Positions 1 through 42,756 of a DNA stretch of 42,756 nt are shown here, in pieces (positions within the stretch are counted from its first letter, which is position 1; the number at the start of each line of letters is the position of its first letter). The position numbers and the translations under genes are program-made. Source of the DNA: a virus; IMG/VR virus record IMGVR_UViG_3300009130_000058, positions 1 to 42,756 of that record; one strand, written 5' to 3'. Below the pieces are notes generated by a model, which saw nothing but the letters and a program-made list of their open reading frames with translations, had not been told where the DNA came from and searched no databases.

Positions 1-527
1 TTATTATACTTACTTTCATCAGGCTGCTTATATGACGTACCGTCTTCTTCATTTAATTTAGCTTTTAACGAAAAGCCTTTTGAACCTGAAGATAACCGAC
101 TTTCATACTCTTCCATTATATTTGTAAAACTCATAATTTTCTTTTTCTCCTTAAGTGTGACTAGCTTTCTTTCAACTCTAACTGATTCTTTCTTCACGAC
201 ACTGTCTCTCTTAACCTCGATTGCGTCACCAACGGCAGCTAAATTAAGATACTCCCCGTCGACATCAATAACTACGTAATCCTCATCCTCTCCTTCAACC
301 TCTACTAGGTCCCCAACATCTAATGGCTCATCATCTAAATAATCACCACTATGACGAGAAGGATCACCAAAATCCTCTTCATCACCAAAATCTGGACCGA
401 GGTCTTCATTAACTTTTTTACTATCCTTCTCAAGAATAGTCTCCGTCTTCGCAGTGTCTTCAGCAACTACCTTTGCCGCAGCATTTGCAAAGGCTTCATT
501 AATAGAGTTTAAATCTTTGCTGTTCAT
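1..527 (-). CDS. Hypothetical acidic protein, C-terminus cut by window edge
   Basis: This is an open frame of 175 complete codons that runs off the left edge. It starts at ATG 527 (MNSKDLNSINEAF) with no stop inside the window. The first half is very acidic, with repeated Asp/Glu around residues 45-95. A short strand-rich stretch follows at about residues 75-105 (GDLVEVEGEDEDYVVIDVDG), which could be a small beta-barrel, and then a Lys/Arg-rich helix (RKLVTLKEKKKIM). It is transcribed divergently from gp17 and shares a palindromic late box with it; on this strand the box ends one base from the ATG. The late promoter and the gp17 neighbour suggest a virion or assembly role, perhaps a scaffold or prohead-core type protein, but I do not recognise the family. 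Confidence 0.75.
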   Translation of the reverse strand, partial: MNSKDLNSINEAFANAAAKVVAEDTAKTETILEKDSKKVNEDLGPDFGDEEDFGDPSRHSGDYLDDEPLDVGDLVEVEGEDEDYVVIDVDGEYLNLAAVGDAIEVKRDSVVKKESVRVERKLVTLKEKKKIMSFTNIMEEYESRLSSGSKGFSLKAKLNEEDGTSYKQPDESKYN

Positions 528-528
528 G

Positions 529-538
529 TAAATATTTA
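529..538. promoter_or_regulatory. Palindromic bidirectional late-promoter box
   Basis: TAAATATTTA is a perfect 10-base palindrome filling most of the 13-base gap between the ATG at 527 (-) and the GTG at 541 (+). Read either way it gives the late-box core TAAATA; on the minus strand it extends to the full T4 consensus TATAAATA (540-533). It probably serves both genes. Confidence 0.65.
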
Positions 539-540
539 TA

Positions 541-2259
541 GTGCCCAGGCTAAAAAAAGACGATAAATTCTATTTAGGCAATACAAATTTACCTAACCCT
601 AACATGGAGTACGAATGGACTCCAGACATGGTCAAATCGCTTAAAAAGGCTAAACAGAACATTCTCTATTTTGCAGAAAACTTTTTTCACATTGTTAACC
701 TTGATCGAGGTAGAATAAAAATAGACTTATACCCTTGTCAGAAAAGAGTATTACGTAGTCTGAGAGATAACAGATTTGTAGCTTGCTTAGCTAGTAGACA
801 AACAGGCAAAACTACCATGATGACGATTTACGCTTTATGGATTGCCTGCTTTCAGGATGATCAACGAATATTAATCGTGGCTAACAAAGAACAAACTGCA
901 ATTAGTATTTTTTCAAGAGTTAGACTCGCATATGAAAATTTACCGAACTATCTTAAACCTGGAGTTTTAGAATATGGTAAAACATCCATGAAATTAGCAA
1001 ACGGTAGTAGTATAGGTATTAGCACTACTAGCTCGGACGCTGGTCGTGGTGAATCTGTAAATGTATTAATTCTAGATGAGTTAGCTTTTATCCCAAATAA
1101 TCTTGTTGAAGAGTTTTGGAAGTCAGTATATCCAATTATTTCCTCATCAACAAAATCTAAAATATTTGTAGCATCTACCCCTAATGGTAGTGGTAACTTA
1201 TTTTACACATTATATACAGAAGCGGAAAAAGGAGTAAACAATTGGAAATCAGAAACTATATTATGGCATGAAGTCCCAGGTAGAGATGAAAAATGGAAAC
1301 AAGACACTATTAAGTCTATAGGTAGTGAAGAAGCTTTTGCTCAAGAATTTGATTGTAAGTTTCTTGATACTGGAGATTCATTTATTGATGAAATCTTCTT
1401 TGAAAAATTATTATCGAATACAACTGAACCGACATATGTATTTGACGATGGGTGTTATAGAGTGTGGGAAGAACCAGATAAAGATCATTTATATACTATT
1501 GGTGTTGATGTAGCAGAAGGGGTCGGTCAAAACTATAGCGTTATACAAGTCTTAGATATAACTGACCTACAAGATATAAAACAAGTTGCAGAGTATGCAT
1601 CTAACGAAATTAACCCGTTTGAGTTTACTACTAAAATTCGTGACATATGTTATCACTGGGGGGCACCACCTGTATTAATAGAGAGAAATAATTGCGGTAG
1701 TCAGGTTGTCGATAACTTATATCACCAATACAATTATAAAAACATCGTTAATTGGTCTCCTAAAATAGGTCAAGTAAAATATGATAGGCTAGGAGTATAC
1801 GCTCATACTAATACCAAATATAAAGGCATTACTAATATGAGATATTGGATTAACGGTATTAAGTGTGTTGACATAAAATCAAAAACATCTGTCGTAGAGT
1901 TGAAAAATTTTGTACGATACCCTAACGGGTCATGGGCTGCTCAACCTGGCTTTGATTTTGACGACAGAGTCATGGCAATGGTATGGGCATTATTAATATT
2001 AGAAAATAGTGTAATACAAAAATATTATAATGTTATAGAAATCGACGATAATCAACGTCCTGCAAAAATTGAATTAGGTCCATATATTGATCAAAAATTT
2101 AGTAACTTCTTGCAAGATTATAAAATGCAAAATATTGATGACAGCTGGAATCCACCTTCAGTACATTTTACAGATATAAATATTTTTAATGAAGACGGAG
2201 CTCCTAACTACAATACAGATATGGACGAATTAGAAGCACAAGGATATATTAGAGTATGA
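541..2259 (+). CDS. 17: Terminase large subunit (gp17-like)
   Basis: This is the DNA-packaging motor ATPase and headful nuclease of T4-like phages, acting at the prohead portal. The ATPase domain shows a Walker A motif SRQTGKTT (residues 85-92), Walker B VLILDE (175-180) and the coupling motif ASTPNGSG (211-218). The RNase-H-like nuclease domain has its first acidic residue in GVDVAEG (D323), a second in LIERN (E381) and a third in FDFDDRVMAM (D474/D475). At 572 aa it is close to T4 gp17 (610 aa). The start is GTG at 541, just after a late box; family similarity already begins near residue 10, so the next ATG (604) would cut conserved sequence. It overlaps the next gene by four bases (ATGA). 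Confidence 0.97.
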   Translation: MPRLKKDDKFYLGNTNLPNPNMEYEWTPDMVKSLKKAKQNILYFAENFFHIVNLDRGRIKIDLYPCQKRVLRSLRDNRFVACLASRQTGKTTMMTIYALWIACFQDDQRILIVANKEQTAISIFSRVRLAYENLPNYLKPGVLEYGKTSMKLANGSSIGISTTSSDAGRGESVNVLILDELAFIPNNLVEEFWKSVYPIISSSTKSKIFVASTPNGSGNLFYTLYTEAEKGVNNWKSETILWHEVPGRDEKWKQDTIKSIGSEEAFAQEFDCKFLDTGDSFIDEIFFEKLLSNTTEPTYVFDDGCYRVWEEPDKDHLYTIGVDVAEGVGQNYSVIQVLDITDLQDIKQVAEYASNEINPFEFTTKIRDICYHWGAPPVLIERNNCGSQVVDNLYHQYNYKNIVNWSPKIGQVKYDRLGVYAHTNTKYKGITNMRYWINGIKCVDIKSKTSVVELKNFVRYPNGSWAAQPGFDFDDRVMAMVWALLILENSVIQKYYNVIEIDDNQRPAKIELGPYIDQKFSNFLQDYKMQNIDDSWNPPSVHFTDINIFNEDGAPNYNTDMDELEAQGYIRV

Positions 2260-2843
2260 ATCAAGCACCACTTAATAAAAATAGACATGATAAATTTATA
2301 CTGGTTTTAAATTTACCTGAAGGTATAAAAAATATTGTAGATAACATAACCAGAAACACAAATAGAATCGATGCTAATAGTTTAGAAATTAGTGTCGCTG
2401 GTACCGTAACACCTACCATTAGTATACCAGAAAAAACACTACCATACGGTGCGCAAACTATAAAAGTCAGTTCTCATGCTCGACCAGCATATGAATCTTT
2501 AAATCTAGATTTTAGAATTGATAATGAATTTAATAACTATTGGGCAATATATAAATGGCTTGATATTATTAACGATGTTAAAACTGGCAATTTTAATGAA
2601 GATGATATTATAAAATATAAATCACCTCAACAATTAATGGCACCGTCCCAACAACTACCTATATATTCCTCTAATTTAACAGTATACGGTTTAGATGAAT
2701 ATGAAAATAAAAAAATTCAATGGGACTATATTGGCGCATTCCCTACTAGATTAACTGAAATTAAATGGAACTATGCTACAGGAGAAGAAATTACCTCTTC
2801 TGCTACTTTTGAATTTACACGATTAGAAACAAAGTTAATTTAA
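2256..2843 (+). CDS. Tail-tube-fold structural protein
   Basis: A 195-aa protein translationally coupled to gp17 through an ATGA overlap. The sequence has the pattern of T4 gp19-fold tube proteins: an N-terminal strand (DKFILVLNLP), a central segment with strands and one helix (NNYWAIYKWLDIIND), and a C-terminal strand pair with YGLDEYENKKIQWDYIGAFP followed by SATFEFTRLE. That fold is shared by gp19, gp48 and gp54 and by tube terminators. It is not the main tube protein, since a clear gp19 lies at 8645. A tube initiator, terminator or connector role is likely; which one cannot be decided here. The fold assignment is inference from pattern, not alignment. Confidence 0.7.
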   Translation: MNQAPLNKNRHDKFILVLNLPEGIKNIVDNITRNTNRIDANSLEISVAGTVTPTISIPEKTLPYGAQTIKVSSHARPAYESLNLDFRIDNEFNNYWAIYKWLDIINDVKTGNFNEDDIIKYKSPQQLMAPSQQLPIYSSNLTVYGLDEYENKKIQWDYIGAFPTRLTEIKWNYATGEEITSSATFEFTRLETKLI

Positions 2844-2844
2844 A

Positions 2845-3042
2845 ATGCAACAATATCCTGATTTTATATATAATACCAATACTAAAACAGTTATTATAGA
2901 AAAGACAGGTAAGTTTATTGTATCTAGTTCAGAGGTAAGTAGAGACGGTGAATTGATTCCTGAATATTTTACAGATATAAACGCCGTAAAAAAATATTTA
3001 CAGTATTATGATATTAAAGGAACTGTAGGTATAAAAATTTAA
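2845..3042 (+). CDS. Small hypothetical protein (65 aa)
   Basis: The gene starts one base after the stop of the tube-fold protein (TAAAATG) and ends in a TTAA shared with the stop of the convergent DUF1552 gene. The 65 residues alternate strand-like and polar segments (IYNTNTKTVIIEKTGKFIV) and end with a Tyr-rich helix (VKKYLQYYD). It has no signal peptide, membrane segment or known motif. Co-transcription with gp17 suggests a virion-related accessory role. I do not recognise it. Confidence 0.6.
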   Translation: MQQYPDFIYNTNTKTVIIEKTGKFIVSSSEVSRDGELIPEYFTDINAVKKYLQYYDIKGTVGIKI

Positions 3043-4283
3043 ACGATATTTAACTCTCCTGTAGAATCTCCAAAATGGTGCATATCTATTCCATGCTTAT
3101 GCAACAAGCTTACAAATAAATCACACATTGGTTTTTCTTTTTCTACTCTAAAATGTTTACCTTTATTTTTTCCACCTACTAATAATACCGGTAATTCATC
3201 ATGATTATGTCTATTTCCATCTGATATACCTGCACCATAAATTACATCTGTGTTTTTTAGTAAATTATCTTTTTTGAGCTTAGTAATAAACTCTGAAAAC
3301 AATCTTACATTAAACAAATCTATCATTGCAAGGTCGTGTAATTTTTTAGGGTCTTTTTGATGATGAGACAGACTATGGTGACCATCAGCTATTCCTATCT
3401 CTCTATGCGGGCCATTATAACCATCGTGTTGTGTTAGAAAGGTTATAACACGTGTTGTGTCATTAAGGAACGCTAGATGCATAAGCTTATATAAAAGTCT
3501 TATTTTATCTGATTTTTTATTTACTTCAAAATCGAGCTCAAAATCTTTATCAAGTTTAAACCTTTCTCTAGTCTGTAAGTCCTTTTCGACCTCCCTTACT
3601 GCATACATATATTCATCAAGCTTAACTCTATCAGATGTAGGTAGTTTTTCTGACAAGGTCTTACTTTCCTCCAATACAAAATCAAGAATAGATTTTTTAT
3701 GTACTAATTGTTTTTGCTCTAACGTCTTTACATTAAAAAGTCTATTAAAAATATCTTGCGGGTCATGCATTGCTGCCATAGGCAGTTGAGCATTCTTCCA
3801 TGACAAGTTATATTGATAAGCACAACTATAACCTGAATCACATTTACCTACTAAACGAGCCTTACTGCCAGTAACTTGTAAACTATCGAATCGAGTGACT
3901 CCATTATATTTGTCGGCTATGTATTGATCAACAGATTTACCTGATCTAATTTTTGATTCATGCTTATGAGCTTGCCTTCCAGTTAAAAATGTAGAAGCTG
4001 CTCGAGCATGATCACCAGCCCCGTCACCATTAGCTCGTGCTTTATCGTGGGTTAAACCAGAAATAACTTGCGTTTCATTTAAATGAGCTTCAAGTGGAGA
4101 TAGAGTATTTGGTATATCAATTATATCTCCATATGCACTTGGAGTCCAATGGTGCATGTTTATACCATTAGGTACATAAACTACAGCTAATCTTTTTATG
4201 TTTTCAGAAACATTACCGAAACACTCCAATCCCGGTAAAGCAAACGACGCTCCTAATGCTCCTATAAACTGTCTCCTGTTCAT
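3039..4283 (-). CDS. DUF1552 family protein with Tat signal
   Basis: A 414-aa protein that matches the bacterial DUF1552 family along its length. It opens with a twin-arginine export signal (NRRQFIGAL, residues 2-10, then a hydrophobic stretch to about 22). Family blocks follow: RLAVVYVPNGINMHHW (31-46), SGLTHDKARANGDGAGDHAR (75-94), FLTGR (99-103), KCDSGYSCAY (147-156), THDG-type TQHDGYNGPH (284-293), ADGHHSLSHH (299-308), YGAGISDGNRHNHDELP (349-365) and the C-terminal FGDSTGEL. The conserved His/Asp clusters and layout resemble the alkaline phosphatase/sulfatase superfamily, but the biochemical role of the family is not established. It is full-length, not decayed. A late box CTAAATAATT lies two bases before the ATG, so it should be made late in infection. 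Such a gene is unexpected in a T4-like phage and was probably acquired from a bacterium. Confidence 0.9.
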   Translation of the reverse strand: MNRRQFIGALGASFALPGLECFGNVSENIKRLAVVYVPNGINMHHWTPSAYGDIIDIPNTLSPLEAHLNETQVISGLTHDKARANGDGAGDHARAASTFLTGRQAHKHESKIRSGKSVDQYIADKYNGVTRFDSLQVTGSKARLVGKCDSGYSCAYQYNLSWKNAQLPMAAMHDPQDIFNRLFNVKTLEQKQLVHKKSILDFVLEESKTLSEKLPTSDRVKLDEYMYAVREVEKDLQTRERFKLDKDFELDFEVNKKSDKIRLLYKLMHLAFLNDTTRVITFLTQHDGYNGPHREIGIADGHHSLSHHQKDPKKLHDLAMIDLFNVRLFSEFITKLKKDNLLKNTDVIYGAGISDGNRHNHDELPVLLVGGKNKGKHFRVEKEKPMCDLFVSLLHKHGIDMHHFGDSTGELNIV

Positions 4284-4285
4284 AG

Positions 4286-4295
4286 AATTATTTAG
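4286..4295 (-). promoter_or_regulatory. Late-promoter box for the DUF1552 gene
   Basis: The minus strand reads CTAAATAATT, two bases before the ATG at 4283. The TAA inside the box is also the stop codon of the 30-aa membrane peptide. Confidence 0.65.
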
Positions 4296-4384
4296 GATAG
4301 ATACTTACCAATAATTACACCGTTTAGTATAGCAATAATAAATATAATTAACCACCATACATATTTTTGTTTTTTGCTAATCAT
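4292..4384 (-). CDS. 30-aa single-pass membrane peptide
   Basis: A tiny ORF between the ferredoxin and DUF1552 genes. It begins MISKKQKYVWW, has one strongly hydrophobic helix (LIIFIIAILNGVIIG, residues 12-26) and ends GKYLS. Lys residues precede the helix, so the C-terminus is probably outside under the positive-inside rule. The ATG overlaps the last codons of the ferredoxin gene by eight bases, and the stop TAA is part of the next gene's late box. Nothing else occupies this gap. It could be a real membrane peptide or chance coding in AT-rich DNA; the hydrophobic profile and tight packing favour a real gene. Confidence 0.45.
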   Translation of the reverse strand: MISKKQKYVWWLIIFIIAILNGVIIGKYLS

Positions 4385-4613
4385 CTCCGTCGTTACCTAT
4401 TGCTTCCACAGGGCAATTATCCATTGCCTGTTTACACATCTCTTCCTCTTCTTCGTTTTTCGGTTGTTTAAATACGTATGAATAACCTCCATCATTTTCA
4501 CGTGTAAAATTTTCTGGAGCCTCTTCTCTGCATAAATCACAATCTATACACTCTTCGTCTACATAATACCGTCCGGTGACGTTCTCAGGTTGTTTGTAAT
4601 CTTTATCTGCCAT
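4377..4613 (-). CDS. Single-cluster [4Fe-4S] ferredoxin
   Basis: A 78-aa acidic electron carrier. Cluster ligands are visible: C22-x2-C25-x2-C28 in CIDCDLCREEAP and C67-P in NCPVEAIG, the pattern of mono-cluster ferredoxins; C60 could be an extra or structural cysteine. The remaining length (DGGYSYVFKQP, then an acidic helix) fits this small-ferredoxin type, which I remember from Verrucomicrobiota and related bacteria. That link is recollection, not a search. It starts four bases after the stop of the 58-aa gene and is co-oriented with rfbA and DUF1552. As a late phage-encoded ferredoxin it could supply reductant to a host or phage oxidoreductase, but no partner enzyme lies in this window. 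Confidence 0.9.
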   Translation of the reverse strand: MADKDYKQPENVTGRYYVDEECIDCDLCREEAPENFTRENDGGYSYVFKQPKNEEEEEMCKQAMDNCPVEAIGNDGDD

Positions 4614-4617
4614 TTTA

Positions 4618-4794
4618 TTATTTTATAGGTTCAACAGAGCAACAAGGTCTTTTCTTTCCATCTCTTCGATTAGCACGTGCAATTGCAACTGTAATTTTTT
4701 TAGCTTCTAACTTCCCTGATAAAGCTGCCATTTTTTGGCTCTCTTCAAACGCAGCAATAGTCTCTGCTAATTCTTTTTGCTTTTCGTCGCCCAT
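4618..4794 (-). CDS. Small hypothetical protein (58 aa), Cys-Cys near C-terminus
   Basis: A 58-aa ORF between rfbA and the ferredoxin. It starts MGDEKQKELAETIAAFEESQ, is mostly helical and polar, becomes basic (RANRRDGKKR, residues 40-49) and ends with CCSVEPIK. The late box TTAAATATT overlaps the rfbA stop and lies three bases before this ATG. Its stop sits four bases before the ferredoxin ATG. Spacing, promoter and strand all support a real gene. The adjacent cysteines at 51-52 might bind metal or form a disulfide, but no family is recognised. Confidence 0.7.
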   Translation of the reverse strand: MGDEKQKELAETIAAFEESQKMAALSGKLEAKKITVAIARANRRDGKKRPCCSVEPIK

Positions 4795-4797
4795 AAA

Positions 4798-4806
4798 AAT
4801 ATTTAA
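4798..4806 (-). promoter_or_regulatory. Late-promoter box for the 58-aa/ferredoxin unit
   Basis: The minus strand reads TTAAATATT, three bases before the ATG at 4794. The first TAA of the box is the stop codon of rfbA (4803-4805). Confidence 0.6.
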
Positions 4807-5696
4807 TCAAAGCAATAACTCATAACCATATTAGCCTTATATGAGCACATCGGCATCTTATCTTTAATTTTTCTAAACTCATCATAGGTAATAAATCCTT
4901 GTTTATACGCCTCTCCCTCAATACAACCAATCATTGTCTGAGTTCTATCTTGTATAGATTTAACATACATAGACGCAGCGAACATTTCATCAGGATTACC
5001 AGTATCAAACCAAGCATAATTACTGTTTAATGTATTATGTCCCAACACGTTATCTTCTAAATAACTTTTATTTAAATCTGTAATTTCTAACTCATCTCTC
5101 TTAGATGGCTTTAATGCACGTGCTCTTTTTCCAGCAGTTTTATCATAAAAATAAATACCCGTTACTGCTAAATTACTATCTGGACAGGTTGGTTTCTCTT
5201 GTATAGAAATAACATCCCCATATGAATTTAAATCAACCACACCATATTCCGATGGATTTGAAACTTTATAGCTCACAATACATGCCTTATTTCCAAATCG
5301 CTGTCCATCATGCACCAGTGGCGCAAGTTTCGGTTTTTTTATACCAGTAAAAATATTATCTCCAAGAATCAAACATACATCGTCATCGCCTTGCCATTCT
5401 TCACCTATAATAAGTGCTTCAGCTATACCCTTAGGAGATGGTTGAACTTTAAAAGTAAAATTAATTCCTAAGTATGGTTTATCTTTTCCATCTCCTTGAT
5501 TAAACATACTTAATAAATGAGGATATGATATACCATTAGTGATAATCATCACATCTTTAATACCTAATTTTATTAAAGTTGATAGAGGATAATAAATTGT
5601 AGGCTTATCGTAAATAGGTAAAAGCTGTTTTGAAACTGTTTTTGTACTAGGATATACCCTCGACCCAGTCCCGCCAGCTAAAATGATGCCCTTCAT
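4803..5696 (-). CDS. rfbA: Glucose-1-phosphate thymidylyltransferase (RfbA/RmlA)
   Basis: The enzyme joins dTTP and glucose-1-phosphate to make dTDP-glucose, the first step toward dTDP-rhamnose and other deoxysugars. Family motifs are intact: LAGGTGSRVYP (residues 6-16), SKQLLPIYDKPTIYYPLS (22-39), LILGDNIF (109-116), IQEKP (165-169), ELEITDLN (202-209) and WFDTG (229-233). At 297 aa it is full length. RmlB, C and D are not in this window, so it may feed a host pathway, modify host surface sugars or supply a glycosyltransferase such as the one at 37877. It heads the minus-strand cargo island. No other start is possible, because the GGxGxR loop begins at residue 8. Confidence 0.95.
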   Translation of the reverse strand: MKGIILAGGTGSRVYPSTKTVSKQLLPIYDKPTIYYPLSTLIKLGIKDVMIITNGISYPHLLSMFNQGDGKDKPYLGINFTFKVQPSPKGIAEALIIGEEWQGDDDVCLILGDNIFTGIKKPKLAPLVHDGQRFGNKACIVSYKVSNPSEYGVVDLNSYGDVISIQEKPTCPDSNLAVTGIYFYDKTAGKRARALKPSKRDELEITDLNKSYLEDNVLGHNTLNSNYAWFDTGNPDEMFAASMYVKSIQDRTQTMIGCIEGEAYKQGFITYDEFRKIKDKMPMCSYKANMVMSYCFD

Positions 5697-5697
5697 A

Positions 5698-5705
5698 TAT
5701 TTATA
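5698..5705 (-). promoter_or_regulatory. Perfect TATAAATA box upstream of rfbA
   Basis: The minus strand reads TATAAATA, the exact T4 late consensus, with one base between it and the ATG at 5696. If transcription began six bases after the box, as in T4, the start codon would be lost. An overlapping TATAAT (5703-5708) may be the functional element instead. Confidence 0.5.
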
Positions 5706-5755
5706 TTATACTGCTTATTTCACCAAATCAACTAAATTATGACACCGAGAAACAA

Positions 5756-5764
5756 TAAATAATT
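5756..5764 (+). promoter_or_regulatory. Late-promoter box for gp18
   Basis: TAAATAATT (extended to AATAAATAATT from 5754) ends 15 bases before the sheath ATG. An AAAGG sequence lies between them, so this gene, unlike most others here, has room for a short leader with a ribosome site. Confidence 0.65.
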
Positions 5765-5779
5765 GTAAAGGTTTTTACT

Positions 5780-8611
5780 ATGAGTAGACGAACAATCCAA
5801 TCACCAGGTGTAGAAATAAGGGAAATCGATTTAACACAACGACCTGCTGCCGCAGTAGGAACAAGTGTATTTATTGCAGGATTCTCCGATCAGGGACCAA
5901 CAGACGAGATTTTTAATGTAGGTACATTCGCAGAATTTCAAGAAATTTACGGCCAGCCAACTAATGCCGCGGAGAGATATTTTTATCATTCAGCACGCCA
6001 AGTATTCAACAGTGATGCTAATGTTTTTTGTTCTCGTTTACCATACGGTGCCAGTACTGGTGCGAGAAGGTACTCTGCTCTAGCTTACCCAGTCGCCGCG
6101 CTTAATACAGCTACAGTTACAGGCTTTAATTCTACAACCGGGTCTCTCTCTGTTAATAAATCTACATTTGGTATGGTCAGTGCCATGTGGAATTCCACCG
6201 GCGCAAAACACGATGGTACAACAGTAGGAACTACTTCAGCGAGTGGCAACGGCTGGGCTTTTCCAGAAACCGCGTACAACGCAATACAAAACCGCGGTTC
6301 AGAATTAGGTGTAGAATTAATCATAAAAGATGCTAACGATAACTTAAATTATATATCTACAACCACGAACATTTATGGTGCGTTATCTGGATCCAGAGGA
6401 GATGCCAAAGGCAATGGTACAAACACTGGACCTGATTCTTTCTCTACTACCCTAACTGCAGTTGCCTCTGCCTGGTCGGGAGCTACTGAATTTGCTGCTC
6501 TTACTGCTACAGGTGCGACATTAGTGGCTGGTGAGGTGTTTTGTAAAGACGCACATAATTTTGGTAATATGCCATTTGCTGCTGATAACGGTACAACAGT
6601 ATCTTTAAGTTCGTCTAATTATTATGTTATTGGTAATCCGTCTTTAATTGAATTAACCGAAGACGAATTCAATGCAGTAAAGGATGGTAATATTACTTGG
6701 TCAAATAACTTATCCGCAGGAACTAATAATACATTTACTAGTAATACAACTGAATTAGGTAAAGCAGGTATTATTGTTTTAAATAAAGGCGCTACGTATA
6801 CTAACGACAATTTTGAAGGTTATTATGCTGCGATATCAGATAGTTCTAGTACTAACCCATCCACTCCTTATGATACAGCTGGTGCTCGTATTTATACTAC
6901 AGCATCAACAGGAGATAAAACTCCAGCTGCTTTTGCGACTGTTCCAACATCTCGATACGACTTCTCATTATCCGGGTCTGCAACTGATGAAAAGAGTAAT
7001 GTGAGTAAATCTCTTGAAAATATCTCTAAATGGGAGCTAGGACCTGAGTTTATTGACTGTATTAATTTAGGTATTTTTAAAGTCAGAAACACTCCATTCT
7101 CAAATTCTGAAATTGAACTAACTCAATTTTTAGCAGAAGGGTATACAGGTTCATTAGATTCCTCTAGAAAGGTTCAAAACGAAAACGGTGGACCACAAAA
7201 ATCAATTTTCATTGAAAATGTTGAATCTGGTTCTCCTAATATTCAGGTTTTAGTAAATCCGTATATTAGTACAAAGAGTGGATCATGGACAGCGAGTGAA
7301 GGAGCACCTAGTAAATTCGTACGAACACTTCATACTAATAGTACAAATGCTGGTTGCTTGCAAGCCGCCATGGGTGCAATTAGCGCCGCGCAGAATGCCG
7401 CCGGTGGCCAGGCTCTTGCAACAGCACCAATATCAACGAGATTAAGGACCGCTCATGGTAACTTTTCGAAAGAGCAAGGGTTATGGCCGTTAGGTGTTTA
7501 TAGTAGTACAACTAATGATGTAACTAATAAAAATATTGGCAGTATTCCAGATAAGTTGGATAGAGTGTTTGAAATTGGTAGTAACGTTGATGTGTTTGAA
7601 ATGGACGTTACTATCGAAGCTGGATTAGGAACAATTCATGCTATAGGTAATGGATCAACATTTGATGATACTATTTTTAGAGATGTTGGTGATGCAAGTG
7701 CAGGTACAGGATTCTATACACCAGATCCTAACATGAAAGACAACTCTGGAGGTACAGCAATAGCCGATAGGAATAATTATATAACTGTATTCAATAGATT
7801 TGAATCATTTGCACGTGAAACAAGAAAAGATCATATCTTTATTGCTGATGCCTTCCGCCCATTAGTTGTTCAAGGATCTGGACCTGGTCAAAAAGTATTA
7901 GATGATAAAACTAAGAACTTTAGTAAGCACGTATATTGGCCTTTGAGGCATCAATTTAGTGTTACTAATAGTAATTTTGCGACAACATACGGTAACTGGG
8001 CGAAAGTAGAAGATTCTATAGCTAATGCTCAAATATGGATTCCGTTCTCCGGTGTAGCTGCGAAGATTTACGCACAAAACGATGCGGCGTTTGCTCCTTG
8101 GTTTGCACCAGCTGGGTTTAATAGAGGTGTTGTTACTGGTGTATCTGACATCGCAATAAGCCCGACCCAACGTCAACGAGATCAATTATATAAAATTGCA
8201 ATTAACCCTGTTACACAGTTCCCGGGTGAAGGAATAGTTATATTTGGTCAAAAGACATTACAAAGAACACCAACGGCCTTTGATAGAGTTAATGTTCGTC
8301 GATTGTTCCTCGATTTAGAGAAAAGAACACGAGAGACATTGAAATTCTTTATCTTTGAACCTAATACGTTCTTAACAAGGAACAAGGTTGTTAATACATT
8401 AACACCTATGTTTGAAAACTGCAAACAAACAGAAGGTATATATGATTACCTTATTGTTTGTGATGACAGGAATAACCCTGCTAGTGTTATTGATCAAAAT
8501 GAGCTAAGAGTAGATATCTATTTGAAGCCAGTTCGAGCAGCAGAGTTTATATTGGTTAACTTCTACGCTGTTAACACAGATGTTAATTTTCAGGAGATAG
8601 TTGGACAATAA
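5780..8611 (+). CDS. 18: Tail sheath protein (gp18-like)
   Basis: This is the contractile sheath subunit that surrounds the tail tube. The N-terminus has the family signature SPGVEIREIDL (residues 8-18) and an early VGTSVFIAGFSDQGP segment. The C-terminus has NTFLTRNKVVNTLTPMFENC and the final strand block ELRVDIYLKPVRAAEFILVNF. At 943 aa it is far longer than T4 gp18 (659 aa). The extra length is in the middle: a Gly/Ser/Thr/Ala-rich region at about residues 110-420 that looks like one or more surface-exposed insertion domains. Late box and AAAGG site are upstream, and gp19 follows after 33 bases. Confidence 0.95.
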   Translation: MSRRTIQSPGVEIREIDLTQRPAAAVGTSVFIAGFSDQGPTDEIFNVGTFAEFQEIYGQPTNAAERYFYHSARQVFNSDANVFCSRLPYGASTGARRYSALAYPVAALNTATVTGFNSTTGSLSVNKSTFGMVSAMWNSTGAKHDGTTVGTTSASGNGWAFPETAYNAIQNRGSELGVELIIKDANDNLNYISTTTNIYGALSGSRGDAKGNGTNTGPDSFSTTLTAVASAWSGATEFAALTATGATLVAGEVFCKDAHNFGNMPFAADNGTTVSLSSSNYYVIGNPSLIELTEDEFNAVKDGNITWSNNLSAGTNNTFTSNTTELGKAGIIVLNKGATYTNDNFEGYYAAISDSSSTNPSTPYDTAGARIYTTASTGDKTPAAFATVPTSRYDFSLSGSATDEKSNVSKSLENISKWELGPEFIDCINLGIFKVRNTPFSNSEIELTQFLAEGYTGSLDSSRKVQNENGGPQKSIFIENVESGSPNIQVLVNPYISTKSGSWTASEGAPSKFVRTLHTNSTNAGCLQAAMGAISAAQNAAGGQALATAPISTRLRTAHGNFSKEQGLWPLGVYSSTTNDVTNKNIGSIPDKLDRVFEIGSNVDVFEMDVTIEAGLGTIHAIGNGSTFDDTIFRDVGDASAGTGFYTPDPNMKDNSGGTAIADRNNYITVFNRFESFARETRKDHIFIADAFRPLVVQGSGPGQKVLDDKTKNFSKHVYWPLRHQFSVTNSNFATTYGNWAKVEDSIANAQIWIPFSGVAAKIYAQNDAAFAPWFAPAGFNRGVVTGVSDIAISPTQRQRDQLYKIAINPVTQFPGEGIVIFGQKTLQRTPTAFDRVNVRRLFLDLEKRTRETLKFFIFEPNTFLTRNKVVNTLTPMFENCKQTEGIYDYLIVCDDRNNPASVIDQNELRVDIYLKPVRAAEFILVNFYAVNTDVNFQEIVGQ

Positions 8612-8626
8612 AAGTTAAAGTAAACA

Positions 8627-8636
8627 TTAAATAATT
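8627..8636 (+). promoter_or_regulatory. Late-promoter box for gp19
   Basis: TTAAATAATT ends eight bases before the tail-tube ATG at 8645. No Shine-Dalgarno sequence lies between them. Confidence 0.65.
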
Positions 8637-8644
8637 ATAACATC

Positions 8645-9235
8645 ATGGCTGATATTAAACAAACAATTCAAGATTTTTATAAGGTAGCGCAAACAAGAGA
8701 TTTCGCACGTGACTTTCAATTTCGTGTATTAGATATTTCTAATAAGGGGGTGCCTGTTTTTACTGAAAATGATCTAGTATATGCTACGACAGCAGTATTA
8801 CCAGGTAAAACTATTGCCACGAAACCTGTCCCTTATAATGGTTTTGAGTTTAAAGTACCAGGCACTGTTTCGTATACTAATAGTGATTCTTATACAATTG
8901 ACTTTTATTGTGATGCGACAACTAATGCTCGTATTGCAATGGAAAACTGGATAACTGAAACTTACAACGATGAAACTACTACTGGTGATGGTGTACTTCA
9001 TAATAATAGTACTATTACATTAGTTCAATTAAATACTCAATTTGAACCAATGCGTACATATAAGCTTCACGGTGTTTTCCCGGTTGATTGTGGAGAAATT
9101 GGTTATTCAATGGCAGGTGACGGTGAAATTGCAACAGTTACCATAGCTATGGCTTATCAATTCTTCAGAAGAGATCCTGCAATACGTGGTACTGTAAATA
9201 CTATAGGTAAATTAGCCGGTGCTTTAGTAGGTTAA
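8645..9235 (+). CDS. 19: Tail tube protein (gp19-like)
   Basis: The major tail tube subunit, stacked in rings inside the sheath and forming the DNA channel. The 196-aa sequence has the gp19 pattern: an N-terminal helix (IKQTIQDFYKVAQTRDFARD), FQFRVLDI, a middle TAVLPGKTI and FEFKVPGTVSYTN, a helix around ARIAMENWI, and the C-terminal YKLHGVFPVDCGEIGYS followed by ATVTIAMAYQFF. It is slightly longer than T4 gp19 (163 aa). It follows gp18 directly, as in T4. The start has a late box and no clear Shine-Dalgarno. Confidence 0.95.
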   Translation: MADIKQTIQDFYKVAQTRDFARDFQFRVLDISNKGVPVFTENDLVYATTAVLPGKTIATKPVPYNGFEFKVPGTVSYTNSDSYTIDFYCDATTNARIAMENWITETYNDETTTGDGVLHNNSTITLVQLNTQFEPMRTYKLHGVFPVDCGEIGYSMAGDGEIATVTIAMAYQFFRRDPAIRGTVNTIGKLAGALVG

Positions 9236-9240
9236 TTGCC

Positions 9241-9249
9241 TTAAATATT
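9241..9249 (+). promoter_or_regulatory. Late-promoter box for the 485-aa tube-like protein
   Basis: TTAAATATT ends five bases before the ATG at 9255. Confidence 0.6.
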
Positions 9250-9254
9250 TACAT

Positions 9255-10712
9255 ATGGCGACGAGCCTTCAATTACAAAGTTCTGGTGTAACAGATCTAA
9301 GACAAAAATTTTATCAACTGTTACAGGAGTTTGCAACTTTCCCTGCTGCACAAAATTTCTTTCTTGTGCAAATCCACGACTTACCAGGTACCGTTATAGA
9401 GTCAAATGTAAATAGTTTAGGTATACGACCCGGTACTGGTTACTCAACTGGATTGGATTCAGCTACTAAACAAGTATTCCGACCGTTTTTTGGTGGCGGT
9501 AATAATTGGATGTTTTTATCAACAGGTGTTAATCTTACTACAGAAACTACATCTGTAAACAATAAAGGTACATTAATTAACGGATTATTACCAGTTGGCC
9601 CTTTTATGGAATCAAGAGAATTTCCTGATAATGATTTAGATATACAATTTTCTGAAACTAATGTAAGTATTATAGATAGTTTATTTAGATCGTGGGTTCA
9701 ATTATATAGTGTATATGGTAACTTAGGAGATCGCAGGTTAACAACAGATATATCTATATATTTTATATCAAAACAAAACGACAATCCATTTGATAGTGAA
9801 CCACTAATTACTAAAATTTATACATATAAAGATTGTATACCATATGTAATAAAAGATGCTAATGTCTCTGAATATGACGGTGATACAAAATTAGGTTCTA
9901 TAGCAGTAGGCTGGAGGTTCTCTAAATATGATGTCCGTATACCAGTAGCGGGTAGTAAGCCTGATCCTTTCTCAGCATATGAAAACTTACCAAAAGAATA
10001 CGAATTACCATATCTTGGTCAAAAACAGGCAGTAATTAAACCAGAAGAACCAGCCCCACAATTACCATTAATACCAACCGAACCGAAAAAAATCTTTTCA
10101 CCAATTGGTGATGAAGATTTAACACTAGAAGAAATCCAGAAAAAACAAAAACTTACTAAAGAAGACATGAAACAAGCTAGTGCGACTGCTAGGAAAACAC
10201 CCTTCATCGGCCGCCCGGAATTTGACCCTCTAGCTAAACAACCTGAACCGATGTTCCCGGGCTTACCGGAACCAGATCCAACTGCAGATCAAAATACAAC
10301 AGGTACCTTCCCAGGTGCACCACCTATAGGTGGACCAATAAAACCTCTCGTTGATCCAAAACAAGAGGAAAGAATTCAAAAATCTCTTGAAAGTATACAA
10401 AATAAAAAAGATAATAAAGCTATTATCGACTTATTGAAAAAGCAACCAGATTTTCAATCGTATAAAAGTCAAAAAGATATTGCAGTCGCGGAACGTACCG
10501 CCGCTGAAACGAATAGATTGTTTAATGAATCAATACAGAGAAATAAGAAAAGAATAGAAGATAAAGGAAAAGATATGCGTGAAGCGAGCGCTACTTCTAA
10601 AAAATCTACAATACCTCCTGTTACAGAAGTACCCTTCAAGCCTGTAGTAGATAAATGGACAAAACAATATCAAGAACGACAAAAGAAAAAAGACGGTGAA
10701 GGTGGTGATTAG
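9255..10712 (+). CDS. Tube-fold baseplate/tail protein with Pro-rich tail (gp54-like?)
   Basis: A two-part protein of 485 aa. Residues 1-235 look like the gp19/gp54 tube fold: an N-terminal helix (LRQKFYQLLQEFATFPAAQN), FFLVQIHDLPG, FPDNDLDIQFSETN, and YTYKDCIPYVIKDANVSEYD followed by a final strand KLGSIAVGWRFSKYDV. Residues 236-485 are low-complexity and charged, rich in Pro/Lys/Glu, with repeated short helices (EERIQKSLESIQNKKDN, QERQKKKDGEG), and probably disordered or coiled. Its position right after gp19 suggests a tube initiator (T4 gp54 is 320 aa) or another tube-associated factor. The long charged tail is not a T4 feature and may bind gp29 or the hub. Confidence 0.75.
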   Translation: MATSLQLQSSGVTDLRQKFYQLLQEFATFPAAQNFFLVQIHDLPGTVIESNVNSLGIRPGTGYSTGLDSATKQVFRPFFGGGNNWMFLSTGVNLTTETTSVNNKGTLINGLLPVGPFMESREFPDNDLDIQFSETNVSIIDSLFRSWVQLYSVYGNLGDRRLTTDISIYFISKQNDNPFDSEPLITKIYTYKDCIPYVIKDANVSEYDGDTKLGSIAVGWRFSKYDVRIPVAGSKPDPFSAYENLPKEYELPYLGQKQAVIKPEEPAPQLPLIPTEPKKIFSPIGDEDLTLEEIQKKQKLTKEDMKQASATARKTPFIGRPEFDPLAKQPEPMFPGLPEPDPTADQNTTGTFPGAPPIGGPIKPLVDPKQEERIQKSLESIQNKKDNKAIIDLLKKQPDFQSYKSQKDIAVAERTAAETNRLFNESIQRNKKRIEDKGKDMREASATSKKSTIPPVTEVPFKPVVDKWTKQYQERQKKKDGEGGD

Positions 10713-10718
10713 AATTAA

Positions 10719-11390
10719 ATGATAAGTTATAATGACGTATTAGAAATTTCAAGACTTTATAAACATAAACAATATGATAAAGTATTTTCGTTTATTACAC
10801 AAAAAATTCCAAGTAAAAGTATTATAGATTTTTTAAATAAATGTAAAAGAGAAAAATTTATAGAAACTAATGACTGTGTAAAATTAGATATAGATAAAAA
10901 GGAATTAATAATTTATAAAGATGACTTTCTCAAAAACCTACCTAACGATAATGAAGACATCTATCATATTGATAATTATAAAATTACTATAGGTTACCCG
11001 AGAATAGATTCAACATTACCTGCTTCCTGTATTAAAAGAATTCAATACCAAAATGTATTTTTAGACGTTAATCCGAATAACTACGACCATATACCCCTGT
11101 CATTAGTTAAAAAAAGTATGCCATACATACAAACGTATATTGATAAATTAAATGACGGGTATGTATATTACGTAAATAAAAACTACAATAGTAGATTTCT
11201 ATATCATAGAGATATAATTATAAATATAATATATTTATGTTTCGTTCAAGACTATGAAAGTTTAATACAACAACAGCTACTTCTTATGAAGCAATATAAT
11301 TTTACATATCAAGACTTTAATAATATTACAATAAATTCAATAAATGCATATGTAAAGGTAATTAATTTAAAACTTAATAAAGATGACTGA
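10719..11390 (+). CDS. Putative baseplate hub assembly protein (gp51-like?)
   Basis: A 223-aa, Lys/Asn/Tyr-rich protein overlapping the next gene by eight bases. In T4 the order is 26-51-27-28-29-48; here this ORF and the next precede a gp29-like tape measure, which suggests the hub subunits or assembly factors gp51/gp26. Visible features are a helical N-terminus (DVLEISRLYKHKQYDKVFSF), a middle with short strands (YKITIGYPRID) and a C-terminal helix run (YESLIQQQLLLMKQYN). The name rests on position; sequence support is weak. Confidence 0.5.
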   Translation: MISYNDVLEISRLYKHKQYDKVFSFITQKIPSKSIIDFLNKCKREKFIETNDCVKLDIDKKELIIYKDDFLKNLPNDNEDIYHIDNYKITIGYPRIDSTLPASCIKRIQYQNVFLDVNPNNYDHIPLSLVKKSMPYIQTYIDKLNDGYVYYVNKNYNSRFLYHRDIIINIIYLCFVQDYESLIQQQLLLMKQYNFTYQDFNNITINSINAYVKVINLKLNKDD

Positions 11391-12063
11391 TCTATTAGAT
11401 AAATTTAAAAATCTATGTACAACGAATGTTATATTACCAGATAGTAACGAAATAACATTAAATAAATTAAATGTAAATTTTCAAACTAAATTACATTCTC
11501 ATTTTACTAATCTTCCGAATGATTCGGAAAATATAGACAATGTTTTTGTACTTGAATATATTAAATTTATTAATAAGCACATAATCGAGTTACATTCAGA
11601 AAGAACGTTTACTCATAGAGATAAATTATTTCTTTTAGATTTTTGGAAAAACGATATAGAGTCTTCTGATAATTCTTCTAATATATTAGAAGATTTAAAA
11701 TGTATAGATAAATTAAATGATGTAGAATTAAAACTTAATTTAGGCACTATGCATCCTAAAATTAAATTTAAACAACCTACCTTACAACAAGAGAATACAA
11801 TATTAACGTTCTTACTGGAAAATAGTAACAGCAAAAACACTGATATGGATATAATCTTTTTTGATGTTTTTAGATTCCTACATTCAATAGATATTGACGA
11901 TCATCAATATCTTATTGATAATATAACTACACAGGAACTATATGAATTATTTTTATTATTTGATATAGAACATCTTCGAACTATTTCAAAAACACTATCT
12001 GAAACGCTTGAAAAGGTAACTAACATACGATTACTTGAAGCCGATTACTCTTCTTTTTATTGA
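11383..12063 (+). CDS. Putative baseplate hub subunit (gp26-like)
   Basis: A 226-aa protein. The N-terminal pattern (TNVILPDSNEITLNKLNVNFQTKL) resembles the start of T4-like gp26 hub proteins, where a short beta hairpin is followed by a helix. The middle IKFKQPTLQQENTILTFLL and the C-terminal acidic helix block (DDHQYLIDNITTQELYELFLLF) also parallel the layout of gp26. No Cys cluster is present, whereas T4 gp26 has a CxxC. Gene order (just before the tape measure) supports a hub role. The start overlaps the previous gene (AAAGATGACTGA), indicating coupled translation. Confidence 0.55.
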   Translation: MTDLLDKFKNLCTTNVILPDSNEITLNKLNVNFQTKLHSHFTNLPNDSENIDNVFVLEYIKFINKHIIELHSERTFTHRDKLFLLDFWKNDIESSDNSSNILEDLKCIDKLNDVELKLNLGTMHPKIKFKQPTLQQENTILTFLLENSNSKNTDMDIIFFDVFRFLHSIDIDDHQYLIDNITTQELYELFLLFDIEHLRTISKTLSETLEKVTNIRLLEADYSSFY

Positions 12064-12070
12064 TTTTAAA

Positions 12071-12078
12071 TTAAATAT
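12071..12078 (+). promoter_or_regulatory. Late-promoter box for the tape-measure gene
   Basis: TTAAATAT ends eight bases before the ATG at 12087. Confidence 0.55.
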
Positions 12079-12086
12079 CTATAGAG

Positions 12087-14174
12087 ATGGCTGATGAATC
12101 TATAGGTGCGAGTCTAATAAATAAACTAACAGATGCTCTGAAAGACGTATCCGTTAGGCTTAGTGACGTTGATACTAATACTTCAGAGACGAAAAAATCA
12201 ATAGATAAACTAAACAAAGACTTTATTACATTATTTGGAGGAAAAAGCGCTCTTTCAAAACTCCTCATAAAAGATGCATCTATTAGTAAATCTACAAAAG
12301 GTCACCTTAAGAGTATAGATACAAAATTAGGCGGCATCGCAGACCTAGTTGACATCAATAAAAAGCAACTCAAGGAATTAAGGAAACTTAGCGGCGGGCC
12401 TGGACTGTCAGGAGCTACTAAAGGTAAAGGTAGTAGCGCTCCAGTTAGTGGCTCAGCTGGGGACCTCACTAAAGGTGAATTAGAAGCCTTATTAAAAAAA
12501 TCTAGTAAAGGTATTGGTTTAAACTTAAGAACCATAGTAGGAGGTGGATTCCTAGCGGCATCCGGTATTCCTCAACTGTTATATAAAGCTGTAGCGGGGT
12601 TGTCGACTGCAGTACCTATATTACTTGCAATGCACTTAGGTCGTGATTATGCTGAAGGCGGGATTGGTCAGTTTGGTCTCCCAATGGCTGGTGGTTATGG
12701 AGGCCGTGAAGGTACCGGAATACTAGGAGGGTTAGGAAACGTTGCAGTTGACTATGGTCTACCTGCTGCGGCCGTTGGCGCCGGGTTCACAAAGAGAGGT
12801 CGTGCTATGTATCGTGGGATAGGTAGTGGTACAATGAATCTTTTCCGAACTCAAAAGGGTCTACACAAATATGCTAGAGGTATAAAAACAGGTAGTGCAC
12901 ATACATATGCCAGGTTAAGTGGTTATACTGGAACTAAATCAACACGCGCTGGTACACTTCATTTTAAAAACGGTAAAATTGTAGGTATTGAAGATATGGA
13001 AACTGGCAAAGTAGTCAGGAAGCCAACAAGTGGAAGACCATCCAAAGCATTTAATAAAACCCTGGGAAAAAACGTACATAAAGCCGGTAGTAAAATAGGA
13101 TTACGAGCAGCATCAAAACCGATACCGTTGGTTGGATTACTTGTCGAATTAGGATTTACAGTAACAGATGTACATGAACTAATGAGCGACCCAGCCGCGT
13201 ATCAAGCATTTAAAGAAGAATTTGATGCAGCTGGGGCCGCTGGTAAAATCGGACTTGTGTTCATGAATCCTGCTGCGGCAGTCGAAAGAGGTTCAGAAGC
13301 GATCATACAAGGTATCAAGGGATCGGATGCTAATTTACAAGAGCACGAGTCTAGATTCATGGATCCAACTAGCGACCTACGTCAAAACCGACAAATGAAA
13401 GTAGGTGAGACAGGATATTCATATGAGAGTTACCATCAAGCTCGGATGAAGCAAATAAAAACTATACAAAGCCATGATGATGGTCTTAACTACCCGTGGG
13501 GGTTCCCTGGATTTGCACCTACCTCGCAACAAGTATTTGGTCAAAAGCGTTACATGTCTAATGAAGAGCTTTTAACACAAAACTTAACAAATTTAAAAAC
13601 TATCTCTAACTCTCTTAAGAGTGTTTCTACTATTAAAGCATATAAACATGACGGAAAGGAAATGACATGGATGGAACGGGAACAGGCCCGAAAGAGGGAT
13701 AAGGAAACAACAACCAGACAAGATAGAATTAAAAATTTAACTTATACTACAAGCTCTAACGTCAATAAAATAAAAGGAAATAGATTAGCAGAGATGTGGG
13801 AAAAGGGCATTATTAACGCATCTGACCTACACTTTATGACATACAAGAACGTAGAACTCTTAGCTAGCGCTTACGGTAAGTCTTATAGTGAATTTATGAG
13901 TGAAAATGTAGGTGCCGCGGGTTTTGCACGTCACCACCAACAAAGAGAAACAATGCTCTCGACCGATCATGGTAGAGCTCAATTCCAAAAAAGACAGGAC
14001 GATACTCGAAGAATATTTCATGAATTTTTAAGTGCGAATAGAAAAGATCTTATACAATGGTTAGATCGTCACGAACAAATACAAAACAGAGTATCACAAA
14101 CCCCGGTTATGGCAGTTCGCAATCTGGGTGATGACACCCATGTAGACCAAGACCATTCGAACTTTGGGCCATAG
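12087..14174 (+). CDS. 29: Tail tape-measure / hub protein (gp29-like)
   Basis: A 695-aa protein at the T4 gp29 position, between hub factors and gp48. Residues 1-110 are helical and coiled-coil-like (LINKLTDALKDVSVRLSDVD). A Gly/Ser linker follows, then a long hydrophobic Gly/Ala-rich stretch at about 148-190 (VGGGFLAASGIPQLL, VAGLSTAVPILLAMHLG) typical of tape-measure proteins that insert in the host membrane during ejection. The C-terminal half is helical and basic (EREQARKRDKETTTRQDRI). T4 gp29 is 590 aa, so if this is the ruler the tail may be somewhat longer than T4's. The assignment rests on position plus composition. Confidence 0.75.
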   Translation: MADESIGASLINKLTDALKDVSVRLSDVDTNTSETKKSIDKLNKDFITLFGGKSALSKLLIKDASISKSTKGHLKSIDTKLGGIADLVDINKKQLKELRKLSGGPGLSGATKGKGSSAPVSGSAGDLTKGELEALLKKSSKGIGLNLRTIVGGGFLAASGIPQLLYKAVAGLSTAVPILLAMHLGRDYAEGGIGQFGLPMAGGYGGREGTGILGGLGNVAVDYGLPAAAVGAGFTKRGRAMYRGIGSGTMNLFRTQKGLHKYARGIKTGSAHTYARLSGYTGTKSTRAGTLHFKNGKIVGIEDMETGKVVRKPTSGRPSKAFNKTLGKNVHKAGSKIGLRAASKPIPLVGLLVELGFTVTDVHELMSDPAAYQAFKEEFDAAGAAGKIGLVFMNPAAAVERGSEAIIQGIKGSDANLQEHESRFMDPTSDLRQNRQMKVGETGYSYESYHQARMKQIKTIQSHDDGLNYPWGFPGFAPTSQQVFGQKRYMSNEELLTQNLTNLKTISNSLKSVSTIKAYKHDGKEMTWMEREQARKRDKETTTRQDRIKNLTYTTSSNVNKIKGNRLAEMWEKGIINASDLHFMTYKNVELLASAYGKSYSEFMSENVGAAGFARHHQQRETMLSTDHGRAQFQKRQDDTRRIFHEFLSANRKDLIQWLDRHEQIQNRVSQTPVMAVRNLGDDTHVDQDHSNFGP

Positions 14175-14185
14175 GAATTAGAAAA

Positions 14186-15499
14186 ATGATAAAAACAACA
14201 TCAAAATATTTTAAATTTCAAGAAGTTGAACCAAGAACTACTCCAGCAGTAAATGCTACTGGTAGTACGCTTCTTAAATCAATACAAACTGTAGCTAAGA
14301 GTCAAAGGTATTCTAAAAATATGGCTAAAGTGGCGGTACCTACTAACGGTGGTGTGTTTAATATTGTAAAGAGTTTTCGGTGGACGAAATCGTCATTAAA
14401 TTCTGTTACTGTAAATAACACACCAACTATTACCCTAAGGGAAATGGAAGTAATAAATCCAGCGTTTTTTAATAATATAGCTCTTTTTATAGATCAATTA
14501 GTAAATAGAGAAAAAACAGGACTACTTAATATAGGGGACAGATTATTTTCAGGAGAAGGGCAAAATGCAGTTCAGCAAGGGATGTCAGATTTAAGAGATG
14601 CCAACGCTCCATCAGCGTGGGCGAATCTATTAAGTTTAAACTTAAGTCAGCTAGGAGGTGATTTGGGTCATCACTTATTTAGCTCTGCGGTAGCTGGAGC
14701 AAACGCATTATCAAATGACTTTGAATCACTACGACAATATGTACTAGGAAGTGATCCTATATCTGGACCAGCATATTTAAGACAATATGAAAGAATATAT
14801 GGTATACATTATACTGGTTTTAAATATAAGATACCTTATTTAGAAGATTCGTATAAGGAAATAAGCAATTCATGGGGTAGTGAAAATACAGGTGGTATGG
14901 TCATGAAAGGTGTTAATGCAATGACAGGGCTTACAAATTTACTTTCTCCGTCTGTAGGTGTTGATTTCGCTAAAACATTCGATTACCCTCAATCCGGACC
15001 AAGTTATAATATAAACTTTTACTTAGATAACACAGTATATGATGGTAAAGAAATGGCGCTTGATAATCTTACTTTTATATATTTGTTACTTTATCAGAAT
15101 TTACCTAACAGGATTAATAGAACAGCAATAACACCACCAGTTATATATCAAGCCTTTTTGCCAGGTGTTTTTAGTTATCGATGGAGTTATTTGAGTAAGA
15201 TTAATGTAAATTTTTGTGGAGTAAGACGACCCTTTCATGCAAACATTGGAGGGGAACAAACGGAAGCTATTATTCCAGAAGGATACGAAGTACAATTAAC
15301 CTTAACTAGCCTTACACCAGAAACAAAGAACTTGTTTTTTGATAGTCTTAATAATGCTGTAAATGCTACTGAAGAATTTAGAGAGCCAACTGCAGAGGAG
15401 ATGAGTAAAGTTCAGGGACAACTGAACGGTTCTTATAAACAATCACCGCTTGAAAAACATCAACAAACACCAGGTATATCTCAAGGACCAACAGAATGA
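14186..15499 (+). CDS. 48: Baseplate tail-tube cap (gp48-like)
   Basis: A 437-aa protein that caps the baseplate hub and nucleates the tail tube. The C-terminal third has the gp48 pattern: a strand region YNINFYLDNTVYDGKE, a helix LTFIYLLLYQNLPN, PPVIYQAFLPGVFSYRWSYL, and the final tube-fold strands EGYEVQLTLTSLTPETKN. The N-terminal half is longer than in T4 gp48 (364 aa) and partly helical. It follows the gp29-like gene after 11 bases and overlaps gp53 by four bases (ATGA). AGGA upstream of the ATG gives this start one of the few clear ribosome sites in the window. Confidence 0.8.
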   Translation: MIKTTSKYFKFQEVEPRTTPAVNATGSTLLKSIQTVAKSQRYSKNMAKVAVPTNGGVFNIVKSFRWTKSSLNSVTVNNTPTITLREMEVINPAFFNNIALFIDQLVNREKTGLLNIGDRLFSGEGQNAVQQGMSDLRDANAPSAWANLLSLNLSQLGGDLGHHLFSSAVAGANALSNDFESLRQYVLGSDPISGPAYLRQYERIYGIHYTGFKYKIPYLEDSYKEISNSWGSENTGGMVMKGVNAMTGLTNLLSPSVGVDFAKTFDYPQSGPSYNINFYLDNTVYDGKEMALDNLTFIYLLLYQNLPNRINRTAITPPVIYQAFLPGVFSYRWSYLSKINVNFCGVRRPFHANIGGEQTEAIIPEGYEVQLTLTSLTPETKNLFFDSLNNAVNATEEFREPTAEEMSKVQGQLNGSYKQSPLEKHQQTPGISQGPTE

Positions 15500-15864
15500 T
15501 AACTGATTTACAAACAAAGAGAAATAATATTGATGCTTTATCACCAATTAGTGATACTAGGTATGAAAATATATTTAATATGAATAAATGTGATGGTTAT
15601 TTTTTTTATAATATTATTAAAAAAATTAACTTTCCAGATGAACTAGGACCAGAAGTATATATTGAACAATATACCACTGCTAGTATTCCATGGACGACAT
15701 TAGCATATGAAGTATATGGTGATCAAAATTTATGGTGGATTATATGTGGTGTAAATAAGATACAAAACCCGACTATTAATCCTGAAATCGGTAAAGCTTA
15801 TAAACTTATAAAACCATCATATATAAACACCATACTAGCAGAAATAAAAAAACAATTAATATAG
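15496..15864 (+). CDS. 53: Baseplate wedge protein gp53
   Basis: A 122-aa LysM-like baseplate wedge subunit that in T4 holds neighbouring wedges together. The signature is TTLAYEVYGDQNLWWIICGVNKIQNP (about residues 68-93), with the Trp-Trp pair typical of gp53/LysM-type tail proteins. It is shorter than T4 gp53 (196 aa), retaining the N-terminal region and the core. AAGGA lies eight bases before the ATG, and the gene overlaps gp48. Confidence 0.85.
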   Translation: MITDLQTKRNNIDALSPISDTRYENIFNMNKCDGYFFYNIIKKINFPDELGPEVYIEQYTTASIPWTTLAYEVYGDQNLWWIICGVNKIQNPTINPEIGKAYKLIKPSYINTILAEIKKQLI

Positions 15865-15870
15865 AGTATA

Positions 15871-17256
15871 ATGCCTAGCAATCTCCCAGACCCATCAGTT
15901 AATGAACCGCTTAAAGTTACTGCTAACAGTACTGACTATCTGGTTACAATTCAATTTTTAAATGACAAAGGTCAAGTTAAAACTATTAGTAGAGATTTTA
16001 AAAAACTACAATTTGAATCATCATACCTTACTCCGTTTATGCGAGGTAGACTACAAATAGACAACACTAATGAAAAGAGTACATTTCAATCAATAGCGTC
16101 ATTTAAAACATTTGATTACAATATGGTTAGTAGTGGAGCAGAATTTATTAACATTACTATTGAACAAATTTATAACCCTACCACAAATCAAAAAGTTACA
16201 ATATTAGCTGAACGATATATAGTACAAAATGTAGAACTAGGTCTTAACGACGAGAAAAAAGTATTAAATTATTATTTTGTAAATATAGACTATGGACCGT
16301 TAATGTATACTAAATTACCATGGTCGACAAATAATTATGTAAATGCCGCTGCTCAAAAAAATACAAACGATAAACAAATTTTAGTTAGTGACGCAATTAA
16401 ACACTTATTAGTTTCACTATACCAAAAAGAGTCTAACCCGCAGTCAATTATTGATCTAAAGAACTGGGATGAAAGTTCTTCGAAAGTAGAATATACATTG
16501 AAAAATCAAGAACCTGCAATTATGGGTCTAAACTATTTAATGTCTAAATATGAATCTAAAACTCACGATATGGGGATACTAACAAAAAACAGAGGGTTAT
16601 ATCAACTTAACTCTTTAGATAAGCTTATAAAACAAGCATCAACAAAAAATTACACTGGTTTAATACGAATAGAAACAGAAGATAATAGAGAACCATATAC
16701 TAATAGAATACAACCAAACAGATCGATCTGGAATAACCATCAACCTATACCTGCTCATATATCTACAATAAACATTGTACCGCAAGAGTCTACGCTCGGT
16801 TCTCATTGTATAGTAGATCATTCTGTATCTTCATATAATATTTCTAATAAACAATTTAACTTATTTAACCAGGAAGGTACTGTAGATAAATTAAAAGAAA
16901 GTATTAATAATTATACGTCAAGAACAACTGCCTTTGATGAATCTCATTTAAATACACCCAATAGAGTAGTATTATCTAATTTTGAAAATATTAAAAATGA
17001 ATATAATTATTCAGGTCGATTAGCACTGCAACAAAAATTCATAAATACGTCTAAAAAATTAACAATACCAATAAATGGTAATTTATTTTTAAAAGGTAGT
17101 AATTTTATAAACGTTGAACTAACCGGGATTCCACTTAACCAAGAAATGAGAGATATTTCAGGATCATGGTTTATACTACAAAACACAACTGTCCTTCGAC
17201 CAGGAATGTTTAAATCAAAAATTGTTTGTGGAAAATTAGATAAAGAAAAAGTATGA
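15871..17256 (+). CDS. 27: Central baseplate hub protein (gp27-like)
   Basis: A 461-aa protein with the build of gp27-type hub proteins: paired barrel-like domains (VTIQFLNDKGQVKTISRDFKK, RGRLQIDNT, INITIEQIYN near the N-terminus) and a C-terminal OB-like region ending in NLFLKGSNFINVELTG and SGSWFILQNTTVLRPGMFKS, the GSWxIxxxxH/V-type closing strand seen in hub proteins. T4 gp27 is 391 aa. It probably forms the trimeric ring between the tube and the central spike; no gp5 lysozyme/spike gene is visible in the window. It overlaps the next gene by four bases (ATGA). Confidence 0.7.
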   Translation: MPSNLPDPSVNEPLKVTANSTDYLVTIQFLNDKGQVKTISRDFKKLQFESSYLTPFMRGRLQIDNTNEKSTFQSIASFKTFDYNMVSSGAEFINITIEQIYNPTTNQKVTILAERYIVQNVELGLNDEKKVLNYYFVNIDYGPLMYTKLPWSTNNYVNAAAQKNTNDKQILVSDAIKHLLVSLYQKESNPQSIIDLKNWDESSSKVEYTLKNQEPAIMGLNYLMSKYESKTHDMGILTKNRGLYQLNSLDKLIKQASTKNYTGLIRIETEDNREPYTNRIQPNRSIWNNHQPIPAHISTINIVPQESTLGSHCIVDHSVSSYNISNKQFNLFNQEGTVDKLKESINNYTSRTTAFDESHLNTPNRVVLSNFENIKNEYNYSGRLALQQKFINTSKKLTIPINGNLFLKGSNFINVELTGIPLNQEMRDISGSWFILQNTTVLRPGMFKSKIVCGKLDKEKV

Positions 17257-18119
17257 GTACAGTACCATTAAAAACAGGCATACCAAATATAGTGGATAGT
17301 AATGTTTTAGATCCAAATACACTAGATCCACAATATATAGATTTTAATTCTTTAGCTAAAGATTATGATAATATAAAATATACAAATGACCCAATAACAG
17401 AAGAAGCCGACTTCTGGGTAAATTTAGCAAATGCGAACCCGGTTGATATATCAGAACTAGATAATAGCGGAGAATTTATTGCATGGTGGTTAGATAAGTA
17501 CCGTAAAAGTCATCCTTTAGTAAGAGATTTAGTTGAGCAAAGACTGCCTAATATAGAAGATACAATACTTCAAACTATATCAGAAAGCGTCGGTTTATTA
17601 TTCACTCAATATTTAACACCGCAGCGTAGAAATATGCACTATGCAGATGAATTCGATCCAACACCAGATGGACCTGCAGCTAATCCAAACGATCCAAGTG
17701 TTACTCCATTTCCTTATAATAGTATAATAGATGATAAGTTAGACTTTGATACTCGTAAAAATATATTAGGTTTAAGTAAACGAGCGGAAGCTATTTTTGG
17801 ACGAAATATGCAACAAGTTATTTACGGAGAACAAGGTCAACCAAATCTTCCTCATGGGACTAATCTCGTTACTGATTATATACACTATCAACGTTTAGGA
17901 GAAATACATAGTGATATTATGATAGAGATAGGAAGAATTTTAGGTGGAACATATAAAGTGTTATATTGGTTAACATGCAACAAAATTGCTAATAAACAAG
18001 AAGCTGTTCCCGTCGTACATACTCTCAGAGTTGAAAACACTGAGCAAGAAGTAGATGATTTAATGAACGCAATTCAAGACTCGTGGCGAGGGTTTACTAT
18101 GAATGATATTAAGTCTTAG
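17253..18119 (+). CDS. Unidentified protein in the baseplate-hub operon
   Basis: A 288-aa, Asp/Asn/Pro-rich acidic protein coupled to the gp27-like gene (ATGA overlap) and ending 11 bases inside the convergent gp16-like gene. It has an extended N-terminus (residues 1-50), a helical part (FIAWWLDKYRKSHPLVRDLVEQ), a Pro-rich loop (DEFDPTPDGPAANPNDPSVTP) and a C-terminal helix pair (GEIHSDIMIEIGRILGGTYKV). There is no membrane segment, signal peptide or enzymatic motif. The operon implies a baseplate or hub component. I do not recognise the family. Confidence 0.7.
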   Translation: MSTVPLKTGIPNIVDSNVLDPNTLDPQYIDFNSLAKDYDNIKYTNDPITEEADFWVNLANANPVDISELDNSGEFIAWWLDKYRKSHPLVRDLVEQRLPNIEDTILQTISESVGLLFTQYLTPQRRNMHYADEFDPTPDGPAANPNDPSVTPFPYNSIIDDKLDFDTRKNILGLSKRAEAIFGRNMQQVIYGEQGQPNLPHGTNLVTDYIHYQRLGEIHSDIMIEIGRILGGTYKVLYWLTCNKIANKQEAVPVVHTLRVENTEQEVDDLMNAIQDSWRGFTMNDIKS

Positions 18120-18570
18120 GTTCTACCTGATCAATATCAATAACATCTGCCTTTTTTAATAAACGATCTAAAACTTCTTCCCTACTTAACATTAATTCAC
18201 TTTGTTTCTCAGCTGCTAGAAGTTGCTTTTTAGAATCAATATCTAGTTGCTTCGCCTTTATTGTTGTATTAGATTTTTTATCTTGAACAACTAATTTATT
18301 TAATGTTTCTATAGCTCCAGTAGATGCTTTAATAAGCTCAGCAAGAGAAGAGACATTTTCTGCTTCAGGCATATGATGAACTACTTCTTTCATATTATCT
18401 ATTAACTCTAATGAATCTTGAATTAATTTTGATGATTTTTTAATTATAAATTCCTCAACATCTTCTTTAGACAAATCAATATTGTCTTCAGCATGCTGAA
18501 GTATTTTCTTATTATCTTTCGGTAAAGTTTTTAATTGAGATATTAAATCCGCTGGATCAATGTCATCCAT
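18109..18570 (-). CDS. 16: Probable terminase small subunit (gp16-like)
   Basis: A 153-aa, almost wholly helical protein. A central helical hairpin (SLELIDNMKEVVHHMPEAEN, then SSLAELIKASTGAIETLNKL) resembles the oligomerisation core of T4-like gp16. It is followed by a Lys-rich linker and a C-terminal SREEVLDRLLKKADVI helix like the segment that precedes the gp16 tail. Length fits (T4 gp16 is 164 aa). gp16 would act as a ring that regulates gp17 ATPase and DNA recognition. In T4 the two genes are adjacent; here they lie about 16 kb apart on opposite strands. A late box lies two bases before the ATG. Confidence 0.6.
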   Translation of the reverse strand: MDDIDPADLISQLKTLPKDNKKILQHAEDNIDLSKEDVEEFIIKKSSKLIQDSLELIDNMKEVVHHMPEAENVSSLAELIKASTGAIETLNKLVVQDKKSNTTIKAKQLDIDSKKQLLAAEKQSELMLSREEVLDRLLKKADVIDIDQVEPKT

Positions 18571-18572
18571 AA

Positions 18573-18582
18573 AATTATTTAC
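18573..18582 (-). promoter_or_regulatory. Late-promoter box for the gp16-like gene
   Basis: The minus strand reads GTAAATAATT, two bases before the ATG at 18570. Confidence 0.6.
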
Positions 18583-18610
18583 TTGAAAAACGAAATATAT
18601 ACACTATATT
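18583..18610 (+). promoter_or_regulatory. Sigma70-like promoter for dut
   Basis: TTGAAA (18583-18588), a 16-base spacer and TATATT (18605-18610) point rightward. The expected transcription start falls at or next to the dut ATG (18617). The -10 region also reads TATATTTG, which fits the Bacteroidota -7 element. Confidence 0.5.
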
Positions 18611-18616
18611 TGTCGT

Positions 18617-19102
18617 ATGAAATTAAAAGGCAGCATTAACGAACAATTAAAAGCAACTGGAGGTCGTTTTCCAGAAGATTTTAAAATGAGTTTTGTAAGA
18701 ACTCACCCAGATGCAAAGCTACCAGAACAAGCACATAAAAGTGATACTGGGTATGATCTATATAGTGTTGAAGAGGTTATTGTTCCTGGAAGAGGATCAG
18801 TTGTTGTTCCGGTAGGATTAACACTCGCGTACTTAACACCTGGTCTTTGGTTTAGAATAGAACCTAGAAGTGGTTTAGGGTTTAAGCATAACATTCAACC
18901 TCATTTAGGTATTATTGATAATGGTTATAGAGGTGATCTAGGAGTAAAATTATATAATTTTAGTGATACTGAAGTAACACTTCCTAAAGGAAGTAAAATC
19001 GCACAAATAGTATTATACACTCATTTTACAGCAAAAGTAACAGAAACTAATAAGGTTGATGATACTGAACGTGGGAGTGCTGGATTTGGATCTACAGGAT
19101 GA
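18617..19102 (+). CDS. dut: dUTP diphosphatase (dUTPase)
   Basis: A trimeric dUTPase hydrolysing dUTP to dUMP and pyrophosphate, keeping uracil out of phage DNA and supplying dTMP precursor. All five motifs are present: I SDTGYDLYS (residues 42-50), II PRSGLG (83-88), III GIIDNGYRGDLGV (98-110), IV GSKIAQIV (125-132) and V RGSAGFGSTG (152-161). At 161 aa the length is typical. A 20-residue extension precedes the core. It heads a three-gene cassette with the methyltransferase (ATGA overlap) and gp44, under what looks like a host-type promoter rather than a late box. Confidence 0.96.
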   Translation: MKLKGSINEQLKATGGRFPEDFKMSFVRTHPDAKLPEQAHKSDTGYDLYSVEEVIVPGRGSVVVPVGLTLAYLTPGLWFRIEPRSGLGFKHNIQPHLGIIDNGYRGDLGVKLYNFSDTEVTLPKGSKIAQIVLYTHFTAKVTETNKVDDTERGSAGFGSTG

Positions 19103-19854
19103 CAATGAGTGACAAAGATAATACATATTTTTTATTAACTCGATTTCCTGGACGATATCAGCCGTGGTGGGGATTCCCTTCAGCGTCTAGTGCAGGTCGT
19201 AAAAAAATAAAAGCTTTTAAAAACAGATTAAACCTTATACTCCCGGAAATTAAATTAAATGAAAATAAAACACTAATCGATATAGGCTGTAACGTTGGTT
19301 GGAATACATTTGAATTAGGTAGTAAAGGGATATCTGTTACAGGTGTTGATAAGAGTAAAAATTATATTGAACTAAATAACTTTTTACGCGAATATCATAA
19401 TTTAGATAAAAATCATATTGAATTTATCGCCGCCGATGCAAACCGGTTTTTCCAAGGACACGAAAAAATAAAAATTAACAAAGATATATTTAATGTAAAG
19501 AAAAAAAACACAACATATGATTATTGTATTTGTTTTAATGTAATGCACCATTTTTTGGATGAATGGAAAAAAAACAAAGAACATTATAGTAAATGGATGC
19601 GTGATACTGGTAAAAAGTCTCTAGTTTTTAATGAGCGAGGAATTAAGCTGCTCAAAAATATTCAAGACAATTGTAAAACTGCATTTTTTCAAATAAGATT
19701 AAGAGCTTCTTTTAAAAATTATGAAGAACAAGATAGTAATTTTGTACAATATCTTATTGATGAAATCGGATTTAAATCATGTAAAATACTTCAAACTGAA
19801 AATAATAATGATTATTTGAGCGCCCCTAATCCAATATACATGTTTAATAATTAA
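19099..19854 (+). CDS. SAM-dependent methyltransferase
   Basis: A 251-aa class I methyltransferase. Motif I is LIDIGCNVGWNTFELG (residues 59-74), the acidic end of strand 2 is VTGVDKSK (80-87), and YDYCICFNVMHHF (140-152) is the strand-4/motif IV region. No DNA-methylase NPPY/DPPY or PCQ motif is seen, so a small molecule, RNA, protein or sugar substrate is more likely than a DNA base. The N-terminal FPGRYQPWWGFPSASSAGRK is distinctive. The start overlaps the dut stop and AGGA lies just upstream; an ATG two codons later (19105) is an alternative. It lies between dut and gp44, hinting at a nucleic-acid metabolism role. Confidence 0.85.
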   Translation: MTMSDKDNTYFLLTRFPGRYQPWWGFPSASSAGRKKIKAFKNRLNLILPEIKLNENKTLIDIGCNVGWNTFELGSKGISVTGVDKSKNYIELNNFLREYHNLDKNHIEFIAADANRFFQGHEKIKINKDIFNVKKKNTTYDYCICFNVMHHFLDEWKKNKEHYSKWMRDTGKKSLVFNERGIKLLKNIQDNCKTAFFQIRLRASFKNYEEQDSNFVQYLIDEIGFKSCKILQTENNNDYLSAPNPIYMFNN

Positions 19855-19856
19855 AA

Positions 19857-20765
19857 ATGACAATTTCTGACATCTGGTGTGAAAAATATCGACCGAGTAC
19901 ATTAGATGAAATAGTCCTAGATAAAAATACTAGGTCTTATTTTAATACAGTACAGTCGGAAAAAAATATACCTAATGTACTATTTGTAGGCAAGCCAGGT
20001 ATTGGTAAGACCTCTCTAGCTAAGATTATCGTTAATGATGTTCTTAAATGTCAATATCTTTATATTAATGCCTCTGATGAGAACGGTATAGATACTATAC
20101 GTACAAAAGTTCTTAACTTTGCGCAGACCCAAAGTCTCTTTGGGAATATTAAGATTATAATACTTGATGAGTGTGATGGGTTATCTATTGATGCGCAAAA
20201 AGCGCTACGTAATTCGATAGAAGAATATCACGACTTAACAAGATTCATTTTAACAGCAAATTATAAACATAAAATCATACCTGCTCTTCAAAGTAGATGT
20301 CAGGTATTTGATATCAATTATAATAAAAATGATTATATAACTAAATTAATATCTATCGTTAAAGCTGAAGAGGTAAAAATTAATAAAGAACAATTCACTT
20401 CTATTGTTAATAGTTGTTATCCAGATTTCCGAAAAGGTATTAATACATTACAAAAATATTACTTATCAGGTGGTAAGGATGATAGTGTATTTAATGTTAC
20501 AGATTTCTTTAATGGATTAAAGGATCTTTTGAAGGAAAAGAAATATGTATTAATACGCAAATATATAATTGAAAATGAAGCATTATTTAATAATGACTAT
20601 GATGAACTATTTAAACGGTTATTTGATTATATGTATACTGCGGAAATAGATATAGATAAAAAAAGAGACTGTTTAATTACAGTCTCTAAATATTTTTACC
20701 AGAATAGTCAATGTATCGATCAGGAGATCAATTTCTATTCTTGTATACTTGATTTACGAGTTTAA
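19857..20765 (+). CDS. 44: Sliding-clamp loader large subunit (gp44-like)
   Basis: An AAA+ ATPase that loads the gp45 clamp on primer-template DNA. It has the RFC-type N-terminus WCEKYRPSTLDEIVL (residues 7-21), Walker A GKPGIGKTS (45-53), Walker B IIILDECDG (100-108), sensor 1 FILTANYKHK (130-139) and the arginine-finger SRC motif (146-148). At 302 aa it is near T4 gp44 (319 aa). It starts two bases after the methyltransferase stop and ends in a TTAA shared with the convergent gene. gp62 and gp45 are not in the window, so the loader genes are dispersed. Confidence 0.95.
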   Translation: MTISDIWCEKYRPSTLDEIVLDKNTRSYFNTVQSEKNIPNVLFVGKPGIGKTSLAKIIVNDVLKCQYLYINASDENGIDTIRTKVLNFAQTQSLFGNIKIIILDECDGLSIDAQKALRNSIEEYHDLTRFILTANYKHKIIPALQSRCQVFDINYNKNDYITKLISIVKAEEVKINKEQFTSIVNSCYPDFRKGINTLQKYYLSGGKDDSVFNVTDFFNGLKDLLKEKKYVLIRKYIIENEALFNNDYDELFKRLFDYMYTAEIDIDKKRDCLITVSKYFYQNSQCIDQEINFYSCILDLRV

Positions 20766-21271
20766 GGTAAATAATTCGCCGTACCTAAGTTATAATTACC
20801 ATCAGGTACTTTAGTTTGCTGACCTACGTCGATTGTTTTATCTTCTGCTTCTGCAGGTTTCAGCTGTACTTCACCTTGCTCTCCTTTAACTGGTCGAGTT
20901 GCTCGTGCTTCCTCCCACGACATATCAAATTCTAACAATTCTACAGGTATTGTTAAATTATGTGAAAAGAACCCTGGGTTAACTTCAACAACAATATCTG
21001 CACTATCCCAATTTTGTGAATCAGTAGCTTCTGCTTGATTAGGGTTCCTCGCATCATATAAATTCTTTTTTATAGTAGAAAGCATAAGATATTTGCCCTG
21101 CTCAACTAATGTTAAAATCTCATTTACATAATTTTGCCTAGCTTCACCTAGACCTTTATACCAATCAGATGACTTGCAAGTACTTTTAATTTTAACATAA
21201 TCTCCAGCAACCGGACCGGGTCTAGTAAACTGACCAATTTGTTCTTCAAATAATGTATCGAACTTACTCAT
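20762..21271 (-). CDS. Unidentified protein between gp44 and gp25
   Basis: A 169-aa protein. The N-terminal half is mixed (DTLFEEQIGQFTRPGPVAGD, WYKGLGEARQNYVNEILTLV), then strands ADIVVEVNPGFFSHNLTIPVEL (about 90-111) and an acidic, Pro-rich C-terminus. No enzymatic, membrane or metal-binding motif is visible. A late box AATAAATAATT three bases before the ATG indicates late expression, and divergence from gp25 suggests a virion or assembly role. The stop shares TTAA with gp44. I do not recognise the family. Confidence 0.75.
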   Translation of the reverse strand: MSKFDTLFEEQIGQFTRPGPVAGDYVKIKSTCKSSDWYKGLGEARQNYVNEILTLVEQGKYLMLSTIKKNLYDARNPNQAEATDSQNWDSADIVVEVNPGFFSHNLTIPVELLEFDMSWEEARATRPVKGEQGEVQLKPAEAEDKTIDVGQQTKVPDGNYNLGTANYLP

Positions 21272-21274
21272 TTC

Positions 21275-21285
21275 AATTATTTATT
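21275..21285 (-). promoter_or_regulatory. Late-promoter box for the 169-aa gene
   Basis: The minus strand reads AATAAATAATT, three bases before the ATG at 21271. Confidence 0.6.
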
Positions 21286-21303
21286 GTTTTAAGCACTTAT
21301 AAA

Positions 21304-21313
21304 TTAAATAATT
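21304..21313 (+). promoter_or_regulatory. Late-promoter box for gp25
   Basis: TTAAATAATT ends four bases before the gp25 ATG at 21318. With the minus-strand box at 21275-21285 it forms a back-to-back late promoter pair. Confidence 0.65.
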
Positions 21314-21317
21314 ATAC

Positions 21318-21800
21318 ATGGCGATTAAGCTCGACATACTTAAAGATAGAAAGAATGCAGATGCATATCGTAAATTCTCTTACGCAGATTTAAGATTAGA
21401 TCTAGATCTTAATAGTCATATACCATCTACTCCAGTAGGTATCAGTAAAAATCCTATAGATTTTAGATTAAGCTATGATGAAAATGCTATTTTTAATTCT
21501 ATTAAAAACATCTTTAATACAAAGAAAGGGCAAAAGATTTTAAACCCTTCATTTGGCTTAGATTTAGAAGTATTTTTATTTGATAATATTTCTAAAGAAA
21601 ATGGAGATGTTATTGGTAAAACAATATATGAAGAATTACCTTTACATGAACCTCGTATAACAGTAGAAGCAGTTAATGTTGTCGCTAGACCAGATGATAA
21701 TGAATATGAAATAACCATGTCTATTATTATTCCTCCGTTAGGTAACAAATCAGCAACATCAACTGGAATATTAACAGAAGGAACTTTTAAATACATTTAA
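21318..21800 (+). CDS. 25: Baseplate wedge protein gp25
   Basis: A 160-aa gp25-family protein, the sheath-initiating wedge subunit shared by contractile injection systems. It has the family layout: SYDENAIFNSIKNIFNTKKGQKILNP followed by FGLDLEVFLFDNI (about residues 54-92), with the conserved PxFG-x-L-x-x-x-LFD block, then a helix and strands (EPRITVEAVNVVARPDDNEY). T4 gp25 is 132 aa. Late box upstream; gp6 follows after three bases. Confidence 0.93.
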   Translation: MAIKLDILKDRKNADAYRKFSYADLRLDLDLNSHIPSTPVGISKNPIDFRLSYDENAIFNSIKNIFNTKKGQKILNPSFGLDLEVFLFDNISKENGDVIGKTIYEELPLHEPRITVEAVNVVARPDDNEYEITMSIIIPPLGNKSATSTGILTEGTFKYI

Positions 21801-21803
21801 CCC

Positions 21804-23663
21804 ATGAGTCATTATACAACAAATACAGAACGATCTAATATAACAGAGTTCGATTTACCGACAAACGCATATGCTGGTTTTGACGCACAAACCATGCGTG
21901 ATTTAATTATTAATCGTCTTAACAACGATTCGACAATTAATTTTACAGATCAAAATTTCGAAGGTAGTAATATTTCTGTGCTTATAGACATACTCGCATA
22001 CACATACCATACATTATTATTTTACTTAAACCAAACAAGCGCAGAGAGTAATTTTGCTGATGCCGAGTTATATGAAAATGTAAATCGAATTGTAAAGTTA
22101 ATAGGTTACAAACCAGCTGGACCGCAAACATGTATATTACCAATTAATGTAACAGGAAAAGCAGCACTAAGTAAAGGTTATTATACAATACCGAAATTTA
22201 CCTTTAGTACCGGTAGCGGTCAAACATTTACTACTATAGAAGATATAACGTTTGAAAAAACAACAACAACTGTCGAAACAATCGACCCTGTTGGTAATAC
22301 ATTAATGTATGAAGGTACTGTAGAAGAATATCCAGTAATATCTCCACTGGGTGAAAATTACGAAACAATATTTTTAAATCCTGGTGGAGACGTATTAATA
22401 GATCATTTTAATATTTTTGTTTATGTTAAGGAGACAAATGAGCAAAGTAAATGGTATGAATGGAGCAGAACACCGAGCTTGTTTTTATCAAACCCGAATG
22501 ATAGACATTTTGAAGTTACATATAATGAAAATAAAAAATATGAACTCAGATTTGGAAATAATATTAACGGTAAGAAGTTAAACGATGGGGACTCTGTAGC
22601 AATATATTATATAAAATCATCCGGTACTCGAGGCAAAGTAACAAAAAATACATTGAACGCTAGTAATATAAATATCTACAATACTACACAATTCGATGAA
22701 ATATTTGCTGATGTCAAAGATACATCACTTAATTATGTAAGTATATCCGCTTCACCTAATATTACTTTAACTAATACTGAAGATAGTACGGAATTCGGTG
22801 AACCAGAATCTGTATCAGAAATCAAACAAAACGCTCCTAGATTCTTTAGTTCGGAATATAGATTAACAACCAAAGCTGATTATAAGAGTTTTATACAACG
22901 TAATTATAAAAGCTTTATATATGACTGTGCAGTATTTAATAATAGCGATTATACAAACAATTATTTAAAATATATAAACGATGAATTAGGTTTAACAGAC
23001 TACACTAAAGATACAAACGCATTAATGAATCAATATTATTATGCAGATAGTGCTGATTCGAATAATATATACTTAATTATTGTCCCTAAACTACGTAAAG
23101 AAAAATCCGTGGTTACTCGGTCTAACTACTTACCAACTGCATTGAAAGAAAAAATACAATTAGAGATTGAACAGTATAAACTATTAAATAGTGAAGTTTC
23201 TTTTCTCGACCCAGTTTATTTAAATGTTGATATAGGACTTAAATCTGCAGGAGAAGATTCTAGTACTGCATTTAGAAACACTACTGAGATACATTTACGT
23301 AGGGATTCTCGAACATTAATTAATGAAGCTCAATTAAAATCAAGTGTGTTTAATATAATAGCGTCATATATTAAAAAATTAAAATTAGGAGATACAATAA
23401 ATGTAAGAGATTTAAATAACGATATTGAAGCCATTAAGGGCTTAGTCGATTTTAAAACAGTAAGAACAGATTCAGGTCTAGAGATACCGGGGTTGTCATT
23501 ATGTGTTTTTAATCCTATATATAACGGAAAGGATATAAAATTTATTGACACAACGTTAAAACTAAAACCATATCAAATACCATACATACAAAATGAAGTA
23601 GCCTTAAAAGATAAAATTAAAGTTATGAGTGTGTTGGAAAGTAAAGCTATAGTAGAATATTAA
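21804..23663 (+). CDS. 6: Baseplate wedge protein gp6
   Basis: A 619-aa gp6-like protein (baseplate J family), which forms the inner ring joining the wedges. The N-terminus shows MRDLIINRLNNDSTINFTDQ, then SNISVLIDILAYTYHTLLFYLNQTSAESNFADAEL (about 51-85), the classic gp6/J pattern, and KLIGYKPAGPQT. It is close to T4 gp6 (660 aa). It lies three bases after gp25 and its TAA overlaps the next ATG by one base (TAATG). Confidence 0.93.
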   Translation: MSHYTTNTERSNITEFDLPTNAYAGFDAQTMRDLIINRLNNDSTINFTDQNFEGSNISVLIDILAYTYHTLLFYLNQTSAESNFADAELYENVNRIVKLIGYKPAGPQTCILPINVTGKAALSKGYYTIPKFTFSTGSGQTFTTIEDITFEKTTTTVETIDPVGNTLMYEGTVEEYPVISPLGENYETIFLNPGGDVLIDHFNIFVYVKETNEQSKWYEWSRTPSLFLSNPNDRHFEVTYNENKKYELRFGNNINGKKLNDGDSVAIYYIKSSGTRGKVTKNTLNASNINIYNTTQFDEIFADVKDTSLNYVSISASPNITLTNTEDSTEFGEPESVSEIKQNAPRFFSSEYRLTTKADYKSFIQRNYKSFIYDCAVFNNSDYTNNYLKYINDELGLTDYTKDTNALMNQYYYADSADSNNIYLIIVPKLRKEKSVVTRSNYLPTALKEKIQLEIEQYKLLNSEVSFLDPVYLNVDIGLKSAGEDSSTAFRNTTEIHLRRDSRTLINEAQLKSSVFNIIASYIKKLKLGDTINVRDLNNDIEAIKGLVDFKTVRTDSGLEIPGLSLCVFNPIYNGKDIKFIDTTLKLKPYQIPYIQNEVALKDKIKVMSVLESKAIVEY

Positions 23664-26140
23664 TGAGTACGTCGACAGATAGTAATAATGACCCTAACGA
23701 ATTGCCGGTTTCGTTTACAGTGACTGTTAATACTTCTGGAACTAACCCAGATAGTGTTGATAGTCATCCACTAAAAGCATCTCATGCTGGGTTTACTCGT
23801 ATATCAAAATTTACAGTAGAGCCTGTTCTCTCAGCTGCTGACCATTTAACTAAACTTGATATAACAAATTTATTTCACAGTAAAGTATCTAACCGTATAG
23901 CAAAATGGGACTTTGGTGATGGTTATACATTAAGTGGTACAGATGCATTTAGAGCTACACATACATATAATGTACCAGGAATTTATACAGTTGCAGTTTT
24001 CTTATACGATAAAGACAGTAATGCGTATAGATCGACATTTACAGAAACAATATCAATCTTTAATTACGCAAATACAAGCCTTGCTGTAGAAACTCGGAAT
24101 ATAACAGAAGCTGATGGAGCAAATGCTAGAGCTTTATTCGCCGGTGAACGTAAAACATTTAATATGGAAACCACGGCGACCTGGCAAGACATACCAGATC
24201 CAGATGAACCTGCAACATTCTTTTTTACGTCAAGTGGTAGTATAGCAAAACCATTTGATTTTAATAATAAGTACGGTCATATAGTACCGTTTAATGCTTA
24301 TTATGATGAAAATAATAATATAATTAATAACGTTAACGGGTTACAATCAACACTACACCCGCATTATTTTTATGTAGGTACTAATAATACAATAAAAGAA
24401 TGTACAAAGAGTCAAGCTTTTTCTAGCGAAAATACTGATGCTCATCTTTTATATTCAAGCACAGATGAATACTTTAGTAAAGCTGCTCCACAAGTTCGTA
24501 GACCTATTAAGTTTCAATATGTTGATGATATACCAACCAGTCAGGTAAATTTATTAATACGATTAGATACAAGTAAGCACAGAGTAAAAAACTTTTATGT
24601 AGATAATATAGAAACAGATATTAATAATAGTGGTCGAAACTTTTTAGAAACAGATGTTGCTCGTCCAATAGTTAAAGACAAATCTACTATTAATAAAAAC
24701 GTAGGTACTACTATTGGTATACCAGTAAAAATTCAAACACCGTTTACTCAGCGGTTATCATTTACATCAACTGGAATGAAAGAGATGTCCAGTATACAAT
24801 ACAAACGTCAAGGGGATCCGTTTCAAGTATTCGTGGCTCTAGCTGATAAAAAACTAAACATTGCAAAATTTTATAATACGTTTTACTTACTAGCAGGAGC
24901 TAATAACCCACCTCAAGACAGACAATTGGCTTATGAATGGACAGATGGTACAACTACTTCAACATCTAACATTAGCAGTTTATGTACAGAGTATTTTCCG
25001 TATGACGGGACAGTGACGGCTTTAAGTAGTTATGCATATTTTAATATTACTCCTCTTGAGTCCGGAACATGGACGTTGAATATAACAGGAAGATTAGATT
25101 CATTTAACTCTGTAACTGCTGGTCTTACTTCATTAGGAAAAACTATAGATTACGATTCTGATGGTCCATTAGGCCCGGTAACAATCGGGACTAGCTCGGG
25201 AACCGCAATAGGCGGCGATAAACTAATTATGGGGTCTTATACCTTTACTGTATTTCCATCTACTAACGATGTAGAGATTTATAAAGTTAATGAAGATGTA
25301 GATTATTCAAATATATTAAAAAGTTACAGATTTCAATCCTTACAACATGAATACGATAAACTATTTGACGGTATTTTCACATCATTTGTAGGTGAAGCAA
25401 GCTCAAGCCCAACAACATTCGGTAAAACAATTTTTGAAAAAATTGCAAACTTTACAATGAATAATAGTGATGTTGATTTCTGTAGTGTTAAGTCACTTGA
25501 ATCTTTTTATCATTTTCTTAATGAAGATATAGATACATCATTACCAGATGCTCCACCTGAGCTAAGAAGAATGTATGACTTGTTTAGTGTAAAGATTACT
25601 AGATTATTAGGTGATTATGAACGGTATGATAGGAGTTTTGATACTCGGTTTTATACATCATCTGCAGATAGAAGGAATATAGATTTTGATAATAAAATTA
25701 CAACCTCATCCTACTTAGTAACCGCTGGTAAACCATTTATTGCAAGACAGAGGTTTAATAATGAATTTATTTTTATTAACCCTCAACAAATTCCAAACTT
25801 AAGTGCTGACGGTAAAATAGTACATCCTAATCCTGTTTTATCTACATACTATTTATCTACATATAATACATCTACTTTAAGTGGGTATAGTACATGGGGA
25901 TGGCCACTAGATACAACTGTTACTGGTGCCTCTGGATTAGATTTATTGTATGATTTTTATCCGTTTACATCCTATAGTGTTGTTTCTAACGAAAATGTAC
26001 AAAACAATATTATAGACTATAATAACAAGTACAATTCTGTTGCAAGATCAGTTTCATCTCTAAGTGCATCATGGGATCCTGCTGGTGGAATAGTATATAA
26101 GAATTTAGATTATCAAATTAGAAAAGGACTAGACTTATAA
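23663..26140 (+). CDS. Large baseplate-operon structural protein with PKD domain
   Basis: An 825-aa protein overlapping gp6 by one base. A PKD-type Ig-like domain sits at about residues 75-135: KWDFGDG (81-87) and THTYNVPGIYTVAVFLYD (99-116). The middle is strand-rich, with repeated Thr/Ser segments; a helical region at about 570-660 (YDKLFDGIFTSF, DFCSVKSLESFYHFLNED, RMYDLFSVKITRLLGDYERY) is followed by a variable C-terminus. PKD domains usually mediate protein or carbohydrate contacts. Its position after gp25-gp6 corresponds to that of large wedge proteins such as T4 gp7, but I see no sequence similarity. Probably a peripheral baseplate component. Confidence 0.75.
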   Translation: MSTSTDSNNDPNELPVSFTVTVNTSGTNPDSVDSHPLKASHAGFTRISKFTVEPVLSAADHLTKLDITNLFHSKVSNRIAKWDFGDGYTLSGTDAFRATHTYNVPGIYTVAVFLYDKDSNAYRSTFTETISIFNYANTSLAVETRNITEADGANARALFAGERKTFNMETTATWQDIPDPDEPATFFFTSSGSIAKPFDFNNKYGHIVPFNAYYDENNNIINNVNGLQSTLHPHYFYVGTNNTIKECTKSQAFSSENTDAHLLYSSTDEYFSKAAPQVRRPIKFQYVDDIPTSQVNLLIRLDTSKHRVKNFYVDNIETDINNSGRNFLETDVARPIVKDKSTINKNVGTTIGIPVKIQTPFTQRLSFTSTGMKEMSSIQYKRQGDPFQVFVALADKKLNIAKFYNTFYLLAGANNPPQDRQLAYEWTDGTTTSTSNISSLCTEYFPYDGTVTALSSYAYFNITPLESGTWTLNITGRLDSFNSVTAGLTSLGKTIDYDSDGPLGPVTIGTSSGTAIGGDKLIMGSYTFTVFPSTNDVEIYKVNEDVDYSNILKSYRFQSLQHEYDKLFDGIFTSFVGEASSSPTTFGKTIFEKIANFTMNNSDVDFCSVKSLESFYHFLNEDIDTSLPDAPPELRRMYDLFSVKITRLLGDYERYDRSFDTRFYTSSADRRNIDFDNKITTSSYLVTAGKPFIARQRFNNEFIFINPQQIPNLSADGKIVHPNPVLSTYYLSTYNTSTLSGYSTWGWPLDTTVTGASGLDLLYDFYPFTSYSVVSNENVQNNIIDYNNKYNSVARSVSSLSASWDPAGGIVYKNLDYQIRKGLDL

Positions 26141-28473
26141 TGGTATCATTAAACACACATAATCCATTATCGTATAAAGAGTGGAAAAAGCATTATGAAG
26201 AAGTTTTTAATGCATCAGAACTACCTACTCTATATAATAATTACCTCACTGAATGGAAAACAGAAAAATTAGAAAGAGAGGCAGATGATGATCTTTATGT
26301 AAGAAATATATATACCCAGTTTCTTAAAAATATAAACCTTAGTACAATAGATAATAATGTTGTAAGGTTCCTCGATCGAATCAAGACTAATAACATTTAT
26401 GAATTAGAACTAGCAGTACATTATTATTCTGAAATAATAAAAGATCAATTAAAACATGTTCGAGACTTAAGAGAAGATTTTAAATTTACTAAAACAAAAA
26501 ATAAACTTAAATCCTCGAAAGCAGGAATAACGAATTATCTTAAAAACTTTATCATACGGTTACTTAACGATAATACGTTTGTCACTGAACGTACTAATAC
26601 GTTGGTTAGTGATATAAACATACCGAAAATTGCAAATAATTTTAGTATCAATTTAAATACATATGCATCAGATGATTTTGTATACAATTTTCATAAAGTA
26701 GATAAAAACCTCGTTTTAAACATACCACAAAAGGTTCTCGAAGAAGTACCTAATATTAATCAAGTATTAACGGTTAATAAAGATCGAACACCTTTAAAAG
26801 TTAGAATAAATAACATATCTGCGCCTAATAGTATACTTGGTATAAATCAACCATTTTCAAATTTTGAAAGATTACCGGTAAGATATTTTAAGGATGAAGA
26901 GAAAACGTCAAACAATTTAAAATTTATCCTTGAACGAGATTTAATTCAAAAATATATCTCTAATGACCTATACTATATAAACAGTATAGCTAAAGAGGTA
27001 AATAAATTATTTAAACATTCTAATTCAACAAATAATCTCTCTCAGAGATATGGCCCGAATTTATTTAAAAAATTAATTAACATAAAACATAATGAAATAT
27101 ATCCTCAGCAATTATCTTTCTTTAATACTGGGGTAACCGTATTTCACTCAAGCAATTTAACTTATTCAATAGAGTTGTCAAGTCTACGTGGCTCTGAATA
27201 CATTATACCTGATCCAGATAAATTCGAATCAGGTGTTAAGTGCGTCGGGGATATTAGAAATAGTAAAACAGGTGAAGTAGTTAAGAACATATATAGAAAA
27301 AGAAAACCACCTTTTAAATATAAAGCTAAAAATGCTCAATTTAAAAATGATAACCTCAGGTCTGGTGTAAACATATATAACAATAAACTATTACGTAACT
27401 ACGGATATCAAAGTAAAGAAAACAGTTTAGATTATTCGTTCACAGGTATTAATAAAAAAGAAGACGCAATAAGTTTTTGGAATGATGATGCAACCCATGT
27501 TACATGGTTAAACGAAGATACATACCCAATAGAAGATTTAAATGTATATCCTGAATCAACTAGATTAGATGATTTATTAATTTATAATAAAACAGGAGTA
27601 AAGGTAAGAAGTGATATTTACGGTAATGAGTTTTATTTTGTAAAATCTTTATATCCGAAACGAAAAGCAGATGGTGCAAATGTAGATACACCAGCCGCTA
27701 CTACATCACCCTCCGTTACATCGGCTGAATATTATGATGGTTTATTTTTTGATACAATGCTACAAGCGATATCTTCTTCATATTATCGCGCTACTGGTAC
27801 ATTGTATTCTAGTATAACAGGAATGTATGATACATTTGTCCTAGCAAATGATGGTACTGCTGATCTACTAGGTCGAACTAGTTGTACAAATGGTGCGAGA
27901 GATAATTTTAATGCACCGTTCCACGCTGAGACATGTGATACAATTTTTACCAATATTCTATCTAGTAACGGTGTTTCAGCTGCATCTGGTATCGACTGTG
28001 GATCGTTCATAGATCATCCAGGTACTGGCACAGATTTAGTATCAACATATTTCCAAGAAACAACAGTACCGTATTATACAATAGATACAACATCTATTTA
28101 TACAAGTAATAATACTGTATTTGAAAGTACATCCCTTAATAATTTTGCTTCTACATCTGTACAATTATTTGATCAACAATATGTAAAAGCTGGTGAGATT
28201 TATATAAGAAATGTAGCAACACAATTAGTTGAACCATTGTCAACAGCCTTTGTAAATGTGTTTAATAAGCATACAGATGGCTGGACGGATGGTTCGTCGA
28301 CGGGTAACACAAAATCTAACATATTATCAACGAGTAATATTGTAGATTTTGATCTTGTAGAAGACACAATATACATACAAACATCAGCAGAAACAGTTAC
28401 TGAGAGATATAAATTTGAAGATAAAATATTTAAAGTCGCTGCGAGCTCCAAAACCCTAGTTTTGAGCACATAA
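26140..28473 (+). CDS. Large structural protein in the baseplate/fibre operon
   Basis: A 777-aa protein sharing one base with the previous gene. The N-terminal 170 residues are helical and charged (SYKEWKKHYEEVFNASELPT, LAVHYYSEIIKDQLKHVRDL). The middle is Asn/Lys-rich, with INKKEDAISFWNDDATHVTW around 440, and the C-terminal third is Thr/Ser-rich and probably beta (TSIYTSNNTVFESTSLNNF). It has no transmembrane segment. It may be a wedge or fibre-attachment protein; the helical N-terminus could dock to gp6 or the PKD protein. No family recognised. Confidence 0.7.
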   Translation: MVSLNTHNPLSYKEWKKHYEEVFNASELPTLYNNYLTEWKTEKLEREADDDLYVRNIYTQFLKNINLSTIDNNVVRFLDRIKTNNIYELELAVHYYSEIIKDQLKHVRDLREDFKFTKTKNKLKSSKAGITNYLKNFIIRLLNDNTFVTERTNTLVSDINIPKIANNFSINLNTYASDDFVYNFHKVDKNLVLNIPQKVLEEVPNINQVLTVNKDRTPLKVRINNISAPNSILGINQPFSNFERLPVRYFKDEEKTSNNLKFILERDLIQKYISNDLYYINSIAKEVNKLFKHSNSTNNLSQRYGPNLFKKLINIKHNEIYPQQLSFFNTGVTVFHSSNLTYSIELSSLRGSEYIIPDPDKFESGVKCVGDIRNSKTGEVVKNIYRKRKPPFKYKAKNAQFKNDNLRSGVNIYNNKLLRNYGYQSKENSLDYSFTGINKKEDAISFWNDDATHVTWLNEDTYPIEDLNVYPESTRLDDLLIYNKTGVKVRSDIYGNEFYFVKSLYPKRKADGANVDTPAATTSPSVTSAEYYDGLFFDTMLQAISSSYYRATGTLYSSITGMYDTFVLANDGTADLLGRTSCTNGARDNFNAPFHAETCDTIFTNILSSNGVSAASGIDCGSFIDHPGTGTDLVSTYFQETTVPYYTIDTTSIYTSNNTVFESTSLNNFASTSVQLFDQQYVKAGEIYIRNVATQLVEPLSTAFVNVFNKHTDGWTDGSSTGNTKSNILSTSNIVDFDLVEDTIYIQTSAETVTERYKFEDKIFKVAASSKTLVLST

Positions 28474-28478
28474 CATAG

Positions 28479-28487
28479 TAAATAATT
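28479..28487 (+). promoter_or_regulatory. Late-promoter box for the 1113-aa protein
   Basis: TAAATAATT ends three bases before the ATG at 28491, in the 17-base gap after the 777-aa gene. Confidence 0.6.
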
Positions 28488-28490
28488 TAA

Positions 28491-31400
28491 ATGTTCACAA
28501 CAAAACAATCAGACGTTTTTTATAATGACCAAACAAGAGAAATGTTTGTGTGTAAAGTTAGCTCCATTTCCGGTCAAAGATGTGAAGGATCAACTGATAT
28601 AGTTTATGGTGCGTTACCTATAGTATATAAAATTGATAAAAACACAAACTATCAATCAGTAATATATCCTAAAAATCTTGATACATTTAAAGATGATAAT
28701 AGAAGTGATTTATTTGATTTACTTCCGAAAAACTATTACGGGGATGATACGAATTTTAATTCTATTACAAAACCACTTATAAATTATAATAAAACATCTG
28801 ATAGATATTCAGTTACATGTATAGGTAGATACACAGCAAGGACTGATGGTTTTGGAATATTAAATTATATTTTTCAATATATAGATACTGATTTTTATTT
28901 ATTAGATACAGAAGCATTTTTACCTAAAGATAAACTAGGTAACAGCCCATTTACATTTAAAAGTGGTTATTTAAATTCTGATTTTATTATAGGTGGAAAT
29001 CCACTTAGATGGAACGAAGAGATTGACACTGCTTATCAAGAGAGAGTTACGGATTACTCTCTTACACCGACACATGTCGATTATAACGATAGCTTAGGTT
29101 TTAATTTAATGGCTTATTGTCGCAAAGGTACAGGTGCAGGTAGTAGTGAAAAAACTTGTCTCACTGCAACTAAACAATCTGTATTTCAATATTCCGGAGG
29201 TTATATTACGTATAACCCTAAGTACACAGCATTTGATTCTAATTATGACATACGTGTAGATTTTACAGCAAAATCATTTCAGGTTCCTACAATGACCGCT
29301 TATAGGTCACTTCAATCCAATAATTCTGATAGTCACCCGTCTAGATATATAGATATAGCTACTACTGCGAACGGTGGACTAACAGGGTCCGGTGAAGGTT
29401 TTTGCGCATATTTTTATAGGAATCCTACTGATGGTATTGTTGAACCAATGGGAGTAGGTAGTACATTAGGTTACGCAAAAGCATCTACCTTGGCAACCGA
29501 AATTGAAGAAAATGCTTCTTCTGGTAGAATACCGTTAAGCGCAGGTAATGTTGAAGGCTTAATTGTTAATAATTCTAATATGTATGGTGCTAATTATGGT
29601 GCACCAGCTGATTGTTTTTTAGGAGTAGGGTTTGATATTAGAGGAGATTTTTGTACTACTGCTGACGGAAAAGAGGGTTGGTTATCCGCTGGCGGTGGAG
29701 CAGGTACATGGAGCCATGGAAAATGGTCAGGTGGTCATACTAATAAAACAGCTCCGAGCTCAGTAGGCATCCGAGGTAATAGAGATTCTTTTACAAGAGT
29801 ATTAACGTGTATGTCAATATCAACAGTAGCTGCTAGCGCAGTTTCCATGCACCAGCAATCAGCTAACGCTACAGGGTCTGATGTTGACTTTCAAGACTAT
29901 AGAATTGATCTCACTAATAAAGGTACTCGAGTCACGATATATAATAAACTTACAAGCGCTACAGACTACAATACAATAATGGAGTTTGACTTAAATAGCG
30001 TAAAAGATAATAAAGGATCATTTTATCAGCCATGGTCTGTTGGTATTGGTACTACAGCTGTTGGTATTGGTACTACATCTCCTTGGCCAGGTCCTGGTTA
30101 TGCACCGGGAGTTGGTGTAGGTACTAGTGGTACATATCAATCAGGTAAACTTGAACCTGCCCCTCTTAACGTAGGCCTATCATTTACAACATCGAATTTT
30201 AGTAGTCACTTTGAATTACACTCATTTAAAGTAACAGGTGTAAGAATGGGTCAACCGACTAAAGCAATAGAAAAAATAGACAATATAACTACTGTAGAAT
30301 ATCTAGAAGAATCGTCTGCTAATTTAAGAAGAGATTTAGTCACTATTCCTATTACAGATCCTGTCGATATTACAATGTTAATAAAACGAGAAAAACTTCT
30401 CGACAGGATTGATTTATGCGCAGCACCGAGAGAATGGAAAACTACTGAGATTGAAGCTAAGTGGACAGCTGTTAACACAAGGAGAAACGATATACCTGGT
30501 CCTCCTGGTGAGCAAGAAAAGCCAGTAATACAAGATCCTCCACCACCTCCTACAAAATGTTCCGGTTGGTATCGTAGGTGGCCAACAACTATAACTGATC
30601 CAGAAGCAGGCCCAGCGACTGGGACAGATAAAGACACAGATAGCTCTAGTGGTGTATGGGCATATACAGTCGGGCCCGCAGCCGGCAACCCATCTGGTCC
30701 GATCGGTCTTCATCCGTCAAATACAGCTCCCTATTGGGCATCAGTGCCTGGTAGTGATAACAAAGAATGGATAGAAGTTAATGCAGGTGGTAATAGATAT
30801 TTACTTCAACAGAAACTATCGATATTTGGTGACGATGCGGGGTCAGTTACTCTCCCAGAAGATTTTAATCCTAATTTTGCATCATGGCCGTATGCAACAG
30901 AATCCGGTGCTGCGCATCCAACACATTGGAAGCATTTTAGCCCAGACCAAACAATCACGCTTCCAGGCTACCGGGACAATAACGGTAAGTGGAAGACGCT
31001 TGAAGTTGGTACTGTCGGTACCGGTGGTTTCAGGTCCCTCTCATTTCTAGTTTATGCAAAATGGAGAGACTGTGAAACTACTCCAGAAACCACACCTATA
31101 GATACTGTTAATGAGGGCGAACCTGAGATAAATGAACCTATACGGAAAATAGGTCATTGCTGGGTTAAAACGTGGGACCAAATTGACAAGATGCTCCAGG
31201 ACTATTATAATAAGTGCCAGTACGAATCACCACAAGAATGTCATGATTATATAGGGTACGTGTCTAATTTAGAAGATAACGCGTTATATAAAGATGAATA
31301 TACCCATCATAAATGGGGTCAATTATTTGGAAGAGTTGAATATTATTCCCGGGACAATCTAGACTCTCTAGTAGGTCTCAAGCAAGAAGTTAAAAATCAA

Positions 31401-31832
31401 TTTCAAAACGGTATAACGTATTTCCGCAAATGGGGAGATAGGTTATTTAATGGAACTATTCGTTGGAACCAGGGAAGAAACTGTGTCACTACGAAGAATG
31501 CTAAGGGTAAAGATATAACAGTATCATGTGATCCAGAGGGTTGTTACATTGTGGCTGGTAACTATTTAGAACATGCAATGCGTGCTAGTCAGTGCGGAGG
31601 TCATGGTGCAGCAATGTGGCATGATGGTGTTGGTTCACCAGGAAGAGATGATAAATATGCCTATAGAGATCATAGTACTGGCACTACATGGACGAATAAA
31701 GAAGCTTGGGAGTGGCGAATAGGACAAGGTTTACCTGAAACCCGAGATGAGAATGTTATGGGTATTGGTGCTAAGGTCGGTACAGATGACTTTCACAGAG
31801 CCTTAGGTACAAGGTTAGATTGGAAAGGATGA
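28491..31832 (+). CDS. Giant structural protein with lectin-like region (possible fibre/adhesin)
   Basis: A 1113-aa protein. Residues about 240-585 resemble a concanavalin-like beta-sandwich: GGYITYNPKYTAFDSNYDIR, EGFCAYFYRNP, PADCFLGVGFDIRGDFC, DYRIDLTNKGTRVTIYNKL and SSHFELHSFKVTGVRM. A VGIGTT repeat lies at 517-529. A Pro-rich hinge (PGPPGEQEKP, then DPPPPPT at about 682-688) separates it from a Trp/Gly-rich domain. The C-terminal 200 residues contain seven Cys (including CHDYIG, CVTTKN, CDPEGCYI, CGGHGAAMWHDGVG) and many His and Trp. It has its own late box. A receptor-binding or host-surface role is likely, though unproven. Confidence 0.7.
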   Translation: MFTTKQSDVFYNDQTREMFVCKVSSISGQRCEGSTDIVYGALPIVYKIDKNTNYQSVIYPKNLDTFKDDNRSDLFDLLPKNYYGDDTNFNSITKPLINYNKTSDRYSVTCIGRYTARTDGFGILNYIFQYIDTDFYLLDTEAFLPKDKLGNSPFTFKSGYLNSDFIIGGNPLRWNEEIDTAYQERVTDYSLTPTHVDYNDSLGFNLMAYCRKGTGAGSSEKTCLTATKQSVFQYSGGYITYNPKYTAFDSNYDIRVDFTAKSFQVPTMTAYRSLQSNNSDSHPSRYIDIATTANGGLTGSGEGFCAYFYRNPTDGIVEPMGVGSTLGYAKASTLATEIEENASSGRIPLSAGNVEGLIVNNSNMYGANYGAPADCFLGVGFDIRGDFCTTADGKEGWLSAGGGAGTWSHGKWSGGHTNKTAPSSVGIRGNRDSFTRVLTCMSISTVAASAVSMHQQSANATGSDVDFQDYRIDLTNKGTRVTIYNKLTSATDYNTIMEFDLNSVKDNKGSFYQPWSVGIGTTAVGIGTTSPWPGPGYAPGVGVGTSGTYQSGKLEPAPLNVGLSFTTSNFSSHFELHSFKVTGVRMGQPTKAIEKIDNITTVEYLEESSANLRRDLVTIPITDPVDITMLIKREKLLDRIDLCAAPREWKTTEIEAKWTAVNTRRNDIPGPPGEQEKPVIQDPPPPPTKCSGWYRRWPTTITDPEAGPATGTDKDTDSSSGVWAYTVGPAAGNPSGPIGLHPSNTAPYWASVPGSDNKEWIEVNAGGNRYLLQQKLSIFGDDAGSVTLPEDFNPNFASWPYATESGAAHPTHWKHFSPDQTITLPGYRDNNGKWKTLEVGTVGTGGFRSLSFLVYAKWRDCETTPETTPIDTVNEGEPEINEPIRKIGHCWVKTWDQIDKMLQDYYNKCQYESPQECHDYIGYVSNLEDNALYKDEYTHHKWGQLFGRVEYYSRDNLDSLVGLKQEVKNQFQNGITYFRKWGDRLFNGTIRWNQGRNCVTTKNAKGKDITVSCDPEGCYIVAGNYLEHAMRASQCGGHGAAMWHDGVGSPGRDDKYAYRDHSTGTTWTNKEAWEWRIGQGLPETRDENVMGIGAKVGTDDFHRALGTRLDWKG
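30039..30077 (+). repeat. Tandem 18-base direct repeat (VGIGTT x2)
   Basis: GTTGGTATTGGTACTACA occurs at 30039-30056 and again at 30060-30077, period 21. It encodes VGIGTT twice in the 1113-aa protein. A related VGIGT occurs in the 1207-aa protein (near 34677). Confidence 0.85.
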
Positions 31833-31850
31833 ACATAGAAATAGAATAAT

Positions 31851-32969
31851 ATGAATACGTATACATATAATGTAACAGGAGGAAATTCCAGCGGTCATAA
31901 GCATGGTACTCCAACTGCTACTAGTACACTATCTACGTTTTCTGTGTCCCTTACCGGTACTACTAGTGTAACATTTTCCTTGTCTTGTTTATCAGCATAT
32001 GATGATCATGCAACTAGAAAACTTAATAAAATAATTGTTGATTTTGAACAAGACGGGTCTGATGAATTAATAATAAACAGACCAATAACAACGACTTCAA
32101 TACCACCGATATCTACAACTACATTTACTAGAGTTATTGAAACCGAACCAATTGATAGTTCAATAAAAAATGTATATTTAACTTTATACAGAGACGATCT
32201 CGAGGTTGATATGATTGATATACAATTCACAATGAATCAACCTGGTATTGAAACATTTGAAGATATTAATTTAATTAAAACAGATTATTTTAATACTAAA
32301 GATACTACAGATGAAAAACTATTATTAACATTTGCTAATAAAAATCCTGAAGTATTAGGATTGAATTTAATTGATATTAACGCTGTAGCAAGAAGTGAAT
32401 TTGACCCAGCATTGGCGTATAGTCAAACTATTAGCTCTGAATCATTTAATGTTGGATTTACAACAGAATACGTACAAATAGATGCTAATGAATCTAATAC
32501 TGGAGATTCGATTATAGTAAAAATTAATGATATCTATAATCCAGTTACTAAAAAACCAAAAGATAATGATAATATTACTCTGAAATATAGAACTCGTGCT
32601 GCACATCCCGACACTGGGAATATATACATACCAGGTCAATCACTAGCAGCGGGAGATACTGCATATGTACCTCTAACTGCTAATTCATCGTTTATGCATT
32701 TGACTGGTTATATAAACTGGAACCCTGGAGACTTTATTAAGGATATTGATCTAGCTGAAAAGGTAATATCAGTACCATTATTAGATATTACAGGAACAAG
32801 ATCATCATTAGCAGACGCACAATACTTCTATTTTACTAACGTAGGTACAGGTGTATCTGTTTCGCAATTACCGGTTGGCGGTTATTTCATGGTAGATGTA
32901 TTTGATCCACAAAGCTGTAATACTATATCAACTGGAATAAGTACAATTACTGCGTTTGTAGATTATTAA
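31851..32969 (+). CDS. Structural protein, Thr/Ser-rich, unidentified
   Basis: A 372-aa protein, 18 bases after the 1113-aa gene. It opens with a His/Gly/Thr-rich segment (GGNSSGHKHGTPTATSTLST), followed by what look like beta-sandwich strands (LNKIIVDFEQDGSDELIINR, KNVYLTLYRDDLEVDMIDIQ) and a C-terminal block VSVSQLPVGGYFMVDVFDPQ. There are no helices of note, and no membrane or catalytic motif. Probably a virion surface protein or fibre component expressed with its neighbours. Family not recognised. Confidence 0.7.
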   Translation: MNTYTYNVTGGNSSGHKHGTPTATSTLSTFSVSLTGTTSVTFSLSCLSAYDDHATRKLNKIIVDFEQDGSDELIINRPITTTSIPPISTTTFTRVIETEPIDSSIKNVYLTLYRDDLEVDMIDIQFTMNQPGIETFEDINLIKTDYFNTKDTTDEKLLLTFANKNPEVLGLNLIDINAVARSEFDPALAYSQTISSESFNVGFTTEYVQIDANESNTGDSIIVKINDIYNPVTKKPKDNDNITLKYRTRAAHPDTGNIYIPGQSLAAGDTAYVPLTANSSFMHLTGYINWNPGDFIKDIDLAEKVISVPLLDITGTRSSLADAQYFYFTNVGTGVSVSQLPVGGYFMVDVFDPQSCNTISTGISTITAFVDY

Positions 32970-32972
32970 CGA

Positions 32973-32982
32973 CTAAATAATT
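32973..32982 (+). promoter_or_regulatory. Late-promoter box for the 349-aa protein
   Basis: CTAAATAATT ends two bases before the ATG at 32985. The 15-mer CTAAATAATTATATG here recurs exactly on the minus strand at 39361-39375. Confidence 0.65.
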
Positions 32983-32984
32983 AT

Positions 32985-34034
32985 ATGGCTATAGAAGACG
33001 AAATTGTAAATATATCTGATTTAGATGTCGGAACGGAAATATTAAAAACAGATAAGTTGCTTGTTGAAACAACCAACGGTACTAAGCTATTAAACTTTAG
33101 AGATTTTGTCATCGGTCTTGATAATATTAGTTTTTATCATTTAATATCCGGACGAGGTGATAATACCGGTAATAAACAATTTTTTACAGTTGGCGGGTTT
33201 AATATATTAAGATCTGATACAGATACAGATCATAAACCTACATATTCAGATTTAAAAGGTACCATTAACCTAGGTGTGCGTAATTACGATGCATATACTA
33301 CATTGCAAGATATTTCAGGTAATGTAGCTCGCAACCGAAGTGATATACAAAACATATTAGCCAGGTTAGGTCAAATTACAGCCCTATTAGAAACCGAACA
33401 AAAAGTTCAGTTAAAGGATGGTGCAAAAATACGCTTATACAAAACGAAATCATGGAACACTGCTACTGACTCCAATCAAAGAGGAGATCTGGAGTGGTAT
33501 GACGGTCGACCAGCAGACCTTGAAATTCGAGCTGAAGGAACAGATACTGATATTGTCACAATACCAGCTAGGTTATTAGATACAACATCATCATCAGTTG
33601 AATCTGTTAACTTTAAAGTATCAGTTACAGGGAACGATATAACAATACCATCAAGCGGAAATCTAGCTTTTAATAGAACTACTATTGAACCAGCTATTGG
33701 AACTGTAGTTCAGAACCCGTTTAAGATGACATACCCTAGTGCAGCACAATTTTCAACAAGTACAATATCATTTGATGCGTATATAGAAATATTATATGAA
33801 AACGCCGACACTAGTGCCGACGCTGTTCCTGTTACGGTGTACATTAATGGTACTGAAGCACGTAAGGCGTTTCCTAAGAAAGTAGGGACCTCATATATAT
33901 ATGATTTTAGTTTCGTCGATGAAGTCACAAGCGATGGGGTAGTTCTTATAAAGTTCGGCAGTTCCGGTAGAACTGGATCGAATGCTCCAAAGATCGGTAA
34001 AGGTTCATCGTTTTCTGGTGTAAGGATGTTCTAA
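32985..34034 (+). CDS. Fibre-like structural protein with coiled coil
   Basis: A 349-aa protein with an N-terminal module (NISDLDVGTEILKTDKLLVE, TKLLNFRDFVIG) of the kind that in marine T4-like phages anchors fibre proteins to the baseplate. A predicted coiled coil follows at about 110-145 (ARNRSDIQNILARLGQITAL). The C-terminal half is beta-rich (NFKVSVTGNDITIPSSGNLA; VPVTVYINGTEA). This layout suggests a trimeric short fibre or fibre connector. It reads into the 1207-aa gene (TAATAATG). The role is inference. Confidence 0.65.
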   Translation: MAIEDEIVNISDLDVGTEILKTDKLLVETTNGTKLLNFRDFVIGLDNISFYHLISGRGDNTGNKQFFTVGGFNILRSDTDTDHKPTYSDLKGTINLGVRNYDAYTTLQDISGNVARNRSDIQNILARLGQITALLETEQKVQLKDGAKIRLYKTKSWNTATDSNQRGDLEWYDGRPADLEIRAEGTDTDIVTIPARLLDTTSSSVESVNFKVSVTGNDITIPSSGNLAFNRTTIEPAIGTVVQNPFKMTYPSAAQFSTSTISFDAYIEILYENADTSADAVPVTVYINGTEARKAFPKKVGTSYIYDFSFVDEVTSDGVVLIKFGSSGRTGSNAPKIGKGSSFSGVRMF

Positions 34035-34036
34035 TA

Positions 34037-37000
34037 ATGAATGTACAAATTATTGATAGTAGCTCTCTACCGATAATTGAGTATCGTCACATACACGATG
34101 CAACTATAACACTCCGCAAATATAGAGAAAATTTTAACTTCGGATTAATTACAAATCAATATTATTTTAATCAAAATCTAAAAGATAAAAAGACAAACTT
34201 TAATACACAATATTCATTAACAGAGTTAGCAGAATTATCTACTATAGCAGAACTTAAAATACCATTTACAACTAATACTGTTAGTTCATTTACTACAACA
34301 ATAAAACAAGGAGATAAGTATCTGAAGACTTGCTACACGGATGCAGGCTCCCCAATTAGTAGTGTTTTTGTTAATGCGTCAGAATTTAGTACTCTAAGTA
34401 GCCAGTTTTTCTATACGTTTCATATTAGTAGCATTCCAGCTCCAACTACTAGTGACGGTCGTTCTTATATGCCGTTAAATAAAAGAGAAGCATGTTATAT
34501 AACTCAAACATATAATAGTAATACATTTTATCTAAGTGCACCGTATCATCAAGATGAAGCAGCGAAATGGCAATCCATTACACCTACTACAGACAACCGA
34601 GCTTGGCTCAGCTTTTCTATCGATAATGATACGATCACTTTAAGCAATAAAGCAACAAACATAAATGATTTAAATGTTGGTATTGGAACTGCTGCTGATC
34701 AGAAGGCGAATATATTAATAAACAAATCTGATGTATTATATCTATCAGCTCCTGGTACTTGGCAAAATACTGTAGCAGATTTAAGTGCTGGATTCTTCAC
34801 TATAAATAGAAATGTTTTAACTAAAGACTTTAAAACACTACCTAGTAATTTTGTTAAATATAAATCAGATTATAATGTTGATAAGGTATCACTAACTAAT
34901 GTAGAAGCGGTAAGTAACAATTATTTTGTATTCAATAATAATTATAATTTTTATCAAGACAATAGCGAAAATAAATTCATTGCTCATGTAGATTTCTTCC
35001 CATTAAAAAACCAAGCAACTCTACATGAGTATTATTCTGAAAATAATCATTACAATTATGAAGCTGATACTAATAATAGAGTTTATGAAAAAATACACGC
35101 CGGTGTTCATCAACAACACGGATATCCTAATATAGGATTATCATATAATATTGGTACATATGATTTAACTTTTAAACCTAATAAGCTAACATATTTTACA
35201 ACACCTGACTCTATATCACCGTATACATCACTTAATATTAATGATTCTAAAATTGAAAACTTAGGTGCTATACCTGGTACTAATCCATTAATGTCAGATA
35301 AAGTTTTCAAAAGAAGAGAAGTAATTAAAAATAATTCGTTTAGTGACTCCCCTAATCCAATGTACCTATGTAGTTGGTTGTCAGGTAATAGCGACGGAGA
35401 TACAAGATGGGTAGATAGATACTACAACCCATTAGCTTCTAATTTTTCTGCTGCATTATCAGGCACCTCTCATTATAAAGTAATAACAGCTGCAGGAACC
35501 GAAACAACAGAAACATTTGATGTGTCGTCTAACTTAACATTCGAGCCTAATAACGATTATGGATACTATCATGTTGGTGATCAAGATTATGAAAAATTAT
35601 TTGATGCATTTGATAGTAAATATAACAAAACAAAAAAAGCCGAATATTTAAATCATAAAGGCATACCACTAACACAAAAATTTGTTAAAAGGGATCGAGA
35701 AATAATTTTAGACGGTAATAATTTTGCTAGAGATAAATCAGACATAATAGGGGACTTTAGTATGAATTTTTGGTTACATACTAAAGATAATAATAAGCCT
35801 TTTTGTTATCAATTATTAGGTAACCTGCAGGAGGATGGAATAGGAATATTTAATACTGATCTTGTAACACCAAATATTATATTACCTGTTAACAATACAA
35901 CAGATAAAAATAGTTTAAGTCAAACATACTTTAGTAAGTTATTATTTTTAAATAATGATTTCGAAGTATATGATTATATTATTTTAAAAGAAGGTAACCA
36001 AGAAGTTACTATTGATGGTATTGCTCGTAAAGATATTTTTTCTGAGTTTTATGTACTAGCACATACGGAGGTGACAAGTAGAGCACATGACTCTGTATTA
36101 GAGAGAGATGTAGAATGTCGAACAAGAAAACAATATATAATATATATTTTTAATAACAATAACCATCTAATAGGTAAGATAGAAAACTTAAAAGATTCAG
36201 ATATTCAAATAGATGACTTTGATGTAGATGAAGATAAAATTGACGTCTTATTTGCACCCGTAGACGAATTTAAATATTTTACCTACAATACTAAAACAAA
36301 TAAATTTGGTGGTGATGTTCAAGGTAAATGGAACCCGTCTACATGGACAACTGCTAGTTCAGCGTGCCCCGATGCTGATCCCGATGGCGGCCGAACAAAG
36401 TTCCCAATACCAAAAGGTAGAAAGGGTAAGTTAATAAGAAAGGATGGTGTACTATATAAATTTGATGTTGATAAGTTTGGAAATGGAAATGAAGTAACAA
36501 TTGACAATAATAATATACCTTGGGTTATAAGACAAGACGATCCAACAGATCAAGCTAATGAACAAACCCACGTTAAAAAATTAAAGAAAAGAAATGTAAC
36601 AGATTATAGAAAAATACAACAAGACGATAAAAATGATAGAATATTATCCGGTCTAGATAAACGATCTAAAATTCATAGTATTATAAATGACGAGATAAAT
36701 AACATAATTGTACTACATGATGAGAATGTTATTTCTATATTAGATAATGATCGCAAGTTACTCCGCACTAGAGAATTTTGTAGTTTAAGATGGACAGAAG
36801 GTGAATCATATATAGACTTAATTTATGACTTTGAAGATGGAGAATATAAAAAATATATATTACTGATACAACAATTTATTGGAGGTTCTAGACTATCAAA
36901 GCTCGATCCAGATACATTAAAAATAGTTTATAGTAAGAAGCTTCATGGTGTTAATCTTGGTTCTCTAAAGCTAACCAAGACAGTTACATCATATGGTTAT

Positions 37001-37660
37001 TTAAAAAAGACAGGAGCAAATAAAAATAGACTAAAAATCGTATTAAAGAAAAAACCAAAATTCTCAAGTACAGGTAAGTACCCTAGAAAAACGTCAATAA
37101 TTGATTTTGACTTCTCTACGTTAAACCCAGGATATAATCATTTCTTTATTAACGTATCTTTAAATAAAGGGTTCATGTGTTTATATGTAAATGGTAAATT
37201 AGCTAATAAAGTAGACTTTTCACCTGCTAAATATGCCTTAGCAAATATACTTGAAACAGGATTATATATAGGTGCAGTATCAACTCCGTATTATATAACA
37301 CTAGCTAACAAACTACTACAAGAGAAAAAATATTTTGTGCATAACGCAAAGATAAAGGGATTTAAAATCTATAATAAGATTATGACTTATTTTGACATGC
37401 TGGCACATTATAATTATCATATTGATGATAAAGACGTAATTTGGTCTTATCCGTTAGGACAGAGAACGTATATTGACACTATTGATAAATTATTTAAATT
37501 TAATTATCCAGAAAAACTTGCTAACAAATATAAAGTAGAAATAACACACACAGATATATCAGATCAATTACTACTAGATAAAATACAGGAACGTATGGAG
37601 TTAGAACTACAGAAAGTTACTCCATACTACGACGAAATAAAAAGAATAGAATTAACTTAA
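34037..37660 (+). CDS. Giant structural protein with concanavalin-like domains
   Basis: At 1207 aa this is the largest gene of the window. Two segments look like LamG/concanavalin-type sandwiches: GDFSMNFWLHTKDNNKPFCY at about 572-600, and HFFINVSLNKGFMCLYVNGK at about 1034-1060 followed by TGLYIGAVSTPY. Between them is a charged region (about 690-960) with many Asp/Lys and a possible beta-propeller-like stretch (IHSIINDEINNIIVLHDENV). The C-terminus is helical (LLLDKIQERMELELQKVTPY). The GKLxNxVD-like turn is typical of glycan-binding laminin-G-like folds, so sugar or surface binding is plausible. Its stop shares TTAA with the convergent small gene. Confidence 0.7.
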   Translation: MNVQIIDSSSLPIIEYRHIHDATITLRKYRENFNFGLITNQYYFNQNLKDKKTNFNTQYSLTELAELSTIAELKIPFTTNTVSSFTTTIKQGDKYLKTCYTDAGSPISSVFVNASEFSTLSSQFFYTFHISSIPAPTTSDGRSYMPLNKREACYITQTYNSNTFYLSAPYHQDEAAKWQSITPTTDNRAWLSFSIDNDTITLSNKATNINDLNVGIGTAADQKANILINKSDVLYLSAPGTWQNTVADLSAGFFTINRNVLTKDFKTLPSNFVKYKSDYNVDKVSLTNVEAVSNNYFVFNNNYNFYQDNSENKFIAHVDFFPLKNQATLHEYYSENNHYNYEADTNNRVYEKIHAGVHQQHGYPNIGLSYNIGTYDLTFKPNKLTYFTTPDSISPYTSLNINDSKIENLGAIPGTNPLMSDKVFKRREVIKNNSFSDSPNPMYLCSWLSGNSDGDTRWVDRYYNPLASNFSAALSGTSHYKVITAAGTETTETFDVSSNLTFEPNNDYGYYHVGDQDYEKLFDAFDSKYNKTKKAEYLNHKGIPLTQKFVKRDREIILDGNNFARDKSDIIGDFSMNFWLHTKDNNKPFCYQLLGNLQEDGIGIFNTDLVTPNIILPVNNTTDKNSLSQTYFSKLLFLNNDFEVYDYIILKEGNQEVTIDGIARKDIFSEFYVLAHTEVTSRAHDSVLERDVECRTRKQYIIYIFNNNNHLIGKIENLKDSDIQIDDFDVDEDKIDVLFAPVDEFKYFTYNTKTNKFGGDVQGKWNPSTWTTASSACPDADPDGGRTKFPIPKGRKGKLIRKDGVLYKFDVDKFGNGNEVTIDNNNIPWVIRQDDPTDQANEQTHVKKLKKRNVTDYRKIQQDDKNDRILSGLDKRSKIHSIINDEINNIIVLHDENVISILDNDRKLLRTREFCSLRWTEGESYIDLIYDFEDGEYKKYILLIQQFIGGSRLSKLDPDTLKIVYSKKLHGVNLGSLKLTKTVTSYGYLKKTGANKNRLKIVLKKKPKFSSTGKYPRKTSIIDFDFSTLNPGYNHFFINVSLNKGFMCLYVNGKLANKVDFSPAKYALANILETGLYIGAVSTPYYITLANKLLQEKKYFVHNAKIKGFKIYNKIMTYFDMLAHYNYHIDDKDVIWSYPLGQRTYIDTIDKLFKFNYPEKLANKYKVEITHTDISDQLLLDKIQERMELELQKVTPYYDEIKRIELT

Positions 37661-37872
37661 TTTCCGGTTAGAAATACTCTCTTTATATTCTCAAGGTCAC
37701 TAACTACTTGCTGAGCTAATGAAGCGCGTTGCGCGTCGCCACTCTCCATAATTAATTGCTTACCTTGATAAGTATGCTCGTTAACTATTTGACGGTACTT
37801 AGCAATTGCGCTATCAATAGCAGCATATGCTTGAGTAGGTTTTGTACGTTCGAATTCTGATATATTTCTCAT
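37657..37872 (-). CDS. Small helical protein (71 aa; 79 aa from an upstream ATG)
   Basis: An all-helical small protein (NISEFERTKPTQAYAAIDSA, QRASLAQQVVSDLENIKRV). Two in-frame starts exist: 37896, inside the end of the upstream glycosyltransferase-like gene, and 37872. I choose 37872 because the late box TTAAATATT (37879-37887) lies six bases before it and would destroy the earlier start if transcription begins downstream of the box. The gene is convergent with the 1207-aa gene and shares TTAA with its stop. Function unknown. Confidence 0.65.
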   Translation of the reverse strand: MRNISEFERTKPTQAYAAIDSAIAKYRQIVNEHTYQGKQLIMESGDAQRASLAQQVVSDLENIKRVFLTGN

Positions 37873-37876
37873 TGTA

Positions 37877-38872
37877 TTAATATTTAATTTCTGCATTATA
37901 TGGTTTTAAATGTGCAACCTTATTAAGCACTCCACGTGTATTTTGAGAATGATATTTGCTATAATTTTTTATTGCATCAATATCAAAATCCGGACAATAA
38001 GGCTTTATTAACGTTGCATGTCCCCATGTTTCATTCCATTGAGACCCTGGCATTGTATAAACAGGTACTCTATTCCATTTAAGTTGATCAGCCCATCTTG
38101 CTCTATAATTTTTATCAGGCAGTTTTGGATCGTTTATTTGGTTGCGTGTAAAATTATAACCAAATCTAATCATACCTTTTTTGGTCCCAAACCAAAGCCA
38201 ATCATACATTGAGCTAAGAGATGTATCTTTGGATTCTTCAGATATAGAACATACTATTAATTCATCATCCTCAGATTTATTCTTCTCGATTAAATCTACC
38301 AGTCTTTCAACCATATCAGGTTTTGGTTCGAATATTAAATCAAACCGACCACATAACATCAAATCATATTCCTTTTCCGACTGCTTTAAAAGTTTAGTAA
38401 CCCTCTCAAACGATCTCCATTGATGTACATGTTCATTGTTAAAAATATACTTTTCTAATTTTTTTATTTTTGGACTACTTGAGAACGTTACATATTGACC
38501 CAGATAAGAAATTACTTTACGTGGTTGAAAATCGTTTAACTTACTTATCCATTTGCAATGTCTCTGATGATCACTAACTTCTATATATGACGGGTTGTAT
38601 ATGTTTTGTAATCTGTGCTTTAACGTATTTATATTATATTTAAAGGTCAATGGCTCAACATGTTGGGAGAGCTTATCTCCAAGAACGCCCATCAAGTTGT
38701 CGTAATTATCTTCCCTCTTACTAGGTATTTGATTACGACCGACGACACTGTTAACATTCCAAGTATGTATAAAGTAATCTATTTCACAGTTTGAAAATGC
38801 TTCATCATAATATTTTTTAACAATACTATAATATCGTGGTTGACCGAATAATAAAATTCCTAATTTATACAT
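37877..38872 (-). CDS. Glycosyltransferase-like protein
   Basis: A 331-aa protein. The N-terminus LGILLFGQPRYYSIVKKYYD and the following CEIDYFIHTWN (residues 29-39) match a family of phage and bacterial nucleotide-sugar transferase-like proteins. EYDLMLCGRFDLIFEPKP (168-185) carries an R-x-D motif at the position of the metal-binding DxD. The C-terminal half (YDWLWFGTKKGM, WADQLKWNRVPVYTMPGSQW) fits the same fold. It may glycosylate virion or host-surface molecules; rfbA at 4803 could supply a sugar donor, but that link is speculative. It overlaps the upstream zincin-like gene by one base (TAATG). Confidence 0.7.
   Translation of the reverse strand: MYKLGILLFGQPRYYSIVKKYYDEAFSNCEIDYFIHTWNVNSVVGRNQIPSKREDNYDNLMGVLGDKLSQHVEPLTFKYNINTLKHRLQNIYNPSYIEVSDHQRHCKWISKLNDFQPRKVISYLGQYVTFSSSPKIKKLEKYIFNNEHVHQWRSFERVTKLLKQSEKEYDLMLCGRFDLIFEPKPDMVERLVDLIEKNKSEDDELIVCSISEESKDTSLSSMYDWLWFGTKKGMIRFGYNFTRNQINDPKLPDKNYRARWADQLKWNRVPVYTMPGSQWNETWGHATLIKPYCPDFDIDAIKNYSKYHSQNTRGVLNKVAHLKPYNAEIKY
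37879..37887 (-). promoter_or_regulatory. Late-promoter box for the 71-aa gene
   Basis: The minus strand reads TTAAATATT, six bases before the ATG at 37872, inside the last codons of the glycosyltransferase-like gene. Confidence 0.55.
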
Positions 38873-39363
38873 TAATAAAAAAGCTTCTTTTCGTTTAAAC
38901 CATCAAGAAGGTGATATAGATCTATAAATTCTTTTTTATACATCCTCTCAAATTTTCGAGCATCAACTTCCCACTTGTTGTAATAATACTTATCATTCTC
39001 TTTTTCACAATCTTGATCAGTATAATTTAACCGTCGCTCAGATACCTTAAGCATATTGTCTTGTATCCAATGTCTAAATTCATGAAGAAAATGACTAACA
39101 AACGTATCAAACTTTTTCTCCTGACTCCAACCGTTTTGATCTAAATGCTGAGTAACGTGAACCTCGTTAAATCCAAAATAATACCCACTACTGAAATTTG
39201 GACATGCCTTAACTTCTAAATTATAATGTCTGTCTACTTTACTACGACGCTGAATTTGATTAAAAAATATGTGAGCGGTCGCTTGAAGCGTTTTAAAATT
39301 GATTTTATTGTCTTTTAACCAGCGCTTGACTCGAGGTTTGGCAGTTAAATCAATCGTGATCAT
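38872..39363 (-). CDS. Putative zinc metalloprotease (HExxH)
   Basis: A 163-aa protein with a zincin motif in VSHFLHEFRHWIQD: H94-E95-x-x-H98. A downstream acidic stretch, NKWEVDARKFER (E132/D134), could supply the third zinc ligand, as in gluzincin-like ExxxD patterns. The N-terminal part (KPRVKRWLKDNKINFKTLQA) is basic and helical. There is no signal peptide, so it would act in the cytoplasm, or in the virion if packaged. A late box lies two bases before the ATG. Substrate unknown. It could also be an inactive zincin relative, since only the motif is visible. Confidence 0.65.
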   Translation of the reverse strand: MITIDLTAKPRVKRWLKDNKINFKTLQATAHIFFNQIQRRSKVDRHYNLEVKACPNFSSGYYFGFNEVHVTQHLDQNGWSQEKKFDTFVSHFLHEFRHWIQDNMLKVSERRLNYTDQDCEKENDKYYYNKWEVDARKFERMYKKEFIDLYHLLDGLNEKKLFY

Positions 39364-39365
39364 AT

Positions 39366-39375
39366 AATTATTTAG
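39366..39375 (-). promoter_or_regulatory. Late-promoter box for the zincin-like gene
   Basis: The minus strand reads CTAAATAATT, two bases before the ATG at 39363; it belongs to the 15-mer shared with 32973-32987. Confidence 0.65.
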
Positions 39376-39465
39376 TCAGATGCCCAATATTACAAATCGT
39401 TAAATTCCTGCGTTTCCGAACGGGTCTCCCCTCTTAATTTTACTAAACTTTATAGGATTTGGTGA

Positions 39466-39496
39466 TAGGAAATCCCCGGTTTCCCGGGGATTCCTA
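39466..39496 (-). terminator. Strong GC-rich hairpin downstream of the DUF932 gene
   Basis: The stem TAGGAAATCCCCGG (39466-39479) pairs with CCGGGGATTCCTA (39484-39496): 13 base pairs with one bulged A and a four-base loop. It starts 15 bases past the DUF932 stop (39511). No U-run follows on either strand, so it may be a rho-dependent pause, an mRNA-stabilising 3' end or a processing site rather than a classical terminator. Confidence 0.6.
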
Positions 39497-39510
39497 ATTC
39501 CATTACATCC

Positions 39511-40536
39511 TTAAGCTGTTATTGTCAACTCCGCCTGCTTTACGACTGGTTTTGTGAACCTATCCGTAGTTGTCAGCAAGTTCAACGCCCTGCGCTTGAA
39601 TCGATCCATTTGACCACCTGGAGTACTAAGACTACCAATCCGATTCTGGATATATTCATGATTCTTATTCTCAATAGCGTTAGCCATTCGAGTTGCATGC
39701 TGATGATGATCAACATATTCAGTCACCGCATTAAATGCATCCCAGCGTGACTTACCAAGATTACCAGCACCGCGTGAGAACAACGCTGCAATGTCGTTGT
39801 GCCTGTTAACGGTACGCTCATCTTCATCATCCTTCATTGGATACAACTCACCGAGAAAGTTGTACAACTCTTCCTTAGAAATTGCCTTACTGTCAAGCTT
39901 AGCAAAATCAGTGTACATGTTCTTGAGACTATTAATATTCTTTGCGAAGATTTCCTTAACTACATCCAATCGCTTCTCCCAATTAGAAAAATGCTGGATT
40001 CGATAATCACGTGTAGACTCTTTAGTCATAGCTACAAACTGATTGTTACATGCACTTCGTGTTGATGTCGGAAAAATACAATTTGAAATAATCCCGTCAT
40101 GACCAAGTAACATGGTAAGCATAGAATTAATCTTATCACCCTTCCGATTAGGAATCTCGAAAGTATAATCCTTCGGCAATTGAGCTTGTACCCAGACTCG
40201 ACTACCTCCGCGCATAACACCAGCAGCCTTATAATCTGCTCCGTACATTTTACGAACTTCGTCAAATGCATCAATTAATTCATGATTCTGAATTGGGGTG
40301 TACTTCTTACCAGTAACTGCATAAACTTGACCGGTCTTATTATTACGCAATCCGTAAAACCTATCGAAATTATCATCGTTTGTGGCTTTTCCTAGATTGA
40401 CCTGCTCTACCTCAAAATCTAGACCAGCTTTATTATAAAGCTCATCTTTACTCGAGATCTGATGAACACCCTCAACCGCAATTGCCGAATGTTCGTTAAT
40501 GTCTTGTAATGCTACGTTTCTGTCGTTAACTCTCAT
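39511..40536 (-). CDS. DUF932 (phage/plasmid-like TIGR03299) protein
   Basis: A 341-aa protein of a family common in phages, plasmids and near replication or defence loci; biochemical function is unknown. Family blocks are QVYAVTGKKYTPIQNHELIDAF-type (about 69-90), MRGGSRVWVQAQLP (108-121), MLTMLLGHDGIISNCIFPTSTRSACNNQ-type (139-166) and the C-terminal SRWDAFNAVTEYVDHHQ (263-279). It is full length. Its base composition looks richer in G/C third positions than the neighbouring structural genes. It sits behind a sigma70-like promoter rather than a late box, and a hairpin follows the stop, so it appears to be an independently controlled early or middle gene. Confidence 0.85.
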   Translation of the reverse strand: MRVNDRNVALQDINEHSAIAVEGVHQISSKDELYNKAGLDFEVEQVNLGKATNDDNFDRFYGLRNNKTGQVYAVTGKKYTPIQNHELIDAFDEVRKMYGADYKAAGVMRGGSRVWVQAQLPKDYTFEIPNRKGDKINSMLTMLLGHDGIISNCIFPTSTRSACNNQFVAMTKESTRDYRIQHFSNWEKRLDVVKEIFAKNINSLKNMYTDFAKLDSKAISKEELYNFLGELYPMKDDEDERTVNRHNDIAALFSRGAGNLGKSRWDAFNAVTEYVDHHQHATRMANAIENKNHEYIQNRIGSLSTPGGQMDRFKRRALNLLTTTDRFTKPVVKQAELTITA

Positions 40537-40545
40537 AACTCAATT

Positions 40546-40574
40546 ATTATAGACTGTTTTTATTGTTTAATCAA
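40546..40574 (-). promoter_or_regulatory. Sigma70-like promoter for the DUF932 gene
   Basis: The minus strand has TTGATT (40574-40569), a 17-base spacer and a perfect TATAAT (40551-40546). The expected start site falls two to four bases before the ATG at 40536, giving a nearly leaderless mRNA. Confidence 0.65.
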
Positions 40575-40685
40575 CTACTTTTTCCTTCTGGAAACCCGTT
40601 GTTTAGTCACAGTCACGGTCTTACGTGTCTTGACGCCTTTTCGGGTACGTTCCCAAACTCGTTGTTTTTTAATTTTTGCTGCCAT
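40575..40685 (-). CDS. 36-aa highly basic peptide
   Basis: A small ORF starting MAAKIKKQRVWERTRKGVK and ending SRRKK. About 40% of residues are Lys or Arg and none is acidic except one Glu. It overlaps the preceding 38-aa ORF by 17 bases and ends one base before the -35 of the DUF932 promoter. The composition fits nucleic-acid binding. It is supported by compact packing and the shared leader of the three-ORF set, but a chance ORF cannot be excluded. Confidence 0.5.
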   Translation of the reverse strand: MAAKIKKQRVWERTRKGVKTRKTVTVTKQRVSRRKK

Positions 40686-40785
40686 TATATTTCTTTTTAC
40701 GGTTATATGACCCCTTACCTTTTTTTGGAGTATGTACTCTGGTTCCTGTATTGAACCTTATTATGACTCTTGGTTTTTTCATCAT
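40669..40785 (-). CDS. 38-aa basic peptide
   Basis: Starts MMKKPRVIIRFNTGTRVHTP, then a Lys/Arg/Tyr-rich tail (KKGKGSYNRKKKYNGSKN). It overlaps the 45-aa ORF by 71 bases in another frame and the 36-aa ORF by 17. A GGGTATGGG stretch just upstream might bind ribosomes. Overlap this deep means either real dual coding or that only one of the two frames is used. Confidence 0.4.
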   Translation of the reverse strand: MMKKPRVIIRFNTGTRVHTPKKGKGSYNRKKKYNGSKN

Positions 40786-40852
40786 CCCATACCCTTATCC
40801 GGTATCCTTTACTCTTCTGTTTAATTTGCATTCGTACTGCCATAACAGACAT
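40715..40852 (-). CDS. 45-aa basic peptide, first of three overlapping tiny ORFs
   Basis: Starts MSVMAVRMQIKQKSKGYRIR, continues VWDDEKTKSHNK and ends YSKKR. It has an upstream late box CATAAATA nine bases before the ATG (40852); a second in-frame ATG is at 40843. It fills part of the 342-base gap between the DUF932 and nuclease-like genes. The promoter gives it better support than its two overlapping neighbours. Family unknown. Confidence 0.6.
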   Translation of the reverse strand: MSVMAVRMQIKQKSKGYRIRVWDDEKTKSHNKVQYRNQSTYSKKR

Positions 40853-40861
40853 TATTATAGG

Positions 40862-40869
40862 TATTTATG
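40862..40869 (-). promoter_or_regulatory. Late-promoter box for the tiny basic ORFs
   Basis: The minus strand reads CATAAATA (one mismatch from TATAAATA), nine bases before the ATG at 40852. Confidence 0.55.
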
Positions 40870-40878
40870 ATAAATCAG

Positions 40879-41331
40879 TCAAGCTTTCTGTTTCGGATAC
40901 ACTTGATGCTCTAAAAGTAACTTAGTATTACTTATTTTTTGTCTATCGTATTTATTGTATGTACCGCTCCAATGAAATTCTGATCCGCAAAAATCTCCAC
41001 GAGCATACCACACATCATGAGGCACTCTAAATGCCATGTCATGTAAACCGTCGATAATAGTCATGTAATCAAATAATCCTTTTTTATTATAATTGCATTT
41101 ATGTATTCTTAAATAACCAACTGGCATTATATAATTAGTATATTTTATCTCATATTTTTTACCGTTTATAATACCGTCATAACCATTAGAATTAGTAAAT
41201 TCTCCACCAAGTAATTTAAAGAATTGCTTTTCAATTAATAAACCTTGTAGTTTATTATCATTGGTTATCGCATCTGTTAAGTCTCTCGGCTCTTGGAGAG
41301 CTCGCTTAATTATATCAACGCTTTTAAACAT
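40879..41331 (-). CDS. Putative PD-(D/E)XK nuclease-like protein
   Basis: A 150-aa protein with the layout of a small restriction-endonuclease fold: an N-terminal helix with Glu (GLLIEKQFFKLLGG, E34), then NGYDGIINGKKYEIKYT, giving D52 and E61-x-K63 as the PD-(D/E)XK-like catalytic set. Strands YLRIHKCN and LFDYMTIIDG follow. It could cut or bind DNA (host genome degradation, recombination, or a modification-dependent nuclease). The motif alone is suggestive, not conclusive. No late box precedes it; a sigma70-like promoter lies about 50 bases upstream. Confidence 0.55.
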   Translation of the reverse strand: MFKSVDIIKRALQEPRDLTDAITNDNKLQGLLIEKQFFKLLGGEFTNSNGYDGIINGKKYEIKYTNYIMPVGYLRIHKCNYNKKGLFDYMTIIDGLHDMAFRVPHDVWYARGDFCGSEFHWSGTYNKYDRQKISNTKLLLEHQVYPKQKA

Positions 41332-41379
41332 ATTGGTTTTTTATTAAAGCTCCGGATATGATCGAAGCAACTGAGAGAT

Positions 41380-41408
41380 ATTATGGCTCAAAACAGGGTT
41401 TATGGCAA
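41380..41408 (-). promoter_or_regulatory. Sigma70-like promoter for the nuclease-like gene
   Basis: The minus strand has TTGCCA (41408-41403), a 17-base spacer and CATAAT (41385-41380). It is five-of-six at both boxes and lies in the only sizeable non-coding gap of this region, with a leader of roughly 40 bases. Confidence 0.55.
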
Positions 41409-41442
41409 CTCCTTTTTTAAAATACGTAACTTATTGATTATT

Positions 41443-41483
41443 AAAGAGTTAAGGGAATAAAACCATTTTTTCTTTAACTCTTT
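41443..41483 (-). other. Perfect 10-bp inverted repeat across a stop codon
   Basis: AAAGAGTTAA (41443-41452) and TTAACTCTTT (41474-41483) are exact complements with a 21-base loop. The right arm contains the stop of the 68-aa gene. It may end or stabilise the upstream minus-strand transcript; no U-run follows, so it is not a classical terminator. Confidence 0.5.
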
Positions 41484-41680
41484 GATTGTGAAGCACTTAC
41501 AGCCCATGGCCAGCTTTCCATGGTGTAAATGTATTTAGACCTTAACGGAGTAGGTTCGAGTTCTGGTTCTTCCCATTCATTTTCTCGAATCTTGTTACCG
41601 TCGTGAGACTCGACGACTTCATTAATGTTCGCGCACTCGCCCTTACAGGTATCTTCAAAGCAATGTGGATTAGTGCACAC
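41474..41680 (-). CDS. Small Cys-rich protein (68 aa), GTG start
   Basis: Starts with GTG one base after the previous stop. The first 16 residues hold four Cys and one His (MCTNPHCFEDTCKGEC; C-x4-C-x4-C-x3-C), a possible small zinc site. An acidic, Pro-rich middle (ENEWEEPELEPTP) and a Trp-containing tail (YTMESWPWAVSASQSKS) follow. It is part of a three-gene minus-strand run with the 69-aa and 170-aa genes. Function unknown; the GTG start is the only one compatible with the Cys cluster. Confidence 0.6.
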   Translation of the reverse strand: MCTNPHCFEDTCKGECANINEVVESHDGNKIRENEWEEPELEPTPLRSKYIYTMESWPWAVSASQSKS

Positions 41681-41681
41681 G

Positions 41682-41891
41682 TTAGACTTTCTTATTAATA
41701 ATTTCTGGCTTTTTTGGTTCTTCGAAGTGAGAGAGAAACTGTCTACATTCTGCGATTGCTTTATTGTTTAATTCCTGGACTTCTTCCGGCCCTTTTGCTG
41801 TACAGAGCGCAGATCCATGTGTTATCATCATGTTTGCTAATTGCATATAATAACACTTATAATCGTATTTAGTTTTTAACTTTGAAGGCAT
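41682..41891 (-). CDS. Small helical protein (69 aa)
   Basis: An all-alpha protein (YYMQLANMMITHGSALCTAK; EEVQELNNKAIAECRQFLSH) with a Lys/Pro-rich tail. Its start overlaps the end of the 170-aa gene by 23 bases and its stop is one base from the GTG of the Cys-rich gene, so the three are probably translated together. No family recognised. Confidence 0.6.
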   Translation of the reverse strand: MPSKLKTKYDYKCYYMQLANMMITHGSALCTAKGPEEVQELNNKAIAECRQFLSHFEEPKKPEIINKKV

Positions 41892-42381
41892 CTAACAACA
41901 ATTGTAATGTGTCTTTTTCAACTTCAACTACTACTTCTGGTTCAGCTTCGGCAGTTACTCCACCAGCTTCATAATCACCATATATGTCGTCTTCATCTTC
42001 TTCGTCAAATACACTAGCATCGAAACTAGGAGGGGTAACAGTTGTCGCTGACTCTAGTATATTTTGTTTCTTTATATCTAAAATAATTAAATTTAATAAT
42101 TGATTAGTAACTAAATCTTTTTTAGCTCTACCAAGAAAATCTGTGCATTCTGCCTTTGTAAATACCCCTTCTAACATCTGAATAGGATTCTTTATTTGTG
42201 AATATATAAAATGCGGGAGATAATGTTCTGTAATCTTAGCACAGTCTCTTATAACGTAATAAGCACTCTTCTTTACTATCTTAACTCCTGTATCAGGAGA
42301 CTTAGCAGCTAACTTCGCAGCTCTCAATAACTTAGCTTGTTTGCTCTTAGATTCTTTTAGAATTTTATCTTCGAATGCCAT
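41869..42381 (-). CDS. Unidentified protein with acidic C-terminal tail (170 aa)
   Basis: A basic, helical N-terminal half (SKSKQAKLLRAAKLAAKSPD, KIVKKSAYYVIRDC, VFTKAECTDFLGRAKKDL) is followed by an acidic tail (SVFDEEDEDDIYGDY, then EAEPEVVVEVEKD) and a final helix LQLLLDAFKV. A late box AATAAATA lies seven bases before the ATG at 42381. Basic-head/acidic-tail proteins in phages often bind nucleic acid or scaffold proteins, but no assignment is possible. Heads the 42381-41474 operon. Confidence 0.7.
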   Translation of the reverse strand: MAFEDKILKESKSKQAKLLRAAKLAAKSPDTGVKIVKKSAYYVIRDCAKITEHYLPHFIYSQIKNPIQMLEGVFTKAECTDFLGRAKKDLVTNQLLNLIILDIKKQNILESATTVTPPSFDASVFDEEDEDDIYGDYEAGGVTAEAEPEVVVEVEKDTLQLLLDAFKVKN

Positions 42382-42388
42382 ACACTAT

Positions 42389-42396
42389 TATTTATT
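42389..42396 (-). promoter_or_regulatory. Late-promoter box for the 170-aa gene
   Basis: The minus strand reads AATAAATA, followed by ATAGTGT and the ATG at 42381. Confidence 0.6.
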
Positions 42397-42402
42397 CTAA
42401 TA

Positions 42403-42576
42403 TTATTTTTTTCTGGAAGTTATCCAATAATATAGATCGCATATCTTTATTATCAATAAAATAAAAGGAATTAAAAATACAGCAAATACCGGCGGACGTT
42501 CATCCGGCAAATCCGGCTTTTTGCCTGGCACGAACCGTGTCTGTGTGGGATCGTTTATATCTCGAGATGTTACCAT
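42403..42576 (-). CDS. 57-aa single-pass membrane protein
   Basis: A small ORF starting MVTSRDINDPTQTRFVPGKK, with a Pro-rich segment (PDLPDERPPV) and one hydrophobic helix at about residues 31-47 (AVFLIPFILLIIKIC), ending DLYYWITSRKK. The basic C-terminus suggests N-out, C-in topology. A late box AATAAATATT lies eight bases before the ATG. It overlaps the upstream partial ORF by seven bases. Possible roles are holin-like, spanin-like or superinfection-exclusion functions; none can be chosen from sequence. Confidence 0.6.
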   Translation of the reverse strand: MVTSRDINDPTQTRFVPGKKPDLPDERPPVFAVFLIPFILLIIKICDLYYWITSRKK

Positions 42577-42756
42577 TTATGTATAATATTTATTATAATA
42601 AAAAAACAAGTCACTACATTTATAAAAATAATAAATGTTCTTAGAAATAAACTAATCTGCGCCTCTTTTAACGTTAATATAGGTATATTAGGCTCATCTT
42701 GATCTGTCTTCCCAATTCGGTGATCTACAGTACGACACCAAATTAACCATATTTTT
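42570..42756 (-). CDS. Membrane protein, N-terminus cut by window edge
   Basis: An open frame of 61 codons entering from the right edge and ending at TAA 42570. The visible part begins KIWLIWCRTVDHRIG, continues with an acidic Pro-rich stretch and finishes with a hydrophobic helix (FLRTFIIFINVVTCFFIII) and IHKW. It probably has one N-terminal hydrophobic segment, starting off the window, and one C-terminal helix. It overlaps the 57-aa membrane gene. Function unknown; the start lies outside the window. Confidence 0.5.
   Translation of the reverse strand, partial: KIWLIWCRTVDHRIGKTDQDEPNIPILTLKEAQISLFLRTFIIFINVVTCFFIIINIIHKW
42585..42594 (-). promoter_or_regulatory. Late-promoter box for the 57-aa membrane protein
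   Basis: The minus strand reads AATAAATATT, eight bases before the ATG at 42576, lying inside the coding region of the partial upstream ORF. Confidence 0.55.

Follow-up and report, generated by a model that had tools for sequence, protein, structure and literature searches.

The question raised by this locus is whether three tiny, overlapping reading frames rich in lysine and arginine are genes at all and, if they are, what such a compact set might do for a phage. The window, by which we mean the whole stretch of 42,756 nucleotides that was analysed, is by its sequence part of a T4-like phage; its terminase is about 37% identical to cyanophage terminases, and a search of the window for tRNA and tmRNA genes found none. 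The first-pass annotation had described staggered ORFs of 45, 38 and 36 codons, successive ones sharing 71 and 17 bases, within a 342-base gap, and we can confirm this layout on the minus strand. The gap (40537-40878) is flanked by a 150-aa gene and by the downstream DUF932 gene (39511..40536, minus strand), whose 341-aa product matches Pfam DUF932 with 121 bits. ORF1 (40852-40715 as the full-length call, 45 aa, K+R 29%) overlaps ORF2 (40785-40669, called with 38 aa, 37-38 codons, K+R 34%) by 71 bases. ORF3 (40685-40575, 36 aa, K+R 44%, MAAKIKKQRVWERTRKGVKTRKTVTVTKQRVSRRKK) starts inside the end of ORF2 and shares 17 bases with it.

One explanation would be that the three frames are open by chance, in a gap so rich in A that composition favours lysine and arginine. 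The gap strand is 44% A, and ORFs from shuffled versions already contain 23% K+R on average, with 18% of them reaching 28%. The basic bias, which had been taken as unexpected for three random frames, is therefore partly compositional, although the 29-44% of the real ORFs lies above the shuffled mean. Three such ORFs on the same strand were found in 0 of 2000 dinucleotide shuffles of the gap.

A further argument comes from relatives. None of the three peptides had a tblastn match among 50,697 phage records, and relatives were fetched via the flanking DUF932 gene and alignments rather than with single short peptides. The DUF932 query led to 11 viral contigs, eight of which carry ORF1 and ORF2, and together with the window these represent six distinct alleles. 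In ORF2 the pairwise differences per site are 0.156, 0.117 and 0.375 at the first, second and third codon position, a coding pattern. The 19 codons of ORF1 that follow its start and lie outside the overlap contain no stop in the six alleles (P ~0.01 from column shuffles, a rough value, as are all our selection P values, given a small sample of six distinct related alleles), and the other two frames carry 11 and 12 stops in this region. The same part of ORF1 is conserved as a protein, with a BLOSUM score of 2.27 against 1.05 in column shuffles and 0 of 3000 shuffles as high. For ORF3, comparison with contig L001 gives 2 amino-acid-changing and 12 silent codon differences and comparison with L097 gives 4 and 14, a pattern of strong purifying selection. 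Within the overlap, the ORF1 frame is open in every allele that has ORF1, and it contains stops in 17 of 19 ORF2 relatives that lack ORF1. The first-pass annotation had also considered that a single frame might be conserved with stops in the others; in the relatives all three frames are conserved. ORF1, ORF2 and ORF3 all behave as genes, the proposed compact set of small basic proteins is upheld by frames that stay open with protein-level conservation, and chance is practically excluded.

The relatives also show that the set is not fixed. Contig L008 has lost both ORF1 and ORF2 and kept the DUF932 promoter, from which we see that the two are dispensable. In L097, ORF1 is missing, ORF2 stands alone with the cassette promoter element directly preceding it (MKRPTTLRRRVQFNTGTRVHRPKKGPGSYIRKKK...), and the overlap of ORF3 with the end of ORF2 is retained. 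On this arrangement, ORF2 is a complete gene on its own and ORF1 a separable element, probably a later addition. L097 bears on another possibility, that ORF1 and ORF2 are parts of a single protein made by +1 frameshifting. Both lie on the same strand in a +1 relation and there is an A-rich run, ATGAAAAAACC, at the ORF2 start; against this, ORF2 of L097 has an ATG of its own and no ORF1 before it, the start in other phage relatives falls at the same position, and L005 and L009 interrupt the A-run by a 6-base insertion with both frames kept. We consider the fusion very improbable and rejected it because of the independent ORF2 in L097.

True dual coding had been suggested for the overlaps, and the codon-substitution analysis of the ORF1/ORF2 overlap gives a divided answer. 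A stretch of 62-71 bases does serve two proteins, though amino-acid constraint is seen there for ORF2 only. The ORF2 wobble sites, which are first positions of ORF1 codons, differ by 0.375 per site, compared with 0.360 at DUF932 third positions. Since these sites are as variable as DUF932 third positions, the ORF1 tail in the overlap shows no amino-acid constraint and seems tolerated, not selected, apart from its open frame. With the ORF2 amino acids fixed and synonymous codons drawn at random, the probability of an open ORF1 frame is 0.02-0.24 per allele. By these comparisons this is a genuine overlap of two conserved frames in which ORF2 appears to dominate selection. For ORF1 this raises the question whether it is a regulatory leader that counts through its translation and not its product, with ribosomes loaded at the near-leaderless ORF1 start occluding or opening that of ORF2. 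The 62-71-base overlap and the unconstrained tail would fit such a role, as would the promoter-driven ORF2 of L097 without any ORF1, but the part of ORF1 outside the overlap is conserved as a protein and is predicted to form a beta-hairpin. We regard the leader function as a tentative possibility that is compatible with the function we propose for ORF2 below.

The cassette has a promoter of its own. A near-consensus sigma70-like element lies on the minus strand at 40854..40882, with TTGACT (40882-40877), a 17-base spacer containing CATAAATAC, and TATAAT (40859-40854), and it is retained in L001-L007 and L009. It ends about 10 bases ahead of the conserved ORF1 start, which is the second methionine at 40843; the first ATG shares bases with the end of the -10 region and is missing from L003, L004, L005 and L009. 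From the conserved start ORF1 has 42 codons (40843-40715, MAVRMQIKQKSKGYRIRVWDDE...). A second sigma70-like promoter, TTGATT-N17-TATAAT, lies at 40546..40574 on the minus strand, 15 bases ahead of the DUF932 start. From the promoter-to-ATG spacing, predicted transcripts would start 3-4 bases ahead of the ATG, which would leave ORF1 and DUF932 nearly leaderless. The late box that had been reported ahead of the ORFs is present as ATAAATA, 26 bases ahead of the conserved ORF1 start, but it sits inside the 17-base promoter spacer, a position unlike that of the usual late-like boxes of this phage. Its core is retained in relatives, and therefore dual early and late use may be possible. Elsewhere in the window, between 5780 and 40536, a box like TAAATAAT is found about 10-15 bases ahead of many gene starts and is probably the late promoter motif of the phage.

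The most informative of the three products is ORF2, (M)MKKPRVIIRFNTGTRVHTPKKGKGSYNRKKKYNGSKN. Its tail, TRVHTPKKGKGSYNRKK, matches that part of ArfA, a ribosome-rescue factor, which lies in the mRNA tunnel. Against Pfam ArfA (PF03889) ORF2 scores 27.8 bits (also 25.8) with a cut-off of 25.5 and an E-value of 1.7e-6, and a whole-record search makes it the sole ArfA match in the window. Above the cut-off, ArfA was found in one of 14 control genomes, E. coli. In eight of nine related phage contigs the match occurs once per genome and in the same place; the close ORF2 relatives score below the Pfam cut-off, at 19.7-23.0 bits. An NCBIfam search on this locus returned no match. The ArfA-matching part (40687..40743, minus strand) corresponds to ArfA positions 25-43 of 44, in the mRNA-tunnel region. 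ArfA residues 31-48 fill the mRNA tunnel (eLife 2017, PMC5378476), and ORF2, which ends at about ArfA position 50, has this whole segment together with the R28-V29 pair. Its alignment begins at the Q27-R28 equivalents, and the N-terminus before them is KPRVIIRFNTG. In ArfA, the strand that is added to RF2 is formed by residues 27-30; F25 touches RF2, and opening of RF2 is the work of the N-terminal part (PMC8012679, PMC5378476). For this RF2-activating region (helix 15-24; A18, P23, F25) the ORF2 alignments contain no counterpart, and an AlphaFold model of ORF2 alone is disordered and of low confidence, with no helix.

It could be argued that ORF2 is a generic basic RNA- or DNA-binding takeover peptide and that its KKGKGSY match to ArfA is convergence. 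The match spans 17-22 residues only, the composition favours lysine and arginine, and prohead-core-like proteins from other T4-like phages have the motif too. These proteins (L043 2695-3315 and L047 2767-3219, also in L053, L055 and L058) contain an internal FAPATKVExPKKGKGSYxRK with 25.4 bits to Pfam ArfA, and they sit between a prohead-protease-like gene and scaffold-like and major-capsid-like genes, these neighbours being named from sequence. Because of this similar motif, KPKKGKGSY by itself is no proof of rescue. Profile searches nevertheless point to ArfA specifically. A profile of 21 family members, run against 177,635 PDB sequences, retrieves ArfA chains only at significant E-values (0.001; next 3.2), and Pfam assigns ten diverse members to ArfA. 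A six-allele profile also retrieves PDB ArfA; designed repeat proteins score with it too, on a repeated weak FNTG-like stretch, and these matches were not reproduced with the 21-member profile. In addition, TRVHTPKKGKGSYNRK is identical to TRVEKPKKGKGSYQRK of Vibrio ArfA at 13 of 16 residues. An hhalign comparison of the ORF2 profile with a Vibrio, Shewanella and phage ArfA set gave 97.5% over 22 columns, which is supporting and not independent evidence, the set having been partly gathered by motif. We think convergence is unlikely. Nucleic-acid binding, as proposed in the first-pass annotation, thus receives support for ORF2 in a specific form, as the best match is an rRNA-binding segment.

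ORF2 belongs to a larger phage family. Scanning with the ORF2 profile found 53 viral loci; roughly 20 different short proteins among them follow the pattern K-P-R-x2-I-x-[WF]-N-T-G-x-R-x-H-x-P-K-K-G-K-G-S-Y-x-R. In the 21-sequence alignment (A4) R, N, G, P, GKGSY and R are invariant, and ORF2 of the window conforms. Among the cellular genomes scanned, this WNTG form was found in one Verrucomicrobiota MAG only; Vibrio and Shewanella matches were discarded as ordinary ArfA and an archaeal MAG match because it sits within a long protein. In five relatives (L026, L030, L033, L037 and L042), which perhaps represent two lineages, a strong hairpin with a T-run lies within the ORF, closely behind the motif. 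These five intrinsic terminators compare with a mean of 0.35 and a maximum of 3 in mononucleotide shuffles of 38 regions. The arfA gene is regulated in this way, internal termination giving a non-stop message that is held in check by tmRNA (PMC8012679), and brfA of Bacillus subtilis has the same internal-terminator regulation (PMC6881298). An internal terminator is absent in the window ORF2 allele and its closest relatives, and therefore we see no sign of tmRNA-controlled expression in the sequence of this ORF2. In L026 (1423-3138) a DUF932-like gene, judged by eye, lies about 0.6 kb upstream of the terminator-bearing mini-ArfA, and the DUF932 neighbourhood may thus recur in a second phage.

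We further considered that ORF2 might be an ArfA-tail decoy, plugging idle or stalled ribosomes and thereby damping host translation or competing with rescue. This would account for a conserved tunnel segment in a protein without the ArfA N-terminal helix. It would not account for the internal terminators in relatives, a form of autoregulation that one would expect in a back-up rescue factor and not in an inhibitor, nor for the strong conservation of KPRxxIx[WF]NTG across 21 phage sequences, as expected of a partner-binding surface. Moreover, BrfA performs RF2-dependent rescue with an unrelated N-terminus and a basic tail in the mRNA tunnel (PMC6881298), so that a rescue role of ORF2 is plausible despite its different N-terminus. 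We judge the decoy improbable, and the host-inhibiting peptides of the first-pass annotation are not borne out; ribosome rescue is the better reading. With moderate confidence we propose that ORF2 is a phage-encoded mini-ArfA, a putative non-stop ribosome-rescue factor of 37-38 residues. Since the defining N-terminal feature is absent, we do not file it as ArfA but call it ArfA-like, and it most likely works like ArfA.

How such a protein would act can be outlined, and we infer tunnel binding, release-factor recruitment, timing and initiation modes alike. Expression of the small cassette, ORF2 included, would be driven by a sigma70-type promoter of its own. ORF1 would be translated first from its near-leaderless start and ORF2 by internal initiation within ORF1, with ORF3 translation probably coupled to the ORF2 stop. 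Once a ribosome has reached the 3' end of a broken message and stalls there, the basic tail of ORF2 (RVxxPKKGKGSYxRKK) would enter its empty mRNA tunnel, while the short N-terminal strand (KPRxxIxFNTG) in the A site might recruit or activate a host release factor. The nascent chain would be freed and the ribosome returned to phage translation. In infected cells, where mRNA is degraded and ribosomes pile up on truncated messages, a phage rescue factor is plausible as a means of keeping ribosomes free.

The two companions of ORF2 are less easily placed. ORF1 is modelled by AlphaFold with strands at residues 2-10 and 13-21 and a mean pLDDT of about 75 over residues 1-20, a prediction made from six sequences. 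With moderate confidence we describe it as a predicted beta-hairpin followed by a disordered basic tail, the tail being the overprinted part. A PDB search with ORF1 found no match, and ORF1 seems confined to this phage group, since a scan for the promoter-plus-start pattern gave known loci and apparent chance matches only. ORF3 is found in four contigs, the window, L001, L002 and L097, and has no known relative outside these homologues. Because both share the cassette with ORF2, our guess is that ORF1 and ORF3 are accessory small proteins that share the target of ORF2, the ribosome, or tune ORF2.

If the rescue function is true, a 37-residue version with a different N-terminus would show how little is needed to trigger release independent of a stop codon, and a large number of phage mini-ORFs, most of them without annotation, would become testable. 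ORF1 and ORF2 also provide a clean case of overprinting, with L097 as the partner-free relative. In the sequences and literature searched, both the family of WNTG-type mini forms and the overlap of ORF2 with ORF1 look new. It is conceivable, if doubtful, that the WNTG type forms a separate phage-specialised class of release-factor-dependent rescue, combining an ArfA tail with a new N-terminal activator and, in this phage group, overprinted by an ORF1 that regulates it or cooperates with it.

Small basic ORFs clustered densely behind a sigma70-type promoter are familiar from T4-like phages. What sets this cluster apart is that two conserved frames overlap by 71 bases and that one of the products belongs to an identifiable family. 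Compared with ArfA, ORF2 is likewise small and basic with a C-terminal RVxxxKKGKGSYxRK segment, a likeness of sequence, and some of its phage relatives have the intrinsic terminator inside the ORF as in arfA. It differs in its length of 37-38 aa versus 55-72, in having KPRxxIx[WF]NTG in place of the helix 15-24 (A18, P23, F25), and in the terminator-free ORF of the window. The likeness to BrfA is by mode of working: the BrfA tail shares little with ArfA beyond a KH motif, whereas the ORF2 tail is without KH and the low-confidence ORF2 model has no inter-subunit helix.

Phage-encoded ArfA itself is already known, named in a few annotations and one transcriptome; in the literature searched we found no functional test of it. 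Unannotated ArfA-like ORFs are seen in Pseudomonas phage pf16 (L102 ~1001-1070) and Caulobacter phage Cr30 (11148-11237), and a clear ArfA-like protein of Salmonella phage Arash (L104 890-1114) is annotated as 'ribosomal protein L2'. In Roseobacter phage CRP-212 (L101 ~1001-1135) an annotated gene of 3.6 kb holds an ArfA-type ORF (MRQKNPVAKILRTPRYRQRKVMPKKGKGSYKRNTKHRKETT) in its 3' part, apparently in a different frame; this is a possible second overprinted phage arfA. In Pelagibacter phage HTVC027P, gp30 has been described as an ArfA with early and late expression (PMC12753301), and annotated copies exist in Citromicrobium phage RXM and Brevundimonas phage Kikimora (36 aa). Like ORF2, these three are phage-encoded and short and have the same tail motif, but they keep the ArfA-type N-terminus (NPxA..L..TPxYRxR), whereas ORF2 is of the WNTG type and is overprinted with ORF1.
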